From positions 1,544,001 through 1,608,000 of the forward strand of contig NZ_CP032544.1 in NCBI RefSeq assembly GCF_003867075.1: 64,000 nucleotides of DNA. Reading direction: 5' to 3'. This DNA is from Tenacibaculum mesophilum. Its GTDB lineage: Bacteria; Bacteroidota; Bacteroidia; Flavobacteriales; Flavobacteriaceae. The translations under genes and the position numbers were made by a program. The notes under the pieces were generated by a model. It made no database searches. It saw only the letters and a program-made list of their open reading frames with translations, and was not told the DNA's origin. Positions 1 to 64,000 of the stretch are shown piece after piece (positions within the stretch are counted from its first letter, which is position 1; each line of letters starts with the position of its first letter).

Positions 1-604
1 TTACTGGTAATTTTTTCTTTCTATCAATATAAGCATACATTACTTGATTGATATCGGTAGCAAATTCAATCCAAGAACCTTTGAATGGAATTACTCTTGC
101 AGAGTATAACTTGGTTCCATTAGCGTGGAAAGATTGCCCAAAGAATACACCTGGTGAACGGTGTAATTGTGACACTACAACTCTTTCTGCACCATTAATA
201 ATAAAGGTACCAGAGTTTGTCATATAAGGAATTGTACCTAAATACACATCTTGAACGATTGTTTCGAAATCTTCGTGTTCTGGGTCAGTACAATATAATT
301 TTAAACGTGCTTTTAGAGGTACACTGTGAGTTAATCCACGCTCGATACATTCTTGAATGCTATACCTTGGAGGATCTACAAAGTAGTCTAAAAATTCTAA
401 TACAAATTGATTACGTGTATCTGTAATCGGGAAGTTATCCATGAAAGTTTTATACAAACCTTCTTCTCCTCGCTCTTCAGCTTTAGTTTGCAATTGGAAG
501 AAATCTTGAAAAGACTTCACCTGAATATCTAAAAAGTCTGGATAATCAGCTCCTAACTGCGATGACGCGAAGTTAATTCTTTCAGTAGTATTTATCGTTG
601 CCAA
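1..604 (-). CDS. rpoB: RNA polymerase beta subunit, N-terminal 201 codons (cut by window edge)
   Basis: This is the amino end of the RNA polymerase beta subunit; the gene continues beyond base 1. The readable protein has the family's N-terminal stretches, such as [16 protein letters not shown], the protrusion region with [15 protein letters not shown], and [20 protein letters not shown] near residues 140-160, which precedes the rifampicin region. I place the start at a TTG at 604-602, giving [12 protein letters not shown]; no ATG lies in frame nearby. It follows rplL after 240 bases, the normal rplKAJL-rpoBC order. The product is certain from sequence similarity; the exact start is inferred. 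Confidence 0.95.
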
Positions 605-763
605 AAGAGATGCTATTTTTAATTAAAAATATTATTTTTGAAACTTAATTGTTTCAATACTGCAATTTTAATTGCTCTTACTGATTAAAAATCAGCACTT
701 TATAATCGTAAATTCACAAATACAAAAAATGTGAAAAATAAAGAACGAATATATACACAAAAT

Positions 764-802
764 GGTTTAGGCCTAAAAACATGAGTCTTTAGTACCTAAA
801 CC
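764..802 (-). promoter_or_regulatory. stem-loop between rplL and rpoB
   Basis: GGTTTAGG at 764-771 pairs perfectly with CCTAAACC at 795-802, leaving a 23-base loop; the left arm is also the centre of the 12-base palindrome TTTAGGCCTAAA. There is no T-run, so it does not look like a full terminator. In other bacteria this gap holds an attenuator or an RNase III processing site that sets the ratio of ribosomal protein to polymerase. A similar role here is inference. Confidence 0.45.
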
Positions 803-844
803 TTTATTGTTTTTTCCCGTTTTTCTATAATTCGGGAGTATAGC

Positions 845-1219
845 TTACTTAAGCTCTACCTCAGCTCCTGCTTCTTCTAAAGACTTTTTAAGACCTTCAG
901 CCTCATCTTTAGATACACCTTCTTTGATTGGTGCTGGTGCGCTATCTACAATACCTTTAGCTTCTTTTAATCCTAATCCAGTTAATTCTTTAACTAATTT
1001 TACAACTGCTAATTTAGATCCTCCAGCTGCTTTTAAGATTACATCAAACTCAGTTTTCTCTTCTGCTGCATCTCCACCACCTGCTGCTGGTCCTGCTACT
1101 GCTACTGCTGCTGCTGCTGGCTCAATACCATACTCTTCTTTTAAAATATCAGCTAATTCATTAACTTCTTTTACTGTTAAGTTAACTAATTGTTCTGCGA
1201 AATCTTTTAAATCTGCCAT
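845..1219 (-). CDS. rplL: 50S ribosomal protein bL12 (L7/L12)
   Basis: Stalk protein of the large ribosomal subunit, which recruits translation factors and stimulates their GTPase activity. The 124-residue length is normal. An N-terminal dimerisation segment (about residues 1-32) is followed by an Ala/Gly-rich hinge at about 33-52 and the compact C-terminal domain with [15 protein letters not shown] at about 82-96. It lies 50 bases after rplJ in the same operon, as in nearly all bacteria. A frame on the other strand over the same bases is an artefact of the Ala-rich codons. Confidence 0.98.
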
Positions 1220-1269
1220 TTTAATTGTTTTTTAAAAATTTTATTTATTTAGTTTATTAGTGCGCGAAA

Positions 1270-1788
1270 TTATTTTTCTGATAATGTCTTTAAGATACCT
1301 GATAATTTACCTCCACCTGACTGTAATGCTGAAACAACATTCTTAGCAGGAGATTGTAATAAGGTAATAATATCTCCAATAAGTTCTTCTCTAGATTTGA
1401 TGTTTACAAGAGCATCTAATTGGTCATCTCCAATATAAACTGCCTCTTCTACATACGCTCCTTTTAATAAAGGACGGTCTTTTGATTTTTTTCTGAACTC
1501 TTTGATAACTTTTGCTGGTGCATTTGCTGCTTCAGCAATTAACATTGAAGTGTTACCTTTTAATACCTCTGGTAATTCTCCGAAATCTTTATCAGAAGCT
1601 TCCATTGCTTTTGAAAGCAATGTGTTTTTAACAACAGCCAATTGTACGTTCGCTTTAAAACATGCTCTACGTAAGTTAGATGTAGTAGCTGCATCTAAAC
1701 CAGAAATATCTGCTAAATAGATCGTGCTAGTATCTGCTAATTGTGCTGTTAAATCTTGTATTACTTGTGATTTTTCCTCTCTAGTCAT
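1270..1788 (-). CDS. rplJ: 50S ribosomal protein uL10
   Basis: Base of the ribosomal stalk; it binds 23S rRNA and carries the L7/L12 dimers. The 172 residues match the family, with the rRNA-binding N-terminal domain and a C-terminal helix (about residues 130-172) for L12. It is 21 bases downstream of rplA, so the long leader used elsewhere for L10 autoregulation has no room directly before this gene. Confidence 0.97.
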   Translation of the reverse strand: MTREEKSQVIQDLTAQLADTSTIYLADISGLDAATTSNLRRACFKANVQLAVVKNTLLSKAMEASDKDFGELPEVLKGNTSMLIAEAANAPAKVIKEFRKKSKDRPLLKGAYVEEAVYIGDDQLDALVNIKSREELIGDIITLLQSPAKNVVSALQSGGGKLSGILKTLSEK

Positions 1789-1809
1789 AATTAAAAAGTT
1801 TTAACTGCC

Positions 1810-2499
1810 TTACGATACTGTTTTAACATCTACAGCTACACTAGGACTCATAGTAGAAGACATAAAAATACTTTTAATATAAGTTCCTTTAGCCGCTGTT
1901 GGCTTTAATTTAATTAATGTTTGAATTAACTCGTTTGCATTTTCTTCAATCTTTGCAGCATCGAAAGATGCTTTTCCGATTGCAGCGTGTACAATACCAG
2001 TTTTATCTACTTTAAAGTCGATTTTACCAGCTTTTACTTCTTGTACTGCTTTTGCAACATCCATAGTTACTGTACCAGTTTTAGGGTTAGGCATTAAACC
2101 ACGAGGACCTAATACACGTCCTAAAGGACCTAATTTACCCATTACGCTTGGCATAGTAATAATAACGTCAACATCAGTCCAACCTCCTTTAATTTTTTGA
2201 AGGTACTCATCTAATCCAACGTAATCAGCACCAGCTTCTTTAGCTTCTGCTTCTTTATCTGGAGTAACTAATGCTAAAACTTTTACATCTTTACCAGTTC
2301 CGTGAGGTAATGTTACAACACCACGAACCATTTGATTAGCTTTACGAGGATCTACTCCTAAACGTACTGCTAAATCTACAGATGCGTCAAACTTTACATT
2401 TGTAATCTCTTTAACTAATGCTGATGCATCTTGTAAGCTATAAACTTTAGAGCTATCTACTTTAGCACGAGCTTCTTTTTGCTTTCTAGTAATTGCCAT
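1810..2499 (-). CDS. rplA: 50S ribosomal protein uL1
   Basis: L1 stalk protein that helps release deacylated tRNA from the E site, and often a translational repressor of its own operon. The 229 residues carry the signature region [10 protein letters not shown] and [19 protein letters not shown]. It is 20 bases after rplK and 21 before rplJ, so the three genes are almost certainly co-transcribed. Confidence 0.98.
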
Positions 2500-2519
2500 T
2501 TCTAAATATCTTTTAAAGT

Positions 2520-2957
2520 TTAAGCAGGTGCATCACCTGTTACTGTTAATCCCATAGAACGAGCTGTTCCAGCAATCATTCTCATTGCAGACTCTACTTC
2601 AAAGGCATTCATATCTACCATTTTGTCTTCTGCAATTCCACGAATTTGATCCCAAGAAACGCTTGCTACTTTTTTCCTATTAGGTTCTCCTGAACCTTTC
2701 TTAATTTTGGCCGCTTCTAATAATTGTACTGCAGCTGGTGGAGTTTTTACAACAAACTCAAATGATTTGTCTGTATAAACTGTAATAACAACAGGTAATA
2801 CTTTACCTTGTTTGTCCTGTGTACGAGCATTAAACTGCTTACAGAACTCCATGATGTTAACACCGGCAGCACCTAAAGCGGGTCCAACTGGTGGCGACGG
2901 ATTCGCTGCACCTCCCCTAACTTGTAGTTTAACTAATTTACTTACTTCTTTTGCCAT
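2520..2957 (-). CDS. rplK: 50S ribosomal protein uL11
   Basis: L11 of the GTPase-associated centre. The 145 residues include the N-terminal [18 protein letters not shown] motif and a C-terminal rRNA-binding domain ending in the usual [10 protein letters not shown]. It heads the rplKAJL group, 64 bases downstream of nusG. Confidence 0.98.
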
Positions 2958-3021
2958 TGTTTAAGATTTAACGATGTGTTTAAATTGGAAGCTTAAACCC
3001 ATCAAAATATAGGTGTAACAA

Positions 3022-3573
3022 TTATATTTTCTCTACTTGCATATAGTTTAACTCTAATGGAGTTTTTCTTCCGAAAATCTTTACCATTACTTCTAACTTA
3101 CGCTTTTCTTCATTTACCTTTTCAACAGTTCCATCAAACCCATTGAAAGGACCATCAATTACTTTTACAGTTTCTCCAACTGAATAAGGAATTGCAATAT
3201 TTTCATCTTTAACAGAAAGTTCATCAACTTTACCTAACATTCTGTTTACTTCTGATTTACGCATTGGTACAGGGTCACCTCCTTTTGTTTCTCCTAAGAA
3301 ACCAATAACACCTGTTACTGATTTAATTACGTGAGGAACTTCCCCTGCTAAATTAGCCTCAACCATTACATAACCAGGAAAGTAAACTCTTTCTCTGTTT
3401 ATTTTCTTTCCGTTTCTTACTTGAATAACTTTTTCTGTAGGAACAATTACTTGGTTCACAAAATCAGACAACCCATGACGAGCAATTTCAGTCTCAATGT
3501 AAGTTTTCACTTTATTTTCTTGACCTCCAATAGCTCTTACCACATACCACTTCATCACCGAATCAGCCATCAT
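3022..3573 (-). CDS. nusG: transcription elongation and antitermination factor NusG
   Basis: NusG binds RNA polymerase and links it to Rho or to the ribosome. The 183 residues have the NGN domain at the start (KWYVVRAIGGQENKVKTYIE) and a C-terminal KOW domain (VGETVKVIDGPFNGFDGTVE at about residues 128-147). The gene overlaps the last base of secE, so translation is probably coupled. Two adjacent ATGs are possible starts; the true one could be either. Confidence 0.97.
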   Translation of the reverse strand: MMADSVMKWYVVRAIGGQENKVKTYIETEIARHGLSDFVNQVIVPTEKVIQVRNGKKINRERVYFPGYVMVEANLAGEVPHVIKSVTGVIGFLGETKGGDPVPMRKSEVNRMLGKVDELSVKDENIAIPYSVGETVKVIDGPFNGFDGTVEKVNEEKRKLEVMVKIFGRKTPLELNYMQVEKI

Positions 3574-3764
3574 TAAAACATTTTAAAGAAGTTATCTAAC
3601 CCTGTTTGAAAAACCTTATCTATCCCCGCTACAGCTAAAGCAAATACAATTGTAAATGCTGCAACTACTACAGTAGACTTTTGAGCTTCTTCACGAGAAA
3701 TCCAAGTCATGTTGGTATTTAATTCTTCAAAAGAATCTTTAATGTATTGTATAAAGTTACTCAT
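3573..3764 (-). CDS. secE: preprotein translocase subunit SecE
   Basis: Small membrane subunit of the SecYEG translocon. The 63-residue protein has an amphipathic N-terminal helix (IQYIKDSFEELNTNMTWISREEAQ) and one membrane span at about residues 31-55, the usual single-span form outside Enterobacteria. It overlaps nusG by one base and follows tRNA-Trp, the standard bacterial order. Confidence 0.96.
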   Translation of the reverse strand: MSNFIQYIKDSFEELNTNMTWISREEAQKSTVVVAAFTIVFALAVAGIDKVFQTGLDNFFKMF

Positions 3765-3777
3765 ATTTTATCCTTTT

Positions 3778-3807
3778 AACGAGTTGCAGTTTTCACCACA
3801 ACTCGTT
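3778..3807 (-). promoter_or_regulatory. stem-loop between tRNA-Trp and secE
   Basis: AACGAGTTG at 3778-3786 pairs with CAACTCGTT at 3799-3807 around a 12-base loop. It sits between the mature 3' end of tRNA-Trp and the secE start, where a tRNA processing or partial termination structure would be expected. There is no strong T-run. Confidence 0.4.
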
Positions 3808-3816
3808 TTAGTTTTG

Positions 3817-3889
3817 CACGGGTTGAGAGGCTCGAACTCCCGACACCTGGTTTTGGAGACCAGTGCTCTACCAACTGAGCTAAACCCGT
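3817..3889 (-). tRNA. tRNA-Trp (CCA anticodon)
   Basis: Read on the minus strand, acceptor ACGGGTT pairs with AACCCGT, the anticodon arm is CTGGT-CTCCAAA-ACCAG with anticodon CCA, and the T arm contains GTTCGAG. It is 73 nucleotides with discriminator G, and CCA is not encoded. It lies in its common position between tuf and secE. Confidence 0.97.
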
Positions 3890-3895
3890 ATTTTA

Positions 3896-3925
3896 AAGGA
3901 GCCTCTCTTTAAAAAGAGACTCCTT
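3896..3925 (-). terminator. stem-loop after tuf
   Basis: AAGGAG (3896-3901) pairs with CTCCTT (3920-3925) and TCTCTTT (3904-3910) with AAAGAGA (3913-3919), with a two-base bulge. It lies just downstream of tuf and before tRNA-Trp. It may act as a terminator or as a processing hairpin. Confidence 0.55.
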
Positions 3926-3947
3926 ATACTTTATTATTAAACTATAA

Positions 3948-5135
3948 TTAGTCTAAGATTTCAGTTACCTGACCAGCTCCTACTGTTCTACCTCCCTCAC
4001 GGATTGCGAACTGTAAACCTGTGTTTAATGCGATAGGTTGGATTAAGTCAACAGTAATAGTTAAGTTATCACCTGGCATTACCATTTCAACTCCTTCTGG
4101 TAAGTTAATGTTACCTGTTACGTCAGTTGTACGTACGTAGAACTGTGGACGGTAGTTGTTGTGAAATGGAGTGTGACGTCCACCTTCTTCTTTCTTTAAG
4201 ATATACACCTCAGCTTTAAACTTAGCGTGTGGAGTAATAGAACCTGGCTTACAGATTACCATTCCTCTCTTAATTTGAGTTTTTTCAATACCTCTTAATA
4301 AGATACCTGCGTTATCTCCTGCCTCACCTCTATCTAAGATTTGACGGAACATCTCGATACCAGTTACAGTAGATGTTAATTTTTCATCTCCCATACCGAT
4401 AATCTCAACAGGATCTCCTGTATTAATGATACCAGTTTCGATACGTCCAGTTGCTACTGTACCACGACCAGTAATAGAAAATACATCCTCGATTGGCATT
4501 AAGAAATCTTTTTCAGTATCTCTTGGTGGCTCTTCGATCCAAGTATCAACAGCTTCCATTAACTCTAATACCGTATCAACCCACTTTTGCTCTCCGTTTA
4601 ATGCACCTAAAGCAGAACCAGAAACTACAGGACCATTATCTCCATCATACTCATAGAAAGATAATAAATCTCTCACTTCCATTTCTACTAACTCTAATAA
4701 CTCTTCGTCATCAACCATATCAACTTTGTTTAAGAAAACAACGATACGTGGAATACCTACCTGACGACCTAATAAGATGTGCTCACGAGTTTGTGGCATT
4801 GGACCATCAGTAGCAGCTACTACTAAGATAGCTCCATCCATTTGCGCAGCACCAGTTACCATGTTCTTTACGTAATCGGCGTGACCTGGACAGTCAACGT
4901 GCGCGTAGTGACGGTTAGCTGTTGCATACTCTACGTGAGAAGAGTTAATTGTGATACCTCTTTCTTTTTCTTCTGGAGCGTTATCGATTTGATCAAAAGC
5001 TCTCTGCTCAGAAAATCCAGCATCTGCTAATACTTTAGTAATTGCAGCAGTTAAAGTAGTTTTACCGTGATCTACGTGACCAATAGTACCTACGTTTAAG
5101 TGCGGTTTCGAACGATCATAAGTTCCTTTTGCCAT
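3948..5135 (-). CDS. tuf: translation elongation factor Tu
   Basis: EF-Tu brings aminoacyl-tRNA to the ribosome and hydrolyses GTP. The 395 residues show G1 GHVDHGKTT at about 18-26, G3 DCPGH at about 80-84, G4 NKVD at about 135-138, then domains II and III ending in [10 protein letters not shown]. The strand-opposite open frames within it are shadows. It is followed by tRNA-Trp and preceded by a four-tRNA cluster, the classic tRNA-tuf-secE-nusG arrangement. Confidence 0.99.
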
Positions 5136-5210
5136 GATTATTAATTTTAATTCTTAGTTAAATATATTTAGTGTTATTTTTAAACTCTTGTCAAATAAAC
5201 TCTAAAATAG

Positions 5211-5283
5211 AGCCAACAACGGGATTTGAACCCGTGACCTCATCCCTACCAAGGATGCGCTCTACCAACTGAGCTATGTCGGC
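5211..5283 (-). tRNA. tRNA-Thr (GGT anticodon)
   Basis: On the minus strand, acceptor GCCGACA pairs with TGTTGGC with one G-T pair, the anticodon arm is CATCC-TTGGTAG-GGATG with anticodon GGT, and the T loop TTCAAAT is intact. It is 73 nucleotides and first in the cluster next to tuf. Confidence 0.97.
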
Positions 5284-5294
5284 AACGAATTTAG

Positions 5295-5367
5295 AGCGGG
5301 AGACCAGGTTCGAACTGGCGACATTCAGCTTGGAAGGCTGACGCTCTACCAACTGAGCTACTCCCGC
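5295..5367 (-). tRNA. tRNA-Gly (TCC anticodon)
   Basis: Acceptor GCGGGAG pairs with CTCCCGC. The anticodon arm TCAGC-CTTCCAA-GCTGA carries TCC, and the T loop is TTCGAAC. It is 73 nucleotides, 11 bases from the neighbouring tRNA-Thr, so the cluster is probably one precursor transcript. Confidence 0.97.
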
Positions 5368-5388
5368 AATAAAATTTCATTAAGATAG

Positions 5389-5471
5389 TGGGGAGAGCAG
5401 GATTCGAACCTGCGAAGTCGTAAGACAACGGAGTTACAGTCCGTCCCATTTGGCCGCTCTGGAATCTCCCC
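5389..5471 (-). tRNA. tRNA-Tyr (GTA anticodon)
   Basis: This is a class II tRNA of 83 nucleotides with a long variable arm. Acceptor GGGGAGA pairs with TCTCCCC, and the anticodon arm ACGGA-CTGTAAC-TCCGT carries GTA. Confidence 0.97.
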
Positions 5472-5511
5472 TAAACCTTAAATAATATTTTAATGAACTT
5501 TTATTTTTTAG

Positions 5512-5585
5512 AGCCGATGGAGGGACTCGAACCCACGACCTGCTGATTACAAATCAGCTGCTCTAGCCAGCTGAGCTACATCGGC
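5512..5585 (-). tRNA. tRNA-Thr (TGT anticodon)
   Basis: Acceptor GCCGATG pairs with CATCGGC. The anticodon arm GCTGA-TTTGTAA-TCAGC carries TGT, and the T loop is TTCGAGT. It is 74 nucleotides and the promoter-proximal member of the cluster. Confidence 0.97.
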
Positions 5586-5682
5586 TTTTGTTATAAAAAA
5601 ACAATCCGCTATTTCTAACGGACTGCAAATGTAAAAAGTAATTTTTAATTTTTAAAACTTTTTTAATTATTTTTTATCGTTT

Positions 5683-5991
5683 TTATGAGACTAAGGCATC
5701 CTTTGATTTTTCTTTTGATTTTTGCAACTGTCTTTTTAAAGATTCTACAGACACACTAATACCTTCCTCAAAGGTCTTAGTTTGCTTTTTCACCATTAAT
5801 TCGCTTCCTGGTATATTAATTTTTACTTCAGTTATTTTATTCTCCTTTTCACTCGTTTTTTGCACTTTTAAAAACACTTCTGCATCAACGATCTTATCAT
5901 GAAACTTCTCTAATCCTCCTATTTTTTTCTCAATGAAGTCTATTAATTTTTGGTCTGCTGAGAAATTTACTGATTGTGTGAATACCTTCAT
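5683..5991 (-). CDS. hpf: ribosome hibernation factor, short HPF/RaiA type
   Basis: Members of this family bind the 30S decoding region in stationary phase and block or dimerise ribosomes. At 102 residues it is the short form, lacking the C-terminal dimerisation domain of long HPF. The N-terminal part (MKVFTQSVNFSADQKLIDFIEKKI) and the basic C-terminal region fit the fold. It lies 14 bases after xerC on the same strand and is probably co-transcribed. Whether it acts as HPF or as YfiA cannot be told from sequence alone. Confidence 0.85.
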   Translation of the reverse strand: MKVFTQSVNFSADQKLIDFIEKKIGGLEKFHDKIVDAEVFLKVQKTSEKENKITEVKINIPGSELMVKKQTKTFEEGISVSVESLKRQLQKSKEKSKDALVS

Positions 5992-6005
5992 AATTCTTCG
6001 ATCTT

Positions 6006-6893
6006 TTAATTTGACCCTCTAGGGTGAGTCTTGTTATACACTTTTTTTATTTGCTCCAAGCTATTGTGCGTATAAACTTGGGTAGAGGCTAAACTTGAAT
6101 GCCCTAGTAATTCTTTAACCGAATTTAACGACGCACCGTTATTAAGTAAATGTGTAGCAAAAGCATGCCTTAATATATGTGGACTTTTTTTTGCTTTTGT
6201 TGACACTCTACTAAAGTACAAATTTATTATTCGGTAAACAAGGGTTTCATAAATTTTAACGCCTTTTTTAGTCACTAAAAGCACCTCTAAATCTACATCC
6301 TCAATTTCTCTTTTTTGTCTTAAATATTCTTGTAAAGTTTTATACACTGACGGCAAGATCGTTACATACCTTTCTTTATTTCTTTTTCCTAATACTTTTA
6401 TTGTTCTACTAGTATGATCTATATCTTTTTCTTTAACATTTATTAACTCAATCCTTCTCATTCCAGTTGAATACAACATTTCCACAATCAATCTATCTCT
6501 TACTGATTCAAAATCTGATCTCTCTTTTATTAGTTTTAAAACTTCTTCTACTTCATTTTGATCAAAGGGAGTTTGTATTTTTTTTTGAACTTTTAGCGCC
6601 TTATGATTTGAAAGCGGATTCACTGTTACTTCCCCTATTTTTTGCAGAAACTTATAAAAGGTCTTTAAAGAGCTTACTTTTCTATTTACGCTTCTATTTG
6701 ATATATTATCATTTACCAAACTAACAATCCATGTTCTAATTTGGTTATAATGAATACCCTCTAAATCCTCTTGATCAAACTCAACCTCACAAAAATCTTT
6801 AAACGCTATTAAATCCGTTTTATATGCTTGAATTGTGTTTTTTGAATACTTTTTCTCAAACTCTAAATACTCTAAAAAAGCTTTTATTAGCAT
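6006..6893 (-). CDS. xerC: tyrosine recombinase of the XerC/XerD type
   Basis: Chromosome dimer resolution recombinase. The 295 residues have an N-terminal SAM-like core-binding domain (1-85) and a C-terminal catalytic domain with R in STGMRRIEL, the HILRHAFATHLL box (H-x-x-R), the LLGHSSLASTQVY box with the second His and the nucleophilic Tyr in VYTH. The length and the rpsU-xer-hpf neighbourhood are those of the housekeeping enzyme, not a phage integrase. It reads from its own start after a strong terminator behind rpsU. Confidence 0.9.
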   Translation of the reverse strand: MLIKAFLEYLEFEKKYSKNTIQAYKTDLIAFKDFCEVEFDQEDLEGIHYNQIRTWIVSLVNDNISNRSVNRKVSSLKTFYKFLQKIGEVTVNPLSNHKALKVQKKIQTPFDQNEVEEVLKLIKERSDFESVRDRLIVEMLYSTGMRRIELINVKEKDIDHTSRTIKVLGKRNKERYVTILPSVYKTLQEYLRQKREIEDVDLEVLLVTKKGVKIYETLVYRIINLYFSRVSTKAKKSPHILRHAFATHLLNNGASLNSVKELLGHSSLASTQVYTHNSLEQIKKVYNKTHPRGSN

Positions 6894-6922
6894 TATCTAT
6901 CTTATTTATTAATTGAAGATAC

Positions 6923-6957
6923 AAAAAAAACCTGTATTGATATCAATACAGGTTTTT
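6923..6957 (-). terminator. rpsU terminator (works both ways)
   Basis: The 22-base perfect palindrome at 6931-6952 (arms CCTGTATTGAT and ATCAATACAGG) is flanked by an A-run on the left and a T-run on the right, so an intrinsic terminator can form on either strand. It directly follows rpsU. Confidence 0.85.
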
Positions 6958-6975
6958 CACTTTTTAGGATGATTA

Positions 6976-7173
6976 CTATCCTACTTCTTCTTGAGTTCTT
7001 AATCTCTGAACATAAGATGCTTTAATCATTTGAGCTCGTTTTGCCACAGATGGCTTAGTAAACTGCTTTCTGTTACGTAATTGCTTCATCGTTTTTGTAC
7101 GATCAAATTTACGTTTATAACGTTTTAACGCTCTATCGATATTCTCTCCTTCTTTAACTGGAATGATTAACAT
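6976..7173 (-). CDS. rpsU: 30S ribosomal protein bS21
   Basis: bS21 lies beside the 3' end of 16S rRNA, where it can affect access of the anti-Shine-Dalgarno sequence. The 65 residues are highly basic and include IPVKEGENIDRALKRYKRKFD. Unlike almost every other gene here, it has a full Shine-Dalgarno sequence 9 bases before its ATG, and a leader of about 90 bases. In Flavobacterium this gene has been reported to be controlled by S21 itself through that site; a match here is inference from the sequence. Confidence 0.97.
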   Translation of the reverse strand: MLIIPVKEGENIDRALKRYKRKFDRTKTMKQLRNRKQFTKPSVAKRAQMIKASYVQRLRTQEEVG

Positions 7174-7180
7174 ATTTTTG

Positions 7181-7190
7181 CACCTCCTTT
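7181..7190 (-). promoter_or_regulatory. strong Shine-Dalgarno sequence of rpsU
   Basis: On the minus strand the leader reads AAAGGAGGTG, complementary to the 16S rRNA tail, with 9 bases between GGAGG and the ATG. Bacteroidota genes normally lack such sites, so this one stands out as a probable control point for S21 autoregulation. Confidence 0.75.
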
Positions 7191-7271
7191 CATCGTAGTT
7201 TCTATATCTTTAAAATTTGACAACGTTCAGTATATCAATTAATTATATTATTTTATTTCATTTTTGGACGG

Positions 7272-7279
7272 CAAAGATA
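7272..7279 (-). promoter_or_regulatory. -7 promoter element for rpsU
   Basis: TATCTTTG on the minus strand matches the Bacteroidota -7 consensus TAnnTTTG. A start point near 7266 would give a leader of about 93 bases. No clear -33 TTTG lies at the right distance. Confidence 0.5.
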
Positions 7280-7338
7280 CAAAGTATTCTTTAAAAACAC
7301 ACTATTTTATTTCTTTTTAGTTTAAAAATGAGGCAAAT

Positions 7339-7364
7339 AAAAATCCTGCTTTCACAGGATTTTT
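7339..7364 (-). terminator. terminator of the acyl-CoA dehydrogenase gene
   Basis: AAAAATCCTG (7339-7348) pairs with CAGGATTTTT (7355-7364) around a 6-base loop, 44 bases after the stop codon at 7408. Confidence 0.75.
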
Positions 7365-7407
7365 ACTTAAATATTTATCAAGAATCATTTTTACAAAATA
7401 GGAGGCA

Positions 7408-8574
7408 TTAGGTAGCTGGTCTATATTCTTTCTTATCTATTACCATTTTTGCAATAATTTCTTTCAATATTTCTGAAGTACCTCCCCCTATCGGTCCTAA
7501 TCGACTGTCACGTAATAAACGTGCCATTGGATACTCTTCCATATAACCATAACCTCCTAGTAACTGTAAAGCATCGTATATAACCTCATCTGCCATTTTA
7601 GTAGACAATAGCTTACTCATACTTGCTTCTTTTACGACATAAATACCATCATTTAATCGTTTTGCTATAGAATAGTTATATTCTCTACACATATCTACTC
7701 TACTGGCCATTTCTGCTACTTTATGACGTAAAGCTTGAAATTTATCTAATGTTTTTCCAAAAGCTTCACGTTCACTCATATATTGTACTACATAATCAAC
7801 AGCATATTCCGCACGCGCATGAGCATTGATTCCCATTACTAATCTTTCTAAAGCAAAGTGTTGCATTATATATGGAAATCCTTTTCCTTCTTCTCCCATT
7901 AAGTTTTCAACAGGTATTACCACATTATCAAAAGCTATTTCAGCAGTGTCTGAAGCTCTCCATCCTAATTTATCTAACTTAGTTGACGATATTCCTGGAG
8001 TATCTCTATCAACTATAAAAATACTCATTCCTTTATGTTTATCATCAGGGTTAGTTTTAGCTGCTACTACTAAGTAATCAGAATATACTCCATTTGTGAT
8101 AAACGTTTTAGATCCATTAATCACATATGAATCTCCTTTTTTTATTGCTGTAGTACGCATTCCTGCTACATCACTTCCTCCAAAAGGTTCTGTAATACAT
8201 AAACACCCTATTTTATCTCCTTCTATACTTGGTGTTAAATATTCATTCTTAATTCGATCATCTCCTTCTTTATTTACATGTGTCATTGCTAAATAAGCAT
8301 GTGCCCACATATTAGCTGCAAAACCTCCTGAGTTTATTTTTTGTAGTTCTTCTAAAAAAATAACTGTATAAAAAAGATCTAAACCTAATCCTCCATATTC
8401 TTCAGGTTGGTTTAAACCAAAGTATCCCATTTCACCGAACTTCTTCCAGATAAAACGCTCTACCGTACCTTCTTTCTCCCATTTATCTATGTGAGGAACT
8501 ACCTCTTTTTGTAAAAAATCTCTAAAACTCTGACGAAAGGCTTCATGCTCTTCGGTAAAGTACATACTATTCAT
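7408..8574 (-). CDS. acyl-CoA dehydrogenase, long-chain-like
   Basis: FAD enzyme that oxidises an acyl-CoA to the 2-enoyl-CoA. The 388 residues cover the N-terminal helical domain, the middle beta domain (CITEPFGGSDVAGM, about 127-140) and the C-terminal helical domain. The Glu common in medium- and short-chain members (YEGT) is Gly here (GPIGGGTSEI), while an ERL motif near residue 245 matches the place of the catalytic base in long-chain and isovaleryl-type enzymes. So it is probably active on long or branched substrates. It stands alone, bounded by its own terminator. A second, larger member lies at 55138. Confidence 0.9.
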   Translation of the reverse strand: MNSMYFTEEHEAFRQSFRDFLQKEVVPHIDKWEKEGTVERFIWKKFGEMGYFGLNQPEEYGGLGLDLFYTVIFLEELQKINSGGFAANMWAHAYLAMTHVNKEGDDRIKNEYLTPSIEGDKIGCLCITEPFGGSDVAGMRTTAIKKGDSYVINGSKTFITNGVYSDYLVVAAKTNPDDKHKGMSIFIVDRDTPGISSTKLDKLGWRASDTAEIAFDNVVIPVENLMGEEGKGFPYIMQHFALERLVMGINAHARAEYAVDYVVQYMSEREAFGKTLDKFQALRHKVAEMASRVDMCREYNYSIAKRLNDGIYVVKEASMSKLLSTKMADEVIYDALQLLGGYGYMEEYPMARLLRDSRLGPIGGGTSEILKEIIAKMVIDKKEYRPAT

Positions 8575-8605
8575 AGTGGTTTGTTTATTAAATTTTGTTG
8601 CTTGT

Positions 8606-9505
8606 TTATTCTGCTTTCAAATATAAGATTATTCTATCGTATTTATTTAGTGGAAAATCTTTAATATTTCTTAATTCTGATATATCTTGTAGTTCAGCTA
8701 CTTCATCTCGATATTCAAATATCTTTTTACATAACTCATAATCAATATATGGATTTTTTAACACTTCTTTGAATTTGGCTGTATTTACATTTACTTTTTT
8801 AATAGTTGGTTTTTTAATTACAGTAAAAGTTTGCATGACTTTGTTTGCTGCAGCTTTATTTATTCCCCAAACTTCATATAATTGTTTTGAGAATGAATAC
8901 CCTTGTAACTTCTTTCTATACTTTATAATTCGAGAAGATAATACTTCTCCAACACCACTAATAGTTTCAAAATCTTGTTGAGTGGCTTTATTAATATCAT
9001 TAGTAGAAATTTTATATACCTTATTATATGTATGCCTTTCACTTAAACCTAACTCTATTTTACTTTTCTTCTTTTGGTTTTCTTCTTTTACAACCCAATC
9101 TGGAAATTTAAAATAAGGAGCTATTCTGTTCAAAAGACTATCAGATATTTTTGTTACTTGTTTAAAATCTTTAGCCGAGTTAATCCATTTATTTTGTTTT
9201 CTGTAATTGTGTAATCTATCTATTTCCTCTACAGACATTCCTAGTTGATAACCTTTAAAGTCTGTTATATAATTTGGATTGAATGGATATCGTTTAGGTT
9301 TTCTTTTAATCAATTCAATTCTTTTCAAACTATCAATAGTATTTTGAAGAGCTACTAGCTCTTTCTTATTTATACCCTCTATTTTTTCTGAAGAAAAATC
9401 TATGTACACATATATAAATTGTAAAACAACTATTAAAAATAATAAAAAGAAAACCCCATTTCTTTGGCGTTTATTATACCAGAAATGAGGTTTAAATATT
9501 TTCAT
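8606..9505 (-). CDS. membrane-anchored helix-hairpin-helix protein (ComEA-like repeats)
   Basis: The 299 residues begin with a short basic tail and one membrane span (about 17-36), followed by a soluble region with at least three HhH-like repeats, for example INKATQQDFETISGVGEVLS and VNTAKFKEVLKNPYID. HhH repeats bind DNA without sequence preference, and ComEA proteins bind incoming DNA. This longer multi-repeat form is common in Flavobacteriia, where its role is not established to my knowledge. It is 12 bases downstream of the symporter gene, so the two may share a transcript. Confidence 0.8.
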   Translation of the reverse strand: MKIFKPHFWYNKRQRNGVFFLLFLIVVLQFIYVYIDFSSEKIEGINKKELVALQNTIDSLKRIELIKRKPKRYPFNPNYITDFKGYQLGMSVEEIDRLHNYRKQNKWINSAKDFKQVTKISDSLLNRIAPYFKFPDWVVKEENQKKKSKIELGLSERHTYNKVYKISTNDINKATQQDFETISGVGEVLSSRIIKYRKKLQGYSFSKQLYEVWGINKAAANKVMQTFTVIKKPTIKKVNVNTAKFKEVLKNPYIDYELCKKIFEYRDEVAELQDISELRNIKDFPLNKYDRIILYLKAE

Positions 9506-9517
9506 TCGTTTTGTTTT

Positions 9518-11209
9518 TTATTCTTCTACTGCTTCTTTTTTAAGGTTAATAGCATCTAAATATCTTTTTAGTTGCTTTTTAACCACTGGCATCAATAAGT
9601 ATAAACCTACCATGTTAGGGAACACCATTGCAAAAATCATTGCATCTGAAAAATCCCAAATAGACTTCATACTCGCTGCTGCTCCAATTACTACGAAAGT
9701 TAAGAACAAAATTTTATATGTTAAATCCGCTTTTTTTCCTCTACCAAATAAAAATTTCCAAGATTGTAATCCGTAATACGACCAAGAAATCATTGTAGAA
9801 ACTGCAAATAAAACAACTGCTACAGTTAAAAATACATTTGAGTATGGAATGTAAGCTGCAAATGCTCTTGAAGTAATTCCTGCTCCCTCATAAGCCACAC
9901 CGTCAATAAATACAGATCCTGTACCATCTCCTCCATATTCAAAAGCTCCTCCAAAATTAAAGATAATAATTACTAAAGCTGTCATTGTACAAATTAATAC
10001 AGTATCAATAAACGGCTCTAATAATGCCACTAAACCTTCTGATGCAGAATATTTTGTTTTCACTGCAGAGTGTGCAATTGAAGCCGAACCTGCTCCTGCT
10101 TCATTAGAAAAAGCTGCTCTTTTAAACCCTACTAATAAAACACCTATAACACCACCAACACCTATCGCTGTAGGATTGAAAGCTTCTGTTATAATTAAAG
10201 AAATAGCATCATCTATTAAAGAGAAATTAACCCCTAAAATATACAAACAAGCCAATAGGTATAGCAATGCCATAAAAGGAACTACTTTTTCTGTTACAGA
10301 AGCGATTCTTTTGATACCTCCAATAATTATAATACCTACTAAAATGGCTAGTACAATACCTATGATAGCTCCAGCTGCTGTACTCTCTAAACCTAACAAC
10401 TCTTTAATAACTATTGTTGCTTGGTTAGATTGAGCTGCATTACCACCTCCAAAAGAACCTCCAATACAGAAAACTGCAAATGCTCCTGCTGCTATTTTTC
10501 CTAGTGTTGCAAAACCTTTTTCTTTTAATCCTTTAGATAAATAATACATAGGACCTCCATACACTGTTCCGTCTTCTCCTACATCACGATAATGTACTCC
10601 TAATGTACATTCTACAAATTTTGTTGACATCCCTAACAAACCGCAAATAATCATCCAGAAAGTTGCTCCCGGACCTCCTAAAGCAATTGCTAATGCAACT
10701 CCTGCAATATTACCATTTCCAACTGTACCAGAAACCGCTGTTGCTAATGCCTGAAAGTGAGAAACTTCACCTTCATGACTTTCATCGCGAATAGTATCTT
10801 TAATATCTCCATCAATTTCTAAGTCACTATGTAAGCTCTCTATATTTTCAATATGCTCCTCAATATCGTCAACTTCATTCATATCTACTCCTTGAGCTAT
10901 ACCATCTTCACCATACAATAATTGCGCACCATGTTTTTCAATATCTTCATATTTCCCTCTTACAACATTTATTGCAGTAAAGAAGTGACGGATATTTGGA
11001 AATCCAAAATAGAGCGTAAAAAAAGCGGCACTAGCCACTAACAAAATCAATACAAAAGGGGTACCAAATACTGGAAAAAAAATCACACTACTAAAAAAAT
11101 CAGAAAAAGGTTTAAACGCTTCATCAATCATTTGATCAATTCCTTTTTCCTGTGCAAATGTTAACATTGGTGTTATTGAAAACAGCAATGCAAGTAGTTT
11201 TTTATTCAT
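9518..11209 (-). CDS. alanine/sodium symporter, AGCS family
   Basis: Inner-membrane transporter of the alanine or glycine:cation symporter family. At 563 residues it is somewhat longer than bacterial AgcS proteins (about 450-540). It has an N-terminal signal-like segment, a hydrophilic acidic insertion at about 95-150, and the family core with GNGNIAGVALAI, GGPMYYLSKG and NEAGAGSASIAHSA. About 10-11 membrane spans are visible. The acidic insertion before the core is the unusual part. Confidence 0.88.
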   Translation of the reverse strand: MNKKLLALLFSITPMLTFAQEKGIDQMIDEAFKPFSDFFSSVIFFPVFGTPFVLILLVASAAFFTLYFGFPNIRHFFTAINVVRGKYEDIEKHGAQLLYGEDGIAQGVDMNEVDDIEEHIENIESLHSDLEIDGDIKDTIRDESHEGEVSHFQALATAVSGTVGNGNIAGVALAIALGGPGATFWMIICGLLGMSTKFVECTLGVHYRDVGEDGTVYGGPMYYLSKGLKEKGFATLGKIAAGAFAVFCIGGSFGGGNAAQSNQATIVIKELLGLESTAAGAIIGIVLAILVGIIIIGGIKRIASVTEKVVPFMALLYLLACLYILGVNFSLIDDAISLIITEAFNPTAIGVGGVIGVLLVGFKRAAFSNEAGAGSASIAHSAVKTKYSASEGLVALLEPFIDTVLICTMTALVIIIFNFGGAFEYGGDGTGSVFIDGVAYEGAGITSRAFAAYIPYSNVFLTVAVVLFAVSTMISWSYYGLQSWKFLFGRGKKADLTYKILFLTFVVIGAAASMKSIWDFSDAMIFAMVFPNMVGLYLLMPVVKKQLKRYLDAINLKKEAVEE

Positions 11210-11294
11210 AATATGTATTAGATTTTTGAATTAGTAGCCCGCAATATCATAAAAAAATGCACTTACAACAAGTTTTCGTTGTTAAATATGGTTT

Positions 11295-12194
11295 TTACAT
11301 TAGCTTTTCTTTAAATTTATGTAAATCTTCTTTAAAAGATTTTGGTCGCAATCCTAATTCTGTTTGGGCTTTTGTTAAATCAAAACCCGTAATAGCAGGC
11401 CGTAAGGCTGTTTGATTTAAAACATCTGTAGAAATTGGTTTTATTAAGCTTTTATCTAACCTAAAAGCTTCTGCTATTTGTTGTGCAATTTCATAAATAC
11501 TCATCATTCTTTTTGAGGAAATATTGAAAATTCCTAGTGCTTTTTTATCTATTGATAATTTACACGCTAATGCCAAATCTTCTACATAAGTTGGCATACG
11601 AAATTGGTCATCTACTATAGTTATTTCTTTCCTGTCTTCCAACATTTTCTTCACCCACAATACTATATTAGTGCGCGACATATCATATACTTTTCCATAT
11701 ACTAATATGGTACGTAAAATAGCATAATTTACCTTAGACTTTATTAATAATTCTTCTGATTTTAATTTGGAGAGCCCATAATAATTCAATGGGTTTGGCT
11801 TATCACTCTCTTTGTATGGTCCATTTTTCCCATCAAAAATAAAATCAGTTGAAATATGTATTAAATGAGTTTTATTTTCTTCTGAATAGTTTTTAAGATA
11901 TTGAACTACATCTATATTTAGATTATCACAAGCTTGTTTATTTGTTTCACAAGCATCAACATTTGTCATTGCTGCTGTATTCACAATAACATCTGGCTTA
12001 TATTCAGACAGTTTTTTGTAAAGCAAATCTTCATCTGTAATATCAATTGAAACATAATTAAAGTCACCTCTACCACTTCTATTTTCTCCTCTTGAAAAAC
12101 CTATTACCTGATATCTTTCTTTTGCTTCTAATAAAAGGCTTACTAAAGTTTGCCCAAGTAAACCATTACTTCCAGTTATTACAACTTTCTTCAT
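11295..12194 (-). CDS. sugar-nucleotide reductase, RmlD-like (extended SDR)
   Basis: NAD(P)-dependent reductase resembling dTDP-4-dehydrorhamnose reductase. The 299 residues start with the Rossmann motif GSNGLLGQTL, continue with NTAAMTNVDACE and STDFIFDGK, and have the catalytic YGLSKLKSE (Y-x-x-x-K) near 136-144. No other rhamnose genes are adjacent: it is the last of three overlapping genes with a potassium channel and a PspC-like protein, so its true substrate is open. It overlaps the channel gene by one base. Confidence 0.82.
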   Translation of the reverse strand: MKKVVITGSNGLLGQTLVSLLLEAKERYQVIGFSRGENRSGRGDFNYVSIDITDEDLLYKKLSEYKPDVIVNTAAMTNVDACETNKQACDNLNIDVVQYLKNYSEENKTHLIHISTDFIFDGKNGPYKESDKPNPLNYYGLSKLKSEELLIKSKVNYAILRTILVYGKVYDMSRTNIVLWVKKMLEDRKEITIVDDQFRMPTYVEDLALACKLSIDKKALGIFNISSKRMMSIYEIAQQIAEAFRLDKSLIKPISTDVLNQTALRPAITGFDLTKAQTELGLRPKSFKEDLHKFKEKLM

Positions 12195-13198
12195 TAAAAA
12201 ACTTTTCTAAGTGTTTCTATCTGTTCAGGACGTCCTAAAACAATCAAATTTCCTCCTATTTCTAATTTCACCGAAGCTTCTGGGTTGATAATGTAATCTT
12301 TATTTGGAGTACGGTATCCTATAATTGTACAACCTGTTTTTTTTCGTAAATCTAAATCTAATATTGTTTTATCAATGTATTTTTCTGGCAAGTCATTAAT
12401 TGCTACTTCTTCTAAGTTAGCAGTTGTCTCTCCTTCAATAGTTAGCCTATCTACAAACTCAATAACATCAGGAGTTACCACTAAAGATGCCATGTGAGAA
12501 CCTCCTAATTTATCTGGCATAATTACATTATCTGCTCCTGCTATTTTTAACTTACTATATGATGTTTCTTTAGATGCTCTACTAATTACTTTACAATTTT
12601 TATTTAATTGTTTTGCTGTTAGCACTACAAATAAATTATCGGCATCAGAAGGCAACGCTGTTATTAGATTTTCTGCATTCATAATACCTGCTCTTAATAG
12701 AGTCTCATCAAGCGTTGCATCTCCTTGAACAGTTAACACTCCTTTTTCATCTAACTGCCTCACTACATCATTAAATTTTTCAACCACTACAACTTGTTTC
12801 TTGTAGTTTTTCAATTTCGAAATAGCTTGTTTACCATTTCTACCATAACCACAAACTATGGTATGACCTTGTAACTGCTCTATTTGTTTTTGCACTTTTT
12901 TTATTTTTAACTGATGAAAAAATTGCCCACTAATTAAATACTCTGAGAATGAAGAAACTGCATAACCAAAAACAAACAAACTAGATATTATCAATCCGAT
13001 AGTAAATAGTTTTTCCCCCGTACCAAAAGGATGTACTTCTCCAAAACCAATGGTACTAATGGTTATAATCGTCATGTACAAAGCGTTAATAAAGGAATAA
13101 TCAAAAAGTAACATATAACCTGTTACTCCTAGCATGACTATTAAGACAGAATAAATTATAGCTCTATATAACCTTGATTGAAACACTGTGTTTATCAT
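12194..13198 (-). CDS. potassium channel with cytosolic RCK domain
   Basis: The 334 residues have two membrane spans around a pore loop with the filter-like sequence TISTIGFGEVHPFG (about 41-54), then an RCK N-domain with the nucleotide-binding motif VCGYGRNG near residue 115 and an RCK C-domain near the end. This is the Kch/MthK-type layout. The filter has TIGFGE where many channels have TVGYGD, a frequent variant. It overlaps the upstream PspC-like gene by four bases. Confidence 0.88.
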   Translation of the reverse strand: MINTVFQSRLYRAIIYSVLIVMLGVTGYMLLFDYSFINALYMTIITISTIGFGEVHPFGTGEKLFTIGLIISSLFVFGYAVSSFSEYLISGQFFHQLKIKKVQKQIEQLQGHTIVCGYGRNGKQAISKLKNYKKQVVVVEKFNDVVRQLDEKGVLTVQGDATLDETLLRAGIMNAENLITALPSDADNLFVVLTAKQLNKNCKVISRASKETSYSKLKIAGADNVIMPDKLGGSHMASLVVTPDVIEFVDRLTIEGETTANLEEVAINDLPEKYIDKTILDLDLRKKTGCTIIGYRTPNKDYIINPEASVKLEIGGNLIVLGRPEQIETLRKVF

Positions 13199-13422
13199 AA
13201 ATCAAAAACAGATGTTCTTTTAGTATAAATCATATCTTTTAATCTTAGTAAAAAAGCCATTGTTAAATATAATCCAAAAGACAAACCTACTGTTACAAAT
13301 GATATATAAATAAAAAACAAACGTACATTAGTGGCTCGCATACCCAATCTATCAGCAAACCTGGAAGACACGTTAAAACCATGGCGCTCAAAAAAAAGCC
13401 TTACAAAATCTATAAATTTCAT
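13195..13422 (-). CDS. small PspC-like membrane protein
   Basis: The 75 residues contain a helical N-terminal part (FADRLGMRATNVRLFFIYIS) followed by one hydrophobic stretch at about 36-62, the shape of PspC-domain proteins. It is the first gene of a three-gene overlapping set with the potassium channel and the reductase. A link between envelope stress and potassium flux is possible but only inferred from position. Confidence 0.6.
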   Translation of the reverse strand: MKFIDFVRLFFERHGFNVSSRFADRLGMRATNVRLFFIYISFVTVGLSFGLYLTMAFLLRLKDMIYTKRTSVFDL

Positions 13423-13504
13423 TTATTAATTAAGTTTTATTCGCAATATACTATTTTCAGTTTATTTGTTGATAATCGCTACTTCAAAATAAATTTGGTT
13501 TTGG

Positions 13505-13512
13505 TAACTTTG
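13505..13512 (+). promoter_or_regulatory. -7 promoter element for uvrA
   Basis: TAACTTTG fits TAnnTTTG and is followed by C, 24 bases before the TTG start. No convincing -33 element lies 19-21 bases upstream. Confidence 0.45.
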
Positions 13513-13535
13513 CTGTTTTTGGTAAAATCCTCACT

Positions 13536-16361
13536 TTGAAAGAACAAGAATACATAGAAGTTTACGGAGCTCGAGCTCATAATTTAAAGAATATTGATGT
13601 TAAAATTCCTCGTGAAAAGCTAGTTGTAATTACTGGCTTAAGTGGTAGCGGGAAATCTTCTTTAGCTTTCGACACCATTTATGCTGAAGGACAACGTCGT
13701 TATATTGAAACTTTCTCTGCATATGCACGTCAATTTTTGGGCGGATTAGAAAGACCTGATGTTGATAAAATTGACGGACTTTCTCCTGTAATTTCTATTG
13801 AACAAAAAACAACAAACAAAAGCCCTCGTTCTACTGTAGGAACCATTACTGAAATTTACGATTTTCTTCGTTTACTGTTTTCTCGTGCAGCAGATGCTTA
13901 TTCATACAATACAGGTGAAAAAATGGTAAGTTATTCTGACGAACAAATTAGAAAATTAATTTTAAAAGATTTTGATGGCAAACGTATTGCCATTCTTGCA
14001 CCATTAATTAAATCAAGAAAAGGGCATTATCGTGAACTATTCGAACAAATTTCTAAACAAGGTTTTGTTCGTGTTCGTGTGGATGGAGAAATTAGAGAAA
14101 TTGAAAAGGGCATGAAACTCGATCGTTACAAAACGCACGATATAGAAGTCGTTATCGATCGATTAGCCGTGAATGATGCTGCTGAAAAACGTCTAGAAGA
14201 GACTATTAAAACTGCCTTGTACACGGGTGATAATATTTTAATGGTAATTGATGTTGATGATGAAAAGCCTCGTTATTTTAGTCGTGAACTCATGTGTCCT
14301 ACTACGGGAATCGCTTACCCTAATCCTGAACCTAACACTTTTTCGTTCAACTCACCAAAAGGAGCTTGTTCTCACTGTAACGGACTAGGGATTACCAACG
14401 AGATAAATCATCAAAAAGTAATTCCAGACGATAGCATTTCTATCAAAAATGGAGGAATTGCACCTTTGGGTGAACAAAAAAACAGTTGGATTTTTAAACA
14501 ACTTCAAACTATTGCTGAGCGTTATAACTTTAAACTAACCGACCCTATAAAAAATATTTCTAAAGAAGCCATGGAGATTATTCTTCATGGAGGAAAAGAA
14601 AAATTTGAAATTCAATCAAAAACTGCGGGAGTTACCAGAAATTATGAGATTGATTTCGAAGGTATCATTGCCTTTATTGAGAATCAATATAAAAACTCAG
14701 AAAGCACATCAATCAAACGTTGGGCAAAAGGTTTTATGGATGAAGTTACTTGTTCGGTTTGTGATGGAAAGCGTTTAAAAAAAGAAGCGCTTCATTTTAG
14801 AATCACTGATAAAAATATTAGTGATTTAGCCCAAATGGATGTGCTAGAGTTGGCTAATTGGTTTCAGGAAGTTGACACAAAATTATCAGAAAAACAATTA
14901 ACTATTGCTTCTGAAATTTTAAAAGAAATTCGCACACGCATTCAATTTTTATTGGATGTTGGGTTAGATTATTTAACATTAGACAGAACTTCAAAATCTC
15001 TTTCTGGTGGAGAAGCCCAACGTATTCGACTTGCAACACAAATAGGTTCACAACTTGTAGGTGTTTTATATATTTTAGATGAGCCTAGTATTGGTTTACA
15101 TCAACGTGATAATCAAAAATTAATTGACTCTTTAATTAAACTTCGTGATGTTGGAAACTCTGTTTTAGTGGTTGAACATGATGAAGATATGATTAAGAAT
15201 GCTGATTTTGTTTTAGACATTGGTCCAGGTGCAGGTAGACATGGAGGAGAAATTGTTAGCGAAGGCAACTTTGACGATTTAAAAAGTCACGATACCCTTA
15301 CTGCTGACTATTTATCGAGAAGAAAAGAAATTGAGGTTCCTAAAAAACGTCGTGAAGGAAACGGAAAAACAATCTCATTAAAAGGCGCTTCTGGAAACAA
15401 CTTAAAAAATGTTTCCGTTGAATTTCCTTTAGGTAAAATGATTTGTGTCACAGGTGTTTCTGGTAGTGGGAAATCTACCTTAATTAATGAGACCCTATAC
15501 CCTATTTTAAACGCGCACATTTACCGAGCAGTAAAAAAACCAATGCCTTACAAAAAAATTGAAGGCTTAGAACATATTGATAAAGTTATTGATATTGACC
15601 AGTCTCCTATTGGTAGAACTCCACGTTCAAACCCTGCTACTTATACAGGGGTGTTTAGCGAAATACGTAGTTTATTTGCAAAAACTCCAGAAGCCTCTAT
15701 CAGAGGGTATAAACCCGGTCGTTTTAGTTTTAATGTAAAAGGTGGACGTTGTGAAACCTGCCAGGGTGGTGGTGTTCGTGTAATAGAAATGAATTTCTTA
15801 CCAGATGTTCACGTAGAGTGTGAAACTTGCCAAGGAAAACGTTTTAACCGAGAAACTTTAGAAATTCGTTATAAAGGAAAGTCAATTTCTGATATTTTAG
15901 AAATGACAATTAACGAAGCTACAGCTTTTTTTGAACATATTCCTAAAATCTATAGAAAGTTAAAAACAATTAAAGATGTTGGTTTAGGATACATTACACT
16001 CGGACAGCAATCCACTACTCTTTCCGGAGGAGAAGCCCAACGCATTAAATTAGCTTCTGAATTATCAAAAAGAGATACTGGAAATACCTTTTATATATTA
16101 GACGAACCAACAACTGGGCTTCATTTTGAAGATATCCGTGTATTAATGGAAGTATTAAACAAGTTAGCAGATAAAGGAAACACCGTTTTAATTATTGAGC
16201 ACAACTTAGATGTTATCAAACTCGCCGATTACATTATTGACATTGGCATGGAAGGTGGTAAAAAAGGCGGTAAAGTTTTAACATTTGGAACTCCTGAAGA
16301 AGTTTCCATCCACAAAAAAAGCCATACAGCAAAATTCTTAAAAAAAGAGTTAAAAAAGTAA
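13536..16361 (+). CDS. uvrA: excinuclease ABC subunit A
   Basis: Damage-recognition ATPase of nucleotide excision repair. The 941 residues show the first Walker [10 protein letters not shown] near 33-41, zinc module CSHCNGLG near 284 and CSVCDGKRL, an ABC signature [12 protein letters not shown], the second Walker [10 protein letters not shown], the second zinc finger with two CETCQG motifs, and the second signature [12 protein letters not shown]. The start is a TTG giving [17 protein letters not shown], the normal UvrA N-terminus. The length is normal. Confidence 0.98.
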
Positions 16362-16442
16362 TACAACTACATTTTTCATAAGTAGATAATTTGTTTTTTA
16401 TATATTTTTTTTTGATTTCAAATTAATTTATATAAATTTATG

Positions 16443-16469
16443 AACTGATTTTAAAAAAAGAAATCAGTT
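16443..16469 (+). terminator. stem-loop after uvrA
   Basis: AACTGATTT (16443-16451) pairs with AAATCAGTT (16461-16469) around an A-rich loop. There is no T-run after it, so termination is uncertain. It also lies in the leader region of the response-regulator gene at 16501. Confidence 0.4.
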
Positions 16470-16500
16470 AAATAGTATTTCCCCCCGAAATTATTTAAAC

Positions 16501-17184
16501 ATGAGAAAAGAAAAACAATCTGCTTTGTTAGCAGATAATTGCCCGCTTATTTGTGAAACGTACAAGAACATAATATCTAAAATAGCTAGGTTAAACCCAA
16601 GTTTTAATTTTAACACAGACATTACCTATAATTGTAATGGAGCTTACGACATTATAAAAAAAACAATTGAAAAAGAAACTTCACTTAGCTTTGTTGTTTT
16701 AGACTTAAAACTTTCTCCTGCTAAGAATAGAAAAATCTTATCTGGTGAAGATTTAGGGCTTTTAATAAGAAAATTACTTCCAAACACAAGACTGATTGTT
16801 TCTACTGATTGTAATGATAATTACAGAATTTATAACATTTTTAAAAGCTTAAATCCTGAAGGTTTTCTTATTAAGAACGATTTAACTTCAAAAGAGTTAA
16901 AAAATGCAATAAAAAATGTAACAAACAATATACCTTATTATAGTAAAACTGTCTTAAGCCTCTTAAGAAAAGAAGTTTCTAATAATTTTTCCATTGACGC
17001 AATAGACAGACAAATACTATACGAACTTTCATTAGGCTCTAAAATGAAAGATATGCCGAATTACATACCTCTTTCCGCAGCTAGTATTGAAAAAAGAAAA
17101 CGACATCTAAAAAAAATATTCAATGTTAAAGCTAAAGGAGACCGAGAGTTAATATTAACAGCCAAAGAAAAGGGCTTTATTTAA
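16501..17184 (+). CDS. orphan response regulator with a LuxR-like DNA-binding end
   Basis: The 227 residues have a receiver-like first part with a likely phospho-acceptor Asp at residue 68 (FVVLDLKLS) and a conserved-type Lys in GFLIKND, and a C-terminal helix-turn-helix region (IDRQILYELSLGSKMKDMPNYI, about 165-186). The acidic pocket (LLADN) has one Asp where two acids are usual, so it is a diverged receiver. No histidine kinase is adjacent. It lies directly upstream of the peptide-export locus on the same strand, so it is a candidate regulator for it; that link is inference. Confidence 0.75.
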   Translation: MRKEKQSALLADNCPLICETYKNIISKIARLNPSFNFNTDITYNCNGAYDIIKKTIEKETSLSFVVLDLKLSPAKNRKILSGEDLGLLIRKLLPNTRLIVSTDCNDNYRIYNIFKSLNPEGFLIKNDLTSKELKNAIKNVTNNIPYYSKTVLSLLRKEVSNNFSIDAIDRQILYELSLGSKMKDMPNYIPLSAASIEKRKRHLKKIFNVKAKGDRELILTAKEKGFI

Positions 17185-17254
17185 AAAAAAAACGATTACG
17201 GTTTTCCCTTACTTTTTTTATGGCTTTTTCTATAAAAAAACAACTATCAAAATA

Positions 17255-17262
17255 TAGCTTTG
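17255..17262 (+). promoter_or_regulatory. -7 promoter element before the VKOR-thioredoxin gene
   Basis: TAGCTTTG fits TAnnTTTG. Its last three bases are an in-frame TTG that can be mistaken for the start codon of the next gene, so I prefer a start further down, at 17302. Confidence 0.5.
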
Positions 17263-17301
17263 GGGAAACAGAAAATAACTATCCTTAAAACCTTTTTACT
17301 T

Positions 17302-18900
17302 TTGAAAGACACATTAATCAATTTAGTACAAAATTTACTTAAGAAAAATAGTATTTCTTTTGATAAGGAAGAATTGGCTTTTCAAATTCAAAGTCACCCT
17401 TCTTACCCTAGTTTACACGCAATTACTGGAGTATTAGACCATTTTAACATTGAAAATGTGGCAGCTGACGTTCCTGTTAATTCAGAAACACTTTTGCAAC
17501 TCCCCGACTGTTTTATTGCTCAAATAAACAGTGAACATGGTCAAGACTTAATTGTAGTAGAAAGAAAAAAATCAGATTATATAATTTATGATTCTGAAAA
17601 CAAAAAAACGAAGTTATCTGAAAATGAGTTTCTAAGTAAATTTACAGGAATTATTGTTGCTGTTGAAGAAACTGAGGGTTATCAAACAACTAAAAATAAC
17701 TCCAAATTAGTTAAAACTATCGGTTTTTCTCTTCTTAGTATTTTTACGTTATTTTTTGTTTTTTATAGTTCAACTTCATGGTACAATACTTTTTATTTCT
17801 TACTATCAGTAACAGGATTAATTATCAGTATCGCAATTGTAAAACAAGAACTTGGATTGAAAACCGCTATTGGTGATGCTTTTTGTTCAGGAGCTGATGA
17901 TAAAAAAGATTGTGACGCTGTATTAACCTCAAAAGGAGCGGAAATTTTAAAAGGATATAAATTAAGTGACTTTAGCTTGCTTTATTTTATTGGGTTATCT
18001 CTTTTAACTTTTACTCAAATTTCTAATCCTGTAATTTCATATACTATTAGTTTACTTGCTATACCTATTACTCTATACTCGCTATATTATCAATATGCAG
18101 TAGTAAAAAAGTGGTGTCTTTTATGCTTAAGTATAGTTGGAGTTCTTTGGCTACAAGCACTGGCTCCAGTATTGACAAATAATTACATTAACACCTTTAT
18201 AATTAAAGATTTTGTCACCTTGGGTATCGTTGCTTCTTTTACGTGGTTAGCTTGGAATTATATTAAACCTTTATTTACTGAAGTTCAAGAACTCAAAAAA
18301 GAAAAGATAGCAAGTGTTAAATTTAAGAGAAACTATGCATTGTTTGATAGTTTATTACAAAAATCACCTCAACTTGACACTCAATTAACTGATAGTAAAG
18401 AAATTGTTTTTGGAAACCCTAACTCCAGCCTTGAAATTACAATAATCACCAATCCTTTCTGTGGACACTGTAAACCTGTTCACGCTCATGTTGATGAAAT
18501 TATTAAAAGATACCATAACAATGTAAAAATTAAAGTACGCTTTAATGTAAGTGTAGAAAAAAAAGATAGTGATGTCGTTAAAATTACCAGTAGACTCATA
18601 GAAATATATAATACACAAGGAGAAAAAGAATGTCTTCAAGCCATGGATGCTATTTATGAAGGGCAGAAACCAGCTGCTTGGTTAAAAAAATGGGGTGAAT
18701 GTTCTAATAAAGAAACTTATACATTGGAGCTAGAAAAAGAAAAGAATTGGTGTAATCAAAATGGCATCAACTTTACTCCTGAAATTTTAGTAAACGGTAA
18801 ATCATTTCCTAAGGAATATAACAGAACTGATTTAATTTTATTTATTGAAGATTTAGAAGAAAATATAGAAGCTTCTGATGTTTCATTAAAAACAGTATAA
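17302..18900 (+). CDS. membrane VKOR-thioredoxin fusion with C39-like front domain
   Basis: Likely makes disulfide bonds in exported peptides. With the TTG start at 17302 it has 532 residues. A C39-peptidase-like domain without the catalytic Cys comes first (HPSYPSLHAITGVLDHF, about 35-51), then about five membrane spans carrying the vitamin K epoxide reductase core: Cys pair in CSGADDKKDC (about 194-203) and WCLLC (about 270). A thioredoxin-like domain with CGHC (about 387) and a late WC follows. VKOR fused to thioredoxin is a known way of passing electrons from secreted cysteines to quinones. It precedes eight cysteine-rich peptide genes. An alternative TTG at 17260 is inside a promoter box. 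Confidence 0.88.
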   Translation: MKDTLINLVQNLLKKNSISFDKEELAFQIQSHPSYPSLHAITGVLDHFNIENVAADVPVNSETLLQLPDCFIAQINSEHGQDLIVVERKKSDYIIYDSENKKTKLSENEFLSKFTGIIVAVEETEGYQTTKNNSKLVKTIGFSLLSIFTLFFVFYSSTSWYNTFYFLLSVTGLIISIAIVKQELGLKTAIGDAFCSGADDKKDCDAVLTSKGAEILKGYKLSDFSLLYFIGLSLLTFTQISNPVISYTISLLAIPITLYSLYYQYAVVKKWCLLCLSIVGVLWLQALAPVLTNNYINTFIIKDFVTLGIVASFTWLAWNYIKPLFTEVQELKKEKIASVKFKRNYALFDSLLQKSPQLDTQLTDSKEIVFGNPNSSLEITIITNPFCGHCKPVHAHVDEIIKRYHNNVKIKVRFNVSVEKKDSDVVKITSRLIEIYNTQGEKECLQAMDAIYEGQKPAAWLKKWGECSNKETYTLELEKEKNWCNQNGINFTPEILVNGKSFPKEYNRTDLILFIEDLEENIEASDVSLKTV

Positions 18901-18905
18901 AAAGA

Positions 18906-18927
18906 CAAAGCCCCAAAAAGGGCTTTG
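18906..18927 (+). terminator. terminator-like hairpin after the VKOR-thioredoxin gene
   Basis: CAAAGCCC (18906-18913) pairs with GGGCTTTG (18920-18927) around CAAAAA. It has only a short T-rich tail, but stands right after the stop codon and before the first leader element. Confidence 0.6.
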
Positions 18928-18945
18928 CATTTTGAACAAAATTCT

Positions 18946-18990
18946 CTCGCGAAGAATAGACACATTGGTGAGTGTCTTTAAATGTTCGCC
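18946..18990 (+). promoter_or_regulatory. leader element copy 1 (possible RNA pseudoknot)
   Basis: The box CTCGCGAAGAAT (18946-18957) is followed by stem 1, AGACAC (18958-18963) with GTGTCT (18972-18977). Stem 2 interlocks with it: GGTGA (18967-18971) with TCGCC (18986-18990). Compared with the other copies, the stem-2 sequence differs on both sides and still pairs. It ends 26 bases before the ATG of the first peptide gene. Confidence 0.7.
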
Positions 18991-19016
18991 GCAAAAGTAA
19001 CCTTAATATTTTAATT

Positions 19017-19178
19017 ATGAAAAAACAAATTCTAAATTTAGGTAAAGCTTTAAAAAAAGCGGAACAAGCTCAAATTAACGGAGGTAGAATGCAATGTGAT
19101 GTCAATAGAGACCGTGTTTGTGAAGACTTCGGTTGGAAATGTGCAGAAACATATTGTCGCATATTAATGCCTTTATAA
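19017..19178 (+). CDS. GG-leader cysteine-rich peptide precursor 1
   Basis: The 53-residue precursor has leader MKKQILNLGKALKKAEQ ending in NGG at residue 23, the cut site for C39 exporters, and a 30-residue core with four Cys. The core contains the Ca-loop-like stretch CDVNRDRVCED. The ATG at 19017 is chosen because the MKK(S/Q)ILNLGK leader starts there in all eight paralogues; upstream in-frame codons run into the leader RNA element. It is closely related to peptide 2, two bases downstream. Function unknown: bacteriocin, signal or other secreted peptide. Confidence 0.88.
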   Translation: MKKQILNLGKALKKAEQAQINGGRMQCDVNRDRVCEDFGWKCAETYCRILMPL

Positions 19179-19180
19179 TT

Positions 19181-19336
19181 ATGAAAAAGAAAATTTCAAA
19201 CTTAGGCAAGGCTTTAAAAAAAACAGAACAAGCTCAAATTAACGGAGGCAGAAAACAATGTGATAAAAATAGAGATGGTATCTGTGAAGACCATGGAAGA
19301 CACTGCGCAGAGTTTTATTGTAGTTTTGTTTCATAA
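19181..19336 (+). CDS. GG-leader cysteine-rich peptide precursor 2
   Basis: The 51 residues have the leader ending in NGG and a 28-residue core with four Cys in the same spacing as peptide 1 (CDKNRDGICEDHG, then CAEFYC). DKNRDG resembles the start of an EF-hand or dockerin calcium loop (D-x-N-x-D-G). It clearly arose with peptide 1 by tandem duplication. The next precursor follows 13 bases later, so peptides 1-4 form one short operon. Confidence 0.88.
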   Translation: MKKKISNLGKALKKTEQAQINGGRKQCDKNRDGICEDHGRHCAEFYCSFVS

Positions 19337-19349
19337 TAAAATTTTAATC

Positions 19350-19586
19350 ATGAAGAAGCTAATTTTAAACTTAGGTAAGACTTTAAATAAAACAGAACAA
19401 AAAACAATTAATGGTGGTAATGCCATTTTCTGTGACGCAAATGGCAACTGTCCTATGGGTAGTTATTGCGATGGTCATTTATGTATAGATAACGGTTCTG
19501 GTAATGGGGGAAGCGACCCTAATAAAGACTGTAGAAACCCTCACAGGTTTTGTATTGACGAATTCGACACTTGTTGTATCTACTAA
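19350..19586 (+). CDS. GG-leader cysteine-rich peptide precursor 3
   Basis: The 78-residue precursor begins MKKLILNLGKTLNKTEQ and has NGG before a 55-residue core with eight Cys, an acidic Gly/Ser linker (NGSGNGGSDPN) and a C-terminal CC pair. It is the longest of the set. The two-part core, one cysteine cluster on each side of the Gly-rich linker, differs from its neighbours. Confidence 0.87.
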   Translation: MKKLILNLGKTLNKTEQKTINGGNAIFCDANGNCPMGSYCDGHLCIDNGSGNGGSDPNKDCRNPHRFCIDEFDTCCIY

Positions 19587-19597
19587 AAATATTTCTT

Positions 19598-19786
19598 ATG
19601 AAGAAATCAATTTTAAACTTAGGTAAAACTCTAAACAAGAAAGAACTAAAATCAATTAACGGTTCTGTTATTATTGCCTGCTATAGTCATGCCGAGTGTC
19701 CCCAAAAAATGGGATGTTGTAAAAACCCTCCTTATATTGGAGTATGTATGGAAGGAGAAGCCTATAGAAGATTATGTAATAATTAA
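19598..19786 (+). CDS. GG-leader-type cysteine-rich peptide precursor 4 (NGS site)
   Basis: The 62 residues have the leader MKKSILNLGKTLNKKEL, but the cleavage motif reads NGS instead of NGG, which C39 peptidases may still accept. The core of about 38 residues has six Cys in the order C-C-CC-C-C, a pattern compatible with a knotted disulfide fold. It is the last of the four-peptide group and is followed by a terminator. Confidence 0.85.
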   Translation: MKKSILNLGKTLNKKELKSINGSVIIACYSHAECPQKMGCCKNPPYIGVCMEGEAYRRLCNN

Positions 19787-19793
19787 TAACTTC

Positions 19794-19827
19794 AAATAAG
19801 TTAGAGGGTTAACTCTCTAACTTATTT
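19794..19827 (+). terminator. terminator after the first peptide group
   Basis: AAATAAGTTAGAG (19794-19806) pairs perfectly over 13 bases with CTCTAACTTATTT (19815-19827). It lies between peptide 4 and the exporter gene, so the exporter may be read only by read-through or from its own promoter. Confidence 0.75.
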
Positions 19828-19843
19828 CATATCTAAACTGAAC

Positions 19844-22030
19844 TTGAAAAAATTCCCAAACTATAAACAGACAGAAGCAAAAGATTGCGGACCTACTTGT
19901 ATTAAAATCATAGCCAAACACTATGGTAAAACTATCAATACTCAACAATTAAGAAACCTAAGCGAAACAACACGTGAAGGCAGTAGCTTATTAGGTCTTA
20001 GTGAAGCTGTCGAGTCTATAGGCTTTAAGTCTTTAGGTATAAAATTAGCCTTTAACAAACTTAAAGAAGCCCCATTTCCTTGTATTATTCATTGGAATAA
20101 AAATCATTATGTGGTTCTTTACAAAATAAAAAAAGATGTTGTTTATATTTCTGACCCAGCTCATGGGCTCATCTCTTTTACTAAAGAGGAGTTTATCCAA
20201 CATTGGATTGGTAATAATGCCGATGAAAATACAGAAGAAGGTATTGCCTTATTAATAGAACCAACTCCCAAATTCTATCAAGAAGAGTTTGAAGAAGATG
20301 AAAAATTTGGTTTTTCATTTATTTTCAAATACTTATATAAATACAAAAAGTTTATAGTTCAATTAATAATTGGGCTCCTAGCTGGTAGTTTATTACAATT
20401 AATCTTACCTTTTTTAACTCAAAGTGTTGTTGATGTTGGTATTAAAAACCAAGATTTAAACTTTGTATACTTAATCTTATTTGCTCAATTATTTTTATTC
20501 ATAGGAAAAGCTTCTTTAGAAATTATTAGAAGTTGGATTTTACTTCATCTTAGTACTCGAATCAACATATCTTTAATTTCAGATTTTTTTATCAAATTAA
20601 TGAAATTACCTATCTCCTACTTCGATGTAAGAATGACAGGAGATTTATTACAAAGAATCAACGATCATAAGCGTATTGAACGAATTTTAACCACTTCTTC
20701 TTTAACTGTTTTATTCTCTTTTTTCAATCTCATAATTTTTAGTTTAGTTTTAGGATATTATAGCATGCAAATTTTTGGTGTTTTTGTGTTAGGAAGTGTT
20801 TTATATTTTGGTTGGGTATTATTCTTCTTCAAAAAGAGAAAAGAGCTTGATTATAAACGTTTTTCTCAAGTAAGTCAAGAACAAAGTAAAGTAATTGAAC
20901 TTATTAATGGAATGCAAGAGATAAAGCTTCACAATGCTGAAAGACGCATGCGATGGAATTGGGAATATGTACAAGCTCGTTTATTTAAAGTAGCTACTAA
21001 AAGCCTTGCTCTTGAACAAACACAAAGTGTAGGTTCTAACTTTATCAATGAACTTAAAAATATGTTCATTACTATACTTTCTGCTAAACTAGTAATAGAT
21101 GGACAAATTACCTTAGGTATGATGATGGCTATTAGCTACATCGTCGGACAACTAAACGGACCAATTACACAACTAATAAACTTTATGAGAGATATACAAG
21201 ATGCACAAATCTCCTTAGATAGATTAGGTGAAATACACAACATGGAAGATGAAGAAAAACCTAGTGATGAAAAAGTAACCATCATTCCAGATAACGCATC
21301 TATAAAACTAAATAATATTTCATTCAGGTACACTGGTGGTTTAGAGCCTGTTTTGAAAGATTTATCTCTTGAAATTCCTGCAAATAAAACAACCGCAATT
21401 GTAGGGGTTAGTGGAAGTGGAAAAACCACATTAATGAAATTACTTCTTGGTTTTTATCAAGTTGACCAAGGAGATATTATGATAAACAACTTTAACTTAA
21501 AAAACATTTCTCAAAAAGAATGGAGAAGAAACTGCGGTGTTGTTATGCAAGAAGGATATATCTTTAATGATTCTATAGCTAAAAACATTGCTGTGGGTGA
21601 AGATTATGTTGACAAGGAAAAGCTAGCTCACGCAATAGACGTAGCAAATATCAACGATTATATTGAGGGATTACCGCTAGGATATAATACCAAAATTGGT
21701 AGTGAAGGTAGTGGCTTAAGTACAGGTCAAAAACAACGATTACTTATTGCTAGGTCGGTATATAAAAACCCAAAATTCTTGTTCTTTGATGAAGCTACTA
21801 GTGCACTTGATGCAAATAATGAAAAAATTATTATGGGTAAGCTTAATCAATTCTTTGCTGACAAAACAGCTGTTGTAATAGCACACCGACTAAGTACTGT
21901 AAAAAACGCGCATCAAATAGTTGTCCTTGAAAAAGGAAAAATTATTGAAAAAGGAAATCATGAAGAATTAATCAAATTAAAAGGAAGTTATTACCATTTA
22001 GTCAAAAACCAACTAGATTTAGGTAAATAA
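19844..22030 (+). CDS. peptidase-containing ABC exporter (C39 domain)
   Basis: Cleaves GG leaders and exports the peptides. The 728 residues have an N-terminal C39 peptidase with catalytic Cys in KDCGPTC (about 14-20), His in NHYVVLY and Asp in DPAHG, six membrane spans at about 155-440, and a nucleotide-binding domain with Walker A GVSGSGKTT, signature LSTGQKQR and Walker B FLFFDEATSALD. The start is TTG, giving MKKFPNYKQTEAKDCG. The length is normal for the family. It lies within the peptide genes, with the adaptor downstream. Confidence 0.95.
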   Translation: MKKFPNYKQTEAKDCGPTCIKIIAKHYGKTINTQQLRNLSETTREGSSLLGLSEAVESIGFKSLGIKLAFNKLKEAPFPCIIHWNKNHYVVLYKIKKDVVYISDPAHGLISFTKEEFIQHWIGNNADENTEEGIALLIEPTPKFYQEEFEEDEKFGFSFIFKYLYKYKKFIVQLIIGLLAGSLLQLILPFLTQSVVDVGIKNQDLNFVYLILFAQLFLFIGKASLEIIRSWILLHLSTRINISLISDFFIKLMKLPISYFDVRMTGDLLQRINDHKRIERILTTSSLTVLFSFFNLIIFSLVLGYYSMQIFGVFVLGSVLYFGWVLFFFKKRKELDYKRFSQVSQEQSKVIELINGMQEIKLHNAERRMRWNWEYVQARLFKVATKSLALEQTQSVGSNFINELKNMFITILSAKLVIDGQITLGMMMAISYIVGQLNGPITQLINFMRDIQDAQISLDRLGEIHNMEDEEKPSDEKVTIIPDNASIKLNNISFRYTGGLEPVLKDLSLEIPANKTTAIVGVSGSGKTTLMKLLLGFYQVDQGDIMINNFNLKNISQKEWRRNCGVVMQEGYIFNDSIAKNIAVGEDYVDKEKLAHAIDVANINDYIEGLPLGYNTKIGSEGSGLSTGQKQRLLIARSVYKNPKFLFFDEATSALDANNEKIIMGKLNQFFADKTAVVIAHRLSTVKNAHQIVVLEKGKIIEKGNHEELIKLKGSYYHLVKNQLDLGK

Positions 22031-22038
22031 AATATTCA

Positions 22039-22086
22039 CTCGCGAAGAATAGACATAACTCTTGAGTGTCTTTAAACTATTCAAGG
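22039..22086 (+). promoter_or_regulatory. leader element copy 2 (possible RNA pseudoknot)
   Basis: The box CTCGCGAAGAAT (22039-22050) is followed by stem 1, AGACAT (22051-22056) with GTGTCT (22066-22071), with a U-G pair at one end. Stem 2 is TCTTGA (22060-22065) with TCAAGG (22081-22086). It ends 27 bases before the ATG of peptide 5. Confidence 0.7.
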
Positions 22087-22113
22087 GTTTTATCAAACTT
22101 AAATTATTTTAAA

Positions 22114-22341
22114 ATGAAAAAATCAATTTTAAATTTAGGAACACCTTTAAACAAATCTAAGCAACAGTTAATTAATGGGAGTAGTAATCAACCTTGTCCC
22201 TCAATTAATTGTTACTACGGAAATATCGATACACAACTTTATGGTAGTGCAGTTTATTGCGGTAGTTGTAGCGACTACACTAACCTCCCTAGTATCTGTA
22301 AAAACAGAGTTAGAGTTGGGGTTTATTGCTCTGGTGTTTAA
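22114..22341 (+). CDS. GG-leader-type cysteine-rich peptide precursor 5 (NGS site)
   Basis: The 75-residue precursor begins MKKSILNLGTPLNKSKQ, with Pro and no Lys in the usual GKAL stretch. It has NGS as the cleavage motif and a core of about 50 residues with six Cys, rich in Tyr and Ser (CYYGN, YCGSCSDY). It is behind leader element copy 2 and followed by a decayed precursor. Confidence 0.83.
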   Translation: MKKSILNLGTPLNKSKQQLINGSSNQPCPSINCYYGNIDTQLYGSAVYCGSCSDYTNLPSICKNRVRVGVYCSGV

Positions 22342-22344
22342 TCT

Positions 22345-22458
22345 AAAAAAAAAAGTGAAATTAAGTAAATAGAACAACAAATTAAAGTAAGTATCCATTG
22401 TGGCTCTGAAATTGATTGTTATGATCAACCATTAGTAAAACCTTTTAAGGATAATTAA
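22345..22458 (+). pseudogene. decayed peptide precursor
   Basis: No intact start remains, but the frame ending at the TAA at 22456 reads IEQQIKVSIHCGSEIDCY and onward, which resembles the end of a leader (EQQxIxGG) running into a two-Cys core. The A-rich stretch before it looks like a shortened MKKSILNLGK region. I call it a relic of a former precursor gene. Confidence 0.45.
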
Positions 22459-22552
22459 TAGAGATGTCATGCAGGAAACTGTGTCTTAACATAATTAATA
22501 TTTATTTCATCGGTGCTCTTCTACTACAAGGGTACCTTTATACACTCTAAAT

Positions 22553-23842
22553 ATGCCCGATAATTCTCAAAATATAGAAATTCGAAGTGAAGAAGTTCAA
22601 GAAATTTTAACCCATGTGCCTAACTGGATGATTCGTTGGGGTAATACTTTACTACTTGCACTTATATTAATGTTATTATTCATTTCATGGTTTGTAAAAT
22701 ATCCTGATATAATTTCTACAGAAGTAATGGTTACGACCTCTACTCCACCTGAGAAAATTTATGCAAAATCAACAGGACAATTTGAAACTTTCTTAACTAC
22801 TGAAGGCAAAAAAGTTTCTGAAGGTGATGTTTTAGCAGTTATTGAAAATAGTGCTTCTTTTAAAGATGTTTTACTATTAAAAAGTATAATTGATACAATT
22901 GAAATAAACCAACAAAAATTCTTTTTCCCTATTGATAAAGTTCCTCCACTAATTTTAGGAGATATAACCTCTAGCTACTCTCAATTTGAAAATGATTATT
23001 CTGAATATACCTTAAACGAAAAACTAACTCCGTTTAAATCGGAAAATTTCGCTAACCAAATGTCTGTTATAGAAGCTAGAGGCAGACTACAAATTTTACT
23101 TTCTCAAAAAGATTTAAATCTTAAAGAACTAGAATTTAAAGAGAAAGATCTTGATCGTAGTAGAAAAATGTTTAACCAAGGGGTTATATCTGCTAAAGAA
23201 AAAGATCAAAAAGAAATTGAATACTTACAAGCAAAACGCTCATATAAAACCCTTGAATCATCAATTTCTCAAATAAGAGAATTAATCAATAACTCTGCTA
23301 AAAACCTAGAAGGCACTTCTATAAAAAAAACACAACAAGATACTCGTTTAAAAAAGAAAGCTATTCAATCTTTTTTATACTTAAAAAAGGCTATTAAAGA
23401 CTGGGAAAAACAATATGCTCTAACTTCTTCAATAAATGGTAAAGTATCCTTCTTATCTTTTTGGAATAAAAATCAAACGGTTAATACGGGTGATTTAATA
23501 TTCACCATTATTCCTAATAAAGGGAATTCATTTATCGGTAAAATTGAAGCTCCTGCTGCTAATTCTGGTAAAATAAAGAAAGGTCAAAAAGTTCAGATTA
23601 AACTTTTAAATTATCCATCTGATGAATTTGGCGAATTAAATGGAAGAGTTAAATCAATTTCTTTAACTCCTGATGAGGAAGGTAATTACTTAATTAATGT
23701 AGAGTTACCACAAAAATTAATAACAACATACAATAAAACTATTCCTTTTAGACAAGAAATGAAAGGTGCTGCGGATATAGTAACGGAAGATTTACGTTTA
23801 ATAGAACGTTTCTTTTATCAATTAAAAAATATTATCAAATAA
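22553..23842 (+). CDS. HlyD-family secretion adaptor
   Basis: Periplasmic adaptor that should join the C39 exporter to an outer-membrane channel. The 429 residues have a short cytosolic start, one membrane span at about 27-47, a biotinyl-lipoyl-like region (KSTGQFETFLTTEGKKVSEG), a long coiled-coil hairpin at about 165-270 and a beta-barrel part near the end (KIKKGQKVQIKLLNYP). It lies between peptide genes, 522 bases after the exporter gene. No TolC-like gene is in the window, so the outer-membrane exit must be encoded elsewhere. Confidence 0.92.
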   Translation: MPDNSQNIEIRSEEVQEILTHVPNWMIRWGNTLLLALILMLLFISWFVKYPDIISTEVMVTTSTPPEKIYAKSTGQFETFLTTEGKKVSEGDVLAVIENSASFKDVLLLKSIIDTIEINQQKFFFPIDKVPPLILGDITSSYSQFENDYSEYTLNEKLTPFKSENFANQMSVIEARGRLQILLSQKDLNLKELEFKEKDLDRSRKMFNQGVISAKEKDQKEIEYLQAKRSYKTLESSISQIRELINNSAKNLEGTSIKKTQQDTRLKKKAIQSFLYLKKAIKDWEKQYALTSSINGKVSFLSFWNKNQTVNTGDLIFTIIPNKGNSFIGKIEAPAANSGKIKKGQKVQIKLLNYPSDEFGELNGRVKSISLTPDEEGNYLINVELPQKLITTYNKTIPFRQEMKGAADIVTEDLRLIERFFYQLKNIIK

Positions 23843-23850
23843 TAAAAAAC

Positions 23851-23885
23851 AGACATAAACCTTGAGTGTCTATAAATGTTCAAGG
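23851..23885 (+). promoter_or_regulatory. leader element copy 3 (stems only)
   Basis: Stem 1 is AGACAT (23851-23856) with GTGTCT (23866-23871); stem 2 is CCTTGA (23860-23865) with TCAAGG (23880-23885). The upstream CTCGCGAAGAAT box of the other copies is absent, so the two stems are the conserved core. It ends 29 bases before the ATG of peptide 6. Confidence 0.65.
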
Positions 23886-23914
23886 AATTTATTAACCCTC
23901 GAAATTTTTCTATT

Positions 23915-24106
23915 ATGAAAAAATCAATTTTAAATCTAGGAAAAGCTTTAACTAAAGCTGATCAAAAACAAGTTAACGGAGGTACTGGTTGTGTAATTTA
24001 TACACCAGCAGAGTGCTTTGCTTGTGGTGGTTTCTCTTTACCTAACGGATGTTGCTTAGGATCGTATGAAACACATGCTTGTTTAGGAGAAGATGTTCCT
24101 CAATAA
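23915..24106 (+). CDS. GG-leader cysteine-rich peptide precursor 6
   Basis: The 63 residues have leader MKKSILNLGKALTKADQKQV ending in NGG, then a 27-residue-plus core with six Cys (CVIY, CFACGG, GCCLG, HACLG). It is behind leader element copy 3 and followed by a strong hairpin, so it looks like a single-gene transcript. Confidence 0.86.
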   Translation: MKKSILNLGKALTKADQKQVNGGTGCVIYTPAECFACGGFSLPNGCCLGSYETHACLGEDVPQ

Positions 24107-24140
24107 GAGAGTTCATTTACTATTATTTTAATTGAATCAT

Positions 24141-24186
24141 TCCTAGGTTTAAACCAATTAAGAATAAAGTAGGTTTAAACCTAGGA
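24141..24186 (+). terminator. long hairpin after peptide 6
   Basis: TCCTAGGTTTAAACC (24141-24155) pairs perfectly over 15 bases with GGTTTAAACCTAGGA (24172-24186) around a 16-base loop. Both arms contain CCTAGG and TTTAAA. The T-run is weak. Confidence 0.6.
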
Positions 24187-24274
24187 TAAATTTAGATTAT
24201 ACACAAGTAGACTATCAAGCCAATATAGATTATAAATTTACCCTAATAGAACAACTCATTATTAATAATATTTA

Positions 24275-24323
24275 CTCGCGAAGAATAGACACAAAACCTT
24301 GAGTGTCTTTAAATAATTCAAGG
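24275..24323 (+). promoter_or_regulatory. leader element copy 4 (possible RNA pseudoknot)
   Basis: The box CTCGCGAAGAAT (24275-24286) is followed by stem 1, AGACAC (24287-24292) with GTGTCT (24303-24308). The AAAA link is followed by stem 2, CCTTGA (24297-24302) with TCAAGG (24318-24323). All pairs are Watson-Crick. It ends 27 bases before the ATG of peptide 7, and serves as the reference copy. Confidence 0.75.
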
Positions 24324-24350
24324 ATTATTAAATATTTAAATTTTTTAATC

Positions 24351-24530
24351 ATGAAAAAATCAATCTTAAAATTAGGTAAAGCTTTAGAAAAAGCCAATCA
24401 AAAACAAATTAATGGAGGTGCTGCCAATAGTTGTTATCAAGATGGTAGAAAATGTTGTCAAACTAGTCCAGGAGGACATACTATATGTGATGCTGGTAGA
24501 TGTGACAGATTTGGATGTATTTGGTATTAA
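24351..24530 (+). CDS. GG-leader cysteine-rich peptide precursor 7
   Basis: The 59 residues have leader MKKSILKLGKALEKANQKQI ending in NGG, and a core of about 36 residues with six Cys, including KCCQ and a C-terminal CDRFGCIWY. The core is basic and Gly-rich. It is behind leader element copy 4 and shares a transcript with peptide 8, 18 bases downstream. Confidence 0.86.
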   Translation: MKKSILKLGKALEKANQKQINGGAANSCYQDGRKCCQTSPGGHTICDAGRCDRFGCIWY

Positions 24531-24548
24531 ATTTAAAACTTTTAAGTT

Positions 24549-24692
24549 ATGAAAAAATCAATCTTAAACTTAGGAAAAGTTTTAAATAAAACTACTCAAA
24601 AGAATACCTTTGGAGGAAGAGTTCCTAGATGCTGTTTAGACTGGGATCCAATTCAACGCCACTGCTACAAATGGCAGCCAAACTGTTTATAA
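24549..24692 (+). CDS. GG-leader cysteine-rich peptide precursor 8 (47 residues)
   Basis: This short gene is easily missed. It reads MKKSILNLGKVLNKTTQ, then FGG and a 24-residue core, RVPRCCLDWDPIQRHC followed by YKWQPNCL, with four Cys. The leader matches its paralogues residue for residue at the start. Phe before GG instead of Asn is unlike the others. A 13-base hairpin 27 bases later closes the unit. Confidence 0.82.
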   Translation: MKKSILNLGKVLNKTTQKNTFGGRVPRCCLDWDPIQRHCYKWQPNCL

Positions 24693-24719
24693 GCTTTTTA
24701 ATTAAAGCTATATTAATTA

Positions 24720-24752
24720 CAAACAGCTAGAATCATAACTTCTAGCTGTTTG
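24720..24752 (+). terminator. terminator after peptide 8
   Basis: CAAACAGCTAGAA (24720-24732) pairs perfectly with TTCTAGCTGTTTG (24740-24752), a 13-base stem with a 7-base loop, soon followed by T- and A-rich sequence. Confidence 0.75.
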
Positions 24753-24810
24753 CTTATTAAAAAAATATAGTCTTGTTAAAAAGCATAATACTAGTAAAAT
24801 TTCTTTTACA

Positions 24811-24853
24811 AAGAATAAACACAAAACCTTGAGTGTCTTTAAAGAATTTAACA
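24811..24853 (+). promoter_or_regulatory. leader element copy 5, decayed
   Basis: AAGAAT, ACACAAAACCTTGAGTGTCT and TTTAAA are kept, but stem 1 has an A-C mismatch (AAACAC against GTGTCT) and the TCAAGG arm of stem 2 is lost. It stands before the broken precursor at 24878, so gene and leader have decayed together. The rest of the 24.7-25.2 kb gap holds the neighbouring terminators and no other gene that I can see. Confidence 0.6.
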
Positions 24854-24877
24854 ACTAATCAATTTTAACTTATTATC

Positions 24878-24924
24878 ATAAAAAATCAATTATAGGATTA
24901 GAGAAAGCGAAAAAGTCGAGGTAA
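24878..24924 (+). pseudogene. broken GG-leader peptide gene
   Basis: The frame KKSIIGLEKAKKSR then stop at 24922-24924 aligns with the leader MKKSILNLGKALEKA of the intact genes. The ATG has lost its G (AT then AAAAAATCAATT), and the frame stops soon after, before any core. It is a clear remnant of a ninth precursor. Confidence 0.7.
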
Positions 24925-25064
24925 ATAAAACAGTAATTTTCTTGGTTCAGTTGTGTAACTAACTGTTTTTATGTGAGAAATTTTCTTTTTATTACTTCTA
25001 AAACCTCGTGTTTATGCTAATGAATCTTATAAAGCTCAAACTTGATTAAAGTTTTACGTATAAA

Positions 25065-25093
25065 AAGCTACCTTGATTTCAAGGTAGTTTTTT
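25065..25093 (+). terminator. terminator at the end of the peptide locus
   Basis: CTACCTTG (25068-25075) pairs with CAAGGTAG (25080-25087) around ATTT, flanked by an A-run and a run of six T. This is a typical intrinsic terminator, 141 bases after the last relic. Confidence 0.75.
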
Positions 25094-25198
25094 ATTTTTA
25101 TCTTGTATCTATCCATAAAAAACCACTAAATTAGCAAGCTTGCTAAAAATTAAATTTTAGCTATTTAATTTGTTATTTAATATAAAAGTAGAAGAATT

Positions 25199-25909
25199 AT
25201 GAGTCCGAATGATGACAGAAAAATTAGAGAAAAACTACAACAAAAAACTTGGAATGAAATAAAAACCAACGATTCTTGGGCTATATTTAAAATTATGTCT
25301 GAGTTTGTTGATGGATATGAAAAACTAAGTAAAATTGGTCCTTGTGTATCTATTTTTGGTTCTGCCCGTACAAAAACAGACGATCCTTATTATAAATTAG
25401 CTGAAGAAGTTGCTTTTAAACTAACTCAAAGCGGATTTGGTGTTATTACAGGAGGAGGTCCTGGTATTATGGAAGCTGGTAATAAAGGAGCGCACCGAGG
25501 AAAAGGAACCTCTGTTGGTTTAAATATTGAACTTCCTTTTGAACAACATGACAATCCATGGATTGACCATGACAAAAACTTAAACTTCGATTACTTTTTT
25601 GTTCGTAAAGTTATGTTTGTTAAATACTCACAAGGTTTTGTTGTTATGCCTGGTGGATTTGGTACTATGGATGAACTTTTTGAAGCTATAACACTAATAC
25701 AAACTAACAAAATTGGACGTTTCCCTATTGTACTTATGGGTAAAAAGTTTTGGGGAGGCCTACTTGATTGGATTAAGAACACATTATTAGAGGAAGGAAA
25801 TATTAGTGAAAAAGATTTGAATTTATTTAGAGTTGTTGACACTGCTGATGAAGCAGTTGAACACTTTAATAAGTTTTATGCTAAATATCAGCTAAAACCA
25901 AATTTCTAA
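25199..25909 (+). CDS. LOG-family nucleotide 5'-monophosphate phosphoribohydrolase
   Basis: The 236 residues have the family motifs GGGPGIMEAGNKGA (about 85-98) and PGGFGTMDELFE (about 145-156), the nucleotide-binding and catalytic sites of LOG and YgdH/PpnN-type enzymes that release ribose phosphate from nucleotide monophosphates. Bacterial members are often named lysine decarboxylase-like, which is not supported. It has its own terminator and no functional neighbours. Confidence 0.9.
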   Translation: MSPNDDRKIREKLQQKTWNEIKTNDSWAIFKIMSEFVDGYEKLSKIGPCVSIFGSARTKTDDPYYKLAEEVAFKLTQSGFGVITGGGPGIMEAGNKGAHRGKGTSVGLNIELPFEQHDNPWIDHDKNLNFDYFFVRKVMFVKYSQGFVVMPGGFGTMDELFEAITLIQTNKIGRFPIVLMGKKFWGGLLDWIKNTLLEEGNISEKDLNLFRVVDTADEAVEHFNKFYAKYQLKPNF

Positions 25910-25923
25910 AAATTTTTATCTTT

Positions 25924-25951
25924 AAAGCTCGTTGTATTTACAACGAGCTTT
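25924..25951 (+). terminator. terminator after the LOG gene
   Basis: AAAGCTCGTTGTA (25924-25936) pairs with TACAACGAGCTTT (25939-25951), followed by a T-run. The stem is perfect over 13 bases, though the innermost pairs must open for the loop. Confidence 0.85.
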
Positions 25952-25979
25952 TTTATTTTCACAAAGTTTATGAAACTTA

Positions 25980-28841
25980 ATGTTTTCTGTAAAACTTTTA
26001 AACTCGCATTATATAATATTGAAACAGAAAATACTCCTTTTAGTATGTACTTCCATCTTGTATTGCTTTAAAATAGTAGCACAAGAAAACTCTGTTGAAA
26101 TAAAAGCTAAATTAGATATAGGCAACGATGTTATTCATATTCTACAAAAAACAACTTTTTACAATCACTCTTCTTCTAATCTAGATTATATTTTTTTACA
26201 TAACTGGGCAAATGGTTATAAAAACGATGATACTCCCTTAGCAAAACGGTTTATTGAAGATTACAAAAAAAACTTTTACTTTTCAAAAGAAAAAGATAGA
26301 GGTTACAGTAAAATAAAAAACTTAACTGTTAACTTTAAACAAGTTTCATTCAAAGAGAATAAAAATCAACAAGATATTATTAAAGTACTACTCAACAAAC
26401 CTTTAAAACCAAAAGACAGCTTAATAATACGTACCTCATATTCTGTAAAAATTCCAAATGCAAAATATACAGGATATGGAAAAACAAAAACTGGATACCA
26501 TTTACGTTTTTGGTATCTAACTCCTGCCGTATATGATAAAAAATGGCAACTGATGAGTAACTTAAATTTAGACGATCTATACGAGGAGCTCTCTAATTAC
26601 TCTATTTCTATAGATATTCCTAAGAATTATCATATTGAAAGTAATTTGTATCAATATAAAACTGAACACAATAACTATACAAACTATTATTTAGTTGGCG
26701 CCCAAAAAAAGGATATTATACTCCATATTGACACTGTTAAAACTTTTAAATCTTTTAAGCTAAAGGATAAAGAAATTAAAACTGATGCCTACCTTAAAAA
26801 AATCACGAATGAAGAGACTACCAAAATTATAAATAAACAAATACAATTTATAGAAAACTTTATAGGTAAACACCCTCACCCTGAAATTTTTGTAGATTCT
26901 CGAACTATTAATAAAAATTCATTACATGAAATTTATGGGCTTCCAAGCTGGTTGAAACCTTTTCCTAAAAACTTTAGATGGGAAACTGGGTTCTTTAAAG
27001 CTCTTACTCAGAAATATTTCGACGATATTATTATTCAAAACCCAAGAAAAGATTATTGGCTTACTGATGGCTTGCAAACTTTTTTAATGATGGAGTATGT
27101 AAAAAAATACTATCCTGAAATTACTTTTCTAGGAAAATACTCTAAGTATTGGCCAATAAAAACATATAACATTGCTCAATTAAAGCAGAATGACAAATAC
27201 CCTCTAGTATATCAGTTTAGCTCTCGAAAATTTTACGATCAATCTTTAATAACCTCTAGTGATTCTCTTTCTAATTTTAACAGAAAAGTTGTTAGTAAAT
27301 ACAAAGCAGGTTTAGGTATTAAGTATTTACACGATTTTGTAGGCGATAGTATTTTAAAAAAATCAGTAAAAGAATTTTATATTCAAAATCAATTAAAGCC
27401 CTCAAGTAGTAAATACTTTGCTCATATACTTCAAAAAAACACTTCAAAAGATTTGCAATGGTTCTTTGGAGATTATCTTACTACCGATAAAAAAATTGAT
27501 TACAAAATAAAAAAGGTAGCTTATACCAAAAATAAAGACTCTCTAATTGTTACAATTAAAAATAAAAGAACGTTTAAAGCTCCTGTTGCACTATATGGCA
27601 TCCAAAATAAAGATATAAAATTTAAAACTTGGATTACTAATATAGACTCTACCAAAACAGTTAAAATTAAAAGAGGCGACTTCAATAAACTAGCTTTAAA
27701 CTATGAAAACAACTATCCTGAATTTAACTCTCTTAACAATTTTAGAAATGTAAATAATAGCTTTATAAGCAAGCCTCTCCAATTTCGTTTTTTTAAAGAT
27801 TTTGAAAACCCCTATTATAATCAGTTATTTTATTATCCTGATATTAAGTATAATTTGTATGATGGTTTAATACTTGGAGTAAATATAAATAATAAATCAC
27901 TGGTTAATCATAATTTTCAATTTAGTTTAACCCCAAACTATAGTCTAAAAAGTAGAAACTTTACAGGATCTTTTTCTGTAGCATATAATCATTTTTTAAG
28001 AGACTCTAAGATTTATAAAATACGATATGGAATTTCAGGAAGTAACTTTCATTACGCACCTGAATTAGGGTATAATACTTTAAGTCCATTTATTAATTTT
28101 CAATTTAGAAGAAATACACTCCGCGATATAGGTTCAAAATTCTTAATAGCTCGAATGGTTAGTATTAATAAAGAAGTTGCACCTAACAATACTCAGAGTG
28201 ATCAAGACAAGTATAATATTTTTAACCTTCGCTATATCAACAACAAATTTGATGCTATACGCAGAATACAGTATGCTGCTAACCTTGAAATAAACTCTAA
28301 TTTCAGTAAAATTTCAACCGATTTTCGTTATAGAAAATTCTTTACTGCTAATGAAAGTTTTGAAGTTCGATTTTTTGGCGGACTCTTCTTATCAAACAAA
28401 ACAGAAGGAAATTACTTTAGCTTTGGATTAAATCGCGGAAATGATTACTTGTTTGAGCAAAATTTATTTGGTCGCTCAGAAAGTGAAGGTATCTTTAGTC
28501 AGCAGTTTGTCGTTGGTCAAGGAGGTTTTAAATCTAAATTTAAAGAACCATACTTTGCTAATCAGCTTATAACATCTATTAATACCAGTGTAAGCGTATG
28601 GAAGTGGGCAGAAATTTATAATGACGTTGCCATGTTAAAAAACAAAAATACCTCTCCAAAGTTTTTTTATGAAAACGGTATTCGATTAAACTTCCTTCCT
28701 GAAATATTTGAATTTTATCTTCCTATTTACACCAATGAAGGTTTTGAAATCAATAAAAGAGCCTATCCTTCAAAAATTAGATTCATCATTACAACAGATA
28801 TTGATAGAATTTATAATTTTATTAGAAGAGGTGTATTATAA
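25980..28841 (+). CDS. M1-peptidase-like protein without zinc site, with C-terminal beta-barrel-like region
   Basis: The 953 residues start with a signal peptide ending in VAQ near 35. Residues about 40-480 resemble M1 (gluzincin) aminopeptidases: RFWYLTPAVYD near 180 and YWLTDGLQTFLMMEYVKKYYP near 360 align with the helix carrying the third zinc ligand (usually WLxEG). The HExxH that should lie about 20 residues earlier is absent (LTQKYFDD there) and Glu is replaced by Asp. The last 300 residues alternate polar and hydrophobic with many aromatics, as in outer-membrane beta-barrels. An alternative TTG start at 26019 gives MKQKILLLVCTSILYC, a tidier signal peptide. Probably a non-catalytic outer-membrane protein; function unknown. 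Confidence 0.7.
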   Translation: MFSVKLLNSHYIILKQKILLLVCTSILYCFKIVAQENSVEIKAKLDIGNDVIHILQKTTFYNHSSSNLDYIFLHNWANGYKNDDTPLAKRFIEDYKKNFYFSKEKDRGYSKIKNLTVNFKQVSFKENKNQQDIIKVLLNKPLKPKDSLIIRTSYSVKIPNAKYTGYGKTKTGYHLRFWYLTPAVYDKKWQLMSNLNLDDLYEELSNYSISIDIPKNYHIESNLYQYKTEHNNYTNYYLVGAQKKDIILHIDTVKTFKSFKLKDKEIKTDAYLKKITNEETTKIINKQIQFIENFIGKHPHPEIFVDSRTINKNSLHEIYGLPSWLKPFPKNFRWETGFFKALTQKYFDDIIIQNPRKDYWLTDGLQTFLMMEYVKKYYPEITFLGKYSKYWPIKTYNIAQLKQNDKYPLVYQFSSRKFYDQSLITSSDSLSNFNRKVVSKYKAGLGIKYLHDFVGDSILKKSVKEFYIQNQLKPSSSKYFAHILQKNTSKDLQWFFGDYLTTDKKIDYKIKKVAYTKNKDSLIVTIKNKRTFKAPVALYGIQNKDIKFKTWITNIDSTKTVKIKRGDFNKLALNYENNYPEFNSLNNFRNVNNSFISKPLQFRFFKDFENPYYNQLFYYPDIKYNLYDGLILGVNINNKSLVNHNFQFSLTPNYSLKSRNFTGSFSVAYNHFLRDSKIYKIRYGISGSNFHYAPELGYNTLSPFINFQFRRNTLRDIGSKFLIARMVSINKEVAPNNTQSDQDKYNIFNLRYINNKFDAIRRIQYAANLEINSNFSKISTDFRYRKFFTANESFEVRFFGGLFLSNKTEGNYFSFGLNRGNDYLFEQNLFGRSESEGIFSQQFVVGQGGFKSKFKEPYFANQLITSINTSVSVWKWAEIYNDVAMLKNKNTSPKFFYENGIRLNFLPEIFEFYLPIYTNEGFEINKRAYPSKIRFIITTDIDRIYNFIRRGVL

Positions 28842-28926
28842 ATATCTCAATAATTACTTTATTTTAGTTGTTTTTTTGAAGAATATTCAACGAAAATAGA
28901 AATTTTTAAATATCAACTAAAAAACC

Positions 28927-28934
28927 TATCTTTG
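28927..28934 (+). promoter_or_regulatory. -7 promoter element before the E1 dehydrogenase gene
   Basis: TATCTTTG fits TAnnTTTG and lies 18 bases before the ATG at 28953, implying a leader of about a dozen bases. No clear -33 element. Confidence 0.5.
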
Positions 28935-28952
28935 TAACCATACCTAAATTAG

Positions 28953-31412
28953 ATGATTATGACGCAAAATACCGAAATAGCTAATACTCAACAGCTTTCT
29001 TTTCAAGATTTTAAAAATGAAGTTTTAAAGGACTATAGAATTGCTCGTATTAGTCGAGAATGTAGTTTATTAGGAAGAAGAGAAGTTTTAACAGGTAAAG
29101 CTAAATTTGGAATTTTTGGAGATGGTAAAGAAGTACCACAGTTAGCTATGGCTAAAGCTTTTCAAAATGGAGATTTCAGATCAGGTTATTATCGTGACCA
29201 AACCTTTATGATGGCTATTGGAGAATTAACTCCACAACAATTTTTTGCAGGATTATACGCACATACTGATATTGATATTGAGCCTATGTCTGCCGGTCGT
29301 CAAATGGGAGGACATTTTGCAACACATTCTTTAGATGAAAACGGTAACTGGAAAAATTTAACCGCTCAAAAAAATTCATCATCAGATATCTCTCCTACTG
29401 CAGGACAAATGCCTCGTTTATTAGGATTAGCACAAGCATCTAAAATCTATAGAAATGTTAAAGGTTTAGAAAAGCATACTAACTTTTCAATCAACGGTAA
29501 CGAAGTTGCTTGGGGTACTATTGGTAATGCTAGTACAAGTGAGGGATTGTTTTTTGAAACTATCAATGCTGCTGGTGTTTTACAAGTTCCAATGATAATG
29601 AATGTTTGGGATGATGAGTACGGAATTTCAGTTCATGCACGTCATCAAACTACTAAAGAAAGTATTTCAGAAATATTAAAAGGATTCCAGCGTGAAAATG
29701 AAAGTAATGGGTATGAAATTTTCGTAGTGAATGGTTGGGATTATGTTCAGTTAATTGACACTTACAACAAAGCTTCTAAAATTGCTAGAGAGCAACATAT
29801 ACCTGTATTAATTCATGTAAAAGAATTAACACAACCTCAAGGACACTCTACTTCAGGTTCTCACGAACGTTACAAATCGAAAGAACGTTTACAATGGGAA
29901 CAAGAGTTTGATTGTATTGCTCAAATGCGTAAGTGGATTTTAGAATTTGAACTAGAAAATGAAGATGGAGAGACTTTAAAATTTATTGATTCTGAAGAAG
30001 ATTTAATCAATATTGAAAAAGAAGCGAAAAAAGAAGTTAGTAAAGCTAAACGTGATGCTTGGAGCGCATATACAAACGAAATAAAAGCAGAAGTAGCCGA
30101 AGCTATTGCTTTGTTAGATACCATTGCACAAAAAAGTAACAACGGTTCTTTCATTTCAAAATACAAAAACGATTTAGCGGCAATTGCTGAACCTATCAGA
30201 AAAGATATTTTAGTAGCAGCACGTAAAACGTTACGTTACTTAAGAGATGAAGATTTCACTGAAAAAACTGCACTTCAAAACTTTATTAAAACTTCAATTG
30301 ATAAAGCTGCTGTAAAATATTCAGCTCATTTATTAAGTGAAACTGAATTAGCTACTGAAAAAATTTCTGCCGAAGCTCCAACCTATGCTTCTGAAAAAAA
30401 TATGGTAGATGCACGTATTATTATGCGTGATAACTTTGATGCTATTTTAGCAAAACACCCTGAAGTGTTAATTTTTGGGGAAGATGCTGGGTATATAGGT
30501 GATGTTAATCAAGGGTTAGAAGGTTTACAAGAAAAGTTTGGTGAGTTACGTGTTTCTGATACAGGTATTCGTGAAGCGACTATTTTAGGTCAAGGTATTG
30601 GTATGGCAATGCGTGGTTTGCGCCCAATTGCTGAGATTCAATATTTAGATTATTTACTGTATGCTTTACAAATTATGAGCGACGATTTAGCTACGTTGCG
30701 TTACCGTACTTTTGGAAAGCAAAAAGCTCCGTTAATTATCCGTACCCGTGGACATCGTTTAGAAGGAATTTGGCATTCAGGTTCACCAATGGGTGGAATA
30801 ATAAACAATGTAAGAGGAATTCATGTATTAGTTCCTCGTAACATGACTAAAGCCGCTGGGTTCTATAACACTTTATTGGAAGGAGATGATCCTGCCTTAG
30901 TCGTAGAATGTTTAAACGGATACCGTTTAAAAGAAGAATTACCAACAAACTTAGGAGATTTTAAAACTCCAATTGGTGTTGTTGAAACTATCAAAGAAGG
31001 AAACGATATCACCATTGTTTCTTATGGTTCTACCCTACGAATTGTTGAAGAAGCTGCTAAAGATTTAGCACAAGTAGGTATAGATGTAGAAATTGTAGAT
31101 GCTCAAAGTTTATTACCTTTTGATATTAATCACGATACAGTTAAATCAGTGGCTAAAACAAATCGTTTATTAGTTGTTGACGAAGATGTTCCTGGAGGAG
31201 CTTCAGCTTATTTATTACAAGAAATTGTTGAAAATCAAAATGGTTATAGACATTTAGATAGTAAACCACAAACATTAACAGCAAAAGCACATAGACCTGC
31301 TTATGGTACCGACGGAGATTACTTCTCTAAACCATCTGCAGAAGATATTTTTGAAAAAGTATACGAAATTATGAACGAAGCAAACCCTTCTAAATTCAAG
31401 AGTTTGTATTAA
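28953..31412 (+). CDS. 2-oxoacid dehydrogenase E1, alpha and beta parts fused
   Basis: Thiamine-diphosphate enzyme that decarboxylates a branched-chain or related 2-oxoacid for a lipoyl E2 partner. The 819 residues fuse the alpha part (about 1-400, with RSGYYRDQTFMMAIGEL and NASTSEGLFFETINAAG) and the beta part (about 460-819, with IFGEDAGYIGDVNQGLEGL, EIQYLDYLLYALQIM and VPGGASAYLLQEIV). Such fusions are common in Bacteroidota. The GDG cofactor motif reads IGN and the usual Asn-Asn segment reads WDDEYGIS, a rearranged metal-binding pattern. Start ATG at 28953 or 28959. No E2 or E3 gene is adjacent. Confidence 0.88.
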   Translation: MIMTQNTEIANTQQLSFQDFKNEVLKDYRIARISRECSLLGRREVLTGKAKFGIFGDGKEVPQLAMAKAFQNGDFRSGYYRDQTFMMAIGELTPQQFFAGLYAHTDIDIEPMSAGRQMGGHFATHSLDENGNWKNLTAQKNSSSDISPTAGQMPRLLGLAQASKIYRNVKGLEKHTNFSINGNEVAWGTIGNASTSEGLFFETINAAGVLQVPMIMNVWDDEYGISVHARHQTTKESISEILKGFQRENESNGYEIFVVNGWDYVQLIDTYNKASKIAREQHIPVLIHVKELTQPQGHSTSGSHERYKSKERLQWEQEFDCIAQMRKWILEFELENEDGETLKFIDSEEDLINIEKEAKKEVSKAKRDAWSAYTNEIKAEVAEAIALLDTIAQKSNNGSFISKYKNDLAAIAEPIRKDILVAARKTLRYLRDEDFTEKTALQNFIKTSIDKAAVKYSAHLLSETELATEKISAEAPTYASEKNMVDARIIMRDNFDAILAKHPEVLIFGEDAGYIGDVNQGLEGLQEKFGELRVSDTGIREATILGQGIGMAMRGLRPIAEIQYLDYLLYALQIMSDDLATLRYRTFGKQKAPLIIRTRGHRLEGIWHSGSPMGGIINNVRGIHVLVPRNMTKAAGFYNTLLEGDDPALVVECLNGYRLKEELPTNLGDFKTPIGVVETIKEGNDITIVSYGSTLRIVEEAAKDLAQVGIDVEIVDAQSLLPFDINHDTVKSVAKTNRLLVVDEDVPGGASAYLLQEIVENQNGYRHLDSKPQTLTAKAHRPAYGTDGDYFSKPSAEDIFEKVYEIMNEANPSKFKSLY

Positions 31413-31440
31413 TAATTAATTTTAAAATAATTAAAATAAA

Positions 31441-31474
31441 AAAAACGATTTTAGAATATTCTAAAATCGTTTTT
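31441..31474. terminator. two-way terminator between convergent genes
   Basis: A perfect 34-base palindrome whose left arm is AAAAACGATTTTAGAAT, with A-run and T-run at the ends. It serves the E1 gene on the plus strand and the SH3 lipoprotein gene on the minus strand. Confidence 0.9.
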
Positions 31475-31494
31475 TTATTCGCTTTTTTATATAA

Positions 31495-32265
31495 TTATTC
31501 AGCTACTTTTTCTGCTACCGCCTCAGTAGCTGCTTCTGCTTCCTGCGTATCTAAAGGCTGATTTTTTGACTCGTAATCTTCTATTTTATTCTCTATAACT
31601 GGGATAAACTTAGAAGAAGATAGATCTGAATTATTTATAACATCTTTCAATGCCTTTATTCTTTCTGTCATTGTTGGTTGAGTATTTGCTATTCCTGCAA
31701 ATTTAGCTGTTGCTATATCAACTTGATCATTTGTAATATTAGAAGTTTTTACCCAACCTTCTTCTATATACTTCCCTTCAGATCTTTTTCCTTTAACTTT
31801 AATCCAATCGCCTTGAGTTTCAGTCACAGCAATAATATCCATAACGCTGTACTTTTTTTCTGTTTTAGTAAGTAAATCTGGCCTTTTGTAAACTACTGCC
31901 TCTTCTAACATAGCTCCCACTTTACCATTAACAGCTAAAAAGGTAGATCTAGTCCATCCTTCTTTTCCGTCAATCAACTTTACTTTGTAATACTCTTTCT
32001 TAGAAACAGAATCTATAGTTTCTTCTCCTGTTAAGGTTACTTTTTCTCCTAAACTAATAGAAGTTATCCATTTACCTTTTGTAGAAGCACTTTCTCTAAT
32101 AGATAATTTATCTAATAAACAAATTGCTGAAGTAGACTTTTCTTCTTTTTCATTAATAGATTTTTCAGTTGTTGAAGTACCTTCTTTGTTTTCTGAGTTT
32201 TTGTCGTCTTTACAACTTACACAAATAGTAGACACTAATGCAATAGCAATTAATATTTTTTTCAT
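31495..32265 (-). CDS. lipoprotein with bacterial SH3 domains
   Basis: The 256 residues start MKKILIAIALVSTICVSC, a lipoprotein signal with the lipobox Cys at 18, then a Lys/Glu/Ser linker. Two SH3_3-like domains follow (LSIRESASTKGKWITSISLGE and VYKRPDLLTKTEKKYSVMDI), which in such proteins bind peptidoglycan peptides. I use the ATG at 32265, since the signal peptide starts there, not the longer frame from 32295. It is read from a TATATTTG box just upstream. Confidence 0.85.
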   Translation of the reverse strand: MKKILIAIALVSTICVSCKDDKNSENKEGTSTTEKSINEKEEKSTSAICLLDKLSIRESASTKGKWITSISLGEKVTLTGEETIDSVSKKEYYKVKLIDGKEGWTRSTFLAVNGKVGAMLEEAVVYKRPDLLTKTEKKYSVMDIIAVTETQGDWIKVKGKRSEGKYIEEGWVKTSNITNDQVDIATAKFAGIANTQPTMTERIKALKDVINNSDLSSSKFIPVIENKIEDYESKNQPLDTQEAEAATEAVAEKVAE

Positions 32266-32283
32266 TATTATAAATTTTTTACG

Positions 32284-32291
32284 CAAATATA
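32284..32291 (-). promoter_or_regulatory. -7 promoter element for the SH3 lipoprotein gene
   Basis: TATATTTG on the minus strand, followed by C, 18 bases before the ATG. It fits TAnnTTTG; the -33 element is unclear. Confidence 0.5.
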
Positions 32292-32330
32292 TCATTTATT
32301 AATTAAATAATTTAACATGCTTTATTTACA

Positions 32331-33602
32331 TTATTTGTTTAAAATAAAATTCCCAACATTACAGCTTAAACATTTTTTTTTTTGGCAATAATTATTTTTC
32401 AACTCTAATAAAGCCTGAGATTCAAAAGCATTTTTTGCTTTAATTTTTAACTCATCAAACTTATTTATAATTGAATTTTTTTCTGGGTGTATTTGTTGTA
32501 TCAATTTTAACAAACTTTCTTCATTAACCTCTCCTCTAGCTTGTTCATAAACAAACTTTAAAGGAATAATTGTATTAATAATCAACAAGTCAATAAATGA
32601 TTTTGTAAGTATTTTAACTGATTTTTTTGACTCAGAACCAAACGTATAATGAGTTTTCCAAAACTCATTTACTTCAACTGTAAATAAATTATAAAAAACC
32701 TCTATTTTATTTACATCCATTAACCTTGAAAATAAGCTTTCATATTTATTATATAAAGCCACTAATTGCGCTATTCTAATCGTAGGAAAGTTATTGGGGC
32801 GCATTCTAAAAAATTGAAAACGGTGTTTTATTAATGATTGTAGCCTGTATTTGTGCTTTATATAAACATACTCATTTTTAAGTTGCTTATAATAACTCTC
32901 TTCTATTTCATCAGCTAAAAAACCTGCCTGTCCAAACAATAAAGCAGATAGCTGCTCTTCGTTAAATCGAACTTTACGTAACACAGAAAAATCAAACGAT
33001 TGTGCTAGTTCTAGGAAAGCTGTTCCATTAACTTTCAATCCGAAATTCTTAGCTAATAACTGAAACAACACCGCTTCATAATCATTATTTGATTTTTGTA
33101 GCAGCTCTTTTATTACCACCGATTTATTCTCTAATCGTTCAAAATACAAACGTTCTAACCAGTTATTTAATAAAAAAGAATTGATTTCTCCTATCTGCTT
33201 TTCACAAGGAATCCATCGTCGTTCTTTTGAAAACAATTTTCTATAATTTACCAATACATCTTCTTGAACAATTTTTTGTAATTCAACCGTTGGTAATGGA
33301 TGATTATTTTTCATAAACACATCAGAATCATGTTCCCACACAACATGTAAAATAACCGCATCATAATTCACATCTTTTTCATGATGATGCGCATACCAAT
33401 CTGATGACTTTATATGAATTTCAACATTTCCAACCCATAGCTGCCCATCAATCTTCAATTTTGTATTCAAAAAATCAGGTCCTGAATTCGTATTATGACT
33501 CCCTGTGTTTAATACTTCAACGATTTCTCCTTTTACTGATATTAAATTTGCTTTGCTAAATAGTTTATACTGCCAAATAAAGTGCAAGAACTCTTCTTTC
33601 AT
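32331..33602 (-). CDS. DUF2851 family protein
   Basis: The 423 residues match the DUF2851 pattern of Bacteroidota: an N-terminal nuclease-like beta region (GSHNTNSGPDFLNTKLKIDG, VGNVEIHIKSSDWYAHHH and DAVILHVVWEHD) and a C-terminal tail with a Cys cluster (CQKKKCLSC). The order E-x-K with conserved His/Asp resembles PD-(D/E)xK nucleases, but that is inference. The ATG at 33602 (MKEEFLHFIWQY) is the family start; the longer open frame upstream is non-coding. Confidence 0.85.
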   Translation of the reverse strand: MKEEFLHFIWQYKLFSKANLISVKGEIVEVLNTGSHNTNSGPDFLNTKLKIDGQLWVGNVEIHIKSSDWYAHHHEKDVNYDAVILHVVWEHDSDVFMKNNHPLPTVELQKIVQEDVLVNYRKLFSKERRWIPCEKQIGEINSFLLNNWLERLYFERLENKSVVIKELLQKSNNDYEAVLFQLLAKNFGLKVNGTAFLELAQSFDFSVLRKVRFNEEQLSALLFGQAGFLADEIEESYYKQLKNEYVYIKHKYRLQSLIKHRFQFFRMRPNNFPTIRIAQLVALYNKYESLFSRLMDVNKIEVFYNLFTVEVNEFWKTHYTFGSESKKSVKILTKSFIDLLIINTIIPLKFVYEQARGEVNEESLLKLIQQIHPEKNSIINKFDELKIKAKNAFESQALLELKNNYCQKKKCLSCNVGNFILNK

Positions 33603-33815
33603 ACATTTTTTTATTTTCAATGTACAAAATATTTTTATGATACTATCAATATTAATTATTCGAAGTATTTTTAGACTACTTTTTATTCTTCTATTTTTGT
33701 CAAAATAAATTACTATAGGTAAACTTACAGGATAACAATGTAAGGGCACGTTTTTAATTTAGAGATAAACCTTGAAGTATTTTAACTCTCAATTATCGAG
33801 TAAAAATTAAACCAC

Positions 33816-34448
33816 ATGAATAGTATAGAAAATTTACAATGGCGTTACGCTGTTAAAAAATTTGACGAGCATAAATTTCTTTCCGAAGAACAAATTAATC
33901 TTTTAAAAGAAGCATTTAATTTAACTGCTACTTCTTATGGATTACAACCTGTAAAAATGGTTGTGGTTAAAAACAAAGATTTACAACAACAATTGGTGGC
34001 ACATTCTTGGAATCAACACCAAGTTGCACAGGCTTCTCATTTATTGGTATTGTGTACCCCAAAAGAACTTACTACTAAAGATGTTGAGAGCTATTTTAAA
34101 TTAGTAAAAGACATAAGAAACACACCCGATGAAATTTTAAATCCTTTCAAAGAGTTTTTAACTAACGATATAGAGAATAAATCTCCTGAAGTATTGTTCC
34201 ATTGGATGAAAAACCAAGCATATATTGCTTTAGGAAACTTAATGACTGTTGCTGCAAATGAAAAAATTGACAGCTGCCCTATGGAAGGTTTTGTTCCTGA
34301 AAAATATGATGAAATTTTAGAATTAGATAAATACAACTTACAATCAGTTTTAGTATTACCTGTTGGTTTTAGAGCAGAAGATGACTACATGAAAGACTTA
34401 AAAAAAGTTCGTAGAAAAACAGAAAATGTCGTTATTGAGCTTTCTTAG
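33816..34448 (+). CDS. NAD(P)H-dependent oxidoreductase, nitroreductase family
   Basis: FMN enzyme like NfsB. The 210 residues have RYAVKKFDEHKFLSEEQ at the start (FMN-phosphate-binding Arg region), TSYGLQPVKMVVV near 40-52 and the usual helical core. It has the family length. It is followed after 63 bases by the sodium/solute symporter gene, with a hairpin between, so co-transcription is uncertain. Confidence 0.9.
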   Translation: MNSIENLQWRYAVKKFDEHKFLSEEQINLLKEAFNLTATSYGLQPVKMVVVKNKDLQQQLVAHSWNQHQVAQASHLLVLCTPKELTTKDVESYFKLVKDIRNTPDEILNPFKEFLTNDIENKSPEVLFHWMKNQAYIALGNLMTVAANEKIDSCPMEGFVPEKYDEILELDKYNLQSVLVLPVGFRAEDDYMKDLKKVRRKTENVVIELS

Positions 34449-34456
34449 ACAACACT

Positions 34457-34504
34457 AATTATGAATTACGATTGATAATTTTAGTACATTCGTAATTCAT
34501 AATT
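34457..34504 (+). terminator. hairpin after the nitroreductase gene
   Basis: AATTATGAATTACGA (34457-34471) pairs over 15 bases with TCGTAATTCATAATT (34490-34504). It ends 7 bases before the ATG of the symporter gene, so it may also act on that gene's leader. There is no T-run. Confidence 0.5.
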
Positions 34505-34511
34505 TAACTAT

Positions 34512-36107
34512 ATGCAACCGTTACATATACTACTCCTTATTTTAGCCTATTTTGGTGTATTAATTCTTATCTCATACATCACAGGTAAATCGGCAAACAA
34601 TCAAACATTTTTTAAAGCAAACAACTCATCTCCTTGGTATTTAGTTGCCTTTGGTATGATTGGAGCATCATTATCTGGAGTTACTTTTATTTCGGTTCCT
34701 GGTTGGGTTGAAGGTGACAAAATGAGTTATATGCAAATGGTACTAGGGTACGTATTAGGTTATGCCGTTATTGGATTGGTACTACTTCCACTCTATTACC
34801 GATTAAATTTAACTTCAATTTACACCTATTTAGAAGGACGTTTTGGTAGATATTCGTACAAAACTGGGGCTTCTTTTTTCTTACTTTCAAGAACTATTGG
34901 TGCTGCCTTTCGCTTGTTTTTGGTGGCAAATGTATTACAGTTAATTTTGTTTGATGCTTATGGAATTCCGTTTTGGGTAACAGTAACAATTACCATTTTA
35001 CTTATATGGCTATATACTTTTAAAGGAGGCATAAAAACTATTGTATGGACAGACACTTTACAAACGTTGTTTATGCTAATTGCTGTTGGAGTTTGTATTG
35101 TAATGATAAAAGATGAAATGCAAATTGATAATTTGTTTTCGTATGTAACAGACAATAGCTTATCTAAAACTTTCTTTTTTGACGATGTAAAGGCTGGTAA
35201 CTATTTTTGGAAACAATTCTTTTCAGGAGCTTTTATTTCAATTGTGATGACAGGTTTAGATCAAGACATGATGCAAAAAAACTTGACTTGCCGCAATTTA
35301 AAAGATGCTCAAAAAAACATGTTTTGGTTTACTATAGTACTCGTTATTGTTAACTTCTTTTTCTTAGCTTTAGGAATCCTGTTAACTGATTACGCTACAG
35401 TAAATGAACTAAACGCTCATAAAGACAACTTATTTCCTACCATAGCTATGAGTGGTGATTTAGGTATAGCTACTTCCCTATTCTTCCTTCTCGGTTTAAT
35501 AGCAGCAGCATACTCAAGTGCTGATAGTGCTTTAACTTCATTAACTACTTCTTTTAGTATTGATATTCTTGAAATTGACAAAAAAGATAATGAGCAAGAA
35601 AGAGAAAAAACACGAAAGAAAATTCATGTGCTGTTTTCATTTATTTTAGTGGCTACTATCTTAATTTTTAAATATTTTATTGCTGATGAGAGTGTAATTG
35701 CTAAAATATTCCAATTTGCTGGTTATACTTACGGGCCGTTACTAGGTTTATATGCTTTCGGACTGTTTACTAAATTAAACATAAAAGACAAGTTAGTTCC
35801 TATCATTTGTTTAATGGCTCCTATTATAACTTATATTATTAGCTTTTACAGCAAGGAAAAGTTTGGGTTTGATTTTGGTTTTTTTGTATTGATATTAAAC
35901 GGATTCTTAACTTTTTTAGGATTACTTTTGATAAGTAATAATAAACAAAGTAAATCAGCAATTCTGCCTATAATTATGTCTCTTCTTGGTTTTCTAAGAG
36001 CTATATTGAATGGATTTGAAGACTGGAGAGCTATATTATTCCTAATTTTAGGTTTTACTTGGCTCAGTATTATTATCTCTAGATTAAAAAGCAAGCATAA
36101 TGCCTAA
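34512..36107 (+). CDS. sodium:solute symporter (SSS family)
   Basis: The 531 residues have about 13-14 membrane spans and SSS hallmarks: GMIGASLSGVTFISVPGWV near 46-64, and AAYSSADSALTSL near 335, the sodium-site region. The substrate cannot be read from sequence; bacterial relatives carry sugars, proline, pantothenate or sialic acid. The end of the gene overlaps the start of a small basic protein gene by 8 bases. Confidence 0.9.
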   Translation: MQPLHILLLILAYFGVLILISYITGKSANNQTFFKANNSSPWYLVAFGMIGASLSGVTFISVPGWVEGDKMSYMQMVLGYVLGYAVIGLVLLPLYYRLNLTSIYTYLEGRFGRYSYKTGASFFLLSRTIGAAFRLFLVANVLQLILFDAYGIPFWVTVTITILLIWLYTFKGGIKTIVWTDTLQTLFMLIAVGVCIVMIKDEMQIDNLFSYVTDNSLSKTFFFDDVKAGNYFWKQFFSGAFISIVMTGLDQDMMQKNLTCRNLKDAQKNMFWFTIVLVIVNFFFLALGILLTDYATVNELNAHKDNLFPTIAMSGDLGIATSLFFLLGLIAAAYSSADSALTSLTTSFSIDILEIDKKDNEQEREKTRKKIHVLFSFILVATILIFKYFIADESVIAKIFQFAGYTYGPLLGLYAFGLFTKLNIKDKLVPIICLMAPIITYIISFYSKEKFGFDFGFFVLILNGFLTFLGLLLISNNKQSKSAILPIIMSLLGFLRAILNGFEDWRAILFLILGFTWLSIIISRLKSKHNA

Positions 36108-36273
36108 AAAAGGAAAAGCTAAAAATACTGTAAACAAAGCGAAACATACACGCTTAATGAAGCAGAAAGAAAACAAACTTCGTTTGGAAAAACAACGTAC
36201 CAAAGAACGTTTAAAAGCCATTATTAAAAAAGTTAACGAACAAAAAGAAAATGACAGCTCAACAAATAATTAA
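36100..36273 (+). CDS. small lysine-rich protein, unknown function
   Basis: The 57-residue frame starts with ATG inside the symporter stop region and reads MPKKGKAKNTVNKAKHTRLM, then a helical KQKENKLRLEKQRTKERL stretch. About a third of the residues are Lys or Arg, suggesting nucleic acid or ribosome contact, but no family is recognised. It overlaps the symporter gene by 8 bases and the cupin gene by 23, typical of translationally coupled genes, which is the main support for its being real. Confidence 0.6.
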   Translation: MPKKGKAKNTVNKAKHTRLMKQKENKLRLEKQRTKERLKAIIKKVNEQKENDSSTNN

Positions 36274-36751
36274 AAAGTTTGACTTAACGGAACATCCTGA
36301 AGGTGGTTTTTATAAAGAAACATACAGAAGCAACGGAATTATTAAAAACAAACACTTAAATTCTAACTTTGTAGGTGATAGAAATTACAGTACTTGTATT
36401 TATTTTTTATTAACTTCTGAAAAATTTTCTGCCTTTCATAAAATCAATCAAGATGAAATTTGGCATTTTTATAAAGGAAGTACCTTAAAACTACATATGA
36501 TTTCTCCCAAAGGAAACTATTCTTTTGTATTGATTGGAAATAATATAGAAAATGATGAGCAACCACAATTTGTAGTTCCGGCTGGTTACTGGTTTGCTGC
36601 TGAAGTTAGTAAAGAAAACTCATATGCTTTTACTGGTTGCACTGTTGCTCCTGGATTTGACTTCAACGATTTTGTTTTACCTAAAAGAGAAGAGTTAATA
36701 CAACTATTCCCACAACATAAAGAAATCATAACTAAACTAACACATTTTTAA
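36251..36751 (+). CDS. cupin protein of the DUF985 family
   Basis: The 166 residues match DUF985 (Cupin_5): EHPEGGFYKETYRS near the start, STCIYFLLTSEKFSAFHKINQDEIWHFY in the middle and PGFDFNDFVLP near the end. His/Glu residues of a cupin metal site (SAFHK, DEIWHF) are present. Its reaction is unknown; distant relatives include sugar epimerase-like cupins. It is the third gene of an overlapping set. Confidence 0.88.
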   Translation: MTAQQIIKKFDLTEHPEGGFYKETYRSNGIIKNKHLNSNFVGDRNYSTCIYFLLTSEKFSAFHKINQDEIWHFYKGSTLKLHMISPKGNYSFVLIGNNIENDEQPQFVVPAGYWFAAEVSKENSYAFTGCTVAPGFDFNDFVLPKREELIQLFPQHKEIITKLTHF

Positions 36752-36937
36752 ATAATTCTTCCTCACTACCTATATACAAATCTACTATATAGTGTATAAG
36801 AAGTAAGATTCTTTTACATTTCCTTTTCATCTATTAATTGATTAAATTTGTTACTTAGTATTACCTATCTACAGATACTAAAAAAACTTCAATTATAAAA
36901 GTAACGAAATACTTAGCCGTTATTTTACTTAAAAAAA

Positions 36938-38290
36938 ATGAAAAATAATACATACAAAAAGCTATCTATTTGGTATAAAAAATTCCAAATTAGCAAAACA
37001 CCTCAAATGAATTTAGTTTGGGGATTCTTCTTATATACCTTTATCGGTTTTATTTTACTATCAATTCCTCTGTTTCATAAAGCAGATGTATCTTTTTTAG
37101 ACAATCTATTTATCTCAACATCAGCAATATCAACTACAGGGCTAGTTACTATCAGTATTTTTGATTCCTATAATTTCTTCGGACAGTTTATTATAATGAT
37201 GCTCATACAAATTGGTGGAATTGGCTACATGACACTAACAACCTACTACTTGTTATTTATCACAAAAAAAATAACGCATTGGCATAGTAAATTATTAGGA
37301 ACAGAATTTACGTTACCTAATAGTATTAAAATAAAAGATTTTATTAAAAGTGTTATTGTCTTTACTTTAATTATGGAAACTATTGGAGTTATACTGTTTT
37401 ATATTGCTTTTACCAATTCTGGTATGCAAAACTTAAAAGCCATTTGGTTTGCTATTTTCCATAGCGTTTCATCTTTTTGCACTGCGGGTTTTGGTTTATT
37501 CAACAATGGCTTTGAAGAATACCACGATAACGTTTTTATAAATACAACAATCTCTATTTTAGCTATAGCAGGTTCTTTAGGTTTTATTGTTGTTACCGAT
37601 TTATGGTATCGTCTTTCTGGAAAGACTAAAGAAATATCCTTCACAACAAAAATTATTGTCTACGGATTTATATTCTTATTACTTTCAGGAACATTACTTA
37701 CGTACCTATCAGAACCTTCTTTAAACCTAAACTCCAACCATTCGTTAATGACTTCTTTTTTTCAAACAATGTCTGCAATGACAACAGTTGGTTTTAATAC
37801 TGTACCTATTGGTGGTTTTTCTTTACCAATATTATTACTACTTACTTTTTTAATGTACATAGGTGCATCACCATCTGGAACAGCTGGAGGAATGAAAATC
37901 ACAACTTTAACAGCAATGATTTCTATATTAAAAAGTAGATTATTAGGACAAAAAAAGATTACGTTTTTAAACAGGATTATACCTTTTGATAGAATTTACA
38001 TAGCAACCTCTACTTTTATGTTATATACCAGTTTAATTTTTTTATTCTCTTTTTTACTTTCATATAGTGAAAGCTTCTCTTTTGACAAAATATTGTTTGA
38101 AGTTGCTTCTGCTCTTGGCACCGTTGGATTAAGTACTGGAATTACTGGGGACTTATCAAACCTAGGCAAATTCCTCATAATTATTCTAATGTTCATAGGA
38201 AGAGTTGGTGTTTTAACTTTTGGTTTTGCTTTATTACAACAGAAACAAAACGAATTAGAAAAAATAAAATCTGACGATTTAGCCGTATAG
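36938..38290 (+). CDS. TrkH/KtrB potassium uptake channel subunit
   Basis: The 450 residues contain four pore repeats of the Trk/Ktr type: TSAISTTGLVT, VSSFCTAGFGLF, MSAMTTVGFNTV and ASALGTVGLSTG, each with the Gly of the potassium filter. Eight or more membrane spans are visible. The length fits KtrB, shorter than TrkH. No TrkA/KtrA gene is adjacent. The 186 bases before it hold nothing I recognise. Confidence 0.93.
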   Translation: MKNNTYKKLSIWYKKFQISKTPQMNLVWGFFLYTFIGFILLSIPLFHKADVSFLDNLFISTSAISTTGLVTISIFDSYNFFGQFIIMMLIQIGGIGYMTLTTYYLLFITKKITHWHSKLLGTEFTLPNSIKIKDFIKSVIVFTLIMETIGVILFYIAFTNSGMQNLKAIWFAIFHSVSSFCTAGFGLFNNGFEEYHDNVFINTTISILAIAGSLGFIVVTDLWYRLSGKTKEISFTTKIIVYGFIFLLLSGTLLTYLSEPSLNLNSNHSLMTSFFQTMSAMTTVGFNTVPIGGFSLPILLLLTFLMYIGASPSGTAGGMKITTLTAMISILKSRLLGQKKITFLNRIIPFDRIYIATSTFMLYTSLIFLFSFLLSYSESFSFDKILFEVASALGTVGLSTGITGDLSNLGKFLIIILMFIGRVGVLTFGFALLQQKQNELEKIKSDDLAV

Positions 38291-38296
38291 TTTTTT

Positions 38297-38328
38297 AACC
38301 GATAGCGAAACACTAATCGCTATCGGTT
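38297..38328. terminator. hairpin between convergent trkH-like and lysE-like genes
   Basis: AACCGATAGCGA (38297-38308) pairs with TCGCTATCGGTT (38317-38328), a 12-base perfect stem that lies 6 bases after one gene and 7 before the end of the other. Confidence 0.75.
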
Positions 38329-38335
38329 TATAATT

Positions 38336-38959
38336 TTACATAAACGCTATCTGTAAGCCCATCAATACAAATATTACACCTGAAATTTTATTTAACCTTA
38401 CCCCTATTTTTTCATTCTCTTTAATCTTAGTTGAAAATATCCCAGCAAACGATGTTAAAACCAAGTACCAAATGGTAGTCATTACCGCATAAATTACTCC
38501 CATTATTATAAAAGGAACTGGATTTTCTATCTCTGTTGGGCTTATAAACTGCGGAAAGAACGCTATAAAGAATAATGCAACTTTCGGATTTAATATATTT
38601 GTTACAAACCCTGATGTAAAACTGCTTTTTGCTGAATTTTTCTTTTGTTCTTCGTTTGTATTAGCAATCAGCCCTTTTTTTGACATCACTTTTGTTACAC
38701 CTAAATAAATTAAATAAGCTGCTCCTAAATATTTAATCAATGCAAAGAATATTGCTGATTTAGCTACCATAATCGACAAACCTAATGCTCCAAACAAAGT
38801 ATGTAATAGAGCCCCAGTGTTTAAACCAAAACTAGTATATACACCAGATCTTCTTCCTTGGCTAATTGACTTATTAATTAAAAAGACGGTTTCTATTCCT
38901 GGTGTCAAAACAAAAAGAATAGTTGCTACTAAAAATGCTATAAAATTCTCAATTCCCAT
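38336..38959 (-). CDS. LysE-family amino acid exporter
   Basis: The 207 residues have about six membrane spans and the motif TPGIETVFLINKSISQGRRSG near 18-38, the hallmark of the LysE/RhtB family. Transport of a basic amino acid or homoserine lactone-type compound cannot be decided. It is divergent from a LysR regulator 109 bases away, the usual arrangement for an exporter and its activator. Confidence 0.88.
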   Translation of the reverse strand: MGIENFIAFLVATILFVLTPGIETVFLINKSISQGRRSGVYTSFGLNTGALLHTLFGALGLSIMVAKSAIFFALIKYLGAAYLIYLGVTKVMSKKGLIANTNEEQKKNSAKSSFTSGFVTNILNPKVALFFIAFFPQFISPTEIENPVPFIIMGVIYAVMTTIWYLVLTSFAGIFSTKIKENEKIGVRLNKISGVIFVLMGLQIAFM

Positions 38960-39068
38960 TTCGTTACTTCTTTAAAAATGATTACAAAGTTTTTTATGCA
39001 AAGCAACAGCAGTTCTCTTTATTAAAAAATACTTATTTTTGACTGATTAATGCAAAAAACGCATTAAA

Positions 39069-39962
39069 ATGACTATTCAACAGATTCGATATTTTTTAAT
39101 TCTAGCAGAAGAATTACATTTTTGGAAAACAGCAGAAAAAGTTTACACCTCTCAATCGTCATTAAGTAGGCAAATTCAATCTTTAGAAGAAGAATTAGGT
39201 ATTACTTTATTTGAGCGAGATAAAAGAAATGTAAAACTTACTGAAGCTGGTGTATTCCTTAAAAAAAAATGGGATGTTCTATTAGACGAGTTCGATCGTA
39301 CACATCAACATGCTAAAAAAATTGATGAAGGTTCTTCTGGACTTGTTAGTATTGCCTACCCTGGCTCTATCTCTTACAACTATTTACCTGAATTACTCAA
39401 AATATTTTCAGAAGAGAAACCAGATTTAAAAGTAGAACTTATGGAGCCTACTGATATTACACTTGAAAAATTACTTTCTAGTTATCAAATAGATTTTGCT
39501 TTTAGCAGAAATGAAGTTCTAAATGCTTCTATTTTATCTGAAAGATTGTATGCTGAACCCGTTTGCCTTGTGGTTCCAAAAGATCATTGGATAACAGAAG
39601 ATTCTTTTGTTGATTTAAGAGACGTAAAAGACGAAAAATTTATCCTTTCTGGTTTACATCATACTACTTATTTTTCCTCATTACTACGCAATATTTTTAA
39701 CACTTATGGTTTTGAACCTCAAACTCATATTGAATCTGATTTTGGGAGTATGATATTAAACTTAATTGGTAGAGGTTTAGGAATATCTATTTTACCTTAC
39801 TCATATCAGTTTTCTTTAAATACGAACATACGGTTTATTACACTACCCGAAAGCACAGAATTATATATCAATTGGCGCAAGAACGACCATAGAAAAGTAA
39901 TTAAAAGTGTTATTGAATATTCTGTAAAATTAGGCAAAAACTACAACCGAAAGTTTGTATAA
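39069..39962 (+). CDS. LysR-family transcriptional regulator
   Basis: The 297 residues have the winged-helix DNA-binding N-terminus (AEKVYTSQSSLSRQIQSLEEELGI near 22-45) and a substrate-binding domain. Divergence from the lysE-like gene suggests control of that exporter. It does not show the paired Cys of OxyR, so a role for katG is not supported. Confidence 0.93.
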   Translation: MTIQQIRYFLILAEELHFWKTAEKVYTSQSSLSRQIQSLEEELGITLFERDKRNVKLTEAGVFLKKKWDVLLDEFDRTHQHAKKIDEGSSGLVSIAYPGSISYNYLPELLKIFSEEKPDLKVELMEPTDITLEKLLSSYQIDFAFSRNEVLNASILSERLYAEPVCLVVPKDHWITEDSFVDLRDVKDEKFILSGLHHTTYFSSLLRNIFNTYGFEPQTHIESDFGSMILNLIGRGLGISILPYSYQFSLNTNIRFITLPESTELYINWRKNDHRKVIKSVIEYSVKLGKNYNRKFV

Positions 39963-39965
39963 AAC

Positions 39966-39999
39966 AAAAACCTGAACATTAGAAAATGTTCAGGTTTTT
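39966..39999. terminator. two-way terminator after the LysR gene
   Basis: AAAAACCTGAACATT (39966-39980) pairs with AATGTTCAGGTTTTT (39985-39999), with runs of A and T at both ends. It also stands just beyond the end of the operon read on the minus strand. Confidence 0.9.
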
Positions 40000-40023
40000 G
40001 TTTATTTGTATACGTACAAGTAA

Positions 40024-40281
40024 CTATTTATCAATCGAACCTAAAACACGTTTCATAAAATTATTTAACGCTTCTTTTTTAGGTGTTCCATCTTTAATCA
40101 TTTTATTAACTTCAATTGCTCCGTACATATTAGAGATTAACTCTCCTATAACGTCTAGCTCTTCATCTTTTAACGATGGAACCTCTGTTAAAGCTTCAAG
40201 CGTCTCAATAGTTTCTAGTACATAATCTTGGTCATTTTCTTCAATAAATGAAGTTAAATGTTTAATTACTGGTAATTTCAT
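40024..40281 (-). CDS. small conserved protein of the peroxiredoxin-thioredoxin operon
   Basis: The 85 residues are acidic and helical (LPVIKHLTSFIEENDQDYV near the start, GTPKKEALNNFMKRVLGS at the end). It is the last gene after a thioredoxin and a peroxiredoxin, 2 bases from the thioredoxin gene. I believe relatives are catalogued as DUF6952 in Flavobacteriia, but cannot confirm. A role in peroxide defence is inferred from position. Confidence 0.75.
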   Translation of the reverse strand: MKLPVIKHLTSFIEENDQDYVLETIETLEALTEVPSLKDEELDVIGELISNMYGAIEVNKMIKDGTPKKEALNNFMKRVLGSIDK

Positions 40282-40283
40282 AA

Positions 40284-40592
40284 CTAAGCTACTTCATTTA
40301 CTAAATCCTTCAATACATCAAACTTATTGGTTTGAGTTTGATTTACTAATTTTCCATCAATATAAGTAGCAAAAGTAGGCAAGTTACTCACATCAGCAAG
40401 TTTTCTACTCTCTGGAAATTTTTCGGCATCAGCTATTACAAAAACCATATCTTCATTCTCAGAAGACAACTTTTTAAATTTAGGTTTCATAATACGGCAG
40501 TTACCACACCATGAAGCTGAAAACTGAACTACAACTTTTTTATTACCTGCAACAACTTCAGATAAATTGTCTTGACTTAATTCTTGTACCAT
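40284..40592 (-). CDS. thioredoxin family protein
   Basis: The 102 residues have the thioredoxin fold with active site WCGNC near 28-32 instead of the usual WCGPC. Asn in place of the second Pro shifts the redox properties in known variants. The cis-Pro loop is NLPTFATY. It lies between the peroxiredoxin gene upstream and a small acidic protein, so it may reduce that peroxiredoxin. Confidence 0.9.
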   Translation of the reverse strand: MVQELSQDNLSEVVAGNKKVVVQFSASWCGNCRIMKPKFKKLSSENEDMVFVIADAEKFPESRKLADVSNLPTFATYIDGKLVNQTQTNKFDVLKDLVNEVA

Positions 40593-40684
40593 TTCTTTAA
40601 TTATTATCCATTTCGAAAGGAGCTCGTGCTCGACCCCTTCACTTATCTCACACGAACTTGTTTCCTTTCTTTAATTATGTCTAA

Positions 40685-41326
40685 TTAGTTTGCTGCTAAA
40701 TATTCTGCTGTTGCTTTTGCATTAGCTTGCATCGCTTCTTTACCTTCTTCCCAGTTTGCAGGACATACCTCACCTTTTTCTTGTACGTGAGTATAAGCAT
40801 CTACTAAACGTAAATATTCATTTACATTACGACCAACTGGCATATGGTTTATTCCTTCATGAAAAACAGTTCCTTCTTCATCTATTAAATATGTAGCTCT
40901 ATAAGTTACATTATCTCCTTCAACCTGTACAGTTCCTGTAGCTTCATCATAAACCTCGTTAGAGATGTCTAAGATACCTAAAATAGATGATAAATTACGA
41001 TTACTATCAGCTAATAATGGGTAAGTAACACCTTCAATACCTCCATTATCCTTAGATTGGTTTAACCAAGCAAAGTGTACTTCAGGAGTATCACAAGAAG
41101 CTCCAATTACAATGGTATTTCTTTTTTCAAATTCTGGTAATGCAGCTTGAAAAGCATGTAACTCAGTTGGACAAACGAAAGTAAAGTCTTTCGGATACCA
41201 AAACAACAACACTTTTTTCTTGTTTTTAACTGCTTCTTCTAATACATTTAACTTAAACGTGTCACCCATTTCGTTCATTGCATCTACGTTTAAACTTGGA
41301 AATTTTTTTCCTACTGCTGTAGCCAT
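40685..41326 (-). CDS. ahpC: 2-Cys peroxiredoxin (AhpC type)
   Basis: Reduces hydrogen peroxide and alkyl peroxides. The 213 residues have the peroxidatic Cys in FVCPTEL near 49-55 and the resolving Cys in GEVCPANW near 185. The C-terminal part is typical of 2-Cys enzymes that form decamers. It heads an operon with a thioredoxin and is divergent from katG. The symbol is given for the family, and the partner here appears to be thioredoxin and not AhpF. Confidence 0.9.
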   Translation of the reverse strand: MATAVGKKFPSLNVDAMNEMGDTFKLNVLEEAVKNKKKVLLFWYPKDFTFVCPTELHAFQAALPEFEKRNTIVIGASCDTPEVHFAWLNQSKDNGGIEGVTYPLLADSNRNLSSILGILDISNEVYDEATGTVQVEGDNVTYRATYLIDEEGTVFHEGINHMPVGRNVNEYLRLVDAYTHVQEKGEVCPANWEEGKEAMQANAKATAEYLAAN

Positions 41327-41364
41327 TTTATAGTTTTTTATTGATTAATATTTTTTTACAGGCA

Positions 41365-41372
41365 CAAATGTA
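41365..41372 (-). promoter_or_regulatory. -7 promoter element for the peroxiredoxin operon
   Basis: TACATTTG on the minus strand, 38 bases before the ATG at 41326, fits TAnnTTTG. Confidence 0.45.
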
Positions 41373-41427
41373 TTTTGTTTCTTCTCATTTAAAGTGTGAA
41401 TCTAAAAATATTTTTTTATTTCACTAT

Positions 41428-41444
41428 AACTATAACCAATAGTT
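41428..41444. promoter_or_regulatory. inverted repeat in the peroxiredoxin-katG gap
   Basis: AACTAT-N5-ATAGTT lies between the two divergent promoters, and a related contracted form AACTATAGTT occurs at 41514-41523. OxyR sites contain ATAG/CTAT half-sites, so these are candidate binding sites for an OxyR- or PerR-type peroxide sensor encoded elsewhere. Confidence 0.35.
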
Positions 41445-41551
41445 AACATATTTTTAAATCACTAAAAAAAATATACCTTTATATTCCAACACATTATAAA
41501 ACACAAAAACAAAAACTATAGTTATTTATTATTTTAAAATAAAAAATATAG

Positions 41552-43807
<2,256 letters not shown>

Positions 43808-43830
43808 ATCACAACTAAATAATAATATTT

Positions 43831-43873
43831 TAAGCTAGATTTTTTTTAATTAAAGAATCTAGCTTATTTTTTT
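43831..43873 (+). terminator. katG terminator
   Basis: TAAGCTAGATT (43831-43841) pairs with AATCTAGCTTA (43856-43866), followed by seven T. Confidence 0.9.
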
Positions 43874-44019
43874 ACACTCTAATCACCACTCCCTCTTTCT
43901 TCCTCATAAGTCATTAATAGCAATTGAGTTAACATTTAAATTTATTGAGCTAAAGAAACATCAGCTATCAAAGTATTTTTGTTACAGAAATCATTTAATA
44001 ATTAAAAAACAAATATATT

Positions 44020-44379
44020 ATGAGCAACGATAAAAGTATTTTAGGCTTATTAGCAGGAGTAGCTGTAGGAGCAGGATTAGGTATATTATTCGCCCCTGAC
44101 AAAGGGAGTAATACACGAAAAAAAATAGCAGACGGAGCAGCCTCTGCAAGAGATACCATTACTTCAGAAGCAACACACCTTAAAGAAGAAGTTAAGCATA
44201 AAGCTGAAAGCTTAAAAAATAATGTGGCTGAATCTCTTAGCAGCAAAACAAACTCATTAGAAGAAAAATTAGAAACTATTGTAACTGATGCTAGCTATAA
44301 AGCTGAAGATGTTATAACCCAATTAGAACAAAAACTAAAAGTATTAAAGGCTAAAAACAAAAAATTACAAACTAAATAA
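44020..44379 (+). CDS. YtxH-domain protein
   Basis: The 119 residues begin with a short tail and a Gly/Ala-rich membrane segment ([17 protein letters not shown] near 9-25), followed by a long charged helix with repeated K/E/A/S, the YtxH (general stress) layout. It is first of three tightly spaced genes with a holin-like membrane protein and a small helical protein. This trio is frequent in Flavobacteriia and is thought to relate to envelope or stress; its role is not proven. Confidence 0.88.
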
Positions 44380-44741
44380 TGTCGATATTCAAATCAATAC
44401 ATACCAACTCTGAAAAAGCAATTGAAAAAGGCGAAAGCTTTATAAAGAACTCTGAAGAATACTTTAAATTAAAAATATTTTATATACTAACCTCTTCTTT
44501 AAGCATGATTTTCAATTTTGCTATTATAGGTATATTCCTACTTATTGCTTTTGTTTTTTTGGCTGTAACAATATCGGCAACCATAGGTAATTATTTAAAC
44601 AATGTTGTTTTAGGATACTTGTTAGTAGCTTTACTTTTTATAATTTTCGCTTTAATAGCATATAGTATGAGAACAAATGTAGAGAATTTTGTAATTAAAA
44701 ATTTATCTAAAAAGTATTTTGACGATGAAGAAAACCTATAA
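44379..44741 (+). CDS. holin-superfamily membrane protein (Phage_holin_3_6-like)
   Basis: The 120 residues have an amphipathic front and two membrane hairpin segments at about 40-62 and 72-93. Such proteins are named after phage holins but sit in chromosomal stress operons. The ATG overlaps the stop codon of the YtxH gene by one base, and the gene overlaps the next one by 17 bases. Confidence 0.83.
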   Translation: MSIFKSIHTNSEKAIEKGESFIKNSEEYFKLKIFYILTSSLSMIFNFAIIGIFLLIAFVFLAVTISATIGNYLNNVVLGYLLVALLFIIFALIAYSMRTNVENFVIKNLSKKYFDDEENL

Positions 44742-44928
44742 TAATAGTAAAGAAATAACTAAAGAACTAAAATTACTGAAGCTTAAAAGAGATATTTCTT
44801 TAGAAGAAATTAAACTTGTAAAAGAACAATTTAAAGAAGATTTATCTGTCGGGAATTGGTTTCAAACTATATTTGAAGCAGTTGGTAAGTTTGGAGTATA
44901 TACTTTAGCTAGGAAATTTTTAAAATAA
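44725..44928 (+). CDS. small helical protein of the YtxH operon
   Basis: The 67-residue protein starts at the ATG at 44725 (MKKTYNNSKEITKELKLLKL). It has a charged coiled-coil-like front and a hydrophobic end (FQTIFEAVGKFGVYTLARKF). Third gene of the trio, overlapping the holin-like gene. I believe it belongs to a DUF6327-like group; not confirmed. Confidence 0.75.
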   Translation: MKKTYNNSKEITKELKLLKLKRDISLEEIKLVKEQFKEDLSVGNWFQTIFEAVGKFGVYTLARKFLK

Positions 44929-44999
44929 CCTTTTTTCAACTCAATCTTGAATAGCTACAAAGCTTTAATCTAGGTGTAAGACATATAACTTCTTTCCTC

Positions 45000-45044
45000 T
45001 TATAATTAAAAAACCATCTTCTTCAGATGGTTTTTTAATTATAA
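45000..45044. terminator. strong terminator after the YtxH operon
   Basis: A 20-base perfect stem, left arm 45000-45019 and right arm 45025-45044, with a TCTTC loop and T-run in the right arm (core AAAACCATCT and AGATGGTTTT). The rest of the 44929-45234 gap has no gene. Confidence 0.9.
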
Positions 45045-45168
45045 GCTTTACTCATTATGTACTCAATATTGTTATCATATTTATTTTCTTTTTTTGTGCT
45101 TTTTTAAAAGCTTCATACCCCCTTAATTCTGTTAGCTTTTATGAACTTTTACAAAACAACAAAGATGA

Positions 45169-45197
45169 AATTGTATTAGCTTCTTTCTAATACAATT
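45169..45197 (-). terminator. hairpin after the VOC protein gene
   Basis: AATTGTATTAG (45169-45179) pairs with CTAATACAATT (45187-45197). It lies 38 bases past the minus-strand gene ending at 45235. Confidence 0.55.
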
Positions 45198-45234
45198 CCA
45201 CCTTTATTTATATAACAATTATGTAAACTACTTA

Positions 45235-45636
45235 CTATAACTTACAGTTTACCATCCAACGTATATTAAATTTATCGGTACAAGCCCCATACAGTGCGTT
45301 CCATTCCGTTTCCAATAGTTCAGTATGAACTATACCTCCGTTAGACAACTCATTAAATACAACAGTAGCTTTTTCCTCATCATCTAAATCAACACTCATT
45401 TGAATATTATTACCACTATTTAGCGGAGTATCTGGAGAAACATCATACGCCATAATGTGAATCCCCTTCCCTTTCAATTCTGCATGTTGTATTTTATGCC
45501 TGTAATCCTCTGGAATATCTCTCTTTGAGTCTTTGTACGTTTGTTTGTTTACAATTTTTGCATTAAATAAGTCTGCATAAAAATTTAATGCGTTTTGACA
45601 TTCTCCTCTGAATGCTAAGTATGCTTGTATGTTCAT
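45235..45636 (-). CDS. VOC-family protein, PhnB-like
   Basis: The 133 residues have the glyoxalase/bleomycin-resistance fold of the PhnB subgroup: LAFRGECQNALNFYADLF near 6-23, IMAYDVSPD in the middle and WNALYGACTDKFNIRWMVN at the end. PhnB-like proteins often lack a known activity. The start at 45636 (MNIQAYLAF) is the family start; the longer frame to 45669 adds only low-complexity residues. Confidence 0.88.
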   Translation of the reverse strand: MNIQAYLAFRGECQNALNFYADLFNAKIVNKQTYKDSKRDIPEDYRHKIQHAELKGKGIHIMAYDVSPDTPLNSGNNIQMSVDLDDEEKATVVFNELSNGGIVHTELLETEWNALYGACTDKFNIRWMVNCKL

Positions 45637-45731
45637 AATTTTTATTGTTTTGTATAAAAATAAAAACAAGCATCTATATAAATTAACTCTATTGCTGTGA
45701 TTATTAACTCAAAAATTTAAAACGTTATTAA

Positions 45732-46895
45732 TTATTTACTAGCAAATAATTTTACATCATTTTTAGAAACTTCTTTTTCTCCTAAAATAAGTAAACGTTC
45801 AACTACATTTCGTAATTCTCTAATATTTCCTGTCCAATCATACTCTTGTAACAATTTAATAGCATCTTCCGAGAAACCTTTCTTAGGCATCCCTTGTTCT
45901 TCAGAAATTTTCTTTGCAAAGAAATCTACTAATAACGGTATATCTTCTCTTCTATCGTTTAATGCAGGAACTTTAATTAAAATCACTGCTAAACGATGAT
46001 ATAAATCTTCGCGGAAACGTCCTTCTTCTATTTCCTTCTTTAAATCTTTATTTGTTGCAGCAACTACACGCACATTTACTTTTATATCTTTATCCGAACC
46101 TACTCGTTGAATACGATTTTCTTGTAATGCTCGTAATACTTTCGCTTGTGCCGACAAACTCATATCTCCAATTTCATCTAAGAAAATGGTTCCTCCATTA
46201 GCTGCTTCAAACTTTCCTGCTCTATCTTTGTTAGCTCCTGTAAAACTCCCTTTTACATGCCCAAACAATTCACTTTCTATTAACTCAGAAGGTATAGCTG
46301 CACAGTTTACTTCAATCATAGAACCTTTAGAACGGTCAGATTTTTCGTGTAACCAATGCGCTACTAACTCTTTTCCTGTTCCATTAGGTCCGGTAATTAA
46401 AACTCTTGCCTCTGTTGCAGACACTTTTTCAATAATATCTTTAATATGAGTAATAGCATCGCTCTCTCCAATCATTTCATAATTCTTACTCACCTTCTTC
46501 TTTAAACGCTTATTTTCTACTACCAACTCCTTTTTATCTAGAGCATTTCTTACAGTATTCAATAATCGATTTAAATCTGGCGGTTTAGAAATATAATCAA
46601 AGGCTCCTAAGCGCATGGTGTTTACTGCAGTATCTAAATCACCATGACCAGAAATCATTACCATTGGTATTTCAGGTTTTAACTTTCTAGCTTTTTCCAA
46701 CACCTCAACACCATCCATTTTTGGCATTTTAATATCACACAAAACCAAATCGTAATCTGTTTTCTTTATCATTTCAATTCCTTGCAAACCGTCTTCAGCT
46801 TCTTCTACTTCATAGGAATCGTTTTCTTCAGAAATAATTTTTTTTAATACTCTGCGAATTGCAGCTTCATCTTCTATTATTAATATTTTACTCAT
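45732..46895 (-). CDS. sigma-54 response regulator lacking its DNA-binding domain
   Basis: The 387 residues have a receiver domain (phospho-acceptor Asp in VLCDIKMPKMDG near residue 54), an AAA+ domain with Walker A GPNGTGKE, the sigma-54 loop GSFTGA (Ser where GAFTGA has Ala) and Walker B IFLDEIGD, then the sensor helix and a short tail ending in NDVKLFASK. The C-terminal Fis-like HTH of NtrC proteins (about 60-80 residues) is absent. So it would activate sigma-54 polymerase from solution or through another protein. No kinase is adjacent; MscS lies upstream. Confidence 0.9.
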   Translation of the reverse strand: MSKILIIEDEAAIRRVLKKIISEENDSYEVEEAEDGLQGIEMIKKTDYDLVLCDIKMPKMDGVEVLEKARKLKPEIPMVMISGHGDLDTAVNTMRLGAFDYISKPPDLNRLLNTVRNALDKKELVVENKRLKKKVSKNYEMIGESDAITHIKDIIEKVSATEARVLITGPNGTGKELVAHWLHEKSDRSKGSMIEVNCAAIPSELIESELFGHVKGSFTGANKDRAGKFEAANGGTIFLDEIGDMSLSAQAKVLRALQENRIQRVGSDKDIKVNVRVVAATNKDLKKEIEEGRFREDLYHRLAVILIKVPALNDRREDIPLLVDFFAKKISEEQGMPKKGFSEDAIKLLQEYDWTGNIRELRNVVERLLILGEKEVSKNDVKLFASK

Positions 46896-46926
46896 ATTTT
46901 TTTTAGTCTTTTAGATATTAAAAAGG

Positions 46927-47040
46927 CTAGTTTAATAAATTCTTGAAATCAGAAATCATTTTTTGGAGCTCACCTACTTCGTTTTCTGAACCTATTAACG
47001 TTACTTTATTAACACATTCTTTACAACAAGAAAGAACCAT
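46927..47040 (-). CDS. small cysteine-containing protein, unknown function
   Basis: A 37-codon frame starts at 47040 with ATG and begins MVLSCCKECVNKVTLIGSEN; the rest is a charged helix ending in KNLLN. Three Cys in CCxxC could bind metal. It lies between mscS and the sigma-54 regulator on the same strand, with an in-frame stop just before the ATG. It is too short for family assignment, so reality is uncertain. Confidence 0.45.
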   Translation of the reverse strand: MVLSCCKECVNKVTLIGSENEVGELQKMISDFKNLLN

Positions 47041-47081
47041 TGGTGGTTACAACTCAAAAAGCAAGCCAAACATTTTTCAGC

Positions 47082-48023
47082 TTAATTATTTAGTTCTTCT
47101 TTAGAGTTTCCTTCCTCTTTACCTTCAATTTCTTTCTGATTGTTTTGGAGTACCTCTTTTTTTGGAGGTTCAAAATGCAACCCTTTGGCATCTACAATAT
47201 GTATATCTCTTTGAGGGAACGGAATACTTATATTATGCTCTCTAAACAGCTCGTCTATTTTAAACCGTATATCACTTTTTGGTATCGCTGCCTGAAAACT
47301 ATCATTTAACGTAAAAATTAATTTAAAATTTAACGAACTATCTCCGAAATTTTCAAAAAGTACTAAAGGAGCTGGATGCTGGTATACTTTTGGATGTTCA
47401 CTGGCCGCTTGCAACAATAATTTTTTCACTAAAGCTACATCACTACCATAGGCCACACCCACTGTTACACTTTCTCTAGTTGTAGTACCATTTTGCGTCC
47501 AGTTATATAGGCTGTTAGATAAATACTTGTGATTAGGAATAACCAATACTTTATTATCGATTGTTACGGCTCTAGTGGTTCTCAGTTTTATCTCTTCCAC
47601 CCTACCAACTTTTCCATCTAGTTCAATAATATCTCCCACATGAACACTTTTATCAAGAATAATAAAAACTCCAGAGATTATATCTTGAAAAAAGGTTTGT
47701 AACGCCAAACCAATACCTATTAACAAAGCAGAAGACGCTACTAAAATCGCACTTAAATCGACTCCTGCTGAACTTAAACCTATTGAAAAAACAATTACAT
47801 ATACTAACCAACTAGTAAATGAGAAAATAGTATCAAATTTATTTTTGTCTTCCTGTTCTAGTTTACTTTTTGCTAGTACTTTTAAATATTTCAACAAAAG
47901 CTTCACTAAAAGTAAACCTACTATTAAAAACAAAATTGTTTTTACTGTAAACTCGATATCTTTTCCTCCTATTGGTATTCTATAGTTTAGAAAATCCGTT
48001 ATTTCTTTTATTATTTCTTTCAT
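47082..48023 (-). CDS. mscS: small-conductance mechanosensitive channel (MscS family)
   Basis: The 313 residues have three N-terminal membrane spans, a pore helix LLIGIGLALQTFFQDIISGV near 98-117 and the cytosolic beta domain (VHVGDIIELDGKVGRVEEIKLRTT, VLVIPNHKYLSN). It releases solutes on osmotic downshift. It has a charged extension at the C-terminus (KEEGNSKEELNN). Length and order fit a simple MscS. Confidence 0.93.
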   Translation of the reverse strand: MKEIIKEITDFLNYRIPIGGKDIEFTVKTILFLIVGLLLVKLLLKYLKVLAKSKLEQEDKNKFDTIFSFTSWLVYVIVFSIGLSSAGVDLSAILVASSALLIGIGLALQTFFQDIISGVFIILDKSVHVGDIIELDGKVGRVEEIKLRTTRAVTIDNKVLVIPNHKYLSNSLYNWTQNGTTTRESVTVGVAYGSDVALVKKLLLQAASEHPKVYQHPAPLVLFENFGDSSLNFKLIFTLNDSFQAAIPKSDIRFKIDELFREHNISIPFPQRDIHIVDAKGLHFEPPKKEVLQNNQKEIEGKEEGNSKEELNN

Positions 48024-48104
48024 CCTAGTTTATGTTATAATCGTTACACACAATTTATAATCAACACTTTTAAACAATATTAAGTAATTTCATAAAAGTG
48101 TTAA

Positions 48105-49427
48105 TTACCCATTATAACGAATCCATTTCCACAAATCTTTGTAGGTTGGTTTTTTACCGTACATTAAAATACCTACACGATAAATTTTAGCGGCAATCCA
48201 TACAATTACCATAAAAGTAAGAATTAATAGCAACATAGAAATGGCTATTTCCCACCAAGCAACTCCAAACGGGATTCTCATTAACATCACTATTGGAGAT
48301 GTAAAAGGTATATAAGAAAATATTACTGAAACCGGACCATGAGGATCGTTAATAACCGTTGCAAAACCTACATAAACTGCCAAAATTAACGGTAGCATAA
48401 TAGGCATCATAAATTGTTGTGTATCCGTTTCATTATCTACCGCTGCACCTACTGCTGCAAACAACGAGCTATATAACATATACCCTCCTAAGAAGTAGAA
48501 AATGAATAAGAAGAACATTTTTACTAAAGGCAATCTGAAAATTTCTTGCACAATCATTTCTCCTTTATTGGCTGCTGTTTGTTGAATAGCTTCCATTTGT
48601 TCTGGTGATACTTTTGCTGACTGCATTTCCATCATATCAACTCCAAAGAAAGAAGATGCTACTAGGCTAAACACTAAAAACAAAATTCCCCAAATAAAGA
48701 ACTGTAACAATCCAGCTGATGCATTTCCAATAATCTTTCCTAACATTAATTGAAAAGGTTTTACAGAAGAAACGATTACCTCAATAATTCTACTTGTTTT
48801 TTCTTCAATAACACTACGCATTACCGATGTTCCATAAATCATTACAAACATCATCAATAAATATCCTGCGATAGCTCCTACACCAATCTTTAATCCGTTG
48901 ATTAATTTTGATGATTTTTCCCCAGAGAAATTCAACATTTTAATTTCTGATGAAATTTTAGACTCTTCTATATGCGCAATATCAATTCCGAAGCTTGTTA
49001 GTTTTTTATGACGTAACTCCTTATCAATTTTATCTTCTAAACGTTCCATGATAGACATACTTGGCGAATCTTTAGAGAAAAACTCAATCGATTTTGCCAA
49101 CATTTCTAAACTATCTTGTTTCGGAATGTATAAAGCTCCGTAGTAATCTCCTTCTTCAACCTTTTTTTTAGAGTTTTCAATTCCTAAGGCTGTAAAATCT
49201 TCATACTTTACTGTTTTTGAATCTTTAAAAATATCTTTAGAGAACATTCCAGACTCATCAACATACACTATCTTCTTAACCTTTTCATCGTTCTTCTTCA
49301 TTAAGAAAAATACTAAAGCCCCCATACCAATCATTAACAATGGACTTAAGAAAGTCATAACGATAAACGACTTATTTCTAACCTTAGCAATAAACTCGCG
49401 TTCTATAATTAATCGTAATCTTTTCAT
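48105..49427 (-). CDS. ABC-2 type transporter permease (NatB-like)
   Basis: The 440 residues have one N-terminal span near 20-42, a large periplasmic domain and a cluster of five or six spans from about 185 to 425. It pairs with the ATP-binding protein encoded 3 bases upstream. Members export sodium, drugs or unknown compounds; the cargo here is not clear. It lies back to back with the marR-led beta-oxidation operon. Confidence 0.88.
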   Translation of the reverse strand: MKRLRLIIEREFIAKVRNKSFIVMTFLSPLLMIGMGALVFFLMKKNDEKVKKIVYVDESGMFSKDIFKDSKTVKYEDFTALGIENSKKKVEEGDYYGALYIPKQDSLEMLAKSIEFFSKDSPSMSIMERLEDKIDKELRHKKLTSFGIDIAHIEESKISSEIKMLNFSGEKSSKLINGLKIGVGAIAGYLLMMFVMIYGTSVMRSVIEEKTSRIIEVIVSSVKPFQLMLGKIIGNASAGLLQFFIWGILFLVFSLVASSFFGVDMMEMQSAKVSPEQMEAIQQTAANKGEMIVQEIFRLPLVKMFFLFIFYFLGGYMLYSSLFAAVGAAVDNETDTQQFMMPIMLPLILAVYVGFATVINDPHGPVSVIFSYIPFTSPIVMLMRIPFGVAWWEIAISMLLLILTFMVIVWIAAKIYRVGILMYGKKPTYKDLWKWIRYNG

Positions 49428-49430
49428 TGC

Positions 49431-50360
49431 TTAACTGTTTTTATGGATTGCTTGAATAAAAATATCGTTGGCACTTGGCACTAACTCTACAAAATGTTGT
49501 ACTTGTCCCTGAGTTGTTAAATACGATAACAAATCGTTTGGAGAACTTCCGTTGGTAAGTTTTACATTTAATTTTAACCCTTCATTTAACAATTTAAAAT
49601 CTGCTGGTAAAACCTCAAAGTTTTCTTTTAGCTTTTGCTCCACTTCTTTTGAATTAGAAGTAGCCAATCCAACCTGAAAAGTATTAGTTCTAAACTCCTT
49701 TTTAATATCTTCTAGCTTACCATCTAAAATTTTATTCGATTTATTAATCAACGCTATATAATCACACATCTCCTCAACAGACTCCATTCTATGGGTAGAA
49801 AAAATGATGGTAGCTCCTTCATCACGCAACTGTAAAATTTCTTTAGCTATTAGTTGTGCATTGATAGGATCGAACCCCGAAAAAGGCTCATCAAAAATTA
49901 ATAATTTAGGCTGATGTAATACCGTTACTATAAACTGTACCTTTTGAGCCATCCCTTTAGACAACTCTTCAATCTTTTTATTCCACCAAGCTCCAATATC
50001 AAATTTATCAAACCAATATTTCAATCGTTTTTTTGCTTCCGATTTACTCAACCCTTTTAATTGAGCAAGATATAGTGCCTGCTCTCCTACCTTCATACTT
50101 TTATACAATCCTCTTTCTTCAGGTAAATATCCTATATGTTCTATATGATTTGGAGCTAACTTCTCTCCATCTAAAATAATTTCACCTGCATCAGGCATTG
50201 TTATTTGGTTGATAATTCTAATAAGCGAGGTCTTTCCTGCACCGTTAGGCCCTAACAAACCAAAAACACTACCTTTAGGAATGTGCATTGAAACATTATT
50301 TAATGCAGTATAATCGCCATAACGCTTTACTACATTATTAATTTCTAATAAATTGTTCAT
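49431..50360 (-). CDS. ABC transporter ATP-binding protein (NatA-like)
   Basis: The 309 residues have Walker A GPNGAGKTS near 37-45, Q-loop GYLPEERGLY, signature LSKGMAQKVQ and Walker B LLIFDEPFSGFD near 151-162, then a C-terminal extension typical of NatA/CcmA-like exporters. It shares a divergent control region with marR, 189 bases apart, containing two palindromes. Confidence 0.92.
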   Translation of the reverse strand: MNNLLEINNVVKRYGDYTALNNVSMHIPKGSVFGLLGPNGAGKTSLIRIINQITMPDAGEIILDGEKLAPNHIEHIGYLPEERGLYKSMKVGEQALYLAQLKGLSKSEAKKRLKYWFDKFDIGAWWNKKIEELSKGMAQKVQFIVTVLHQPKLLIFDEPFSGFDPINAQLIAKEILQLRDEGATIIFSTHRMESVEEMCDYIALINKSNKILDGKLEDIKKEFRTNTFQVGLATSNSKEVEQKLKENFEVLPADFKLLNEGLKLNVKLTNGSSPNDLLSYLTTQGQVQHFVELVPSANDIFIQAIHKNS

Positions 50361-50482
50361 AGATTTATAGTTGATTAATTACCGTTTATTTAAAAACAGT
50401 AGTGACAAACTTACATATTTTTATACTCAATTAGTATACGCTTCTCTCTAAACGTTACAAGATTAATTTTTTGTTAATTTTA

Positions 50483-50524
50483 TTATGCATGCATAACTTT
50501 TTTATAAAATACTATGCATGCATA
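50483..50524. promoter_or_regulatory. twin palindromic operator between ABC transporter and marR operon
   Basis: TTATGCATGCATAA at 50483-50496 is a perfect 14-base palindrome. A second perfect palindrome TATGCATGCATA lies at 50513-50524, centres 29 bases apart. The second lies just upstream of the -7 box of marR, where a bound dimer would block polymerase. MarR proteins bind such palindromes and often repress themselves, so this is a strong candidate operator for both divergent units. Confidence 0.75.
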
Positions 50525-50535
50525 ATAAAATTTTA

Positions 50536-50543
50536 TATATTTG
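50536..50543 (+). promoter_or_regulatory. -7 promoter element of the marR operon
   Basis: TATATTTG fits TAnnTTTG. It ends 6 bases before the marR ATG, so the predicted transcript would start at or right before the codon and be leaderless or nearly so. Confidence 0.6.
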
Positions 50544-50549
50544 GCATTC

Positions 50550-51014
50550 ATGGATAAGGATAAATCAATAGATCACCAATTAAGAGCCACGTGGCAAGCC
50601 GTTGCTAAAATGTATAACGAGCAAGCTGCAAAGCATGATAGCACAATGGCTACGGCTTTTGCTTTATTGAATATAGATTTTGAAAACGGTACTCCTTCAA
50701 CTGCTCTGGGACCGTTAATGGGAATGGAACCTACAAGTCTTTCTCGTTTGTTAAAGACAATGGAAGACAAAGGAGTTATATGTCGCGAGAAAAATCCTAA
50801 TGATGGTAGAAGCGTTATTTTAAAGCTTACTAAATATGGTAAAGAAATGCGTGAAGTTTCAAAAGGGCATGTATACCAATTCAATAATAAAGTAAGAGAA
50901 CATATTACTGAAGAAGAATTAGAAACCTTCTTCAAAGTAACAACAACAATAAACAAACTAATTACAGATAAGTTAATATACGAAGAAGAAAATATTGACA
51001 ATAAAGCTGTATAA
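50550..51014 (+). CDS. MarR-family transcriptional regulator
   Basis: The 154 residues (start ATG, MDKDKSIDHQLRATW) have the MarR winged helix with ALGPLMGMEPTSLSRLLKTMED near 55-76 (recognition helix) and the wing NPNDGRSVILKLT. A longer frame from the TTG at 50541 lies in the promoter box. It heads a beta-oxidation operon and is next to twin palindromes, so it probably represses the operon and responds to a fatty acid or its CoA ester; the ligand is inference. Confidence 0.93.
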   Translation: MDKDKSIDHQLRATWQAVAKMYNEQAAKHDSTMATAFALLNIDFENGTPSTALGPLMGMEPTSLSRLLKTMEDKGVICREKNPNDGRSVILKLTKYGKEMREVSKGHVYQFNNKVREHITEEELETFFKVTTTINKLITDKLIYEEENIDNKAV

Positions 51015-51031
51015 AACAAACCAACAAACAA

Positions 51032-53437
51032 ATGGCAAGAAGAATTAAAAAAGTAGCAATTATCGGTTCTGGTATCATGGGATCAGGTATTGCATGTCAT
51101 TTTGCTAACATTGGCGTTGAAGTATTGCTTTTGGACATCGTTCCAAGAGAGCTTAACGACAAAGAAAAAGCAAAAGGATTAACCTTAGAAGACAAAGTAG
51201 TTCGTAACCGTTTGGTAAATGATGCTTTGACTGCTTCATTAAAGTCGAAACCATCACCTATCTACAATAAAAAATTTGCAGATAGAATTACTACTGGGAA
51301 CCTTGAGGACGATTTACACAAAGTAAAAGATGTAGATTGGATTATGGAAGTAGTTGTTGAACGCTTAGACATTAAACAAAGTGTTTTTGAGCAAGTTGAG
51401 AAATACCGTACACCTGGTACTATTATTTCTACCAACACTTCAGGTATTCCTATTAAGTTTATGAACGAAGGACGTAGTGAAGATTTCCGTAAACACTTTG
51501 CGGTTACACACTTTTTTAACCCTCCTCGTTATTTAAAATTATTTGAAGTTGTTCCAGGACCTGACTGTAAACAAGAAGTTACAGACTTCTTAATGGATTA
51601 TGGTTCTAAATTCTTAGGAAAAACTTCAGTATTAGCAAAAGATACTCCAGCGTTTATTGGAAACCGTATAGGTATCTTCGGAATCCAATCGTTATTCCAC
51701 CAAGTAAAAGAATTAGGGCTAACTATTGAAGAGGTTGATAAATTAACAGGGCCAGTTATTGGACGCCCTAAATCAGCTACTTTCCGTACTGTTGATGTTG
51801 TTGGATTAGATACTTTAGTACACGTTGCTAACGGAATCTATGAAAACTGTCCTAACGATGAAGCACACGACTTATTTAAGTTGCCAGATTTCATCAACAC
51901 AATGATGGAAAATAAGTGGTTAGGAAACAAAACCAAACAAGGTTTTTACAAAAAAACAACCAATGCTGAAGGAAAGCGTGAAATTTTAGCTTTAGACTTA
52001 AATACGATGGAATACCGTCCGTCTAAAAAAGCAAAATTTGCTACCTTAGAATTAACAAAAACAATCGATAAGCCAATTGACCGATTTAAAGTATTAGTTG
52101 GCGGAAAAGATAAAGCAGGAGAATTCTACCGTAAGAACTTCGCAGCAATGTTTGCGTATGTTCAAAATAGAATTCCAGAAATTTCTGATGAATTATACAG
52201 AATTGACGATGCCATGAAAGCTGGTTTCGGATGGGAAAATGGTCCTTTCGAAATTTGGGATGCTGTAGGAGTTGAAAAAGGTATCGAATTAATGAAAGCT
52301 GAAGGAAAGGAACCAGCTGCTTGGGTTACAGAAATGGTAGCTAAAGGAGAAAAATCTTTCTATACAGTTAAAGACGGTGCAACATATTACTACGATGTAC
52401 CTGCAAAAGCACAAGTTAAAAAACCAGGACAAGATTCATTTATCATCTTAGATAATATTCGTAAAACTACTGAGGTATTCAAAAACTCTGGAGTTGTTAT
52501 TGAAGATTTAGGAGACGGAATCTTAAACTGTGAATTCCAATCTAAAATGAACACTATTGGTGGTGATGTTTTAGCTGGATTAAACAAAGCGGTTGATTTA
52601 GCTGAAAAAGACTTCCAAGGATTAGTAATTGGTAACCAAGCTGCAAACTTCTCAGTAGGTGCCAACATCGGAATGATTTTTATGATGGCTGTTGAGCAAG
52701 AGTACGACGAGTTAAACATGGCTATCAAATATTTCCAAGATACCATGATGCGTATGCGTTACTCTGCAATTCCTACCATTGCTGCTCCTCACGGAATGGC
52801 GTTAGGTGGTGGATGTGAATTATCATTACACGCTGATAAAGTAGTTGCTGCTGCTGAAACATACATCGGATTAGTAGAGTTTGGAGTTGGAGTAATTCCT
52901 GGTGGTGGTGGATCTAAAGAAATGGCGTTAAGAGCTCAGGACTTATTCCACACTGGTGATGTTCAATTAAACGTATTACAAGAGCACTTCTTAACTATTG
53001 GTATGGCTAAAGTGGCAACTTCAGCTTATGAAGCATACGACTTAAACCTACTACAAAAAGGAAAAGATGTTGTGGTTGTAAACAAAGACCGTCAAATTGC
53101 AGAAGCTAAAAAGCACGCTGTGTTATTAGCTGAAGCAGGTTATACACAACCAGTAAAACGTAAAGATGTTTTAGTATTAGGTAAGCAAGCCTTAGGAATG
53201 TTCTTAGTAGGAACTGATTCTATGGAAGCTTCTAAATATATTTCTGAACACGATCAGAAAATTGCAAACAAACTAGCCTATGTAATGGCTGGAGGAGATT
53301 TATCAGAACCAACAAAAGTTACTGAGCAGTATTTATTAGACCTTGAGCGTGAAGCTTTCTTAAGTTTAACTACTGAAAGAAAAACGTTAGAGCGTATTCA
53401 GCATATGTTAAAAACTGGTAAACCTTTACGCAACTAA
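51032..53437 (+). CDS. 3-hydroxyacyl-CoA dehydrogenase / enoyl-CoA hydratase
   Basis: Two steps of beta-oxidation on one chain. The 801 residues have the dehydrogenase first: Rossmann GSGIMGSGIACHF near 11-23, catalytic His in VTHFFNPPRY near 155. The hydratase follows: GMALGGGCELSLHAD and GLVEFGVGVIPGGGGSKE near 600-640. In E. coli FadB and FadJ the order is reversed, so the gene is a Bacteroidota-type fusion. It is 17 bases after marR and followed by thiolase and acyl-CoA dehydrogenase. Confidence 0.95.
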   Translation: MARRIKKVAIIGSGIMGSGIACHFANIGVEVLLLDIVPRELNDKEKAKGLTLEDKVVRNRLVNDALTASLKSKPSPIYNKKFADRITTGNLEDDLHKVKDVDWIMEVVVERLDIKQSVFEQVEKYRTPGTIISTNTSGIPIKFMNEGRSEDFRKHFAVTHFFNPPRYLKLFEVVPGPDCKQEVTDFLMDYGSKFLGKTSVLAKDTPAFIGNRIGIFGIQSLFHQVKELGLTIEEVDKLTGPVIGRPKSATFRTVDVVGLDTLVHVANGIYENCPNDEAHDLFKLPDFINTMMENKWLGNKTKQGFYKKTTNAEGKREILALDLNTMEYRPSKKAKFATLELTKTIDKPIDRFKVLVGGKDKAGEFYRKNFAAMFAYVQNRIPEISDELYRIDDAMKAGFGWENGPFEIWDAVGVEKGIELMKAEGKEPAAWVTEMVAKGEKSFYTVKDGATYYYDVPAKAQVKKPGQDSFIILDNIRKTTEVFKNSGVVIEDLGDGILNCEFQSKMNTIGGDVLAGLNKAVDLAEKDFQGLVIGNQAANFSVGANIGMIFMMAVEQEYDELNMAIKYFQDTMMRMRYSAIPTIAAPHGMALGGGCELSLHADKVVAAAETYIGLVEFGVGVIPGGGGSKEMALRAQDLFHTGDVQLNVLQEHFLTIGMAKVATSAYEAYDLNLLQKGKDVVVVNKDRQIAEAKKHAVLLAEAGYTQPVKRKDVLVLGKQALGMFLVGTDSMEASKYISEHDQKIANKLAYVMAGGDLSEPTKVTEQYLLDLEREAFLSLTTERKTLERIQHMLKTGKPLRN

Positions 53438-53522
53438 AAGTTGCGAGTTATTAGTTTTCAGTTATAAGTGATCAATTAATAATCACTAAAAACTTAAAAC
53501 TAAACACTAAAAACTTGAAAAT

Positions 53523-54713
53523 ATGAAAACAGCATATATAGTAAAAGGATATAGAACCGCCGTAGGGAAATCTAAAAAAGGTGTGTTCAGATTTAAAAGA
53601 GCTGACGAATTAGCTGCTGAAACCATCAAATATATGATGACAAAGTTGCCAGAATTCGACGTAAAGCGTATCGACGATGTTATTGTTGGTAACGCAATGC
53701 CAGAAGGTTCTCAAGGATTAAACATGGCAAGAATTATTTCGTTAATCGGATTAGATTCTGTGGATGTTCCTGGAGTTACCGTAAACCGTTTCTGTTCATC
53801 AGGATTAGAAACTATTGGTATGGCAGTAGCAAAAATTCAATCTGGAATGGCAGAGTGTATTATTGCTGGTGGAGCAGAAAGCATGAGTTCTGTACCAATG
53901 ACAGGTTTTAAACCAGAATTAAACTACGATATCGTAAATGCAGGTCACGAAGATTACTATTGGGGAATGGGTAATACTGCTGAAGCAGTAGCGCAACAAT
54001 ACAATGTATCTCGTGCAGACCAAGATCAATTTGCATACGAATCGCACATGAAAGCTTTAAAAGCATTAGATAGCGATCGTTTTCAAGATCAAATAGCTCC
54101 AATTGATGTAGAAGAAACTTACATTGATGGAAACGGAAAACGCGCAACAAGAAATTACACCGTTACTAAAGACGAAGGTCCACGTCGTGGAACCAGCGTA
54201 GAAGCCTTAGCAAAATTACGTCCAGTATTTGCTGCTAATGGTTCTGTTACTGCTGGTAACTCATCACAAACAAGTGATGGAGCTGCCTTTGTAATGGTAA
54301 TGAGTGAAGATATGGTAAAAGAGTTAGGTATTCAACCAGAAGCTCGTTTAGTAAGTTATGCAGCAGCAGGAGTACCACCTCGTATTATGGGAATTGGTCC
54401 TGTAGCAGCAATTCCAAAAGCATTAAAACAAGCAGGTTTACAACAAATTGATATTGAATTAATTGAGCTAAACGAAGCGTTTGCTTCACAATCGTTAGCA
54501 GTTATTCGCGAATTAGGATTAAATCCGGATATCGTTAACGTAAATGGTGGGGCAATTGCTTTAGGTCACCCATTAGGATGTACTGGTGGTAAACTATCTG
54601 TTCAGTTATTCGATGAAATGCGTAAGCGTAACATGAATAACAAATACGGAATGGTAACCATGTGTGTAGGTACTGGTCAAGGTGCTGCTGGTATTTTTGA
54701 ATTCCTAAATTAA
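53523..54713 (+). CDS. fadA: acetyl-CoA C-acyltransferase (thiolase)
   Basis: Final step of beta-oxidation. The 396 residues have the nucleophilic Cys in NRFCSSGLETIG near 89, the His in GGAIALGHPLGCTGG near 350, and the second Cys in TMCVGTGQG near 382. It follows the multifunctional enzyme after 85 bases, a gap with A-rich imperfect repeats. The gene symbol is by role. Confidence 0.95.
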   Translation: MKTAYIVKGYRTAVGKSKKGVFRFKRADELAAETIKYMMTKLPEFDVKRIDDVIVGNAMPEGSQGLNMARIISLIGLDSVDVPGVTVNRFCSSGLETIGMAVAKIQSGMAECIIAGGAESMSSVPMTGFKPELNYDIVNAGHEDYYWGMGNTAEAVAQQYNVSRADQDQFAYESHMKALKALDSDRFQDQIAPIDVEETYIDGNGKRATRNYTVTKDEGPRRGTSVEALAKLRPVFAANGSVTAGNSSQTSDGAAFVMVMSEDMVKELGIQPEARLVSYAAAGVPPRIMGIGPVAAIPKALKQAGLQQIDIELIELNEAFASQSLAVIRELGLNPDIVNVNGGAIALGHPLGCTGGKLSVQLFDEMRKRNMNNKYGMVTMCVGTGQGAAGIFEFLN

Positions 54714-54745
54714 GAAACAAGACTATTAGAATCAAGAAACAAGAC
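54712..54745 (+). repeat. CAAGA-type repeat before the four-helix-bundle gene
   Basis: AAGAAACAAGAC occurs at 54712-54723 and again at 54734-54745, ending one base before the ATG of the inserted gene. Inverted relatives (TCTTGACTCTTG) occur on its other side. Confidence 0.7.
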
Positions 54746-54746
54746 G

Positions 54747-55103
54747 ATGCACAATTTCAAAAAATTAAAAATTTGGACTGAAAGCATGAATTTAGTTTCT
54801 GATTCTTATAAATTAACTAGAACCTTTCCAGACTTTGAAAAGTTTGGCTTGGTTTCTCAGATGAATAGATGTGCTGTTTCTATTCCTTCTAACATAGCTG
54901 AGGGTTCAAGTAAAAGCACTAACAAACATTTTAATAAATATTTAGAAGATAGCTTAGGTTCTTCATTTGAATGGGAAACACAATTAATTATTGCTTTTAA
55001 TGAAAGCTACCTATCTGAAGAAAAGTTTAAAGAATTAGAACAAAAAATTAAGTCAATACAAAAAATGATTTCAAGTTTCCAATCTGGTCTGAATAAGTCT
55101 TGA
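54747..55103 (+). CDS. four-helix-bundle protein (23S rRNA intervening-sequence family)
   Basis: The 118 residues match the S23/IVP family: KLKIWTESMNLVSDSYKLTR near the start, VSQMNRCAVSIPSNIAEGSS near 39-58 and a last helix. Such proteins occur in 23S rRNA inserts and as accessory proteins (Avd) of diversity-generating retroelements, but stand-alone copies are common in Bacteroidota with no known role. It interrupts a beta-oxidation operon and is bounded on both sides by CAAGA-type repeats, as if carried in as a unit. Confidence 0.85.
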   Translation: MHNFKKLKIWTESMNLVSDSYKLTRTFPDFEKFGLVSQMNRCAVSIPSNIAEGSSKSTNKHFNKYLEDSLGSSFEWETQLIIAFNESYLSEEKFKELEQKIKSIQKMISSFQSGLNKS

Positions 55104-55124
55104 CTCTTGGCTCTTGAATCTTAA
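55097..55124 (-). repeat. inverted CAAGA-type repeat after the four-helix-bundle gene
   Basis: On the minus strand this segment contains AAGATTCAAGAGCCAAGAG and TCAAGAC, an imperfect inverted copy of the repeats at 54712-54745. It overlaps the last codons of the gene. Confidence 0.6.
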
Positions 55125-55137
55125 AATCTAATATACT

Positions 55138-56946
55138 ATGTCAGAATTAACAAAAGATCTTTTACGCGGAGGGCAGTTCCTAGTAAAAGAAACAAAATGT
55201 GAAGATATATTTACTCCTGAAGATTTTTCAGAAGAGCAAACAATGATGCGTGATGCGGTTAAAGAATTTAACGACCGTGAAATCATTCCTCATAAAGAAC
55301 GTTTCGAAAAGAAAGATTATGCACTTACCGAAGAAACTATGCGTAAAGCTGGTGAATTAGGATTTTTAGGTGTGGCTGTTCCTGAAGCTTATGGCGGATT
55401 AGGAATGGGATTCGTTTCTACCATGTTAACATGTGATTACATTTCAAGTGGAACAGGATCTTTTAGTACAGCTTTTGGTGCGCACACAGGTATTGGTACC
55501 ATGCCAATTACTTTATACGGTACTGAAGAGCAAAAGCAAAAATATGTTCCTGCTTTAGCAATGGGAGAGCGTTTTGGAGCTTACTGTTTAACAGAACCAG
55601 GAGCAGGATCTGACGCAAACTCAGGTAAAACTACTGCTGAGTTAACCGAAGACGGAAAACACTACAAAATTAACGGACAAAAAATGTGGATTTCGAATGC
55701 AGGTTTTGCTGAAATCTTCATCGTTTTTGCTCGTATCGAAGACGATAAAAACATTACTGGTTTTATCTTAGAATATGATAAAAACAATCCTAACGGAGTA
55801 ACTTTAGGAGAAGAAGAACACAAATTAGGTATTCGTGCCTCTTCAACTCGTCAGGTATTTTTCAACGATACCTTAGTTCCTGTTGAAAACATGTTATCTG
55901 TTCGTGGTGGTGGATTCAAAATTGCCATGAACGCCTTAAACGTTGGTCGTATTAAGTTAGCTGCTGCTTGTTTAGATTCTCAAAGAAGAATTGTAACTCA
56001 TGCTGTAAACTATGCAAACGAGCGTAAGCAATTTAAAACTCCTATTGCTGAGTTTGGAGCTATTAAAATGAAATTAGCTGAAATGGCTACTAACGCTTAT
56101 GTTGGTGAGTCTGCATCATATAGAGCAGCTAAAAATATTGAAGACAGAATCGCTATTCGTGAATCTGAAGGAAACACTCATCAAGAAGCAGAATTAAAAG
56201 GTGTTGAAGAATACGCTATTGAATGTTCTATCTTAAAAGTAGCAGTTTCAGAAGACGTACAAAATTGTGCTGATGAAGGAATCCAAATTTTTGGAGGTAT
56301 GGGATTCTCTGAAGAAACTCCAATGGAGTCTGCTTGGAGAGATGCTCGTATTGCACGTATCTACGAAGGAACTAACGAAATTAACCGTTTATTATCGGTA
56401 GGAATGTTAGTTAAAAAAGCAATGAAAGGTCATGTAGATTTATTAAATCCTGCAATGGCAGTTCAAAACGAATTAATGGGAATTCCTTCTTTCGATACTC
56501 CAGATTATTCTGAATTATTCTCAGAAGAAAAAGAAATCCTTGCTAAACTTAAGAAAGTATTCTTAATGGTTGCAGGTGCTGCTTTACAAAAATTTGGACC
56601 AGAGTTAGAGCAACACCAACAGTTATTAACTGCTGCTTCAAATATTTTAATTGAAATATACATGGCAGAATCTGGAATTTTAAGAACTGAGAAGAACGCG
56701 AAGCGTTTTGGTGAAGAGGCTCAAAAAGAACAGATTGCAATGGCTAAGTTATACTTATACAATGCTGTTGAAATTATTACCAAAAGTGCAAGAGAAGGAA
56801 TTATTTCTTTCGCTGAAGGTGATGAACAACGTATGATGTTAATGGGACTTAAGCGTTTTACAAAGTATGCAAACTACCCTAACGTAGTTGAATTACGTAA
56901 TACAATCGCAGAAAAATTAAAAGCAGAAAATAAATACTGCTTCTAA
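55138..56946 (+). CDS. acyl-CoA dehydrogenase with C-terminal extension
   Basis: First step of beta-oxidation. The 602 residues contain the full acyl-CoA dehydrogenase core up to about 440, with CLTEPGAGSDANSGKT in the middle domain and the catalytic Glu in RIYEGTNEIN near 420. A further helical region of about 150 residues follows, as in very-long-chain and FadE-like enzymes. It ends the operon, 34 bases behind the inserted four-helix-bundle gene. Confidence 0.93.
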   Translation: MSELTKDLLRGGQFLVKETKCEDIFTPEDFSEEQTMMRDAVKEFNDREIIPHKERFEKKDYALTEETMRKAGELGFLGVAVPEAYGGLGMGFVSTMLTCDYISSGTGSFSTAFGAHTGIGTMPITLYGTEEQKQKYVPALAMGERFGAYCLTEPGAGSDANSGKTTAELTEDGKHYKINGQKMWISNAGFAEIFIVFARIEDDKNITGFILEYDKNNPNGVTLGEEEHKLGIRASSTRQVFFNDTLVPVENMLSVRGGGFKIAMNALNVGRIKLAAACLDSQRRIVTHAVNYANERKQFKTPIAEFGAIKMKLAEMATNAYVGESASYRAAKNIEDRIAIRESEGNTHQEAELKGVEEYAIECSILKVAVSEDVQNCADEGIQIFGGMGFSEETPMESAWRDARIARIYEGTNEINRLLSVGMLVKKAMKGHVDLLNPAMAVQNELMGIPSFDTPDYSELFSEEKEILAKLKKVFLMVAGAALQKFGPELEQHQQLLTAASNILIEIYMAESGILRTEKNAKRFGEEAQKEQIAMAKLYLYNAVEIITKSAREGIISFAEGDEQRMMLMGLKRFTKYANYPNVVELRNTIAEKLKAENKYCF

Positions 56947-56953
56947 ACATATT

Positions 56954-56991
56954 AAAACTACCTAATGTTGCTAACAAGCATAGGTAGTTTT
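56954..56991 (+). terminator. terminator of the beta-oxidation operon
   Basis: AAAACTACCTA (56954-56964) pairs with TAGGTAGTTTT (56981-56991), with an inner TGTT/AACA pairing and a T-run. Confidence 0.85.
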
Positions 56992-57040
56992 TTAAAACTT
57001 TCTTCAACTTTTATAGGTTTTAGAATTTAGTTGTTTGTTT

Positions 57041-57073
57041 AAAAGATCGTCAAATTAGGTTTTGGCGGTCTTT
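57041..57073 (+). terminator. second hairpin with T-run
   Basis: AAAAGATCG (57041-57049) pairs with CGGTCTTTT (57065-57073), one G-U pair, followed by more T. It may be a back-up terminator. The remainder of the gap to 57221 holds no gene. Confidence 0.6.
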
Positions 57074-57220
57074 TTTTATGCCCTCAAAAAACGTTATTAA
57101 ACCTATACGCTACAATATCAACCTACTAAAAAACAAGAATCTTAAGGTTTTCTTAAAACGTTTTTTCATATCTTTAATGGTATATTTATTGTTATTTAGA
57201 AGCAAAAAACATAAAATAGC

Positions 57221-58207
57221 ATGATAAAACTTACCAATTCAGCACTACTAGTAATAGCATTTTTAGCCATCGTTAGCTGTAAAAAAGAAGCGAAAAAAAC
57301 AGACACACAAGAAACTGTAGCTACAATTACTGATGTTACAGGAAACTACGTTTCATCAGAATACGAAAAAAGAAACGAAGGGTACGATTGGGTTTCTGTT
57401 GCTGTAAAACCAGCCGCAAATGACAATATAAAAATTGCTGTTCGCTCACGTGCTGACAAGAAAAAACCTACCTGTACTTTTAACGCTCTTGCCGAAAAAA
57501 CAAATGACAGCACGTATACAACTGACATAAATGGTAAAACTGTAGTATTTTCTTTTAAAAACAAACAAATTTCTATTGCCACGGCAAACAAAGAAGATAA
57601 CGGTTTATTAAACTTTTACTGTTCAGGTGGAGGAAGTCTTGCAGGTTCTTATCATAAAATTGAAGGAAACCTTGACCAAACACAGATAGACAAAACTATT
57701 TTTAGAAAAAATGTAACCTTACAAGGAATTAGTTTTAGCATTGCTACTCAAAAAAATGGAATGGAAACTGAATTAACAGTTACTCCTTACGGATTAGAAA
57801 TTGACAATTCTGCCGTTACTCAAACAATTGATGGTAGTGTTGTTGATGCTGAAATTGAAGATTTAAATTCTGATGGTTCTCCAGAAGTATTAATCTACAC
57901 AAAATCTGACGGAAGTGGAAGCTACGGAAATGTAATAGGGTTTTCTGTAAACAATAAAAAATCGATGAGTCAAATATACTTCCCTCCTATTACCGATAAT
58001 AAAGAATTAAGTAAGGGATATTTGGGGCACGATGAATTTACCATTATTGAAACAACCTTAGCACAACGTTTTCCTATTTATAAAGAAGAAGATTCTAATG
58101 CTAACCCAACAAGAGGTACCAGACAAATTACATACAAATTGGTAGATGGTGAAGCATCAAGAAAATTTATAGTAGAAAACTCAACTGAATTTAACACTAA
58201 TAACTAA
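57221..58207 (+). CDS. lipoprotein with PliI-like lysozyme-inhibitor domain
   Basis: The 328 residues have a lipoprotein signal with Cys at 20 (FLAIVSCKKE), an unassigned middle beta region, and a C-terminal domain resembling PliI, inhibitors of invertebrate-type lysozyme: AEIEDLNSDGSPEVLIYTKSD, SGSYGNVIGFSV and TRGTRQITYKL. The SGxY and TRG motifs are those that insert into the lysozyme active site. It may protect against lysozyme of marine invertebrates; that is inference. The next lipoprotein gene is 11 bases downstream. Confidence 0.75.
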   Translation: MIKLTNSALLVIAFLAIVSCKKEAKKTDTQETVATITDVTGNYVSSEYEKRNEGYDWVSVAVKPAANDNIKIAVRSRADKKKPTCTFNALAEKTNDSTYTTDINGKTVVFSFKNKQISIATANKEDNGLLNFYCSGGGSLAGSYHKIEGNLDQTQIDKTIFRKNVTLQGISFSIATQKNGMETELTVTPYGLEIDNSAVTQTIDGSVVDAEIEDLNSDGSPEVLIYTKSDGSGSYGNVIGFSVNNKKSMSQIYFPPITDNKELSKGYLGHDEFTIIETTLAQRFPIYKEEDSNANPTRGTRQITYKLVDGEASRKFIVENSTEFNTNN

Positions 58208-58218
58208 ACTTACATAGT

Positions 58219-58647
58219 ATGAAAAAACTATCATTTGTATTCGCAGCAATTCTATTAATTACGGTGTCTTGTGCTAAAAAAGATACTGCTGAACAATTAT
58301 ACGGAACCACTTGGGAACTAGAATACATCTCTGGACCTAGAATTGCTTTTGAAGGATTGTTTCCTGATAAAAAGCCACAACTTACGTTTGATAAAGAAAC
58401 AAAGAAAGCTACAGGAAATAACGGTTGTAACGGTTATGCCGCTGAATTTACGTTAGGAGAAGAAAATGCGATTTCTTTTGGAGAACCAGGACCTACAACT
58501 ATGATGTACTGCGGACAGGGAGAACAAGAGTTTTTAAAAACCATTAAAAAAATAAACAAGTATAGTTTTGACTTAGAAGGAAAACTAAACTTATTAATGG
58601 ACGATGTAACCATGATGCGCTTTAAAAAAGTAACTACTGAAGAATAA
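58219..58647 (+). CDS. META-domain lipoprotein (HslJ-like)
   Basis: The 142 residues start with a lipoprotein signal (lipobox ITVSC, Cys at 18) and contain a META domain: TWELEYISG, LTFDKETKKATGNNGCNGY and GPTTMMYC with paired Cys. Family members include HslJ of heat-shock and novobiocin resistance. It is co-transcribed with the PliI-like gene and ends before a strong hairpin. Confidence 0.9.
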   Translation: MKKLSFVFAAILLITVSCAKKDTAEQLYGTTWELEYISGPRIAFEGLFPDKKPQLTFDKETKKATGNNGCNGYAAEFTLGEENAISFGEPGPTTMMYCGQGEQEFLKTIKKINKYSFDLEGKLNLLMDDVTMMRFKKVTTEE

Positions 58648-58689
58648 TTCACGATAGTTGTTACTTTAAACGAATTAATAACTTAGGGG

Positions 58690-58746
58690 AAACCTCATAC
58701 TATATAGCCTTTTTTTGGTTTGTTAGTATGAGGTTTATTTTTTACT
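58690..58746 (+). terminator. hairpin after the META lipoprotein gene
   Basis: AAACCTCATACTA (58690-58702) pairs over 13 bases with TAGTATGAGGTTT (58734-58746), with a T-run inside the loop and after the stem. It ends the gene-dense part before the accessory region. Confidence 0.75.
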
Positions 58747-58818
58747 GCCAAAGGCAACGTCCGCTAATAAGTATATAGAGAATGTTGGGTTGAATCTGTA
58801 CTGATGTAAAAGCTGAGA

Positions 58819-59347
58819 GCATGCCGTGATATTAGCGACCCATGCCGCGGTGTCTGCGGAGCACGCCGTGATATTAGCGACTCACGCCGTGGTGTCTTCG
58901 GAGCATGCCGTGATATTAGCGACCCGTGCCGCGGTGTCTGCGGAGCATGCCGTGATATTAGCGACCCGTGCCGCGGTGTCTTCGGAGCACGCCGTGATAT
59001 CAGCGACCCGTGCCGTGGTGTCTGCGGAGCACGCCGTGATATCAGCGACCCATGCCGCGGTGTCAACGGAGCACGCCGTGATATCAGCGACCCGTGCCGT
59101 GGTATCTTCGGAGCATGCCGTGATATTAGCGACCCGTGCCGCGGTGTCTTCGGAGCACGCCGTGATATCAGCGACCCATGCCGCGGTGTCTTCGGAGCAC
59201 GCCGTGATATCAGCGACCCGTGCCGCGGTGTCTTCGGAGCACGCCGTGATATTAGCGACCCGTGCCGTAGTATCTTCGGAGCATGCCGTGATATTAGCGA
59301 CCCATGCCGCGGTGTCTTCGGAGCACACCGTGATATTAACGACCCGT
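58819..59347. repeat. GC-rich array of twelve 42-bp tandem repeats plus a half unit
   Basis: Twelve units of exactly 42 bp start at 58819 and repeat without insertion or deletion to 59322; a degenerate half unit follows to about 59347. Each unit is made of two related 21-bp halves, GCATGCCGTGATATTAGCGA and CCATGCCGCGGTGTCTGCGG. The GC content is about 60 percent against a much lower background. Nearly all differences are C/T or G/A at a few recurring sites. Because 42 is a multiple of three, several frames stay open on both strands. No gene is supported in this 0.9 kb gap. Confidence 0.95.
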
Positions 59348-59454
59348 TTTATGGGAGTATTCAATGAAGTGTGTCAACTTGTTTAAAATTGCTTCTATTA
59401 ATAAGAAAGAAAAGACAATCCGATTAGGCTTGGGGTGTCGTCTCGATAAAAAAG

Positions 59455-59486
59455 TTGCACTTTTTTATCTTATTTCTTTATATTTG
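59455..59486 (+). promoter_or_regulatory. promoter before the HEPN gene
   Basis: TTG at 59455-59457 is 21 bases upstream of TATATTTG at 59479-59486, a fair match to the Bacteroidota -33/-7 pair. The transcript would have a leader of about 100 bases. Confidence 0.55.
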
Positions 59487-59555
59487 AAAGTGTTAATAAA
59501 ATTGCTAAAAGTTCCGCATATCTTACCGTAAAAGGAATATATAAGTAATTTTATT

Positions 59556-59585
59556 ACGTATATAAACTAGTTAGCCTACATTAGA
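59556..59585 (+). other. left cassette boundary with GTTAGCC core
   Basis: ATATAAACTAGTTAGCC here is very like ATATACAAACACGTTGTGC at the end of the element at 60781-60917. GTTAGCCTAC (59570-59579) is the exact inverse of GTAGGCTAAC at 60781-60790, just as the two core sites bounding an integron cassette are related. Confidence 0.45.
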
Positions 59586-59589
59586 AAAA

Positions 59590-60789
59590 ATGACGAAAAA
59601 GGAACTTAAATCAATTGAACAATTCAAATTATCGTTACACAATAATTATGGTATTAATAATTTTGATTACACGATTGATGAGAAATACGATTTAATTTAT
59701 CTACAATTCCCAAAAGAAGAAGAGGAAGAAATTGAATTCGAATTTGAACATTTAGAAAAATATATTGAAGAATTAGATTCCATCAAATTTCACGATTGTT
59801 ATAATAAAGTAACAACAAAACACATAACCCAAAGATGCATAAAGTTATCAGACAATTATAACTTTTATACTTTATTGAGTTTAGGTTTCTTATATAAACA
59901 AGTTTCAGATAATATTTCAATCCGCCTTATTGACAATCCTATACTGATAGGAATTGCTTCTTCGCATTATGGAGAATACAATGAATATCACTCGCCTTGT
60001 TCTAGTCATTTTGCTGTAGAAATTCTTTATAACAATTCAGAAGACAGATTAAACGATGATGACGAAGAAAAATTGATTAAAATTTTTATGTTCGAATTGT
60101 CAAATTCGCATAAAATTAGTTTCGATTTTGCAACCTATAAAATTAGTGACAGTATTGAAATTGAAGAAATAAGAAAAGATATTTTAGAATCTTCAGAATT
60201 TGTCTATAATATTCCATTACAAGATTACAATTATGGAATGGATTTATTTATAAATTCTAATCAAAGATTAAGTCCTGATTTGAAGTTTTTATCTTATTAC
60301 AAAATCTTTGAATATTTCGCACCTGTTAAGTCAAAAATTAGTGCTTTTGATTCTATGCGTCTAAAATTAAATTCATCAGATGCCCAATCCCCAAATGCTG
60401 ATTATATTTCATCAATATTTGATTTAGCAAAAAACTATGATAAAAGTAGTAGAGAAGATGAACTAATAAAATCCTTAATTAATTCATCTTTCGATTTAGT
60501 AGATATATACGCTTCAATTCCGCTAAAGATTAGAAAAAAACTCAAAGTAACTGAATTGAAATATAACTCGAAACAAGAAACAACAGATAGAATAATTAGC
60601 GAACTCGGAGATATTTTATACAGAACTAGAAATTCAATTGTACACGCTAAATCAAATTTTAATGAACGAGGTTTTTATTGCGAAAAAAGTGACCTTGAGC
60701 AATTGAATAATTTTATGCATAAGGCTTGTTATAGTATAATAAAATGGTACAATGACTTACCAAAACATTTGAAAATAAACGTAGGCTAA
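59590..60789 (+). CDS. HEPN-domain protein, possible RNase or defence protein
   Basis: The 399 residues start with an acidic region (KEEEEEIEFEFEHLEKYIEEL) and a mixed middle region I do not recognise. The C-terminal third looks like an ApeA/HEPN domain: LSYYKIFEYFAP, then LGDILYRTRNSIVHAKSNF near 338-356, with the R-x4-H ribonuclease motif (Arg 347, His 352). HEPN proteins of this kind cut RNA in abortive-infection and toxin systems. The gene is alone, in a cassette-like surrounding, with its stop codon inside the downstream inverted repeat. Confidence 0.7.
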   Translation: MTKKELKSIEQFKLSLHNNYGINNFDYTIDEKYDLIYLQFPKEEEEEIEFEFEHLEKYIEELDSIKFHDCYNKVTTKHITQRCIKLSDNYNFYTLLSLGFLYKQVSDNISIRLIDNPILIGIASSHYGEYNEYHSPCSSHFAVEILYNNSEDRLNDDDEEKLIKIFMFELSNSHKISFDFATYKISDSIEIEEIRKDILESSEFVYNIPLQDYNYGMDLFINSNQRLSPDLKFLSYYKIFEYFAPVKSKISAFDSMRLKLNSSDAQSPNADYISSIFDLAKNYDKSSREDELIKSLINSSFDLVDIYASIPLKIRKKLKVTELKYNSKQETTDRIISELGDILYRTRNSIVHAKSNFNERGFYCEKSDLEQLNNFMHKACYSIIKWYNDLPKHLKINVG

Positions 60790-60917
60790 CACCGTATATA
60801 ATTCATTGCTAGTTCTAGCCTACTTACGAAAATCCTCGCGGATTTTCTATTCGGTTTTTATTTGCTAAATTTAGTGCTTAAACCACGCAACAAACCATAT
60901 ACAAACACGTTGTGCAT
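60781..60917. other. attC-like imperfect inverted repeat after the HEPN gene
   Basis: GTATATAATTCATTGC near 60794 and GCAACAAACCATATAC near 60887 pair at 12 of 16 positions. Inside are GAAAATCC/GGATTTTC (60828-60847, 4-base loop), and GTAGGCTA (60781-60788) pairs with TAGCCTAC (60816-60823). The element starts with GGCTAAC over the stop codon and ends with GTTGTGC, the layout of an integron cassette recombination site, although the cores do not fully fit GTTRRRY. Between it and 61072 I see no gene. Confidence 0.45.
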
Positions 60918-61072
60918 AATGCAAAAAACCGTGCTAAAATTGAACATTTGAACTAAAAAAGCCAACCGCACAAACAGCACATTTATTTTTTTCCAACCGC
61001 AAAAAGCCACCGCTGAAAAAAATAAAAGAGCTGTTTTTCGCCAACGCTCGAAAAAAATGATACATTAGGAAA

Positions 61073-61483
61073 ATGCAAACCGAAGAAGAAATCCTAAAAA
61101 TAAAAAAAGTGAAAAACACCGCAGTCAGAACTGTGGTTTTACGTCATCTTTTGAGCCAAGAAAAAGCCCAATCTTTAAAAGATATTGAAAACGCATTGGC
61201 ATACATGGACAGAAGTTCGATTTTCAGAACACTCAAAACATTTGAGGAAAACAAAGTCATCCACAGCATTGAAGATGGTTCTGGAATGACCAAATATGCG
61301 GTTTGTGCCAAAGGCTGTAACTGCGACCCAAAGGATTTGCACTATCATTTTTATTGCACAAACTGCGATAAAACATTCTGCCTTTTTGATGTTCCTATTC
61401 CAAAAATTCAACTTCCCGAAAACTTTAAGTTACAACAAGCAAATATGGTCGTAAAAGGCTTGTGCGACAACTGCAACAAGTAA
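61073..61483 (+). CDS. Fur-family metal-dependent repressor
   Basis: The 136 residues have a winged helix (IENALAYMDRSSIFRTLKTFEENK near 38-61), the metal site LHYHFYCTNCDKTFC near 100-114 and a C-terminal CDNC. The two CxxC pairs make the structural zinc site usual in Fur, Zur and PerR. Zur is favoured by the linked TonB receptor and HMA-type transporter, but not proven. It is 67 bases before the receptor gene and likely controls it through the repeats at 61471-61503. Confidence 0.9.
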   Translation: MQTEEEILKIKKVKNTAVRTVVLRHLLSQEKAQSLKDIENALAYMDRSSIFRTLKTFEENKVIHSIEDGSGMTKYAVCAKGCNCDPKDLHYHFYCTNCDKTFCLFDVPIPKIQLPENFKLQQANMVVKGLCDNCNK

Positions 61484-61503
61484 TCTTTGCAATCGAGTTG
61501 CAG
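61471..61503. promoter_or_regulatory. candidate Fur-family operator upstream of the TonB receptor gene
   Basis: CTGCAAC (61471-61477) and GTTGCAG (61497-61503) are perfect inverses, and TGCAA-N5-TTGCA sits within at 61488-61502. It spans the end of the regulator gene and lies just upstream of the receptor's -7 box, so binding there would block it. Confidence 0.5.
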
Positions 61504-61514
61504 TAAATCCTAAA

Positions 61515-61522
61515 TACATTTG
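61515..61522 (+). promoter_or_regulatory. -7 promoter element of the TonB receptor gene
   Basis: TACATTTG followed by C fits TAnnTTTG, 28 bases before the ATG at 61551. Confidence 0.55.
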
Positions 61523-61550
61523 CATTATTCTTTTAAACCAGAATAAGCAG

Positions 61551-63734
61551 ATGAAAAACATATTTTTAAACACATTATTTCTATTCGTATCAATTATATC
61601 TTTCGCACAGACGAGCGATATTTCCATTTCTGTTAGCGATGCAGAAACCAACGAACCATTATTGGGTGCTACGGTCTATTTTGAAGAATTAGAAAAAGGA
61701 GCAGTAACAGATTTTGACGGAATTGCCACATTTACAGAAATCCCAAATGGAAACCATATTATAAAAATTTCATACATAGGCTTCAAAACCATAGAAACTA
61801 CTATTGATGTTGGAACAAAAAAGGAGTTCGCTTTCAAGCTCGAATCTGGAGGTAATGAACTTGACGAAGTTGTCATACAATCTTCAAGAAGTACACGAAC
61901 TGTTAGAAAAATTCCAACTCGAATTGAATTTATTGGAGCGGAAGAATTAGGCGAAAAAGCGGTAATGAACCCAACCAATATTTCAATGGTACTTCGGGAA
62001 AGTACAGGAATACAGATGCAACAAACTTCTTTAAGTAGTGCGAATACCAACATTAGAATTCAAGGTCTTGATGGACGTTACACACAACTTTTACGAGATG
62101 GATTTCCACTTTATGGCGGATTTTCAAGCGGTTTGAGTATTCTGCAAATTCCGCCATTGGACTTAAAACAATTTGAAATCATTAAAGGAAGTTCATCAAC
62201 ACTTTATGGTGGTGGAGCAATTGGAGGTTTGATAAATATGGTATCAAAAACACCTGACGAAGAGCCAACTTTGGATATTATGTTGACACAAACACAAGCA
62301 TTAGGAAGTACAGCTAATGTATTTTATAGCAAACGAAATGAAAAATTTGGAGTTTCATTATACGGTTCAGGTCATTATCAAAAGGCTTACGACCCAGAAG
62401 ATGATGGCTTTAGTAATTTACCACAAACAACATCTATTTCTTTCAACCCAAAATTCTTTTATTATCCATCAGAAAAAACAACATTTTGGTTTAGCTTAAA
62501 CGGAACGTATGACGACAGAATTGGTGGCGACATCACAAAAATTGAAAGTGGCGCAAATGGCATCCATCAATATACCGAAGAAAATCTATCAAAAAGGTTG
62601 AGCAGTCAAGCGGTTTACGAAACTCAATTAGATTCGGTTAGTTCATTAAATATTAAAAACAGCATCTCATTCTTTGATAGAAAACTAACCATTCCCGATT
62701 TTGTTTTTGATGGTAAACAAACCAATACATTCACGGAAATAAACTATCAAAAGTCCGCCAATAAAACAGATTGGATTTTTGGTGCAAATCTCTATACTTC
62801 TGCTTTTGATGAAAATAATAATGTGACTTTGCAACGTGACCAAACAGACATAACATTCGGAGCATTTGTAAATAATATTTATGACATTTCGGATAATTGG
62901 ATTTTGGAAACAGGATTACGAGCAGATTACAATACTGATTTTGGATTCTTTCCGCTTCCAAGAGTTTCATTGCTATACAAAAACGATAGTGGATTTTCGA
63001 GCAGAATTGGTGGTGGATTAGGTTACAAAATTCCAGATATTTTTACAGAAGAGGCGGAATTTATCAATTTTAGAAATGTACTTGGTATTGATAAATCTTC
63101 ACTAAATGCGGAACGTTCTTATGGTGTAAATTTTGATTTCAACTATCAAACACGTTTATTTGAAACCGTTGGTTTTTCTATTAATCAACTGTTTTATGTA
63201 ACTGCGATTAATGATGCATTACTGTTAAATTCAACTGATAATGGATTTTTCCAATTTGAGAATGCAACAGATGAAATTTTGAGCAAAGGTGCTGAAACAA
63301 ACATCAAGTTTACCTATAAAGATTTTAGGTGGTTCCTAAATTATGCACTCATTGACACAAGGTTGAACTATTTAGCTGGCAATCCTCAAAAACCTTTGAC
63401 AGCAAAACATAACGCAGGAAGTGTTTTGATGTACGAATCTGAAAAATGGCGAATCGGTTATGAAACGTTTTACACAGGAAAGCAATTTTTGTCTAATGGA
63501 ACAGAAACAACCGACTTCATAACAATGGGTTTTGTGGCAATGCGAAATTTTAAATGGGGAACAACTTTTGTGAATTTTGAAAACTTTACCGATAGAAGAC
63601 AAAGCAGGTTCTCGCCTTTGGTTTTGCCACCACACGACAATCCAGAATTTCCCGAAATATATGCACCAACAGACGGTTTTATATTTAGCGTTGGAGTAAT
63701 TATCAAACCTTTTGGAAACGAAGATGACGACTAA
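61551..63734 (+). CDS. TonB-dependent outer-membrane receptor
   Basis: The 727 residues have a signal peptide (FLFVSIISFAQ), a carboxypeptidase-like beta-sandwich front domain (SDAETNEPLLGATVYFEELE), a plug (LDEVVIQSSRS, RIQGLDGRYTQLLRDGFPLYGGFSSG) and a barrel of about 500 residues ending in IFSVGVIIKPFGN. It has no SusD partner, so it belongs with metal or siderophore receptors and not the SusCD glycan group. With a Fur-family repressor before it and a cation transporter gene after it, a metal complex is the likely substrate. Confidence 0.93.
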   Translation: MKNIFLNTLFLFVSIISFAQTSDISISVSDAETNEPLLGATVYFEELEKGAVTDFDGIATFTEIPNGNHIIKISYIGFKTIETTIDVGTKKEFAFKLESGGNELDEVVIQSSRSTRTVRKIPTRIEFIGAEELGEKAVMNPTNISMVLRESTGIQMQQTSLSSANTNIRIQGLDGRYTQLLRDGFPLYGGFSSGLSILQIPPLDLKQFEIIKGSSSTLYGGGAIGGLINMVSKTPDEEPTLDIMLTQTQALGSTANVFYSKRNEKFGVSLYGSGHYQKAYDPEDDGFSNLPQTTSISFNPKFFYYPSEKTTFWFSLNGTYDDRIGGDITKIESGANGIHQYTEENLSKRLSSQAVYETQLDSVSSLNIKNSISFFDRKLTIPDFVFDGKQTNTFTEINYQKSANKTDWIFGANLYTSAFDENNNVTLQRDQTDITFGAFVNNIYDISDNWILETGLRADYNTDFGFFPLPRVSLLYKNDSGFSSRIGGGLGYKIPDIFTEEAEFINFRNVLGIDKSSLNAERSYGVNFDFNYQTRLFETVGFSINQLFYVTAINDALLLNSTDNGFFQFENATDEILSKGAETNIKFTYKDFRWFLNYALIDTRLNYLAGNPQKPLTAKHNAGSVLMYESEKWRIGYETFYTGKQFLSNGTETTDFITMGFVAMRNFKWGTTFVNFENFTDRRQSRFSPLVLPPHDNPEFPEIYAPTDGFIFSVGVIIKPFGNEDDD

Positions 63735-63735
63735 A

Positions 63736-64000
63736 ATGAACAAAACGATATTTGAAATCAGTAAGATGGATTGTCCTTCAGAGGAAAATCTAATCCGAAT
63801 GAAACTGGACGGAATTCAAGAAATCAAAAATCTTGATTTTGACATTCCAAACCGAAAATTGACCGTTTTTCACGATGGTCATAACGACCAAATTGAAAAG
63901 TCAATTATCGAATTAAAATTAGGCGGAAAGAAAATCTCGACCGAAGAAACCAACGAAAAAGATTTTGTAGAAAACACCAACCAAAAAAAGCTACTTTGGA
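63736..64000 (+). CDS. HMA-domain cation transporter, start only (cut by window edge)
   Basis: The 88 visible codons begin at the ATG at 63736, one base after the TonB receptor stop codon. The ferredoxin-like HMA domain is seen in FEISKMDCPSEENLIRMKL; it has MDCPSE where classical metal-binding domains have MxCxxC, so only one of the two Cys is present. In Flavobacteriia such a domain often stands before a cation diffusion facilitator core, which I expect beyond the window; that part cannot be seen. Confidence 0.7.
   Translation, partial: MNKTIFEISKMDCPSEENLIRMKLDGIQEIKNLDFDIPNRKLTVFHDGHNDQIEKSIIELKLGGKKISTEETNEKDFVENTNQKKLLW

Follow-up and report, generated by a model that had tools for sequence, protein, structure and literature searches.

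The window, that is, the whole stretch of 64,000 nt that was analysed, holds several genes for GG-leader peptides, and the question it raises is what the repeated element before their units forms and what it might do there. An element of two interlocked stems was read from the sequence in five copies, four intact and one decayed, each 5' of a GG-leader peptide gene or remnant, where the original prediction had located them (Table 1). In copies 1-4, loop 1 measures 2-4 nt, loop 2 has no nucleotides and loop 3 measures 8-9 nt, and the second stem (S2) ends 25-29 nt before the ATG. The predicted link of 8-9 nt and the constancy of the spacing therefore stand, with the other link revised from 3-4 nt and the spacing from 26-29 nt, and the double change described for S2 is real (GGTGA/TCGCC in copy 1 versus CTTGA/TCAAG). 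Copy 5 has one broken pair in the first stem (S1) and a broken S2, and the peptide remnant downstream seems to have no ATG. A lax H-type grammar matched 19 times on the plus strand and 21 times on the minus strand of the window; the shape is thus not rare, and shape alone does not set the four copies apart: their repeated sequence and their context do. The secreted peptides themselves were hardly recognised by the profile libraries used.

Table 1. Copies of the element, with predicted stems, and neighbouring genes in the window
Feature	Position	Strand	Arms of the stems; start codon	Basis
Response regulator-like protein	16501..17184	+		Weak NCBIfam response-regulator match, 41.7 bits versus a cut-off of 300
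C39 peptidase-like/VKOR/thioredoxin fusion, peptide-cluster partner gene	17260..18900	+		Pfam PF03412, PF07884, PF13462
Copy 1, P0 palindromic box, ATTCTCTCGCGAAGAAT	18941..18957	+		Sequence; position kept across copies, covarying in part
Copy 1, predicted H-type pseudoknot, S1 AGACAC/GTGTCT, S2 TGGTGA/TCGCCG	18958..18991	+	S1 18958-18963/18972-18977, S2 18966-18971/18986-18991; ATG 19017	
GG-leader peptide, first of four in tandem after copy 1; leader MKKQILNLGKALKKAEQAQINGG	19017..19178	+		
Three more GG-leader peptides, without own element	19181..19786	+	ATG 19181, 19350, 19598	
C39 peptidase ABC exporter	19844..22030	+		PF03412, PF00664, PF00005
Copy 2, P0 box, 3 nt past the stop of the ABC transporter gene	22034..22050	+		
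Copy 2, predicted pseudoknot, S1 AGACAT/GTGTCT, S2 TCTTGA/TCAAGG	22051..22086	+	S1 22051-22056/22066-22071, S2 22060-22065/22081-22086; ATG 22114	
GG-leader peptide after copy 2	22114..22341	+		
HlyD-type adaptor	22553..23842	+		PF13437
Copy 3, predicted pseudoknot, S1 AGACAT/GTGTCT, S2 CCTTGA/TCAAGG, without P0 box, 8 nt past the hlyD stop	23851..23885	+	S1 23851-23856/23866-23871, S2 23860-23865/23880-23885; ATG 23915	
GG-leader peptide after copy 3	23915..24106	+		
Copy 4, P0 box	24270..24286	+		Sequence
Copy 4, predicted pseudoknot, S1 AGACAC/GTGTCT, S2 CCTTGA/TCAAGG	24287..24323	+	S1 24287-24292/24303-24308, S2 24297-24302/24318-24323; ATG 24351	
GG-leader peptide after copy 4	24351..24530	+		
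Second GG-leader peptide of the copy-4 unit, without own element	24549..24692	+		
Copy 5, decayed; S1 AAACAC/GTGTCT, S2 3' arm broken	24800..24854 (stems from 24817)	+		30.5 bits

Both stems covaried in three alignments, in which 95.8-98.2% of the pair cells were standard and 10 of the 12 pairs changed on both sides. The alignments, fitted to models with S2 but without S1, comprised 75 distinct rows (98.2% paired; 46 double-change cells versus 6.9 shuffled), 94 rows (96.8%; 154 versus 43.5) and 61 rows (95.8%; 110 versus 28.6); they overlap in part, with some genomes in more than one, and are not independent. The observed values were reached by 0 of 500 shuffles, and slid versions paired to 57% at most. 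Counting left out identical rows or copies, and any copy followed by N or lying too close to a locus end. In an alignment-free check of S2 with loop 3 fixed at 8 nt, all six positions paired in 140 of 231 copies, against 40.1 expected when the 3' arm came from another copy. The pair cells of the three alignments comprised 2496 Watson-Crick, 137 G.U and 21 A.C pairs and 61 other mismatches, and in the 94-row alignment one S2 pair took four Watson-Crick types (GC 32, UA 27, CG 17 and AU 4, with UG 10). The ratio of G.U to A.C points to sense-strand RNA and argues against a DNA operator. The stems diverge among copies with their architecture conserved. Loop 1 measured 3 nt in 229 of 233 alignment rows and loop 3 measured 8-9 nt in 226 of 233, lengths that are sterically possible for an H-type pseudoknot as judged against the general geometry of such folds. 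The first position of loop 1 was A in 229 of 233 copies and, where loop 3 has 8 nt (189 copies), its position 3 was A in 188, position 4 was A in 187 and position 7 was G in 181. An H-type pseudoknot in sense-strand RNA is therefore well supported by sequence comparison, and it presumably folds in the cell; the wider alignments, on which the original prediction had staked this structure, bear it out in both interlocked stems.

A conserved palindromic box (P0), absent from the original prediction, adjoins S1 on its 5' side and belongs to the element. Three pairs of its arm showed more double changes than shuffled versions across 234 copies (29 versus 10.8, 49 versus 24.8 and 14 versus 4.3, each reached by 0 of 500 shuffles), with 93 G.U versus 25 A.C, and two of the three were still above the shuffles in the 105 copies without TCGCGA. 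The loop-adjacent pair had 9 double changes versus 3.6 shuffled (1 of 500), and the two outermost pairs had no clear excess (reached by 102 and 62 of 500 shuffles); in these pairs A.C exceeded G.U (together 77 versus 22). Summed over the six pairs of the bulged register, G.U was hardly more frequent than A.C (115 versus 102). The mean folding z was -0.58 versus -0.20 in control windows, and many forms of the box have a palindromic centre. An RNA hairpin does not explain the box well, and it is possible that, taken alone, the box serves as a DNA operator. In the genome from which the window comes, four of the six matches to the box with at most one mismatch lie at copies of the element; with two mismatches allowed, a reversed control pattern matched more often than the box.

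Three further copies occur in the same genome, 5' of other peptide genes. With covariance models, the element was found in 52 of 397 genomes of the family and in 44 of 237 genera, with up to 19 matches in one genome among the candidates scored; this prevalence is a lower bound, since the family, order and class scans scored 14-19 candidates per genome. This search, suggested along with the original prediction, showed the covarying element to be widespread. A stricter grammar, which required AA in loop 3 as well, returned 360 raw hits (290 distinct) on both strands of 3.19 Mb of loci, many of which had been fetched for carrying the element; 238 stood before a GG-like frame and 52 did not. Block shuffling of a quarter of the loci (365 kb) left no match. 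A close relative of the exporter is present in 89 genomes of the family, of which 45 lack the element by the model, so this export system can do without the element. The exporter region was read in six of these 45 genomes: one held a diverged copy missed by the model (locus L325), one had a similar-looking leader, two use DUF805b RNA instead (one over and one under the cut-off), and in two a peptide gene was not found by motif. At another locus (L076), with three identical elements, peptide units have been duplicated together with the element.

Among the 224 copies followed by an ATG frame, 184 had 25-29 nt between the end of S2 and the ATG (in two sets, 133 of 165), a constancy that could partly stem from common descent. 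GG was found in residues 16-34 of 203 of the 224 frames versus 22% of shuffled peptides, with three peptide genes of 33-34 residues counted as frames. Two or more pairs were broken in 4 of the 9 copies without a peptide frame versus 21 of the 224 with one (Fisher p 0.009, uncorrected for relatedness). The 26 nt 3' of S2 contained 103 G in 4524 bases, and this near absence of G from the leader leaves no G+C-rich terminator or sequestering helix there. Of 235 copies, 85 have the end of a long frame no more than 60 nt upstream, and the P0 box is kept in 78 of them; the element therefore also stands between genes of apparent operons. A consensus promoter in the leader (-7 box TAnnTTTG, between S2 and ATG) was rejected (G in 1 of 84 TAnnTTTx matches within the 39 nt behind S2), and upstream no positional signal of a conserved -33/-7 promoter was seen besides an A-rich stretch and the box. 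We also rejected an upstream ORF starting in loop 3, because AAATG is not conserved (TTAAACGGT and TTAATAGT occur), and a Shine-Dalgarno role for the AAGG of the S2 3' arm, which reads TCACAG, TTGAAG and the like in other copies.

What, then, might such an element do? The best explanation, which we consider reasonably probable, is a cis-acting leader RNA that sets the translation of secreted-peptide genes. This RNA would form the H-type pseudoknot directly 3' of the P0 box, about 27 nt before the start codon of the GG-leader peptide, so that the pseudoknot would sit at the 5' edge of the initiating 30S subunit and the almost G-free single-stranded stretch would provide a landing zone. By folding, unfolding or binding a putative common factor (a protein or small ligand), it would set the peptide genes of one cell together at translation initiation. 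In this proposal, we infer transcription, the translational step, and both the existence and the nature of a trans factor. The response regulator was set aside as the common factor, being present in 6 of the 42 loci with room for its gene (at least 1000 nt 5' of the fusion gene that it normally precedes). Neither an alternative fold nor an expression platform indicating switching was found, and the operon-internal copies are also compatible with differential mRNA processing or stability. More tentatively, and with low confidence, the element may belong to a new leader-RNA class that recruits or gates the ribosome directly, docked by the mRNA exit site of the 30S subunit, 25-29 nt from the AUG, in hosts not relying on Shine-Dalgarno pairing.

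Other readings share part of this evidence. If the pseudoknot were the aptamer of a riboswitch controlling translation, the invariant loop bases would be the pocket for a small molecule or peptide. Compact H-type pseudoknots are known aptamers, some loop bases are near-invariant while the stems vary, and multiple copies are used before one functional class. However, a recognisable expression platform is absent, and the downstream genes belong nearly all to one peptide class and are not metabolic, so that they suggest no ligand; we regard a riboswitch as unlikely. We think it distinctly unlikely that box and pseudoknot are an mRNA stability or processing element that shields or sets the 5' end of short peptide mRNAs, including those cut from the transporter operon: protection would need no constant distance to the ATG, and the invariance of the loop bases suggests that they are specifically recognised, even though many copies start close past an ABC or hlyD stop codon and one element serves several tandem peptide genes (19017-19786 in the window).

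The original prediction offered as its alternative a DNA operator for the adjoining response regulator. Stems and box are indeed inverted repeats in DNA, and several forms of the box are palindromes right to the centre; summed over its pairs, the box has no clear surplus of G.U. For the stems, the operator was rejected on the pair types (four Watson-Crick types at one S2 position) and the strand asymmetry (G.U far above A.C); the stems moreover diverge with the architecture kept, the regulator is missing from most loci with room for it, and the closest matches to the box in the window's genome fall mostly at copies of the element. An operator of this or another regulator is very improbable for the element, though possible for the box taken alone. 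The joint duplication of peptide units and elements could be expected of a recombination site of peptide cassettes, folded as single-stranded DNA in the manner of an integron attC, but the constant ATG distance, the G.U asymmetry, the orphan copies and the position of the element before the gene, not behind it, make such a site scarcely credible.

A structured RNA without a match in Rfam 15 thus marks secreted-peptide genes in the 44 genera of the family sample. It provides a handle for finding such genes without prior knowledge of the peptides, and predicts that they share a regulator or ligand. In this phylum, where messages do not as a rule use Shine-Dalgarno pairing, the element makes it testable how their translation starts.

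Comparison with Rfam 15 (4227 families) identified tRNAs only in the window at the gathering score, and in 10 plus 9 further loci, scanned at a relaxed E-value, no family reached that score at the element; in the nine loci, with E up to 10, cmscan gave a single chance-level overlap at the element (L064, 15.6 bits, E 9). Full-text searches of the open-licence literature brought up no paper on such an element, as judged by titles and the starts of abstracts. The view that no described RNA was of this kind therefore agrees with Rfam 15, which holds no such family. The Downstream-peptide motif (RF01704) is a structured RNA before short peptide genes. A published table places it in cyanobacteria and marine samples (PMC2864571). 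The element differs from it in its hosts and in having no Rfam match. PreQ1-I and SAM-II riboswitches are aptamers folded as compact H-type pseudoknots, and SAM-V is described as another; for the element, metabolic target genes were not seen, the start region is not sequestered and no Rfam family matches. The phage T4 gene 32 operator and the operators of ribosomal proteins S15 and S4 are protein-bound pseudoknots 5' of the start codon that control initiation. They resemble the element in this position, but their hosts are unrelated, and the element recurs in many copies ahead of a single gene class.

The nearest known kind is the DUF805b RNA (Rfam RF02914, clan CL00115), which reportedly goes back to a 2017 paper and is, to our knowledge, catalogued but unexplained. 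Its gathering cut-off was not reached at the element in the window, the 10 loci or the 9 loci, and the model does find DUF805b copies in L327 and L181. It differs from the element in sequence, in its shorter stems, in the conserved GAAAA and AGAGUAGG, in having no P0-like box, and in having five bases, against none in the element, between the 5' arm of S2 and the 3' arm of S1; by eye, its GAAAA loop and AGAGUAGG tail were not seen as a pair in the printed copies of the element. DUF805b also precedes many other genes. It is likewise a short leader RNA of this bacterial family, standing at a similar distance from the ATG (18-29 nt in 20 of the 21 loci placed in register by motif), and some sister genomes carry it in front of GG-leader peptide genes of the same type. 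Its loop NCC could pair with the tail GGN (GCC/GGC, ACC/GGT and TCC/GGA, by eye), so DUF805b too may be an H-type pseudoknot. Its occurrence at the same place in these sister genomes gives a catalogued RNA a functional setting, and, if the reading of direct ribosome docking were true, the element and DUF805b would represent several short pseudoknots used in this phylum as initiation signals for secreted products.

All five copies of the element that the original prediction had placed in the window were found where it had placed them. The shape of the pseudoknot alone proves nothing, because a lax grammar for it matched the window 19 times on the plus strand and 21 times on the minus strand; the weight of the case is in the recurrence of the sequence, its context and the base changes. 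In three partly overlapping alignments of element copies, 98.2, 96.8 and 95.8% of the pseudoknot cells were paired and double-sided changes were found at 10 of the 12 pairs in each set. None of 500 shuffles, which ignore relatedness, matched the observed pairing percentage or the double-change cell count, and sliding the register gave at most 57% pairing. The alignments were fitted to stem 2, not to stem 1. In an unfitted check with loop 3 fixed at 8 nt, all six positions of stem 2 paired in 140 of 231 copies, versus 40.1 copies when the 3' arm was swapped from another copy. The predicted H-type pseudoknot was thus borne out, both stems covarying in all three sets. The non-Watson-Crick cells (G.U 137, A.C 21, other mismatches 61) display an excess of G.U over A.C that points to the message strand. 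Diverged copies keep the architecture with very different stems (e.g., AGGACC/GGTCCT with TCGTGT/ACACGA; TGGCAT/GTGCCA; GGACCG/CGGTCC). The first base of loop 1 was A in 229 of 233 copies and, in the 189 copies with an 8-nt loop 3, the two bases of an AA in this loop were kept in 188 and 187, and a G near its end in 181. These comparisons give strong support for an RNA pseudoknot, and we consider it almost certain.

In 224 of the 233 distinct copies of the three sets, the element was followed by an ATG frame 28 or more residues long. Residues 16–34 contained GG in 203 of these frames (22% of shuffled peptides) and GG, GS or GA in 214 (38% of shuffled peptides). At least two broken pairs were found in 4 of the 9 copies without a peptide frame, versus 21 of the 224 with one (Fisher p 0.009, relatedness ignored). 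The genome of the window is a single contig of 3.34 Mb, in which the cluster around the element consists of small-peptide export genes (a C39/VKOR/thioredoxin fusion, a C39 ABC exporter and an HlyD adaptor) and eight short genes with products starting with a double-glycine leader. The profile family libraries hardly recognise these peptides: every match of the window's peptides was below the curated cut-offs, and only one of five typed relatives exceeded one cut-off (TIGR01847). The exporter is more conserved between genera than the adjoining VKOR fusion or adaptor. A close relative of it was present in 44 of 52 element genomes versus 45 of 345 others (relatedness ignored).

A first covariance model, built from four copies (E <= 0.001), identified the element in 10 of the 36 genomes searched in the genus. 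The search over Flavobacteriaceae proposed originally, run with a second model from 80 copies (E <= 0.001), detected copies in 52 of 397 genomes and 44 of 237 genera. With a third model (E <= 0.0001), 14 of 296 genomes matched in the order scan (12 in Flavobacteriaceae) and 9 of 395 in the class scan (6 in Flavobacteriaceae), including one same-genus genome with 19 matches. These large scans scored few candidates per genome, and their counts are therefore lower bounds. Outside the family, one genome (G753) had two copies before GG-leader genes, another (G1057) one weaker copy before such a gene, and a third (G878) one copy before a different, secreted-looking protein; those in G475 and G500 appear to be chance matches. 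A scan of named records matched 109 stretches and, among the 80 listed, 28 were from Tenacibaculum, the others including Aquimarina, Winogradskyella, Dokdonia, Bizionia, Kordia, Olleya, Lacinutrix, Mangrovimonas, Psychroserpens, Polaribacter, Pontimicrobium, Galbibacter, Lutibacter, a Flavobacterium bin and two metagenome bins labelled Roseivirga and Oligoflexales. The true spread is probably wider than counted, as a diverged copy in an exporter region (L325) was missed by the covariance model.

Features located in the window, its own genome and loci from other genomes
Feature	Location	Strand	Observation
Extra element copy	Own genome, contig 1, 1386837		Before another GG-leader peptide gene
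Extra element copy	Own genome, contig 1, 1899254		Before another GG-leader peptide gene
Extra element copy	Own genome, contig 1, 1050856		Before another GG-leader peptide gene
C39 ABC exporter	Window, 19844-22030		~66-98% identical across genera, in the majority of full-length matches at element loci
Long inverted repeat	Window, 24141-24186		TCCTAGGTTTAAACC ... GGTTTAAACCTAGGA, between the copy-3 and copy-4 peptide units; no clear T tract 3'
Rare non-peptide copy	L080, 513-555		Degenerate; before C39/VKOR fusion gene
Rare non-peptide copy	L139, 1501-1552		Before lipoprotein-like gene
Diverged element copy	G312 exporter region (L325), 1696	minus	Stems wholly different (AGGACC/GGTCCT, TCGTGT/ACACGA)
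DUF805b RNA, over cut-off	G190 exporter region (L327), 7312-7346	minus	Before GG-leader peptide gene
DUF805b matches, under cut-off	G143 exporter region (L324)		Before two GG-leader peptide genes
DUF805b RNA	L181, 8745-8780	minus	Before GG-leader peptide gene
DUF805b RNA	L198, 2656-2690	minus	Before GG-leader peptide gene
Leader similar by eye	G281 exporter region (L326)		No Rfam match
DUF805b matches, E <= 0.001	G000:C1 (own genome), 818672, 912839, 1031728, 1231753, 212493, 2796073		All outside the window; four of six over cut-off

Immediately 5' of stem 1, there is an A-rich stretch and a palindromic box, mostly ATTCTYTCGCGAAGAAT, with CTTGCAAG, TTTTGCGCAAAA, TTTCTGCAGAAA, TTCTTATAAGAA and others in other copies. 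The box was kept in 78 of 85 copies with a long upstream frame ending no more than 60 nt away, in 19 of 20 with this end at 61–150 nt and in 92 of 130 elsewhere; its frequency in shuffled windows was 12%. In the own genome, four of the six matches with at most one mismatch were at element copies. We take the box as part of the element, in which it may work as an RNA hairpin or as a DNA site. Three arm pairs covaried above shuffles, with G.U 93 versus A.C 25; over all six pairs of the same register, the counts were G.U 115 versus A.C 102, the outermost pairs showing no clear covariation, and the hairpin predicted by folding was weak. The centre of the box is self-complementary in many forms (CGCG, TGCA, GCGC, TCGA, TATA and CATG). 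Such self-complementarity is not needed for a simple RNA hairpin loop; loop-loop dimers or a DNA-binding dimer may be involved.

The distance from stem 2 to the ATG was 25–29 nt in 184 of 224 copies, and this stretch was nearly devoid of G (103 of 4524 bases, two sets). A fixed distance and an open landing zone are expected of an element acting on initiation, and less of one acting on elongation or decay; translation in flavobacteria is described as starting by signals other than Shine-Dalgarno (PMC9723704). A function at the level of translation, with a common trans factor, is our best-supported guess, and a somewhat favoured one. The element could be a protein operator, a riboswitch or a site of direct ribosome contact, and we cannot tell these three apart. 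The adjoining response regulator, for which a DNA operator was the alternative suggested originally, did not hold up as a general factor: of the 42 loci long enough to include it, some of them overlapping, 6 have it.

In line with the original remark that no described RNA of this shape in this context was known, no prior description was found in Rfam 15 or in the open-licence literature searched. The closest known kind is the DUF805b RNA (RF02914), and the element, tested for membership, does not belong to it. Of the 45 exporter genomes without the element, 18 were re-searched with more candidates, yielding three weak matches. Nine stretches were fetched, covering the exporter regions of six of these genomes and the surroundings of the three matches; the peptide motif found no peptide gene near the three matches or in the exporter regions of G344 and G181. 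DUF805b matched at E <= 0.001 in 91 of 149 family genomes, over the cut-off in 69 of the 91. Its loop NCC and tail GGN seem by eye to covary (GCC/GGC, ACC/GGT, TCC/GGA) and, if this is real, DUF805b would likewise be an H-type pseudoknot. Among 30 listed DUF805b loci, five had no regex match and four a regex match off register; six of the 21 usable loci were before GG-leader peptides (by eye), and 20 had an ATG 18–29 nt downstream. Genes of one class are thus preceded, at similar spacing, by two distinct short leader RNAs.
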